DNA from: a virus
DNA length: 20,441 bases
Virus record (IMG/VR): IMGVR_UViG_3300020166_000144
Location: 1-20,441 of that record
Strand: one strand, 5' to 3'
In this document: positions 1-20,441 of the stretch, piece after piece
How the letters are laid out: each line of letters starts with the position of its first letter
Position numbering within the stretch: position 1 is the first letter of the stretch
Made by a program: the position numbers and the translations under genes
The notes under the pieces: model-generated
The model's input: only the letters and a program-made list of their open reading frames with translations
Database searches by the model: none
Told to the model about the DNA's origin: nothing

Positions 1-1
1 T

Positions 2-1756
2 GGCCTTAATAAGGTTTTAGTTTCACAAGATGCTGCTGGAAACTTAGTTTGGGAAGATCAAACAATGGTTTTTAGTGCTTTGCCAGTAGGGTCTGTTATT
101 TCTATTAGAAGATCAGATTTTAACAATACAAACTTTCATATAAATGATGGAGGTTCTTTAAATGAAACTGACAATGAACTACATTTAATATATGGTAGAG
201 GAAGAGAATCAGGTATATACGAAGGATGGTATTTAGCAAATGGAAAAACTTGGGAATATGATAACGGTGTAATACAACATTTACTTCCTAACTTAAATGG
301 GTTTGACTATAATATAGACCCGGGATCAACGTATGGTGGCGAATTGGGAGGCATTGGAGGAGATAATACAATTGTTGTTATTGGTGGAGCAGACACAAGT
401 GTAAACGCAAGCTATAACAATACTAATAATAACTATGATGTTGATATATCATTCGATTCAACTGATGAAATTTTAGAAATGGGTGCATCTTCATATAGTT
501 CTCAAGCAAGTATACATAGGAATATACAAATTGTAAAGCTAAACGAAAAAAACCTATATTGGAGAACAAACCCAGGAGGAACTACAGCACCAACTGCATT
601 AATAGCGTCAGCACCTGCCGATAACTCTAATGATGCATGTTCAAACCCTACTCAAAATTATTTTATTACAAATTACACGGTTGGGGATTGGTCTGATACA
701 AATAATAATCTGACAAGTTCTACTCTATATACTAACCAAGGTGGAAATGTTGGAACTATTGCAACGGCTAATAAATGGTATGCTAGCAATAGTGTTGCTA
801 GATTCTGGGATGGAAGTAGTTTTACACTAGTTACAAACTGTCCAATTACTACAAACCTGAATTTAAACTATAATTTAGATGTTACTTCTTTAAATGGAAC
901 TGTTGTAGCTACCGGTATATATACAATTGATGGAAGTGATTATATAAACGCAACAACACTAGAAGATTCTAATGGTAATAATGCAGGAGGTGGATGGTAT
1001 AAAATTGCTAATGATCCAAATGGATTGCGTAGGTATTGGAATGGTAGTCAATTTTTAGGAGAATCTATTGATAAACATTATGTAGAAGATGTAAGCACTA
1101 TAGAATTTTCTTTCAAAGGAGGATCGACTGCGTGTAAAACATCAGTTACTCCTAACTTAATGTACTATGCAACTAACACAGCATCACAAGGACCTGTTTT
1201 CACAAACCTACATGATATATTCAACAGAGGTGGTATTATATATGTACATAAAGATTGGATAGGTACTACAGTTGGAAACTTTCCTCTTGTAAAAGTATAC
1301 AGTCAAAATAGACCGAACGGAACTTCGCCATGGGCAACTACACTGGATGCTACATTTGGCGGTGATGTTTATTATTCACCTATTAAAACCGATTCGGGAG
1401 TACTTGCACCAACGAAGTGTGTTACTTCTAACACAATAACAGGAGTAACAAACGTTACCCCTTCAAACGCATCAAGCGTTGATAATACCGGTGGCGTTAT
1501 AACTGTTAATAACCCAGCGGGGGCTACATTAACATTGATTGCAACTAACGGTGATGATGGACATTGGGCAACTGCCTCGGTAGATTCATCTCAATTTTCG
1601 CCTTCGTTGACAGTTTTATTAGAAGGATTTGGTAGTGGATCAAATACTAGAACAGATCAAGATCAAATAATTTTAACACAAGGTACTTATAATTGGACAT
1701 GGAATCTTGGAACAATCACAGGATCTAGTATAATCAACTTAACTATCTCTCAATAA
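2..1756 (+). CDS. Tail fibre protein with tail-collar-like module (5' end outside window)
   Basis: Probable receptor-contacting tail fibre or adhesin. The frame is open from base 2 without a stop. The residues before the first ATG (65) read NKVLVSQDAAGNLVWEDQT, a linker type common just ahead of fibre tip domains, so position 65 is an internal Met and the true start lies upstream of the window. A collar-like module follows: PVGSVISI, then GWYLANGKTW (nt 224-253) and a P-N-L-N-G-F stretch. The rest is Asn/Thr/Gly-rich predicted beta structure with no recognisable enzyme motif. It is paralogous to the next gene: both share the GWYL-NGKTW motif, an IIGGAD or VIGGAD segment, and an LYW segment in the same order. 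Base composition matches the neighbours. Fibre assignment is fairly sure; receptor specificity cannot be read. Confidence 0.75.
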   Translation, partial: GLNKVLVSQDAAGNLVWEDQTMVFSALPVGSVISIRRSDFNNTNFHINDGGSLNETDNELHLIYGRGRESGIYEGWYLANGKTWEYDNGVIQHLLPNLNGFDYNIDPGSTYGGELGGIGGDNTIVVIGGADTSVNASYNNTNNNYDVDISFDSTDEILEMGASSYSSQASIHRNIQIVKLNEKNLYWRTNPGGTTAPTALIASAPADNSNDACSNPTQNYFITNYTVGDWSDTNNNLTSSTLYTNQGGNVGTIATANKWYASNSVARFWDGSSFTLVTNCPITTNLNLNYNLDVTSLNGTVVATGIYTIDGSDYINATTLEDSNGNNAGGGWYKIANDPNGLRRYWNGSQFLGESIDKHYVEDVSTIEFSFKGGSTACKTSVTPNLMYYATNTASQGPVFTNLHDIFNRGGIIYVHKDWIGTTVGNFPLVKVYSQNRPNGTSPWATTLDATFGGDVYYSPIKTDSGVLAPTKCVTSNTITGVTNVTPSNASSVDNTGGVITVNNPAGATLTLIATNGDDGHWATASVDSSQFSPSLTVLLEGFGSGSNTRTDQDQIILTQGTYNWTWNLGTITGSSIINLTISQ

Positions 1757-1788
1757 AAAACAAATATATAAAGTAAATATACTATAAG

Positions 1789-4080
1789 ATGGCAATTAAT
1801 TTAAAACAAATATTAATATCAGATACTGATAACATCAAACTGGACAAAGTTAATTATAATTTTGATCAGTTAGTTGCTAACGGAGGTGGACCTCAAGGTT
1901 CTCAAGGAACTGATGGTAATCCTGGTTATCAAGGTATTACAGGTTATCAAGGTGACCAAGGTATTCAAGGTGACCAAGGTATTCAAGGTCCTCAAGGAAA
2001 TAATGGCCAAGGTATATGGAAAATAAACACAGGAAACGGACAAGGATTAGTAGATACTATTCTACCTATACATAATATATCAGGCCCTCAAGGAACAATA
2101 AACCCGCCATCGGTTATTGTAGGTTATAAAACAGATGCCCCTGAATACGCCCAAAGTTATATTGAAGAAGATTCAGTATGGGTTATACATAGACAAGATC
2201 CTTTTAGTAGCAATTTAGAATTAAAAACTTTAGACGTAGATCACAGGTTTGCGCTTACTTTATCTAAAGATGCAACACAGACACAACCAACTGCAATATT
2301 AGATATGAGTTTTAAAACTAATATTCAAGGAGGTACAAATGCAACTAACATTTTAAATCAAGCTGCAGATATATTTAAGTGGAAATCACATTTTGGCGGA
2401 ACCGATTTAATAACATTAGATTCTTCTGAGCTTAATGTTGATGTTGATTCTTTTTTCAATAACGACGTCGAAATAAGCGGAGCTTTACAAGTTGCTTCTG
2501 GAAACCCAGATGTTGACAAGATTGCAGTTTCAACAAACTCTGATGGTTTAATAGGTTTTAAAACTATAGATGAAATAGGGGGAGTTGTTCCAGTGGGTAC
2601 AATAGTATCAATGGTCCCTTCTTATTTTACTGATTCAACTAAATTTATAAATCAAGAAACAATAACTAGTTCTTCAAGCAATCCTTTACCGATAAAGGTA
2701 GGATCAGGTATTAATCAGCATGAAGGTTGGTATTTATGTAATGGTAAAACATGGACAGATGGTGAAAGCTCTTTTGCGACGCCAGACCTGAATTCATTTT
2801 CATATCAAATAGATAACGACCCTAATATTTCTACCTCAACAAGCCAAGGAGACGCAAATGTACAAAATTTAAATCTTTCAATCATTGGTGGAGCTGATGC
2901 TAGTTTAACAGGTGTTTATAATAGTGGCCCGGGAGATTACACGATTACAGGTACTATTGACCCAGTTGAAGAAACTTCTTTTTATACAACGACCGGAACT
3001 GCGTATGTTGTTAAAAAACTTCCACAAATTATTTATTTAGGAGTTGCTGATTTATATTGGAACGACGCTGGTGTAAATCCAGAGGATGTGTTCCCAACAT
3101 GGACTTTAAGTGATTGGACTGGATCTGTCGCATCGACAGTACCACACACGGGTGGACATCCAGTGTTTACTTTTGGAAATTCTCCAAATGTAAGGCCTCA
3201 ATCATCACAACAACCTTTGCCTCAAAATACTACCCAAAGCAATATTACATATTCTAATTATGCGTATGAAGTCCAGATACCAACCGGATATAACAATGCC
3301 GGGACATATTTACAAGCAACAACAAGCGTTGATTTATTAACTTCATTCGTTCAAACATATACTGCGACTTTATTATTTAATCCAGCTTCTCCTAATACAG
3401 GAAGTATGTTAAGTTATTCTGATATGTATTCAGGAATTCCAGGTGATCAAGGGGCTGGGACAATTACAGTAAACGCGCCTAATGATTATTATTTTGTAGA
3501 TGATCCTTCAATAACTTATAGTGCAGGACCTCAAGCAAATGCTAGTATATTATTTGATGATGATGTTTTTGCAGCTGACGGTACTACTAGTATTGGTAAA
3601 ACATACGATACCTCTTTTACAGTAGGATCTGGAACTACTCAAACAACTTATGTGTATGCGAGTGATGTTCCACAAATAATAACACAAGATACTATACGCA
3701 CATCGGTAGTTACGCATCCTGGAAGTGGAGGACTTAATTGGGAATGGGATTTCGATAGTAGCGTTATACAGAATCAAACCAACCAACACGTATATGTTGG
3801 AAGACCAAATGCAACATATAACTTGTCAGTAAAATGTTGGTACGTTGGACCAAACACTGCACCAACAGGGATACAGGAATTTCAAATCACTATTTTTCCA
3901 GATCTAAGTAACAACAACATAGGATATACTACCCCAATTAGCATATTTATGTCAGATACTGGTAATAGTTCAACTCCACCGAGTGGTGGAAGTGCGGCTC
4001 GACAGTACGGGGGATCATTAACAATAACATCAACAGGTACTGGAACTGGAGATTTTGAAAACAGAATGGCACATATATAA
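1789..4080 (+). CDS. Collagen-repeat tail fibre protein with tail-collar-like module
   Basis: Probable trimeric tail fibre. Residues 1-30 (MAINLKQILISDTDNIKLDK and on) look like a short attachment domain. Residues 34-75 form about 14 Gly-X-Y triplets rich in Gln and Asp, the collagen-like type that makes triple-helical shafts in phage fibres. A tail-collar-like module follows around residues 263-340, with PVGTIVSM and GWYLCNGKTW (313-322). The long C-terminal half is beta-rich, with Thr/Ser/Gly-rich stretches near the end, and probably forms the tip. It starts 32 nt after the preceding paralogous fibre gene, so the two may be co-expressed and co-assemble. The start is supported by an A/T-rich upstream tract and no in-frame upstream Met. 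Chaperones or host-range partners are not visible. Confidence 0.78.
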   Translation: MAINLKQILISDTDNIKLDKVNYNFDQLVANGGGPQGSQGTDGNPGYQGITGYQGDQGIQGDQGIQGPQGNNGQGIWKINTGNGQGLVDTILPIHNISGPQGTINPPSVIVGYKTDAPEYAQSYIEEDSVWVIHRQDPFSSNLELKTLDVDHRFALTLSKDATQTQPTAILDMSFKTNIQGGTNATNILNQAADIFKWKSHFGGTDLITLDSSELNVDVDSFFNNDVEISGALQVASGNPDVDKIAVSTNSDGLIGFKTIDEIGGVVPVGTIVSMVPSYFTDSTKFINQETITSSSSNPLPIKVGSGINQHEGWYLCNGKTWTDGESSFATPDLNSFSYQIDNDPNISTSTSQGDANVQNLNLSIIGGADASLTGVYNSGPGDYTITGTIDPVEETSFYTTTGTAYVVKKLPQIIYLGVADLYWNDAGVNPEDVFPTWTLSDWTGSVASTVPHTGGHPVFTFGNSPNVRPQSSQQPLPQNTTQSNITYSNYAYEVQIPTGYNNAGTYLQATTSVDLLTSFVQTYTATLLFNPASPNTGSMLSYSDMYSGIPGDQGAGTITVNAPNDYYFVDDPSITYSAGPQANASILFDDDVFAADGTTSIGKTYDTSFTVGSGTTQTTYVYASDVPQIITQDTIRTSVVTHPGSGGLNWEWDFDSSVIQNQTNQHVYVGRPNATYNLSVKCWYVGPNTAPTGIQEFQITIFPDLSNNNIGYTTPISIFMSDTGNSSTPPSGGSAARQYGGSLTITSTGTGTGDFENRMAHI
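1951..1986 (+). repeat. Two perfect 18-bp tandem repeats in the collagen-like shaft
   Basis: The 18-base unit ggtgaccaaggtattcaa occurs twice in direct succession and encodes Gly-Asp-Gln-Gly-Ile-Gln. Flanking triplets are diverged versions. Perfect repeats inside a Gly-X-Y shaft are prone to slippage and probably allow shaft-length variation. Confidence 0.85.
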
Positions 4081-4083
4081 AAT

Positions 4084-4896
4084 ATGATTTTTTATAAATA
4101 CATACTTGATAAAATATTAAATAAGAATACTCTAATTTTCATTGGAGTTTCTTTGTTTGTTTTACTTTTTTTAAGACAGTGTAATCAAATTGAAAATCTA
4201 AAGATAGAGATAGACAATGCTCAAAAAATATCTAATAGAAACTTAAATAACTATAAAGCAAGTTTAGACACTATTAAATTTGAGAAAAATAAAAACGAGG
4301 AAACTATTGCTAAAATAAGATCTTATGAATTAGAAGTTTCAGATTTAAATAAATCTAAAGCAAATCTTATTAAAAAATATAATAACGTTTTAAGTATAAA
4401 TAAAGATGTTGAAGAAATCAATTCAGTAATTAGTGCAGATTTAGAGGTTAAAGATTCTATAATTAATGCAACATCTATTATTACAAAAGAAGCAGACACA
4501 ACTACACTTTCAATATTTGATAATAAAGAGTGGGATAAATATAATTGGAGAAGATTTAATGGATCATTAAGATTAAGGGTTAATGACTCTTCTTTTAATC
4601 TACTTTCATCAGAGTTTAACTTTAGTCAAGGCATTAGTTTGACAGCAGGTATTATAAAAACAACTGAAGGAAATAGTTTAAAAATAACTTCGCCGTATCC
4701 TAATTTAACATTTACTAGGATTGAAAATTTAAATTTAGTAAATGATGAGTTAAACAGACCTATGATAGGAAAATCAGGATGGTCTATAGGATTTGGAGTT
4801 GGATACGGATTAAATTTAAATCCGAATCAAGTAATTAGTGTAGGACCTACTATTGGAGTCGGACTTTATTGGTCTCCAAAATGGTTAAGATTTTAA
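4084..4896 (+). CDS. Membrane-anchored coiled-coil protein with beta-type C-terminus (spanin-like candidate)
   Basis: Function not recognised with certainty. Residues 17-30 form a single hydrophobic segment (TLIFIGVSLFVLLFL) after a Lys-containing N-terminus, suggesting an N-in inner-membrane anchor. Residues 34-115 are charged, heptad-like and probably a long coiled coil in the periplasm. Residues 230-270 alternate Gly/hydrophobic residues as in two amphipathic beta strands and end WSPKWLRF, with a terminal aromatic Phe like the beta-signal of outer-membrane proteins. An inner-membrane anchor, long rod and outer-membrane-seeking end would suit a spanin-like lysis protein; a virion role is also possible because the neighbours are structural. 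No lipobox is present. The start lies 3 nt after the preceding stop, so it is probably translated in the same operon. Confidence 0.45.
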   Translation: MIFYKYILDKILNKNTLIFIGVSLFVLLFLRQCNQIENLKIEIDNAQKISNRNLNNYKASLDTIKFEKNKNEETIAKIRSYELEVSDLNKSKANLIKKYNNVLSINKDVEEINSVISADLEVKDSIINATSIITKEADTTTLSIFDNKEWDKYNWRRFNGSLRLRVNDSSFNLLSSEFNFSQGISLTAGIIKTTEGNSLKITSPYPNLTFTRIENLNLVNDELNRPMIGKSGWSIGFGVGYGLNLNPNQVISVGPTIGVGLYWSPKWLRF

Positions 4897-4901
4897 AATA
4901 T

Positions 4902-5115
4902 AAAAAATAACAATGGCGCAATCATCTAAATTTGCAAGACTTGACGAAGACGTACTATTAGAATTTATCTATCACGATCAAAGCGCGACTGATAACGCTA
5001 AAATAGAAAAAATAACAATGGCGCAATCATCTAAATTTGCAAGACTTGACGAAGACGTACTATTAGAATTTATCTATCACGATCAAAGCGCGACTGATAA
5101 CGCTAAAATAGAAAA
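4902..5115 (+). repeat. Perfect 105-bp tandem duplication spanning a start codon
   Basis: Bases 4902-5010 and 5007-5115 are identical, a period of exactly 105 nt (35 codons, in frame). Each copy includes the upstream tract aaaaaataaca, the ATG and the first 32 codons. The junction shares four A residues, compatible with microhomology-mediated duplication. No synonymous difference separates the copies. Confidence 0.95.
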
Positions 5116-7072
5116 CGACGAAAACGGAAGTCAACTTAAATACTTAAACACATCAAACACGAATAGTGCTGATAGAATGCTTATTCACGAGTTAGGAAGT
5201 GATGTTGTTAATTTTACAGTAAATATTGCAAATGGATATGTATATGTAAACAATTTTGCTTCTAGAGAGTTAATCTTAAAGAATGGAATGACATATAAAT
5301 TTGATCTAAATGATGCATCAATTGATAATCAATCTGGATTTTATATAAATGGAATAGCATATACACCTAATAATGGAATAGTAACGTATACGCCTAATAC
5401 AAATGGAACATATACATATTATTATAGAAATGCAGCGGGAACTTCTTTTATAGGGGGTAATTTAGTTGTTGGCAATAGAGCTAATTCTCTATATGCAAGA
5501 CCAGAACAGGAAACAGGTAATACAATTAAAACAGCACCTGGGGAAGTTGGAAGATACTACGCGGTACCAACTGATAATTCAAATACACTAGCTCTTTTAG
5601 GAAATGATATAGATTATTTAGATTCTCAAGAATGGGAAGGAACAAATTCAACTGGTTTAGGAGTTGTTCAATCTTCACAAGTACAGGCAGTATGGTATGA
5701 TACTATAAGACTTCATTTAAGAACAGGATATAGTTTTAGTGGTAGAGGATATGAAGGGTTTTTATTCCAAGTAAAAGTAAAAAGAAATTCAGGAGAATAT
5801 GGTTATTTTACTTCTGTTGTTTATTTAAACTCTTCAAGCTTTGAGGTTCAAAATCCTAATCCATTTACTCTAGTTGATAGTTCTTTTTCAAAATATATTG
5901 AAATTAAAGTACCTGCACTAATCCACATGTCAGATGCTAATAAGAATTTAGATTTTTCTGAAACTTTTTTTGGAACAGGATCTGATGCAATACTTTCAAC
6001 TACAAACTATGAAATATCTTTAGGATTAATATCTGAAGTTAAAACAGTTACCGGATATGATTATATTGAAATTACTGATACAAAGGAAATAACATTAGCA
6101 CAGGAAGACGAATTTGTAGATATAGCCGTTAATTTAAATGAAGATCCTAATGGAGACTATTTTCAAATATATGGAACTAAAGATGGTTCTCAATCAGGGT
6201 TTGAAAACTATGTTAATGGTAGAATAGAAACATCGTCAGATGATATTACAGTTTTCTATGATGTTGAAGTTAGCGAACAAATTGGTTTAAACTATATAAG
6301 TACATATCAATCAACGTTCTCACAAGTTTCAAATTTTGATCAAAACTTAATATACAGGCCTGTAATTTTAAATTCTTCTGTAAGTAGTAACTTTTTATTA
6401 CAAGTATCTATGAGAATTTATAACGAAACAGATAATACACAAATATTAAAAAGAGCTTCTTTAATATACAACAAGCCTAAGAAATATGGTAGAAGAATGT
6501 CTAAAATAAATTTAAGTGGAAATTATTCTCCAACTGTAATTTACAATAAATTAGACAACACATCAGTTAATAGAGAAATTAATCAATTTGTTAACTCAGC
6601 AAGACCTGTTATAGGAGAAACTAAATACGTGCCAGTTGCGATCAATGTATATGGCGTCGTTGCAGGATCTACTAATGTAACATTACAAGGAACTGAAATA
6701 GAGTCAACAAATGAAATTGATTATTCTCAAAATGGAGAAGGAGAAATTACTTTATCTAAAGTATCTGATAACTTTATTAAATTTAGTATTGCTAAACCAG
6801 CTGGAGATTCTTTAGAATCTATAAGTTTAGTTAATGCCGATGATATTGTTTTAATTATTAAATCAGGAGCAGTAGAACAACAAGTTAGCCACAACCCAAC
6901 TTTCCCAGATATTGATCTAGGAAATGGAGAAGTTTTATTTAAAGTAAATAAGGCAGTCGCAACGAGATTTGATAAAGAAGATACTAATATAGATCAAGAT
7001 AAGTTTTATATTAATTTAAAGAATGGAGAAACAGAATCTCTATTGTATCATGGTAAAGTAAATATTATATAA
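4913..7072 (+). CDS. Large structural-type protein of unknown function, duplicated N-terminus
   Basis: Not recognised as a named family. Without the duplication the protein would begin at the second ATG (5018) and have 684 residues. The segment starting MAQSSKFARLDEDVLLEFIY is present twice at residues 1-35 and 36-70. After that come a KNGMTYKFDLND segment resembling small cupredoxin-like or Ig-like beta domains, then a long series of beta-rich stretches with few Cys. There are no signal peptide, transmembrane segments or enzyme motifs. Its place between fibre genes and a tail-tube-like gene, with a 1-nt stop/start overlap (TAATG) to the latter, points to a virion or baseplate component. Either ATG could be used, since both have the same upstream A-rich tract. 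Confident as a gene, uncertain in role. Confidence 0.6.
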   Translation: MAQSSKFARLDEDVLLEFIYHDQSATDNAKIEKITMAQSSKFARLDEDVLLEFIYHDQSATDNAKIENDENGSQLKYLNTSNTNSADRMLIHELGSDVVNFTVNIANGYVYVNNFASRELILKNGMTYKFDLNDASIDNQSGFYINGIAYTPNNGIVTYTPNTNGTYTYYYRNAAGTSFIGGNLVVGNRANSLYARPEQETGNTIKTAPGEVGRYYAVPTDNSNTLALLGNDIDYLDSQEWEGTNSTGLGVVQSSQVQAVWYDTIRLHLRTGYSFSGRGYEGFLFQVKVKRNSGEYGYFTSVVYLNSSSFEVQNPNPFTLVDSSFSKYIEIKVPALIHMSDANKNLDFSETFFGTGSDAILSTTNYEISLGLISEVKTVTGYDYIEITDTKEITLAQEDEFVDIAVNLNEDPNGDYFQIYGTKDGSQSGFENYVNGRIETSSDDITVFYDVEVSEQIGLNYISTYQSTFSQVSNFDQNLIYRPVILNSSVSSNFLLQVSMRIYNETDNTQILKRASLIYNKPKKYGRRMSKINLSGNYSPTVIYNKLDNTSVNREINQFVNSARPVIGETKYVPVAINVYGVVAGSTNVTLQGTEIESTNEIDYSQNGEGEITLSKVSDNFIKFSIAKPAGDSLESISLVNADDIVLIIKSGAVEQQVSHNPTFPDIDLGNGEVLFKVNKAVATRFDKEDTNIDQDKFYINLKNGETESLLYHGKVNII

Positions 7073-7623
7073 TGATATTAAACAGTAGAAATAATTTATT
7101 TAATTTTAAATTTCCTCGTAAATTTATACCGATTGAGGTGGCCGATAAATACAGAAAGTATTTAAATAGAATGCCTGGGAATTTAATCACAGAACCTATT
7201 GATTTTATTAATTACTCAATACAAGGTATTGCAATTCCAGGAATTCAATTTGATCCGGTAGAACAAGCACCTAATGATGGTACTATTACATATCATAGAG
7301 GATCAATACCTATTCAAAACACGATTGAAAGACAATTTCAAGTAGAGCTACAGTTATTAGATGGTTATATAAATTATTGGATTTTACAAGATACTCTTTT
7401 GTATTATTACTCTAAATCTAATAGAAAACCATTTACTGATGATTTAAAACTTCAAATATTAGATGCTGAAGGAATACATGTTATGAGTGCCGTCTTTGAA
7501 AAACCTATTTTGAACTCAATAGCCGAATTAGAATTAAACATGAGTTCTAACATCGCAGAGTTTAATACATTTACACTTAACTTTTATTATAATAAATTTA
7601 ATTTAAAGTTAGAAATTGATTAA
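7072..7623 (+). CDS. Probable tail-tube-fold protein (gp19/gp48/gp54-like)
   Basis: A 183-residue soluble protein, likely part of the contractile tail. The C-terminal part (about 125-180) has the pattern seen in phage tail-tube proteins: a strand with LQILDAEG, a segment ending in PILNSIAELELNMSS, then a closing strand pair with TFTLNFYYNKF. The N-terminal half includes FPRKFIP and a PIDFINYSI-type strand. This pattern match is by eye and would fit the tube subunit, its initiator or a terminator protein. It overlaps the stop of the upstream gene by one base (TAATG), implying coupled translation and stoichiometric production. It lacks cysteine and any transmembrane or catalytic motif. Which tail component it is cannot be decided from sequence alone. 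Confidence 0.45.
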   Translation: MILNSRNNLFNFKFPRKFIPIEVADKYRKYLNRMPGNLITEPIDFINYSIQGIAIPGIQFDPVEQAPNDGTITYHRGSIPIQNTIERQFQVELQLLDGYINYWILQDTLLYYYSKSNRKPFTDDLKLQILDAEGIHVMSAVFEKPILNSIAELELNMSSNIAEFNTFTLNFYYNKFNLKLEID

Positions 7624-7635
7624 GATATATACTAT

Positions 7636-8004
7636 ATGAAAACATTTTTAGATTACATGACGAATGCTAATGCAACTGAAGCAGAACTTCAAATATTGCA
7701 AGAATCTTTACAGTCAGAGTGGACTGAATCTTTAGAGGAAAAAGTAGATTCTGCTCTTGAAGAATTTGTATCAGAGTACAAACAAGAGGATGGAACATAC
7801 GATATTGAAAGACTCAATAACGAAATGACTAATGAAGGTATTTTAGGTTCTATTTTTGGAGGTCTTACTGGATTTGCTCTAGGAAAAACAATTGGTAAAG
7901 CAGTTGCTAAAGTCTTAGGCATTGAAAAAGGAATAATGTATGAAATGCTAACCTCTCGATTAGTTGGTGCCGCTCTTGGTGCTGCAATCGGTAAAAAACT
8001 ATAA
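7636..8004 (+). CDS. Small glycine-zipper protein with internal-protein-like N-terminus
   Basis: Function unknown. The N-terminus MKTFLDYM resembles the start of T4 internal proteins (MKTYQEFIAE). Residues 15-67 are acidic and helical, and include a gp21-type site L21-Q22-E23. Residues 68-95 and 109-122 are two Gly-spaced hydrophobic helices (GSIFGGLTGFALGKTIGK and LVGAALGAAIGKKL), a glycine-zipper pattern typical of membrane-inserting proteins. A packaged protein that helps DNA cross the host membrane is one reading; a holin-like lysis protein is another, but the acidic N-domain is long for that. It sits 12 nt after the tail-tube-like gene and 2 nt before the resolvase gene. No Shine-Dalgarno motif precedes the ATG. 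Confidence 0.5.
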   Translation: MKTFLDYMTNANATEAELQILQESLQSEWTESLEEKVDSALEEFVSEYKQEDGTYDIERLNNEMTNEGILGSIFGGLTGFALGKTIGKAVAKVLGIEKGIMYEMLTSRLVGAALGAAIGKKL

Positions 8005-8006
8005 GA

Positions 8007-8669
8007 ATGATTTACGTAGCAGTAGACTTCTCTTTAAATTCGCCTGGTATATGTATTCATGATGATTCAAAAGATTCATATCACTTTGTGTCTTATATAA
8101 AAAGAGGACAAGGAACTAAAAAAGATCAAAAGAAACAAGACGATATTTCTCTTCTAAAAGACACCACATTAGTTTACCAGCCAGACTGGGATAAAAGTGA
8201 TAACTATTCAAGCGCTGAAATATCTAAAGTTAAAAGATATTCAAGAACTGCCCAAGACCTTATTAATATTATATTAAAGATAACTAAAACTAAAGACAAT
8301 TATATTATTGGTTTTGAAGGAACTAGTTTTGGTTCTAAAATGGGAACTAATAACATTATTGATATGGCAGCGGGAGCGGCCCTTTTAAAAGCTGAAATGC
8401 TAAACCAATTAGATGTTAAAGCATTAGAGACTGTTGCACCTTCAACTATTAAGAAACATGCTGGAAAAGGTAATATGAATAAGACGATGCTTTGGAAAGT
8501 TTTTATTGATAATAATATAAAAGACCAAAAGCTAGAAAACTCTAAACTATTTAATTATTGTGTTGATGAGATTGGAGAAGTTTCCAAGATCCCAAAACCA
8601 TTTGATGATTTGGTTGATGCCTTCTTCTTGAACAGTCTACTTCAAACGTTATTTAACCCTCAGGCTTAA
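8007..8669 (+). CDS. RuvC-like Holliday junction resolvase
   Basis: Probable structure-selective endonuclease that resolves branched recombination and replication intermediates before packaging. It shows the RuvC/RNase H-fold acidic residues in order: D7 in the first strand (AVDFSLNSPG), E104 (GFEGTSFG), and D201/D204 near the end (FDDLVDAFFL). Between them are a helix with GAALLKAE and a TVAPSTIKKHAGKGNM segment, matching the RuvC-type 'P-x-x-(I/V)-K' region. Length (220 residues) is slightly above bacterial RuvC. In T4 this job is done by the unrelated endonuclease VII (gp49), so a RuvC-like enzyme would be a functional replacement. It begins 2 nt after the preceding stop, ahead of the replication genes. 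A different RNase H-fold nuclease activity remains possible. Confidence 0.75.
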   Translation: MIYVAVDFSLNSPGICIHDDSKDSYHFVSYIKRGQGTKKDQKKQDDISLLKDTTLVYQPDWDKSDNYSSAEISKVKRYSRTAQDLINIILKITKTKDNYIIGFEGTSFGSKMGTNNIIDMAAGAALLKAEMLNQLDVKALETVAPSTIKKHAGKGNMNKTMLWKVFIDNNIKDQKLENSKLFNYCVDEIGEVSKIPKPFDDLVDAFFLNSLLQTLFNPQA

Positions 8670-8681
8670 AACTCTAAGCTT
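8662..8681 (+). terminator. Weak hairpin at the end of the resolvase gene
   Basis: AGGCTTA and TAAGCTT pair (one G-T) around an AAACTC loop; the stop codon lies in the left arm. No T-run follows, so it may be an RNA-stability hairpin or a weak terminator only. Confidence 0.3.
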
Positions 8682-8733
8682 ATATTACATATATGATAAA
8701 AAGTTTCAATAAACAATAAATAAAATAATAAAA

Positions 8734-8919
8734 ATGAAAAAGAAAAAGATTGCCCCTGCACACTTATTAAAACTTAAAGAGATTTTATTCTCTATGGTTT
8801 CACAAAATAGAATAAAAGAAAAAGAAGCTTTAGATGTTTTAAGAAAAGCAGGCTTAGTAAAACTTCCAGAAGCCGACAGCTGGATGGATGAAGAAGGATC
8901 CACTTACAGAAAAATATAG
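8734..8919 (+). CDS. Small basic helical protein, function unknown
   Basis: A 61-residue protein beginning MKKKKIAPAHLLKLKEILFS. It is predicted helical, Lys-rich at the N-terminus and acidic near the C-terminus (EADSWMDEEG). No known motif is recognised. The ATG is preceded by a typical A-rich leader (aaataataaaa) and a 64-nt gap after the resolvase gene, so it may have its own promoter. It lies just upstream of the SSB gene, where T4 relatives often place small replication or transcription accessory genes (33, 59); it is too short for a full gp59 and no similarity to gp33 could be established. Coding is likely but not proven. Confidence 0.55.
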   Translation: MKKKKIAPAHLLKLKEILFSMVSQNRIKEKEALDVLRKAGLVKLPEADSWMDEEGSTYRKI

Positions 8920-8933
8920 ATATATAGTTTAGT

Positions 8934-8941
8934 TATATTTG
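8934..8941 (+). promoter_or_regulatory. Bacteroidota-type -7 promoter element (TATATTTG)
   Basis: TATATTTG matches the Bacteroidota -7 consensus TAnnTTTG exactly. No clear -33 TTG lies at the usual distance. It would produce a leader of about 110 nt ahead of the SSB gene. A second A/T box, TATATAAT, lies at 8961-8968. Confidence 0.4.
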
Positions 8942-8943
8942 AA

Positions 8944-9056
8944 ACTTTTAAAAAGTCTCTTATATAATACATGAAAGTTTATTAAAGGTACCTTAACGAA
9001 CAATCAAAGATTTAAAGATTATTAACAAAAATTAACGAAATTAAAGATTTAAAGAA
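8944..9056 (+). promoter_or_regulatory. A-rich repeated leader of the SSB gene, candidate autoregulatory operator
   Basis: The leader holds a near-palindrome ACTTTT-A-AAAAGT (8944-8956), a 13-base direct repeat aaagatttaaaga (9006-9018 and 9043-9055), and three TTAAC motifs, two followed by GAA. The last 60 bases are nearly free of G and C and should be unstructured as RNA. T4 gp32 represses its own translation by binding an unstructured A/U-rich leader cooperatively; the same could happen here. This is inference from composition and position. Confidence 0.35.
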
Positions 9057-9968
9057 ATGGCAGAATTTGACATTTTCAACTTAAGCGTAAGCGATGTTGA
9101 AACACACGACACACAAAGCACTAAAACGGATGTACTATACAAGCCGAGTGCAGATCAAGGAAAAGATGGAACTTATAAAGCACTAGTACGCTTTGTTCCT
9201 AATCCAGCAAACCCAAGAAATTCACTAGTTAAAAAATACGTACACTGGCTAACAGATGCATCAGGTAACGGTCGATTAATTGACTCACCTAGTTCTGTTG
9301 GAGAAAGTTGTCCTATTGCAGAAGCGTTTTTCAAATTAAGAAATAGCGACTCAGCAGTAGACCGTAAAATGAGTGAAAAATTAAAGAGACGTGAACAATA
9401 TTACTCTCTTATTAAAGTAATTAAAGATCCTCAAAATCCAGATCTAGAAGGACAATACTTAGTATATAAGTTCGGTTACAAGATCAAGGAAAAGATTGAT
9501 GAGGAATTAAAGCCAGCTTTTGGTGAACCAACTCAAGTATTTGACCTATTTGCAGGTAAAAACTTTGAATTGATTATTACAAGACAAGGTGAATATAACA
9601 ATTACGATAAATCTAAATTCTCTGCAAGTACTTCAGCTATCACAGTAAATGGAGAAGCTGCTGAAAGAACAAAAGAGACAATGGCAGTTATTAAAACTGA
9701 ATTAGATGCAGCACCATCGTTAGAACCTTATGAATATAAGGTATGGGATGGAGACGCAAGAGATTTCGTAAATGGAATTTTACGTCAATATTTAAACCCA
9801 GGTGGTTCAATTGACGCGGTAGTTTCAAAACCTAAAACAGCAGCTGCTCCTAAAGCAACTGTCACTCCGGTTAAAGAAACAACTGCTACACCAGTTACCG
9901 AGGCTACAAGCACTACAGCTGATTCAAGCGATGATCTAGATTCTTTCTTGAATGACCTCGACATCTAA
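9057..9968 (+). CDS. 32: T4 gp32-like single-stranded DNA-binding protein
   Basis: Coats single-stranded DNA in replication and recombination and recruits other replication proteins. Similarity to T4 gp32 is visible in order: FVPNPANPRNSLVKKYVHWL (46-65; T4 has RMVPNPKNPKT and YVHHWL), YYSLIKVIKDPQNPDLEGQ (115-133; T4 has LVVKDPAAPENEG), YKFGYKI (137-143), and NYDKSKF (182-188; T4 SNYDESKF). The Ala/Thr/Pro-rich linker (260-288) leads to an acidic tail ending DDLDSFLNDLDI, like T4's DLDDLLNDL, the protein-interaction tail. The T4 zinc ligands (one His, three Cys) are not kept: only H63 and C85 remain. At 303 residues it matches T4's 301. Its 3' end overlaps the primase start by 17 nt. Confidence 0.92.
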   Translation: MAEFDIFNLSVSDVETHDTQSTKTDVLYKPSADQGKDGTYKALVRFVPNPANPRNSLVKKYVHWLTDASGNGRLIDSPSSVGESCPIAEAFFKLRNSDSAVDRKMSEKLKRREQYYSLIKVIKDPQNPDLEGQYLVYKFGYKIKEKIDEELKPAFGEPTQVFDLFAGKNFELIITRQGEYNNYDKSKFSASTSAITVNGEAAERTKETMAVIKTELDAAPSLEPYEYKVWDGDARDFVNGILRQYLNPGGSIDAVVSKPKTAAAPKATVTPVKETTATPVTEATSTTADSSDDLDSFLNDLDI

Positions 9969-11079
9969 AATAGACGAACAATTAAAGCAAAAAATTAGAA
10001 GCTTAGTAAAGCAAGTTGTAGTAAACGAGCACACTGACCCTAATAAAAAAATGCTTAAGGAAATGCCAGGCCGTTTGAGCCTGGCATGTCCTTATTGTGG
10101 AGACTCAACAACAGATACCCACAAGAAAAGAGGAAATATTTATTGGGATAGTCTACAATATCATTGTTTTAACTGTTCTGAACATGGTGATGTTTATTCC
10201 TTATTAAAAGACCATCATATAGGATTTAAAGATAGAGAAGATTCTATTGCAATTATAGATTTTATACAAGAACATAGAATTCAAGCTAATACCGTAGAAG
10301 TATTAGAACATGATGTCTTTAAAACCATATATGATTTAGCCCCTACTAGAGAAGAACTATGCAAGATCTTTGGGTATAAAGAAATAGAAGTAGGAGATCC
10401 AGGATATTTTTATCTAAGAGGTAGAATGTTATCTCATAAACTTGAAAACTTTTTATATTCTCCTAAAGACAAGAGAATGGTTGTTCTTAACTTAGGACCT
10501 AATAATAAAGTTATCGGATTTCAAACAAGAGCTCTTTCCAAATATAGAAATGCAAGATATTTAACGTATGATATTGAAAAAATATATCAAGAGATGGATA
10601 AAGATATTGGAGTATCTGAGTCTGAGTTAATTAGCCTTAAAAAAATATCAACACTTTTTGGTATTTTAAGAGTTGATTTACAAAGAACTGTCACTATGTT
10701 TGAAGGACCTATTGATGCTATGTTTATGACAAATAGTATTGGACTAGCAACTGCAGGTAGATCAACCGATGAATTTGATGAAATACCTACAATAAGATAT
10801 ATGTTTGACAACGATAAAACAGGTAAAGAAAAAATGATGCAAAAACTCAGAAGAGGTAAGGAGATCTTTCTATGGGGTAAATTCTTTAACGACACTAAAT
10901 TAGATTTAATCTATGATAAATGGTTAGATAAAGTTGACAGAAGTGAAAGAGATAAATATCCTATAGAAATAAATGACTTAAATGACTTAGTACAAGTCGC
11001 TTTCCACATGAAAGATAATTGTATTAATAATTTAGATATGTATTTTAGTAATTCTAAACTAGATGCATATTATTTATGA
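9952..11079 (+). CDS. 61: DNA primase, T4 gp61-like (zinc ribbon plus Toprim)
   Basis: Synthesises RNA primers for lagging-strand replication. The N-terminal zinc-binding domain shows C46-x2-C49 (CPYCGDS) and C72-x2-C75 (CFNCSEHGD), the pattern of DnaG/gp61-type primases. The central part carries a conserved GYFYLRGRML and a VIGFQTRAL strand. The Toprim domain shows the catalytic Glu in FEGPIDAMF (E251) and the metal-binding pair in FDNDKTG (D286, D288). Length is 375 residues against 342 for T4 gp61. It starts inside the last codons of the SSB gene in another frame, a 17-nt overlap suggesting coupling, and its own end overlaps the next ATG by 4 nt (ATGA). The partner helicase (gp41) is not in this window. 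Confidence 0.88.
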   Translation: MTSTSKIDEQLKQKIRSLVKQVVVNEHTDPNKKMLKEMPGRLSLACPYCGDSTTDTHKKRGNIYWDSLQYHCFNCSEHGDVYSLLKDHHIGFKDREDSIAIIDFIQEHRIQANTVEVLEHDVFKTIYDLAPTREELCKIFGYKEIEVGDPGYFYLRGRMLSHKLENFLYSPKDKRMVVLNLGPNNKVIGFQTRALSKYRNARYLTYDIEKIYQEMDKDIGVSESELISLKKISTLFGILRVDLQRTVTMFEGPIDAMFMTNSIGLATAGRSTDEFDEIPTIRYMFDNDKTGKEKMMQKLRRGKEIFLWGKFFNDTKLDLIYDKWLDKVDRSERDKYPIEINDLNDLVQVAFHMKDNCINNLDMYFSNSKLDAYYL

Positions 11080-11297
11080 AAAATATAGATATTAATAAAA
11101 TGATAGATCAAGAGTTTGACGAGTTTGAGCAAGATCGAAACCGTAGAAAAAATATTAAAGCTTTTTTAAAACTTAAAAGTTCTAATTATGATTTTACAGA
11201 AACTAAATTAACAATGACAGATCCTAAGTTTAAGAAAAAGCTTAATACAAGTGTCTATGTTAAACAAAAGAACAAAAACAATAATCAACTGTTTTAA
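11076..11297 (+). CDS. Small charged protein, function unknown
   Basis: A 73-residue, Lys/Asp/Asn-rich protein whose start overlaps the primase stop (ATGA), so it is almost certainly translated by coupling. The N-terminal 35 residues are helical and strongly charged (DQEFDEFEQDRNRRKNIKAF). The C-terminus ends NNNQLF; a Gln-Leu-x-Phe-type ending is reminiscent of sliding-clamp-binding peptides, but this is a weak resemblance. Its position between primase and UvsY suggests an accessory role in replication, recombination or late transcription. No named family is recognised. Confidence 0.6.
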   Translation: MKNIDINKMIDQEFDEFEQDRNRRKNIKAFLKLKSSNYDFTETKLTMTDPKFKKKLNTSVYVKQKNKNNNQLF

Positions 11298-11308
11298 CAA
11301 TATAATCA

Positions 11309-11737
11309 ATGGCAGATTTAAAAGATAAAATACTTAAATTAGATGAATACCTCGGTAGACAAAGACTTGATTGGACCGATAAAATAAAAGACCTTACAAT
11401 TAATTTAAAGAAAGGTATTAACCTAGAAGAGGTTAGTTCATTTTCATTAAGCTATCGACAAATATTAGTAGAGCAGCTTGCATCAATGTCTAATAAGATG
11501 AGAGCTCAAAAAGCTACAGTTGATCAAAAATACAAACAAAAATGGATAGAATATTATCAATATGATTATAAGCTAACCGACAAGCAGAGAGAAAGATTTC
11601 TCGAAGCTGATCTAGCAGAGGATAGACAATTGCTAGATTTATTAGAAACACAGAAAAGCTTTATTGAAGCCTCTGTAAAAACTCTTGACAATATGGGCTT
11701 TGCAATAAAGAATCGCCTCGATATGACAAGAATATAA
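11309..11737 (+). CDS. uvsY: UvsY-like recombination mediator
   Basis: In T4, UvsY loads the UvsX recombinase onto gp32-covered single-stranded DNA. This 142-residue protein is close to T4 UvsY's 137 and is predicted mostly helical. It shares the C-terminal signature: GFAIKNRLDM here (130-139) against GFAIKHIQDM in T4. The middle region has the same style of charged helices (Lys/Arg-rich 60-80, then acidic 98-110). The neighbour is the UvsW gene, the same pairing as in T4, which supports the call. No UvsX gene is present in this window. Moderately high confidence because the shared motif is short but specific and position agrees. Confidence 0.78.
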   Translation: MADLKDKILKLDEYLGRQRLDWTDKIKDLTINLKKGINLEEVSSFSLSYRQILVEQLASMSNKMRAQKATVDQKYKQKWIEYYQYDYKLTDKQRERFLEADLAEDRQLLDLLETQKSFIEASVKTLDNMGFAIKNRLDMTRI

Positions 11738-11755
11738 AAAATAGTTTCATGAAAA

Positions 11756-13264
11756 TTGGTACTAACATTAACAGACGATAATCAATTTCTAAGAATTGAT
11801 GATGCTACTGAACTTGAGTTAGAACAGATTACAATCTCCCTTACAAAAAGAATTGAAAGTTGGAGATTTAATCCGTTGGTAAAGCGAGGAGTATGGGATG
11901 GTTATGTCTCTTATATTAAAGATGACAAATGGATTCCTGCTGGATTATGGAGACATGTTATCCAGATTTGTAAAGATTATAAGATAGAGATTCAAATGAA
12001 CGGAATAAAACGTTTAATTGATCCAGATATTAACGCAGAAGCATTTGAAGAATGGGCTCTTAATTTCTTTAAAGGAGCTGAGATAACTCCAAGAGATTAT
12101 CAAATAGAAACAGCATATAACATACTTAAATTTAGAAAGTGTTTAGCAGAACTAGCAACATCCGCCGGTAAAACTTTAATTAGTTTTATGACTGTCGCGT
12201 ATATGCTAGAAAAGAAAAAAGCTCAAAAAATATTATTTATAGTTCCTAACGTCTCTTTAGTTGTACAGGCACATGAAGATTTTCATGAATATAATTACAT
12301 GAATAAGGTTAATTTAAAAATTCAACAAATATATTCAGGTAAAAAAATTAAAAGCAATAAAAACATAATTATTGGTACATATCAATCTTTAGTAAAAAAA
12401 GATAAAGAATACTTTAGTCAATTCGACGCAGTTTTAGTAGATGAAACTCATAAAGCAAAAAGTGCATCTATAAAAACAATATTACAAAAATGTACTAATG
12501 CAAAATATAAATTTGGTCTTTCAGGAACAATTCCTAAAGACGGATCTCTTGATAAATTAACACTTATGAGCCAAACAGGCCCAGTTATTAGTGAAGTTAA
12601 AGCGGCTTTTCTACAAAACGAAGGTCATATTGCGAAGTGTTTGGTTAAAGTAATTCAAATGAACTATGCAACAGAAAATCAAAGACAAGCATTTCAAGAG
12701 CTTGCACAAAATAAATACGATAGAAAAGATGTTTTTCAACTTGAACAGAATTTCATTATTAATAGTAAGGCACGTCTTGATTTTATCTCAAGCGTTATTT
12801 CCAGAGTACCCAGGAATAGCCTTGTCCTTTTTCACAGGATTGAACACGGTAAAAAATTATATGAAAAACTTAGACAAGAAAGCGATAAAAGAGTTTTTTA
12901 TGTTGATGGTGGAACCAACACAGATATCAGAGAAGAATATAAGAAAAAAATGGAAGCTGGAGAAGAGGTTGTTATTGTCGCCTCTTATGGTACTTTCTCA
13001 ACAGGGATCTCGATTAAAAAGATTCACAACATATTCTTTACGGAGTCGTTTAAAAGTGAAGTGATTATCAGACAATCAATAGGACGTGGTTTAAGACAAC
13101 ATGAATCAAAAGACAAGGTTTTAATAATCGACTTTGTTGATGATATTAGAACGCCTGAGTGGGACAATTACTTATATAAACACGGTAAAGCACGCCAGGC
13201 AATATACAAACAAGAAAAGTTTGATTATAATATTAAAATAGTCAATTTTGAAGGAGATATATAA
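11756..13264 (+). CDS. uvsW: UvsW-like DNA/RNA helicase
   Basis: SF2 helicase that branch-migrates recombination intermediates and unwinds R-loops. Motifs in order: N-terminal DNA-binding region with WRFNPLVKRGVWDGYV (36-51; T4 YRFNPRFRYGNWDG), Q-motif-like TPRDYQ, Walker A ATSAGKT (134-140), DETH box (229-232), SGT (256-258), ASYGTFSTGISIK (409-421), and motif VI RQSIGRGLRQHE (439-450). Length is 502 against 503 in T4. The first in-frame start is TTG at 11756, directly after an in-frame stop. An ATG at 11749 is out of frame by one base: removing one A from the AAAA run (11752-11755) would give M-K-L-V-L-T. Either TTG is used, or an indel or sequencing error hides the ATG. Confidence 0.92.
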   Translation: MVLTLTDDNQFLRIDDATELELEQITISLTKRIESWRFNPLVKRGVWDGYVSYIKDDKWIPAGLWRHVIQICKDYKIEIQMNGIKRLIDPDINAEAFEEWALNFFKGAEITPRDYQIETAYNILKFRKCLAELATSAGKTLISFMTVAYMLEKKKAQKILFIVPNVSLVVQAHEDFHEYNYMNKVNLKIQQIYSGKKIKSNKNIIIGTYQSLVKKDKEYFSQFDAVLVDETHKAKSASIKTILQKCTNAKYKFGLSGTIPKDGSLDKLTLMSQTGPVISEVKAAFLQNEGHIAKCLVKVIQMNYATENQRQAFQELAQNKYDRKDVFQLEQNFIINSKARLDFISSVISRVPRNSLVLFHRIEHGKKLYEKLRQESDKRVFYVDGGTNTDIREEYKKKMEAGEEVVIVASYGTFSTGISIKKIHNIFFTESFKSEVIIRQSIGRGLRQHESKDKVLIIDFVDDIRTPEWDNYLYKHGKARQAIYKQEKFDYNIKIVNFEGDI

Positions 13265-13300
13265 GATATACGCAAATAAAATAAAATTAAATTTATAAAA

Positions 13301-15286
13301 ATGGCAAAAATGAGTAGAATTAGTTCTTTTAAAACTTTCTCTGAAATTAGAGAAATGGAAAATGTAACTAAGTTACAACAGGAAAACCAGATAAAAAGAT
13401 CTGAGTTAACTTCTAAAATAGAAAAAATTTTAGATGAAATGAACATAACTTCATTCGATAATTTAGAAGAAGAAGTTAGAAACGAACTTATATCTAAAGC
13501 ATTTGGTTTAGTTGGTGAAGCTGATAAAACAAAGGTTTCTAAGAAAGAAATTAAATTTCATTTAGATGCTTTTCAAAAGGGAGATATCGACGGTAGTGAT
13601 TTAGCACAGGCTATTTCAGAAATTATGTTTGGTAAGGTTAACGCACCAGGTATTAAAGAAAATAAAATTAAAATGATGGATGATAATCATTTAATCAAAT
13701 TAGTTAGAAAGAACAATGTTGAAGCTGCAGAAGAATTAGCAGCTAGAGATTACTTAGACGATGAGGACGTTATTAAAGTGAAGAATGGAGGAGGTAAAGA
13801 CCTAGCAAATACTCTTATGCACTCTCTAATAAGCAGAAGAGATAATAAAAAGAAAAGAATGAACGAAGATTTAGTTGATGATGAACCAATTCAAGAAGCA
13901 ACTGTTGTGATGGACGCAATAAACCCTGATGATAAAGATTTTTTAAAATTCTTAAAAAAGAATAAAGTTAAAGTAATCGATACCGTAAAATCAGGGCCAA
14001 GTGGACATCCTGAAATTACAATGCAAGGAAAAAGAAAAGATCTTGAAACAGTGTTATCTGATAGTGAATTAGGATGGGACGATCCGGGTTTAGCAGAATT
14101 TATTGAAGAATCAGTAAACATTTCAGAAGCAGTAATAGTTACAGGTAGAAGAGACGCTAAAAAAGTTTTAACAGCTTATACTAAATTTTTCCAAAAATAT
14201 CCAGCACTAGCTGATAGAAGATTCGCAGGATTACATTTAGGAGCAATTAAAAGCTTAATGGTTTCTGCATTAACAGACGCTAACTTCCATAGAGAATCAG
14301 CAGCATGTGGAAAGGCTATTAAAGGAGCAAGGCTTCAACCGGTATATATTAAACCAATTGAATTAAACAAAACAGAGATTAAAGTACCTGTTGGTAAAGT
14401 ATTATCAATCTTAGATGATAATGCATCTCTTATTTCTGGTGCAGCTGGATTTTCTGGTTTAGGTATTGCTGAAGGAACAGCGTTATATTTAGATTCTATT
14501 AAATACGTTAAAGAAGCAGAAGCAGTTATTACATGTTTTAATTCTACATTTGAAAGTGAAGTGGCTGATGTAACAGAAGGTAATGCATTTTTAGGAGCAA
14601 GAGCTAAGGCTATTGAAGAAGATGCCGAAGAGTTTGAATTTGAAGGTAAAAAATATCCAGTAATTAAAGAGACTATAGAATTAACTGAAGCTGAAGTTAC
14701 TTCTGACGAAGAATTTAAAGAGTACGCTACTACAGTTTTACAAAAAGCATTTGGAAAAGAATATGATGACGCAAAAGCACAAGAGGTTATTAGTGGGATT
14801 CTTTCTAAATCAGACGGAGATTATGGAGCTGCTGTAGGTATATTAACTTCTTCATTAGGAGAATCAGTAATTACTGAAAAGACATATAACAAAAAGTCTT
14901 TAATGAAAGCTATGAAAGCCGATGACGGTATGATTCAATTAGGAAATGGACAAGAGTATGTTATTTACGCTTACGGTAATGGTAATGACGATAACGACAA
15001 CATGTGGAATGATAAAACAATCTTTGCATTAGACCAAGATGGAGAAGAACATGAGATCAACTATTCTGATATTGTAAGTTATAATGAAGCTAACGCCGAT
15101 GGTACTATTTCAGATGATGAAGACGAAAAAAGAGCAGAATTAATAAATAGAGTAAAGGGAGAAATGGAAGAGCTTTTAGCATCTGCTGAATTTGATGCTG
15201 AAGAAATTGGAGGACCTTTTAGATCACCTGGTATTATGGCTGATATTAGAAAATTATTAGACAAAAAAGTTAAGAAATTTAAATAA
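13301..15286 (+). CDS. Probable internal head protein with multiple prohead-protease sites
   Basis: No named family is recognised for this 661-residue acidic protein. The N-terminus (MAKMSRISSFKTFSEIRE) resembles T4 capsid-targeting sequences, with a gp21-type (I/L)-x-E site at I16-E18. Further candidate sites occur at I197-E199, I268-E270, I274-E276, I455-E457, L461-E463, L519-E521 and I524-E526, several followed by Ala, Ser or Thr. They fall between blocks: a helical N-terminal region (20-190), a small basic KxKK block (210-265), a central domain with DRRFAGLHLGAIKSL (306-320), a helical block with DGDYGAAVGILTSSL (505-519), and a C-terminal beta/acidic block. This suggests a polyprotein cut during head maturation, but a non-cleaved core or DNA-associated protein is possible. 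It ends 6 nt before a strong terminator. Confidence 0.6.
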   Translation: MAKMSRISSFKTFSEIREMENVTKLQQENQIKRSELTSKIEKILDEMNITSFDNLEEEVRNELISKAFGLVGEADKTKVSKKEIKFHLDAFQKGDIDGSDLAQAISEIMFGKVNAPGIKENKIKMMDDNHLIKLVRKNNVEAAEELAARDYLDDEDVIKVKNGGGKDLANTLMHSLISRRDNKKKRMNEDLVDDEPIQEATVVMDAINPDDKDFLKFLKKNKVKVIDTVKSGPSGHPEITMQGKRKDLETVLSDSELGWDDPGLAEFIEESVNISEAVIVTGRRDAKKVLTAYTKFFQKYPALADRRFAGLHLGAIKSLMVSALTDANFHRESAACGKAIKGARLQPVYIKPIELNKTEIKVPVGKVLSILDDNASLISGAAGFSGLGIAEGTALYLDSIKYVKEAEAVITCFNSTFESEVADVTEGNAFLGARAKAIEEDAEEFEFEGKKYPVIKETIELTEAEVTSDEEFKEYATTVLQKAFGKEYDDAKAQEVISGILSKSDGDYGAAVGILTSSLGESVITEKTYNKKSLMKAMKADDGMIQLGNGQEYVIYAYGNGNDDNDNMWNDKTIFALDQDGEEHEINYSDIVSYNEANADGTISDDEDEKRAELINRVKGEMEELLASAEFDAEEIGGPFRSPGIMADIRKLLDKKVKKFK

Positions 15287-15292
15287 AATAGA

Positions 15293-15330
15293 AAAAAGAT
15301 GACCTGGATTTTTCCGGGTCAAATCTTTTT
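15293..15330 (+). terminator. Strong intrinsic terminator
   Basis: GACCTGG (15301-15307) pairs with CCGGGTC (15314-15320, one G-T) around an ATTTTT loop. AAAAAGAT on the left pairs with ATCTTTTT on the right after a 2-base bulge. The T-run makes it a terminator in the + direction, and the A-run gives it potential in the other. It is the only clear terminator in the window and marks a transcription boundary. Confidence 0.85.
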
Positions 15331-15344
15331 ATTATATTAGTAAT

Positions 15345-15647
15345 ATGAAGAAAACAAAATTATACGAAGAGTTTATTAACGAAGAAATCTATTTAACCCA
15401 TAGTGAGATCGTAGGTTATCAATTTGATAAGTTTTTAGAATCATATCTTAAACTTAATAAAGATAATAAAACGGTTTATGATAAAAAAGAAGATTTTACG
15501 TATGGTTTTAGAAAAGGATCTAAAACTGCACATTGGAAATATGACCATGATAATTTTGAACTACACCACAGTGAAAAAGAATTTCATGTTTTAGGTCTTA
15601 TAAATTTTTATAAACAAGCATCTAAAGGACATCCTTGGTCTAAATAA
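15345..15647 (+). CDS. Small protein with capsid-targeting-like N-terminus
   Basis: A 100-residue protein of unknown function. The start MKKTKLYEEFINEE closely follows the T4 internal-protein pattern (MKTYQEFIAE, cut after I-A-E): here Y-E-E-F-I-N-E with I11-N12-E13 as the predicted cut. The mature part is rich in His, Lys, Tyr and Phe (TAHWKYDHDNFELHHSEKEF), mixed charge, soluble, with no Cys. It lies 14 nt downstream of the strong terminator, so it is the first gene of a new transcription unit, followed after 10 nt by the ligase-like gene. It is a good candidate for a small injected protein; its target cannot be read. Confidence 0.6.
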   Translation: MKKTKLYEEFINEEIYLTHSEIVGYQFDKFLESYLKLNKDNKTVYDKKEDFTYGFRKGSKTAHWKYDHDNFELHHSEKEFHVLGLINFYKQASKGHPWSK

Positions 15648-15657
15648 AATAAGCACA

Positions 15658-16941
15658 ATGAAGATATTATCATTTAAAGATTTTTTAATAGAAAGAGAAA
15701 ATAAAGAAGTATTAAACTCTAAATTAATTTTAGAAGGTGGAGCAGCAGGACACATGTCACATCCATTTGATGAAAAAGATTTGACATTTGCAGATTTTAA
15801 AAAGATAGTAACTGCAGGTCTTCAAGGTGAATTAAACTTTGAGGAAGAAGCCACTGAAAAAACTGACGGTCAAAATGTATTTGCAACAGTTCAAGATGGA
15901 GAAGTAAAATTTGCCAGAAATAAAACTGAATTAGCAAATCCAATGGACCTTGCTACTTTTAAGAATAAGTTTGAAGGACATGCTAGTAAATTAGTACAAG
16001 ATACTTTTCAATTTGCTGCAGAAGATTTAGCAAACTCATTAAATAAATTATCCCCTAAAGATTTAGAAGTTTTTGATAACGGTAAAAACTGGATGAACAT
16101 GGAATTAATTTATTCTAAGAATCCAAACGTTATCTATTATGATCGTGATGTTATTCAATTTCATGGTATAAAGAAAACTGATGGTGAAGGTAATACTACT
16201 GGAGAGGATAACAAACCAGCAAGATCAATCGCGAAAGCAATGCAAGATCTTAAAGTTAATGTTGGTAAAACATTTACAGTCATTCCACCTCAAATTATTA
16301 AATTAGGTAAAGATTTAGATTTTGAAAAGAACAAGTCTAAATTTATAAAACAAATAGAAGCATTAAGAGACCGTTATAAATTATCAGATGCTGATGAAGT
16401 TTCTAGATATCACGAAATGTGGTGGAGAGAAACAATAGATACAAATTTCCCTGATTTACAACAAGACTATAAAGAAGGTTTATTATTAAGATGGGCTTAT
16501 GGAGATAAGAAGTCTTTAAATATGAGAAGCCTTGCAAAAGAAATAGGAAAAGATGAAGCAGCTTCTGTTAAGAAATTTGACAAAGAAGATGTTAAAAAGA
16601 AATATAAAGAAAACATTAGACCGTTCGAAGATTTGTTCTTAGAACTAGGATCTATAATTCTTAAGAATGCTTCTAATTTTGTAGCAGCAAATCCAGACAA
16701 GGAAATGCAAAGACTACATGATCAAATTAGAAAAGAATCAGATAAAATTAAAAAAGGTGGAGGAGAAGCTCAAATTGCAAAAGTTGAAGCTGAACTTGCA
16801 AGATTAGATAGAATTGGAGGAATAGAATCTATTATACCAACTGAAGGAATAGTGTTTGTATATAAAGGAAAAACAATGAAATTAACAGGTACGTTTGCAG
16901 CCATTAATCAATTAATGGGTATCATAAAATACGGTAGATAA
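15658..16941 (+). CDS. Ligase-fold nucleotidyltransferase with capsid-targeting-like N-terminus
   Basis: Likely member of the covalent nucleotidyltransferase superfamily (RNA/DNA ligases, capping enzymes). Visible motifs: I, EKTDGQN with the nucleophile Lys68 (67-73); III-like, WMNMELIY (145-152); IV, TEGIVFV (395-401); V, MKLTG (407-411). The N-terminus MKILSFKDFLIERE fits the F-x-x-F-L targeting pattern. A second gp21-type site, I24-L25-E26 followed by Gly, would leave a mature protein starting GGAAGHMSHPFD. Between motifs III and IV is a long Lys/Glu-rich helical insert (285-385) not typical of small RNA ligases. Whether it ligates RNA, DNA or modifies another substrate is unknown. The next gene starts one base after its stop, indicating coupled expression. 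Confidence 0.7.
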   Translation: MKILSFKDFLIERENKEVLNSKLILEGGAAGHMSHPFDEKDLTFADFKKIVTAGLQGELNFEEEATEKTDGQNVFATVQDGEVKFARNKTELANPMDLATFKNKFEGHASKLVQDTFQFAAEDLANSLNKLSPKDLEVFDNGKNWMNMELIYSKNPNVIYYDRDVIQFHGIKKTDGEGNTTGEDNKPARSIAKAMQDLKVNVGKTFTVIPPQIIKLGKDLDFEKNKSKFIKQIEALRDRYKLSDADEVSRYHEMWWRETIDTNFPDLQQDYKEGLLLRWAYGDKKSLNMRSLAKEIGKDEAASVKKFDKEDVKKKYKENIRPFEDLFLELGSIILKNASNFVAANPDKEMQRLHDQIRKESDKIKKGGGEAQIAKVEAELARLDRIGGIESIIPTEGIVFVYKGKTMKLTGTFAAINQLMGIIKYGR

Positions 16942-16942
16942 C

Positions 16943-18826
16943 ATGGCACTTACAAAATTAAGAACACATTTCAACGAAACTAATATTAATGAGTTTCAAA
17001 GATTATTAAAAAACAGAGTAATGGTTGTTGAAAAGATTTCAGCACCTGCGTTTTACGTTAGAAGATTTGAAAATAAATTTGAATTTTATAAATCTTCAAA
17101 ATCTAAGCCTTTAACAATTATCGATAGAACTATTATGTCTCTTTACGAAATAGCTATTAAACATATACAAAGTTTAAGCCCTAATAGTAAAGAATTATTA
17201 CCAGGTAATTACAGGTTTGGTTTTGAATATTTACCAGAAGAAAAAGTTTCTGAATATGAATATACAAAAACACCTAAAAACAATTTAATATTAACACATA
17301 TACATCAACTTAGCGATAGCGGAAAAGTAAAAAAGACAATCATAGATCCAGTTGTTATAGAAAAATGGTCTAAAATATTAGAAGTACAGTCTCAAGGTGT
17401 TTTATTTGATGGAACACTAAACTCTCTTCAAACATCTAAATTAATTAAATTATTAGAAATGAATGATAAATCTTTTTCTGATAACTTTGATTACGACATA
17501 GAAACCGATAAACAAGTTTCTTTTACTAAAGAAATTTATAAAATATTTAACGCTAATTCTTCTTCAACAATTTTACAAGAAGATTTAGAATCAGAAATAG
17601 ATGGTTTAGTTTTAAATTTTGTAGAAGGTAAAAAAATACAATCTTTTAAATTAGAAGACTTTAGTAGAAATCCAATAAATGAAGCTAGAGAAGGTTCACA
17701 CACATATCAAATTGCAATCGCAGATATATTAGAGTTTTTTGTAAATTATGATTTTAACGAAACGCAACTATTAGAAAAGAAAGCAGATGAAAGATATATC
17801 GAATTAATGTCAGTTGCTTTTAATAAATACGTAGAAAAAAATGCTGCAAGATATATTGGAGTTAATTTCCAAAATGCAGAATTTTCTTCTTCAGATTTAT
17901 TTAAGTTAAATACAGCCTTTATAAAAAACGAAAAAACATTAAAGAATGTTTCTAACGAAGTTTTATCTAGTTTATTTAAAATAACTTTAGGAACTTTTAG
18001 AAAACAAAAAACAAAATCAACAGATATATTAAATGATGATATGATTTCTCAATTAAATAATGTTGTTGATAAAATTAACGAAGTTGTCTTTCTAGAAAAT
18101 TCAGATGAAAATTCTATATATGATTACAAAAATTTCATGCTTCATAATAATATAAAAAGTGAGATAACTTTAAATGAAGCCTTAACTGTAAAATATGGAG
18201 AACAAGGAAAAGAGCCAGTAAACATGTTTGTTGGTAGATTTCAACCATTTACATTAGGCCATGCTAAAGTTTTAGAAGCAATTCACAAAGAGAATGGATA
18301 TCCAGTTATCGTATTTTTAATTAAAGCAAAGAATAAAAAGAAAGGTGACGAATTTAGAAAACCATATTCTGAAGATTTACAAATTAAAATGTTTAAACAG
18401 GTTCAAAAGCAATATAAATTCTTAAAAGAAATTATAGTTTTAGATAGAGGAGCAATTGATTATATGTTTAATGAACTTAGACCAAAATATGAACCAGTTC
18501 TTTGGGGAACAGGATCTGATAGAATGAAATCTTATGGATATCAAGTAAATAATGATTCTTATAGAGATCAATTAAATGTAAGATCTGATTTTGGATTATT
18601 TGAAATACCAAGAAGCGATGATAATATTTCAGCAACTCAAGTAAGAAACGCGATGTTAGATGGAGATGAAAAATTATTTAAAAAGACTACACCAAAGTCA
18701 ATCCATAAAATGTATGATATTTTAAAGTCTGAACTTGAAAAATCAATGGAACTTGTAGTTGCTTCTAAGATTGTGTCAGAATCAATTATGACGTTTGAGC
18801 AATATATGAATAAATTAAAATCATAA
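16943..18826 (+). CDS. Fusion of ligase-like domain and NMN adenylyltransferase-like domain
   Basis: Two domains. The N-terminal part (about 1-245) aligns by eye with the preceding ligase-like protein: EKISAPAFYV against EKTDGQNVFA, so the motif I Lys is kept but Asp-Gly is replaced by Ser-Ala; a motif III-like FGFEYL; motif IV EIDGLVLNF; and motif V FKLEDF. After a helical middle region, the C-terminal domain (about 425-600) is a HIGH-type nucleotidyltransferase: GRFQPFTLGH (431-440) and ISATQVR (562-568), the ATP-binding motifs of NadM/NadR-type NMN adenylyltransferases, which make NAD from NMN and ATP. Another HIGH-family activity is possible. The extreme C-terminus TFEQYMNKLKS resembles a capsid-targeting element. 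One-base gap to the upstream gene implies coupling. Confidence 0.75.
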   Translation: MALTKLRTHFNETNINEFQRLLKNRVMVVEKISAPAFYVRRFENKFEFYKSSKSKPLTIIDRTIMSLYEIAIKHIQSLSPNSKELLPGNYRFGFEYLPEEKVSEYEYTKTPKNNLILTHIHQLSDSGKVKKTIIDPVVIEKWSKILEVQSQGVLFDGTLNSLQTSKLIKLLEMNDKSFSDNFDYDIETDKQVSFTKEIYKIFNANSSSTILQEDLESEIDGLVLNFVEGKKIQSFKLEDFSRNPINEAREGSHTYQIAIADILEFFVNYDFNETQLLEKKADERYIELMSVAFNKYVEKNAARYIGVNFQNAEFSSSDLFKLNTAFIKNEKTLKNVSNEVLSSLFKITLGTFRKQKTKSTDILNDDMISQLNNVVDKINEVVFLENSDENSIYDYKNFMLHNNIKSEITLNEALTVKYGEQGKEPVNMFVGRFQPFTLGHAKVLEAIHKENGYPVIVFLIKAKNKKKGDEFRKPYSEDLQIKMFKQVQKQYKFLKEIIVLDRGAIDYMFNELRPKYEPVLWGTGSDRMKSYGYQVNNDSYRDQLNVRSDFGLFEIPRSDDNISATQVRNAMLDGDEKLFKKTTPKSIHKMYDILKSELEKSMELVVASKIVSESIMTFEQYMNKLKS

Positions 18827-18838
18827 GGAAATTTCGAA

Positions 18839-18846
18839 TATATAAT
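18839..18846 (+). promoter_or_regulatory. A/T-rich TATATAAT box, candidate promoter element
   Basis: TATATAAT lies 35 nt before the start of the last gene. The same box occurs at 8961-8968 before the SSB gene, and a one-base variant (TATATAAA) at 1765-1772 before the collagen-repeat fibre gene. It resembles, but does not match, the T4 late promoter TATAAATA. In such A/T-rich sequence chance matches are common. Confidence 0.25.
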
Positions 18847-18873
18847 CTTATAATATAAAATAAAATAAAAATC

Positions 18874-20441
18874 ATGGACAAATCACACTCTAATCAAGAT
18901 GATAGAATAGATGAAGGAAAAATAACTATAAAAAGACGTTATACTGAAAATTATCCTGCTAAAACCGTTGGCGCATCTGCTAGAATCAGGAATAAAATGT
19001 TAGAAGCAATTTCAGATGGTGCTATCACTCAAGATGAATTCAATTCTATTATTGCAGAATTATCTGCAGATTCAAAAAGATGGATGTCTCGTAATTCTAA
19101 ACTTTTTAATATTACAGAGTCTGGTATAACGTTAACAGCGTTAGGTAAGAAAATATTATCTCAAATTACAATAAACGAAAAAACAAAAAAGAATCCAGAA
19201 ATATGGGTTCCTGGTAAATTTGATAAAGATCTTTCTAAATTAACAGCCGATGAAATAACAATAGACAATTTAAAAAAATTATCAAAAAAACATAGAGTGT
19301 TTTTAGATGATGCAATTAAGTACGCTGAATATAGCTATGATATTGATTTAGATGAAAATCAAACAATAAAAAATAATAATATGAAAACACAATTAGTATT
19401 TGAATCTTTCGGAGATTTTGTAAACTCATTAAATAAAAATAATGAAGAATTAAACGAAGGAACTAGAGGTCAATTTGGAATGATTGATAAAAAAGGAAAT
19501 ATACAATCAGTATATATGCACTATGATTCATACCCTGAAAACATTTTACCTATAATAAAAAAGGGTTATAGAAACGCTAAAAAAGTACAGGCAGTTATTG
19601 ATAGAGGAGATACTTCTGGATTAGATAAAACAGTCGATACCATGAATTTTTATGAAGATGGTAGAAAACCAACATCTGGTAAAAAAGCACAAATGGATCG
19701 TTACATTAAGAAGGCCGCTGATGAAGGTGGTGCAGAATATATTTACTTATATGATGAATCTGAAAAAACTTGGTATATGGTTGATATCTATGGAGATATG
19801 CAATTAGTTCCAGCATTTGAATCAGTAGTAAACGAATCATACGATTACGATGAAGTAGCACAATCTGAATTTGGAATGGATTACGATCAATTAGGTCCAG
19901 GTGAAAAAGAATGGGTACGTGATGAAATAGACAACATGTCTGAGACTAACGAAGCAGTTAATAATATCGCGTATGTTAAAGCTGGAAAATTAGGTAATAA
20001 TGACCAATTTCTAGCGAAGAGATCTTTATCATGGACATTATCAGTTGATTTAGGTTTAAAAGCATCTGACGAATTTGTTGGACCATGGCTAGGATTTGAT
20101 CACGTATCACTATACGCTATTGGTAAAAAAGGAGGAACAATTCTTGATGACGCTTTAACAGGTAAATATACTTATGATGAATTAAAAGCAGCCGCTGCAG
20201 ATTTCTTAGGTATTAAAGAATCAGTAGACGTTGAACTTAATGAAGCATTCAAATCTTCTAAGTTAAGAAACTTAATGAACATGGATCAAGCATCAGCTTA
20301 CGGTAAGAATAAGAATTTAGCTTCTGCATTCTACGGAATGTCTAAAGTTAAATTAGATCAAGTTGGTGATGAATCTTTAGTAGATGTAGATCCTAAAACA
20401 GCATACAAGCAATACGCAAACAACAAAGACTTTGTTGTATT
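18874..20441 (+). CDS. Probable internal head protein, multi-block, 3' end outside window
   Basis: The frame is open for 522 codons from ATG 18874 to the window edge, so the gene is truncated. No named family is recognised. Residues 1-165 form a soluble helical block (KMLEAISDGAITQDEFNSII and KRWMSRNSKLFN). Met170 (19381), after a run of Asn codons, starts MKTQLVFESFGDFVNSLN, which again fits the capsid-targeting pattern and could be a second start or a domain junction. gp21-type sites follow at L193-N194-E195 (then Gly), I447-K448-E449 and L455-N456-E457 (then Ala). Between these lies a beta-type domain with MHYDSYPENILPIIKKGY. Like the 661-residue gene, it may be processed during head maturation. 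The ATG has the usual A-rich upstream tract. Confidence 0.6.
   Translation, partial: MDKSHSNQDDRIDEGKITIKRRYTENYPAKTVGASARIRNKMLEAISDGAITQDEFNSIIAELSADSKRWMSRNSKLFNITESGITLTALGKKILSQITINEKTKKNPEIWVPGKFDKDLSKLTADEITIDNLKKLSKKHRVFLDDAIKYAEYSYDIDLDENQTIKNNNMKTQLVFESFGDFVNSLNKNNEELNEGTRGQFGMIDKKGNIQSVYMHYDSYPENILPIIKKGYRNAKKVQAVIDRGDTSGLDKTVDTMNFYEDGRKPTSGKKAQMDRYIKKAADEGGAEYIYLYDESEKTWYMVDIYGDMQLVPAFESVVNESYDYDEVAQSEFGMDYDQLGPGEKEWVRDEIDNMSETNEAVNNIAYVKAGKLGNNDQFLAKRSLSWTLSVDLGLKASDEFVGPWLGFDHVSLYAIGKKGGTILDDALTGKYTYDELKAAAADFLGIKESVDVELNEAFKSSKLRNLMNMDQASAYGKNKNLASAFYGMSKVKLDQVGDESLVDVDPKTAYKQYANNKDFVV

Follow-up and report, generated by a model that had tools for sequence, protein, structure and literature searches.

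A putative cluster of T4-type tagged head cargo, including predicted polyproteins, in an uncultured phage

The internal proteins IPI, IPII, IPIII and Alt of phage T4 bear a capsid-targeting sequence that is cut by gp21 (Mullaney and Black, via the available text of PMC9026906), in which experiments reported there assign residues 4 and 7 to targeting and residues 8 and 10 to processing. In the giant phages phiKZ, 201phi2-1 and SPN3US, many head proteins have propeptides that are cut after x-x-E by a relative of T4 gp21, and the proteins are ejected with the DNA, as PMC5694885 describes (see also PMC10052503). Phages and conjugative elements also encode polyvalent proteins, which the available text of Iyer et al. 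2017 (PMC5512222) presents as large, shuffled, multi-domain proteins that are predicted to be packaged and injected; the same text likens them to RNA virus polyproteins and proposes that embedded peptidase domains, zincin-like or, rarely, assemblin-like, process them. Here, we describe a 20,441-nt stretch of an uncultured virus infecting bacteria (IMGVR_UViG_3300020166_000144; the window), in which all features discussed lie on the + strand and proteins are named by their first position. On sequence grounds, we consider it probable that this region encodes head cargo with T4-type tags, enlarged into polyproteins that would be released by the prohead protease.

A sequence-only reading of the window had proposed that five proteins share the element [FY]-x-x-[FY]-[ILMVS], and each string is found where it was placed: the 13301 protein has SFKTFSEIRE at residues 9-18, the 15345 protein LYEEFINEE from residue 6, the 15658 protein SFKDFLIERE from residue 5 and the 7636 protein TFLDYM from residue 3; in the 18874 ORF, SFGDFVNSLN begins at residue 178, 8 residues past an in-frame Met (19381, residue 170). 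The accompanying claim that several have I/L-x-E close by holds for 15345 (INE), for 15658 (LIE) and, at an offset, for 13301 (IRE); 7636 has none directly behind TFLDYM, and the 19381 copy has its next one further on, as LNE↓G (residues 193-195; ↓, candidate cut site). The strict T4 form, [FLY]xx[FY][ILV]xE, covers T4 capsid-targeting residues 4, 7, 8 and 10; within the window, both the aromatics and the [IL]xE of a T4-type propeptide (about 10-20 residues) are complete in 15345 and 15658 only, and partial in 13301, 7636 and the 19381 copy.

The element as first given is loose: in four relatives, its frequency within the first 20 residues is 1.8-2.6 times that in the protein interior, an approximately twofold enrichment that could suit chance matches in proteins that are AT-rich in coding and rich in helices. 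The strict form, by comparison, is strongly enriched: it occurs at the N-terminus in 14/197, 9/208, 4/100 and 11/200 genes of these relatives, against respective shuffle means of 0.76, 0.82, 0.58 and 1.01, giving 38 proteins in 25 body families. Overall, the tag was found in 183 of 1623 distinct proteins, representing 38 families (at residue 7 in 33/38). A DNA scan that queried tag residues 1-10 only, with residues 11 and 13 left unspecified, returned 91 distinct ORFs, and residue 11 was I, V or L in 78/91 and residue 13 was E in 80/91; the 86 ORFs of at least 60 aa form 59 families. With the strict pattern above shuffles, the position fixed and unspecified residues recovered on unrelated bodies, an origin by chance is extremely improbable. 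The strict pattern matches 4/250 ORFs of T4, ipII and ipIII among them, and the cultured Tenacibaculum phage PTm1, with 2/296 ORFs, has no tag expansion; in Microcystis phage Mel-JY01, where a 19-kb stretch includes a relative of the ligase-like gene, none of its 20 ORFs has the strict tag. The proposed capsid-targeting-like element is thereby supported as a common T4-type N-terminal tag on unrelated proteins, in agreement with the T4 signal as far as residue patterns can tell.

The picture of five separate tagged proteins was incomplete, however, as two of these appear to be polyproteins with a shuffled make-up, in which several modules are linked by E-S-V-V-[NT]-E↓A and candidate cut sites are numerous inside the chain. 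Polyprotein A (13301..15286; 661 aa) consists of the tag SFKTFSEIRE and modules A1-A6, as delineated by module insertions and swaps in homologues, and had no match in the phages collection; a loose tag is present in 23/24 non-redundant A1 homologues. Module A2 (residues 200-276; 13898..14128) lies between IQE↓A and ISE↓A and has a weak phrog_5922 match, A3 (residues 277-463; 14129..14689), the module modelled for separate folding, between ISE↓A and LTE↓A with a mostly helical model that has no PDB match, and A4 (residues 464-526; 14690..14878), recognized by homologue matches, between LTE↓A and ITE↓K, with tandem copies in L058, L041 and L043. Module A5 (residues 527-596; 14879..15088) recurs in several different parent proteins and is followed by YNE↓A, with Y at P3, and A6 (residues 597-661; 15089..15286) has 6 matches only.

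Polyprotein B (18874..20441), delineated by homologue comparison into modules B1-B5, runs off the window end. The window ORF has no tag at its first Met, and among non-redundant B1 homologues a loose tag lies within the first 18 residues in 23/38 and is missing in 15/38. Module B1 (18916..19404) follows an IDE↓G site. An internal ATG, a putative start, leads into another tag copy, MKTQLVFESFGDFVNSLN...LNE↓G (19381..19458). The 20 nt upstream of 29 such internal ATG-tag sites are 70% A, as opposed to 50% for gene starts and 39% for the remaining internal ATGs, and position 19381 is a possible translation start that would yield a shorter tagged product. Module B2 (phrog_1987; 19459..19836) lies between LNE↓G and VNE↓S, B3 (39 aa; 19837..19953; one other match) precedes a TNE↓A site that is without a hydrophobic P3 residue, B4 (19954..20244) ends before LNE↓A, and of B5 (20245..20441) only the beginning is present. 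As a stand-alone protein in relatives, B4 takes the form of tag, E↓A and module; an example is L055_16681, MKHIKLFEQFIGE↓AVN, with 81% identity over the matched stretch. No Pfam peptidase domain, nor any other match over cut-off, was found in the 13301 and 18874 proteins or the modules scanned.

Among 713 proteins over 250 aa, 77 are linker-rich, compared with 0.20 expected from shuffling. In homologues selected irrespective of their sites, [ILV][NT]E[AG] exceeds the shuffle 15.1-fold for A1 (n=24) and 11.9-fold for B1 (n=38), against 2.1-fold in 411 other proteins and 1.5-fold for a D control motif in B1 homologues. Module boundaries lie within 4 aa of a site in 32.8% of cases versus 14.0% at random; the main control gave 12.0% versus 17.9%, and the second was slightly raised (7.9% versus 5.5%). 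Entire modules are inserted or swapped at [ILV]xE↓A linkers in polyprotein A homologues, modules recur in other parent proteins and as stand-alone tagged proteins, and close relatives differ in module content. Such swapping, directly seen at the linkers, would also fit uncut multidomain proteins in which shuffling has spread ESVVNEA as a joint for recombination or as a flexible hinge, as a copied linker would stay conserved without cutting. Against this, dozens of unrelated single proteins have N-terminal tags that finish with this very [ILV]xE, and enrichment of the site type extends to scaffolds but is slight in other proteins, making uncut proteins a decidedly improbable explanation.

The tag also precedes, or follows, predicted enzymes. 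The protein at 15658 is predicted to begin with a propeptide (15658..15735) composed of the tag SFKDFLIE, a variable spacer and LILE↓ at residue 26, followed by a mature RNA-ligase-like enzyme starting GGAAGHMSHPFD (15736..16941). All 29 non-redundant orthologues carry a tag within their first 20 residues together with [IVL][LMV]E↓GG, which has L ahead of it in 28, and residues 9-32 are of low confidence in the AF2 model. ATP-dependent RNA and DNA ligases share a motif I, KxDG, that holds the lysine; EKTDGQN, which places a lysine accordingly, is invariant in 21 aligned sequences. A sequence profile gave no significant match in the PDB. The AF2 model (pLDDT 67.7, pTM 0.53) found a tRNA ligase as its best Foldseek match (E 0.015) and 6vtd as its best VIA match (Z 6.2, rmsd 5.4, 172 aligned); the best 21 VIA rows are RNA or DNA ligases, many being one Naegleria enzyme. 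The ligase-like enzyme is likely head cargo.

The tagged set was also incomplete: the 627-aa protein at 16943..18826 adds a C-terminal copy, TFEQYMNKLKS (18791..18823). Its N-terminal half has no Pfam match; LNE↓AL at residue 412 precedes an NMNAT (cytidylyltransferase-like) domain at residues 428-569, which PF01467 matches with 39.7 bits (curated cut-off 21). The C-terminal T[FY]xx[FY] is conserved in 33/33 orthologues of one set and 32/33 of a second, the remaining one being truncated; proteome-wide, a C-terminal tag is unenriched (0-3 genes per genome versus 0.45-0.82). Like the TFEQYM of this protein, the repeated linkers within the 13301 and 18874 proteins lay beyond the earlier reading. 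The 100-aa protein at 15345..15647 carries the strict tag LYEEFINE↓E, which reads MKHIKLYEQFVSE↓G, MKHVKLFEQFVNE↓A and MKQVRLFEQYVHE↓N in orthologues.

Acb1, an anti-CBASS 2H phosphoesterase, is the product of T4 gene 57B. On other contigs, the tag is attached to an NMNAT-like protein, among others, and to 2H phosphoesterases, two of which share a PHROG with T4 57B. The relation is distant: Pfam Acb1 matches one just above and one below cut-off, and BLASTP against T4 57B gives an 18-residue match only. These 2H proteins all lie outside the window.

Several observations link the tag to the head. The proposed check for a gp21-type protease came out positive in relatives, 15/16 long ones encoding an S77 prohead protease, the nearest (G015) included; the window record, a 20-kb fragment, has no S77 match, and neither has the long relative G001, which nevertheless has many tags. 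The gene between portal and prohead protease bears the tag in 29/32 non-redundant relatives by the loose pattern and in 10/32 by the strict one; of the three loose misses, two read LFEQFH and the third, in L174, is an ORF lengthened by miscalling or fusion. From its place, we take this to be a prohead core gene. Tags on genes adjoining tail genes, such as 123750 in G003 or the window's 122-aa protein at 7636..8004, might suggest another destination (tail, membrane or a host partner). The latter, immediately downstream of a tail-tube-like gene, has a tag-like MKTFLDYM N-terminus and a glycine-zipper-like C-terminal region; Fxx[FY] lies in the first 14 residues in 31/33 similar proteins, and the full [LI]xE in some only. 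Such routing elsewhere is very unlikely, given that the residue pattern is that of the tested T4 head signal, the gene adjoining portal and protease is tagged, and the cut-site type is the same as in the scaffold.

In 18 scaffolds, which are linked to the protease, [ILV][NT]E[AG] is enriched 6.7-fold over the shuffle. A Q control motif reaches 2.7-fold and the protease part by itself 1.9-fold for the E motif, so composition or repeats contribute to this enrichment. The major capsid protein did not confirm the site specificity, as its candidate GI[NT]E↓[AS] reads D for E in 26/41 non-redundant sequences. Relatives of the modules sit within the scaffold in some relatives: an A2 relative is inserted into the G003 protease-scaffold protein (46% identity over 71 aa, E 4e-18), and a 37-aa piece of A3 recurs in G007-type scaffolds (E 3e-5). 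These scaffolds and the tagged gene at the gp67/68 position would also suit tagged proteins that belong to the prohead core or scaffold and that the protease cuts up, to be lost in maturation like T4 gp22, gp67 and gp68; T4 core proteins are cut to short fragments by the same protease (available text of PMC5694885). We regard this as unlikely, since sites are concentrated where modules meet, conservation of the ligase-like and NMNAT domains sets in directly past the cut whereas the spacer in the ligase propeptide is variable, tagged bodies elsewhere include the NMNAT-like and 2H proteins, and module content differs among close relatives.

The preferred model is thus a cargo cluster of a T4-like phage. 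The tag, ending in [ILV]xE, would bind the prohead core and bring its protein into the assembling head, usually from the N-terminus, for the NMNAT protein from its C-terminal end and, possibly, for the 18874 gene from an internal start; the prohead protease would then cleave behind the glutamate and free the cargo. Two cargo genes would have become polyproteins, strings of small domains on E-S-V-V-[NT]-E↓A linkers, so that a single tag could import several domains and the same protease free each singly. Modules would be gained, lost and swapped at linkers, passing between both polyproteins, stand-alone tagged genes and sometimes the scaffold. The common tag, the protease, the site enrichment and the module shuffling are the parts for which sequences argue; injection is suggested by analogy with T4. 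The RNA-ligase-like enzyme, NMNAT and domains of unassigned function would be ejected with the DNA and act at once, their role most likely being host take-over and counter-defence. More broadly, there is perhaps an even chance that a large group of uncultured T4-like phages preloads effectors combinatorially via one tag, with the maturation protease as release enzyme, and injects counter-defence proteins before phage gene expression. The effectors, which each virion would inject as a changeable set, would be shuffled polyproteins and dozens of singly tagged proteins, including the RNA-ligase-like enzyme, NMNAT and, on other contigs, Acb1-like 2H phosphoesterases, with tag entry even grafted on the scaffold. 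If true, the ten-to-thirteen-residue tag and E↓A linker would serve as a sequence-level reader for virion cargo, naming from genome sequence alone the T4-like phage genes that act in the first minutes of infection. Many small domains would become candidate counter-defence proteins, the injected arsenal would grow by string modules rather than separately tagged genes, and phage-head protein delivery would gain testable parts.

In comparison with the T4 internal proteins, the short N-terminal tag, the aromatics at targeting positions, I/L-x-E at processing positions, an S77 prohead protease (here in relatives) and differing bodies behind a common tag are alike. T4 has few tagged proteins, two of its strict matches being known capsid-targeting proteins, compared with 38 families here in the sequences covered; further differences are that several modules are strung into polyproteins with internal sites, that one tag is C-terminal, that an internal start is possible and that some scaffolds contain relatives of the modules. 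PTm1 resembles the relatives in having protease and scaffold annotated in one ORF (GenBank), in the order portal, unnamed gene, protease/scaffold and capsid; at least 2 linker-like matches occur in three of its ORFs, the protease-scaffold included. The giant-phage ejection proteins differ in having mostly >100-residue propeptides and an A/S/G-x-E site, and the available text of PMC5694885 does not describe them as shuffled strings of small modules. With polyvalent proteins, as portrayed in the accessible portion of PMC5512222, the window proteins share a large, shuffled, multi-domain build and predicted packaging and injection, whereas their release seemingly comes from a separate prohead protease acting through a T4-type tag and E↓A linkers that occur repeatedly.

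The five motif strings listed in an earlier, sequence-only reading of this DNA, which proposed that five proteins sharing a capsid-targeting-like element are packaged and injected, are each present at the position given, but the loose pattern behind them is weak when taken alone, its excess in the first 20 residues over the rest of the protein being just 1.8-2.6-fold in four relatives. The window, an entire virus record of 20,441 bases that is probably a fragment, contains tail-fibre-like, tail-tube-like, UvsY-like and UvsW-like genes upstream of the cluster. A search for the T4-type late promoter TATAAATA gave three matches, with 5.5 expected. The tail-fibre-like protein (1789-4080) has collagen-like Gly-x-y repeats close to its N-terminus. 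In the protein encoded at 4913-7072, the initial ~35 residues (MAQSSKFARLDEDVLLEFIYHDQSATDNAKIE) are duplicated in tandem; its 684-aa counterpart in G015, the nearest of the long relatives, begins with a single copy of the MAQSSKFARLDEDVLLEFIYHDQSATDNAKIE unit.

A stricter form of the element, [FLY]xx[FY][ILV]xE (here termed the strict tag), can be related to the ten-residue signal of T4 IPIII, in which, according to a review (PMC9026906), residues 4 and 7 serve mainly for targeting and residues 8 and 10 for processing; its fixed positions correspond to these two pairs. In four relatives, read as 20-kb stretches, a strict tag beginning in the first 20 residues was found in 14/197, 9/208, 4/100 and 11/200 ORFs, compared with means of 0.76, 0.82, 0.58 and 1.01 for shuffled N-termini. 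These 38 proteins form 25 families by body similarity, and a few of the matches are probably due to chance (e.g. G003 148945 and G007 45934, with the tag at residues 11 and 14, respectively). Among 1623 distinct proteins of at least 70 aa from 98 loci, the window and the four genomes, 183 have the strict tag starting in the first 10 residues; they group into 38 body families, in 33 of which the tag is found at residue 7. T4 was used as a control and 4/250 of its ORFs match, namely ipII, ipIII, gp61.1 and one further ORF, the last likely by chance. Strict tags are present in merely 2/296 ORFs of the cultured Tenacibaculum phage PTm1 and in none of the 20 ORFs in the 19 kb read of Microcystis phage Mel-JY01. 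The N-terminus of T4 gp61.1 (gene 61.1, NC_000866 18966-19130), MKTFKEFIKE, is a full capsid-targeting-like tag followed by TSGAVVNKGP; a stretch similar to the latter is located right behind the cut site of gp23, and gp61.1 is possibly an unrecognised internal head protein.

A DNA scan of IMG/VR by a different route, with a query coding for M-K-H-[IV]-[KQ]-L-F-E-[QE]-F and all residues beyond left free, yielded at least 120 stretches, and 80 among the matches listed were analysed. At least six of the contigs belong to relatives that had entered the earlier counts; the novelty of the test thus lies in its method and does not extend to all of its sequences. Among the matches listed are 91 distinct ORFs, with I, V or L at free residue 11 in 78, E at free residue 13 in 80 and A as the commonest residue 14 (27 ORFs), and those 86 of them that reach a length of 60 aa represent 59 body families. 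The recovery of residues 11 and 13 indicates that the processing positions accompany the targeting positions on unrelated proteins. Two further candidates were dropped: a general C-terminal tag, which is conserved in the NMNAT family only and without proteome-wide enrichment, and TNE|G as a cut site in the family of the tag-like 7636 protein, where 33/33 members have it, yet P3 is not hydrophobic.

The sequence-only reading had named the presence of a gp21-type protease in the full genome as a check, and Pfam Peptidase_S77, a prohead protease, is found above cut-off in 15/16 long relatives, including G015, which is 97% identical to the window at the ligase-like protein; G001 is the sole long relative without such a match. 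The protease and a long coiled-coil-like, presumed scaffold part are encoded by one ORF. Both ELDHP and ISSRA, regarded here as the motifs of the catalytic His and Ser, occur in 18/18 non-redundant protease-scaffold proteins (18 of 64 kept by a k-mer filter). With portal, protease and major capsid protein of G003 and G007 assigned via PHROGs, the small acidic gene that separates portal from protease is tagged in 29/32 non-redundant copies (32 of 64 kept by the k-mer filter) when a loose regular expression is used and in 10 under the strict form. Of the three copies missed by the loose expression, two have the sequence LFEQFH and one is a longer ORF, either miscalled or fused. The gene downstream of the capsid gene (L160-L239) has a tag-like FxxW start in 37/43 non-redundant copies, the expression used here allowing W. 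The major capsid protein (41 of 80 sequences kept by the k-mer filter) was dropped as a witness for cut specificity, P1 of the candidate site being D in 26/41 and E in 15/41 sequences. Three cargo-like proteins (G007 104155, L006 16531 and L015 14963) contain a GMGxVxLPxxxxxGSGD-like stretch that also occurs in the N-terminal region of the capsid protein.

Two of the window proteins resemble enzymes. In the ligase-like 15658 protein, 29/29 non-redundant orthologues (29 of 50 kept by k-mer filter and coverage limits) have the tag in the first 20 residues, followed by a variable spacer, an [IVL][LMV]E|GG site, preceded by L in 28/29, and the conserved domain; cleavage after [ILV]xE would generate the predicted new N-terminus GGAAGHMSHPFD. 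LR756500, a 462-kb uncultured phage, also encodes a ligase-like protein with tag and site (MKFLKSYEEFLNENLILE|GG). That 15658 is an enzyme is suggested by an invariant EKTDGQN and a middling structural match: its model (confidence 67.7) gave a tRNA ligase as best Foldseek match (E 0.015) and 6vtd as best VIA row (Z 6.2, rmsd 5.4, 172 aligned), where a Z below 8 can reflect a common arrangement, and the 21 best VIA rows are RNA/DNA ligases, many from one Naegleria enzyme. A PDB sequence-profile search with the protein returned no significant matches. In the 16943 protein, an NMNAT domain scores above the Pfam cut-off, and ahead of this domain [LIVM]xE|[AG]L is found in 33/33 aligned non-redundant orthologues (33 of 52 kept by k-mer filter and coverage limits); the C-terminal tag is present in 32/33, the remaining one being truncated. 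An NMNAT-like protein with an N-terminal tag on contig L251 supports NMNAT as cargo. A site at residue 247 was dropped, as merely 10/33 have it.

For other tagged bodies, 68 of 74 references were used in the Pfam scan, and PADLOC on 68 tagged proteins produced just five single-member matches (best E 1.5e-4). Two tagged 2H phosphoesterases (L279:982-1518 and L250:3747-4292) score above (L279) and below (L250) the Pfam cut-off for Acb1; both fall in the PHROG of T4 57B, direct BLASTP to which covers 18 residues only, and they are remote relatives of Acb1, the anti-CBASS protein encoded by T4 57B. A tagged 445-450-aa protein (G003 97508 and G007 125451) matches phrog_1250 strongly and AAA ATPase and helix-turn-helix weakly. 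The protein at G001 87463, ribonuclease HII-like by eye, begins with MSKHILLKGFLNED, a strict-tag match that may reflect either chance or a tagged enzyme.

When compared with close homologues, polyprotein A (the 13301 protein, modules A1-A6) and polyprotein B (the 18874 protein, modules B1-B5, cut by the window end) differ by entire domains inserted, lost or swapped. Three or more linkers of the form ES...[ILVM]xE[AGKS] occur in 77/713 distinct proteins over 250 aa versus 0.20 expected from residue shuffling, and 228 contexts give the consensus E-S-V-V-[NT]-E|A, with N or T at P2, which was left free in the search, in 164. No protein with at least two linkers was found in the 67 kb read of LR756500. 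In sets picked by homology alone, not by sites, [ILV]xE[AGSK] was seen 260 times versus 111 expected (24 A1 homologues) and 323 versus 132 (38 B1 homologues); in a further 411 proteins longer than 250 aa, among which tagged proteins remain, the count was 913 versus 773. The narrower [ILV][NT]E[AG] reached 15.1, 11.9 and 2.1 times expectation in the three sets, and control motifs with D, K or Q gave 1.1, 1.4 and 1.1 for the A1 set and 1.5, 1.1 and 1.4 for the B1 set. The 18 presumed scaffold parts are likewise enriched, the broad motif being found 243 times versus about 76 expected (18/18 singly below 0.05) and the narrow one at 6.7 times expectation (D 1.4, K 0.6); composition or repeats contribute here, since the Q motif still reaches 2.7 and the protease part has the broad motif 43 times versus 22.9. 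Linkers per 1000 aa amount to 0.85-1.94 in tagged versus 0.13-0.36 in untagged proteins, with tagged higher in 4/4 genomes.

Local alignments between polyproteins end within four residues of a linker site in 32.8% of cases versus 14.0% for random positions (1644 boundaries, not independent), with values of 12.0% versus 17.9% for motifs with D, K, N or Q in place of E and 7.9% versus 5.5% in a second control. Module B4, located within polyprotein B in the window, forms a separate protein (105-109 aa) with its own tag in L055, L039 and L096 (e.g. MKHIKLFEQFIGE|AVN), and stand-alone tagged relatives exist for 9/66 module clusters, as defined by a rough single-linkage procedure. Module A4 is present in tandem copies in L058, L041 and L043. 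Some module fragment is found in 5/18 non-redundant scaffolds. The scaffold of G003 has an A2 relative inserted (46% identity over 71 aa, E 4e-18), and G007-type scaffolds contain 37 aa of A3 (E 3e-5). Pfam gave no matches above cut-off for modules A2-A5, B1, B2, B4 and a relative's B5, and a fold search with the A3 model none at E <= 0.001. A tblastn search with the 13301 protein had no matches among annotated phages, and thus a cultured phage with polyprotein A was not found in that collection. A mixed 34-row alignment, misaligned by MAFFT, was excluded from folding.

A Met ahead of a second tag is found at 29 positions inside ORFs, the great majority of them homologous to the 18874 protein, and in 21/38 non-redundant B1 homologues. 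The Met at 19381 proposed in the sequence-only reading was a sensible choice. At gene starts of these phages, Shine-Dalgarno-like words are rare and the 20 nt upstream are A-rich (50% A); the same stretch has 70% A at the 29 internal tag sites versus 39% at other internal ATGs. As these sites are mutually related and Met was required by the search expression, the A-richness is only suggestive of internal initiation at the second tag.

The common tag, its link to a head gene, the protease, the enriched sites and the shuffled modules are all features documented in the sequences themselves. By analogy with T4, the cargo would be taken into the prohead core through its tag, released by the prohead protease, ejected together with the DNA and act early. 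Judging from few members, the cargo encoded in the window may serve in RNA repair and in the supply of NAD, and that of other contigs may include Acb1-like 2H phosphoesterases. In the literature searched, with subscription journals thinly covered, there was no account of cargo polyproteins freed by a prohead protease via repeated linkers, nor of a T4-type tag in marine phages. The tag principle itself is already known from T4. Shuffled, injected multi-domain proteins are likewise already known from Iyer et al. 2017 (PMC5512222), who propose processing by embedded peptidases and liken these proteins to RNA-virus polyproteins.

Follow-up and report, generated by a model that had tools for sequence, protein, structure and literature searches.

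The window, as we call the whole stretch analysed here, is a 20,441-base record from a marine virus and carries helicase, primase and single-strand DNA-binding protein genes of T4 type. The nearest relatives of its UvsW-like helicase come from the 462-kb phage LR756500, other huge phages and the Prevotella Lak phages, affinities that suggest a Bacteroidetes host for the window phage. The gene of interest encodes an RNA-ligase-2-like domain joined to an NMN-adenylyltransferase (NMNAT)-like domain and followed by a peptide resembling a capsid-targeting tag (Table 1). Its open reading frame is intact, the ATG lies one base past the stop codon of the upstream gene, and the opposite strand is rich in stops. 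Elsewhere in the window, positions 4894–5103 hold a near-perfect 105-nt tandem duplication (99–100%) at the start of the 4913–7072 ORF, which thereby encodes its first 35 residues twice; translation may really begin at the second copy, or the duplication may be an assembly slip. A 132-residue ORF at 12666–13064, in another frame within the UvsW-like helicase gene, is open in several relatives also and may be a codon-usage effect. Matches to the T4 late promoter TATAAATA number 3, against 5.5 expected, and are uninformative.

Table 1. Positions in the window of the fusion gene, its parts and its neighbours
Feature	Position	Strand	Basis
Fusion gene: RNA-ligase-2-like domain, NMN-adenylyltransferase-like domain and C-terminal capsid-targeting-like tag, 627 aa	16943..18826	+	
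Nucleotidyltransferase-fold part of the ligase-like domain, residues 1-240; top structures T4 Rnl2 2hvr/2hvq/1s68	16943..17662	+	
Motif I EKISA, residues 30-34, degenerate	17030..17044	+	
All-helical region, residues 253-382, at the position of the Rnl2 C-terminal domain	17699..18088	+	AlphaFold model, Foldseek alignment
Low-confidence linker, residues 386-420	18098..18202	+	AlphaFold model
NMNAT-like (NadM-type) HIGH-superfamily domain, residues 423-603	18209..18751	+	
GRFQPFTLGH (TxGH) signature, residues 431-440	18233..18262	+	
ISATQVR signature, residues 562-568	18626..18646	+	
C-terminal capsid-targeting-like tag ESIMTFEQYMNKLKS, residues 613-627	18779..18823	+	
Upstream RNA-ligase-fold protein ('AAGHM' family), 427 aa; EKTDGQN, E149, EGIVF and KLTG intact	15658..16941	+	
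Predicted N-terminal propeptide (upstream ligase) with capsid-targeting-like MKILSFKDFLIE, a disordered linker and, as prohead-protease site, ILE26/GG (cut after E26)	15658..15735	+	
Intact motif I EKTDG of the upstream ligase-fold protein	15856..15870	+	
Small protein of the same cluster, capsid-targeting-like N-terminus MKKTKLYEEFINEE	15345..15647	+	
Downstream gene, runs off the window; homologues start MKKFEEFIGE or MDFNNFLNE, capsid-targeting-like	18874..20441	+	

Pfam and PHROGs see the C-terminal part of the fusion alone (PF01467, E 6.6e-10; phrog_3041 and phrog_395, 'cytidyltransferase'). More than 90 different phage proteins conserve the fusion and its two domains. A search for homologues with the same fusion, as the earlier note had proposed, recovered full-length relatives in IMG/VR that range from 85% to about 35% identity and keep the two-domain layout, and phage LR756500 carries the same ligase–NMNAT fusion at 36% identity. 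The N-terminal domain also occurs alone, as a protein of 440–457 residues, in four huge-phage genomes (LR756501, LR756502, LR756504 and LR745206); no plasmid relatives of it were found. Purifying selection acts on both domains (dN/dS 0.12–0.18 for the ligase domain and 0.08–0.17 for the NMNAT domain). Because homologues of the same layout extend to 35% identity and both domains are under such selection, a chance origin of the fusion is excluded.

The AlphaFold model of the fusion (39 sequences) has a mean pLDDT of 83 and a pTM of 0.58, leaving the relative placement of the domains uncertain; the fold predictions were built on IMG/VR relatives. The best Foldseek match of the model is full-length T4 RNA ligase 2 (Rnl2, gp24.1; 2hvr_B, E 1.3e-7; 2hvq, 9.3e-7; 1s68, 5.3e-5), followed by other RNA ligases and then by HIGH-superfamily nucleotidyltransferases, which bears out the ligase-like N-terminal domain that had been proposed from the letters. 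The likeness to Rnl2 includes the order of motifs (I-III-IIIa-IV-V) and extends to the helical region, which we take to be equivalent to the Rnl2 C-terminal domain on the basis of the model. The window protein itself does not match PF09414; two relatives approach it (L086, E 0.011; L100, E 0.054), both below the gathering cut-off. Thus, as modelled, the N-terminal domain has the Rnl2 fold yet fails the sequence tests for a canonical Rnl2: it has K-x-S-A in place of K-x-D/H-G in motif I, Asp-Gly in place of Glu-Gly in motif IV and K-x-E in place of K-x-K in motif V. The fusion to an NMNAT-like domain and the capsid tag also set it apart from T4 Rnl2. The earlier reading of Ser-Ala for Asp-Gly in motif I is therefore correct, and the further claim that the lysine of motif I and motifs III, IV and V are kept holds only in part for the lysine and for motifs III and V, the second lysine of motif V being Glu, and fails at motif IV, where Asp stands in place of the canonical Glu.

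How far this site has drifted is seen across 99 distinct members. The motif-I lysine is present in 90 and lost in 9; position 33 is occupied by Gln (43), Ser (22), Ala (13), Asp (12) or Asn (9) and position 34 by Ala (65), Gly (32) or Ser (2). The motif III acid is Glu in 46 and Asp in 45 (Gln in 7, Asn in 1), the motif IV acid is Asp in 67 and Glu in 15 (Ala in 12, Ser in 5), and the first lysine of motif V (residue 236 in the window) is kept in 85, its second position being mostly Glu. Some fusion relatives carry the canonical motif I, EKIDG. Deep branches lack the lysine altogether, with ENLDG in LR756500 and EDIQG, EDVQG or ENIQG in the huge-phage proteins. Two distant full-length homologues, Campylobacter phage CPt10_0251 (EKYDG) and Vibrio phage TDDLMA CDS0293 (HKTDG), retain the FxEF, EG and LLK motifs. 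Since these homologues and some closer relatives keep K-x-D-G, the ligase site was probably complete and catalytic in the ancestor; in the clade of the window it appears weakened and is perhaps non-catalytic. In T4 Rnl2 itself motif I reads K-x-H-G, and loss of the aspartate alone is therefore no proof of inactivity.

These data bear directly on the possibility that the ligase-like domain has lost catalysis and serves for structure or binding, leaving the protein in practice only a capsid-delivered NMNAT, a reading to which we give appreciable weight, a little less than to the one preferred below. The free variation of position 33 and of the motif IV acid, the lysine losses, the motif V without its second lysine and the huge phages that keep an E[DN]IQG domain on its own all agree with it, but the lysine is retained in nine tenths of the members, some relatives and the distant homologues are canonical, and selection has acted to preserve the domain. 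The earlier note had offered a non-catalytic module as one option; active-site drift and the deep branches favour this, the K-x-D-G of other members speaks against it, and it is not proven.

In the C-terminal domain, GRFQPFTLGH and ISATxVR are nearly invariant among fused members, and both signatures are complete in the window, as had been noted. With VIA-align, the nearest structures are NadM enzymes (MJ0541, 1f9a, Z 15.2, r.m.s.d. 2.4 over 154 residues; MTH150, Z 15.0). NadD and PPAT structures score Z 13–14, 1–2 Z under NadM, which also gives the lowest r.m.s.d. A profile search of PDB sequences returns NadM at E 3.9e-7 and nothing except NadM above noise. In NCBIfam the domain matches NMNAT families far under their equivalog cut-offs (TIGR01527, 25.9 bits versus 181.2). 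From sequence and model, the label 'NMNAT-like, NadM type' fits the domain, with NMN as the presumed substrate; adenylation of NMN by it is rather more likely than not. Alternatively, the domain may be a different enzyme of the HIGH family: one resembling PPAT, for instance, or one that adenylates the 5′ phosphates of nucleic acids. The low NCBIfam scores and the narrow structural margin leave room for such an enzyme, but every significant PDB sequence-profile match is NadM, as is the structure of lowest r.m.s.d., and we regard it as unlikely. The earlier assignment, which would have fallen had the domain clearly grouped with non-NMN cytidylyltransferases, is upheld.

The fold and the TxGH and ISATxVR signatures are thus shared with NadM-type enzymes, including NadM-Nudix proteins. 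Unlike NadM-Nudix, the fusion has a ligase domain in place of Nudix, and a NadV partner is usually not found: NadV/NAPRTase occurs in just 2 of 14 long relatives (one PncB-like by eye), in records that may be incomplete. NAD salvage by the usual route gains no support from these records, and nothing found bears on NAD capping, a role that the earlier note had considered. A candidate separate NadM gene in a 429-kb relative was rejected, as it looks PPAT-like.

Directly 5′ of the fusion lies a second RNA-ligase-fold protein, and this arrangement is found in nearly all relatives with sufficient flank. The motifs of this upstream ligase are nearly invariant in a set of 32 sequences whose identity falls to about 34%. 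Its model (pLDDT 85) has RNA and DNA ligases as structural matches, with modest Z scores of up to 8.8. No sequence homology was detected between it and the N-terminal domain of the fusion (profile comparison probability 0.2%), and a recent duplication giving rise to the two ligase-like proteins of the window is not supported. We also considered a general RNA-repair operon as the context and rejected it on the sparse counts among the 14 long relatives (KptA in 1, canonical RNA_ligase in 3, kinase in 5; records may be incomplete).

The pairing of ligase-fold and NMNAT-like proteins recurs well beyond the window. An NMNAT-like domain is joined to an AAGHM ligase in 48 further proteins of 616–1907 residues (for example Microcystis phage Mel-JY01 WWT39297 and LR756508), and in one protein (L258) the order of the two domains is reversed. 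These proteins link the same two activities and contain a homologue of the upstream ligase of the window, but carry the NMNAT-like domain on the full-motif ligase rather than on an Rnl2-like domain. CPt10_0251 and TDDLMA CDS0293 (38% identical to each other) match the family profile across both domains (probability 98%, E 3.2e-13) and so share the ligase–NMNAT architecture; unlike the window protein, they have a canonical motif I (KYDG/KTDG), show no capsid tag and are not annotated as ligases. In Stenotrophomonas phage Ps15, a protein with KxDG...EGVII...KIK (motifs by eye; no Pfam match) directly precedes an NMNAT gene. Proteins whose genes are fused in several different ways usually act together. 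Besides the layout of the window, at least three others place a ligase-fold and an NMNAT-like protein next to each other or within one chain, so that the two probably work together, and for the fusion protein and its neighbouring ligase we consider joint action rather more probable than independent roles. A partial literature search returned nothing on an RNA ligase–NMNAT fusion. A 'tRNA ligase' near the P-SSM2 NMNAT gene was rejected as an RNA ligase, since by eye it looks like an aminoacyl-tRNA synthetase.

In the loci that were read, terminase- and portal-like genes follow closely behind the genes of the largest NMNAT–AAGHM proteins. Four giant marine-phage ORFs of 1325–1907 residues with NMNAT-like and ligase domains (L259:835-6558, L187:2140-7245, L244:3256-7233 and L213:3-4748) have several hydrophobic-x-E sites between domains and, where read, terminase- or portal-like genes downstream; from their sequences, these resemble packaged polyproteins that a prohead protease cleaves. 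In a 484-kb phage, a ParB_N-like domain (Pfam E 4e-4, below cut-off) stands ahead of the NMNAT-like and ligase domains (L097:5483-8230).

The fusion protein and the upstream ligase both carry signals that resemble those of T4 head proteins. Entry of T4 internal proteins into the head depends on an N-terminal peptide of 10 residues, whose positions 4 and 7 weigh most in targeting and whose positions 8 and 10 weigh most in processing. The protease gp21 cleaves behind L/I-x-E, and Alt undergoes processing at its two termini, the C-terminal one included (PMC9026906, PMC5694885). In the fusion family, a C-terminal tag of the form [TSLE][FY]xx[FY]x (TF-x-x-F-[IL]-like) is present in 84 of 92 unique homologues against 1.0 expected, the expectation being computed from internal windows and the 92 sequences being related rather than independent events. 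The remaining 8 lack it, and none is obvious in the huge-phage proteins that consist of the N-terminal domain only. In the window the tag is predicted to form a short helix following a low-confidence, disordered linker, and a hydrophobic-x-E site, of looser form, lies near the tag in 75 of the 92. In the upstream ligase family the site is clear: an LxE-type (hydrophobic-x-E) sequence stands exactly before a conserved GG in 141 of 169 homologues. Two long relatives show a genome-wide excess of N-terminal tags (8 versus 1.0 expected, p 1e-5; 13 versus 0.75, p 1.4e-12). Of the 14 long relatives, 12 encode a gp21-like prohead protease, which was seen in 0 of 14 control genomes; the window fragment does not reach the protease gene. 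The parallel with T4 internal head proteins (IPI–III, Alt) covers a short aromatic targeting peptide and, putatively, L/I-x-E processing and ejection; the mature proteins are unrelated (Alt is an ADP-ribosyltransferase) and the tag of the fusion is C-terminal. By analogy, this tag would direct packaging; against this, the T4 peptides known to do so are N-terminal.

Further tag-like peptides occur in and around the family. Residues 395–404 of the linker (about 18125–18154) contain a second one, IYDYKNFML, and the single-domain huge-phage proteins have NFNDYF or DFGDFF near the C-terminus, at the matching place. The downstream gene has a conserved RRYTEN(Y/H)P segment and a second tag-like peptide, MKTQLVFESFGDFVNS, inside, at 19381. 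In one relative (L100:5998-9351) the tag LLTFNDFINESLITE is internal and the fusion runs on into a further 480-residue domain, as might result from the merging of two tagged genes. A 122-residue protein at 7636–8004 starts MKTFLDYM, in the register of the T4 tag, and its homologues start MKTFNKYLVEE.

Cyanophages offer a comparison at the level of the virion. NMNAT-like proteins have been reported in virions of S-CBWM1, S-SZBM1, S-SCSM1 and S-CREM2 (PMC10665884), and S-SCSM1 ORF91 was detected in virions with the products of neighbouring genes (PMC9602691); the proteome authors treated these proteins as possible carry-over (PMC10665884, PMC9602691). We find that the cyanophage NMNAT-like proteins checked here start in the T4 register (MK-x-F-x-x-F-L-x-E), with MKSFSQFLTE, MKKFSAFLTE, MKLFNQFFKE, MKGFSNFLIE and, at the N-terminus of S-SCSM1 ORF91, MKSFLQFLKE. 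Carry-over is therefore less likely. A partial literature search found nothing on capsid targeting of cyanophage NMNAT. These virion 'cytidyltransferases' (T4-GC190; S-SCSM1 ORF91, S-CREM2 ORF154) share with the fusion a homologous NMNAT-like domain and a capsid-targeting-like peptide, but their tag is N-terminal and they are without a ligase domain. Packaging and injection of the fusion protein are, on these sequence signals, likely, the virion reports themselves covering cyanophage NMNAT-like proteins only. The fusion could instead be an ordinary cytoplasmic gene of NAD metabolism (an auxiliary metabolic gene) with no virion role and with terminal peptides that are coincidental, given that NadM-type domains elsewhere in phages are part of NadV–NadM salvage (PMC9503650). 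The scarcity of NadV in the possibly incomplete records noted above, the lack of a Nudix domain, the frequency of the tag, the cluster of tagged genes and the cyanophage virion proteins make such a gene improbable.

The reading we prefer, at somewhat less than an even chance, is that of a ligase and NMNAT module packaged in the head and injected. The C-terminal peptide would draw the fusion protein into the prohead core, and the N-terminal peptide would draw in the upstream ligase, to be trimmed at LxE/GG by a T4-gp21-like prohead protease. Both proteins would then be ejected into the host with the DNA. There, the NadM-like domain may adenylate NMN with ATP to give NAD+, a step suggested by association. 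In the weakest step, suggested in the same way, the Rnl2-like domain would serve mainly as a nucleic-acid- or nucleotide-binding module linking the NMNAT to the full-motif ligase. The module would seal or adenylate nucleic-acid ends early in infection, and NMN released by NAD+-dependent ligation (host LigA or a phage ligase) could be returned by it to NAD+. We propose such recycling for end sealing as the purpose of the module only tentatively. Still more doubtful is a bolder version, in which an injected ligase–NMNAT machine couples NAD+ or NMN directly to the sealing or adenylation of ends, on the incoming genome or on host RNA, in several phage lineages and with different fusion orders.

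An injected module might also act as a damage-control kit, in which the ligase rejoins RNA that host anticodon nucleases have cleaved, while the NMNAT replenishes NAD+, so that the pair would counter abortive-infection defences from the first minute. The packaging signals agree with this, RNA-ligase folds are the best structural matches of both ligase domains, and in some phages the NMNAT–ligase protein also includes a P-loop kinase akin to Zeta toxin/AAA_33 (detected in L244, one of the NMNAT–AAGHM proteins), recalling kinase-plus-ligase RNA repair. However, NADases release nicotinamide and not NMN, so that an NMNAT alone cannot restore NAD+, and at least two relatives have a separate adjacent kinase and RNA_ligase pair elsewhere. 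The anti-NADase and RNA-repair functions are further weakened because NadV was not seen in 12 of the 14 long relatives and KptA was seen in just one (incomplete records). We judge the kit unlikely.

Returning to the packaged module that we prefer, the ligase–NMNAT architecture with a capsid tag is a new combination of known parts; the adjacent full-motif ligase, the repeated ligase–NMNAT pairing and the capsid-targeting signals had all escaped the earlier note. The targeting peptides provide a sequence explanation for the NMNAT-like proteins of cyanophage virions. Through the repeated fusions, enzymes with an RNA-ligase fold are connected with NAD synthesis in several lineages of phages, and we found no mention of this link in the literature searched. 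If the proposal is true, many marine phages would inject a nucleotidyl-transfer module ahead of any gene expression, and the targeting tag would be a means to list the remaining injected proteins of uncultured phages.
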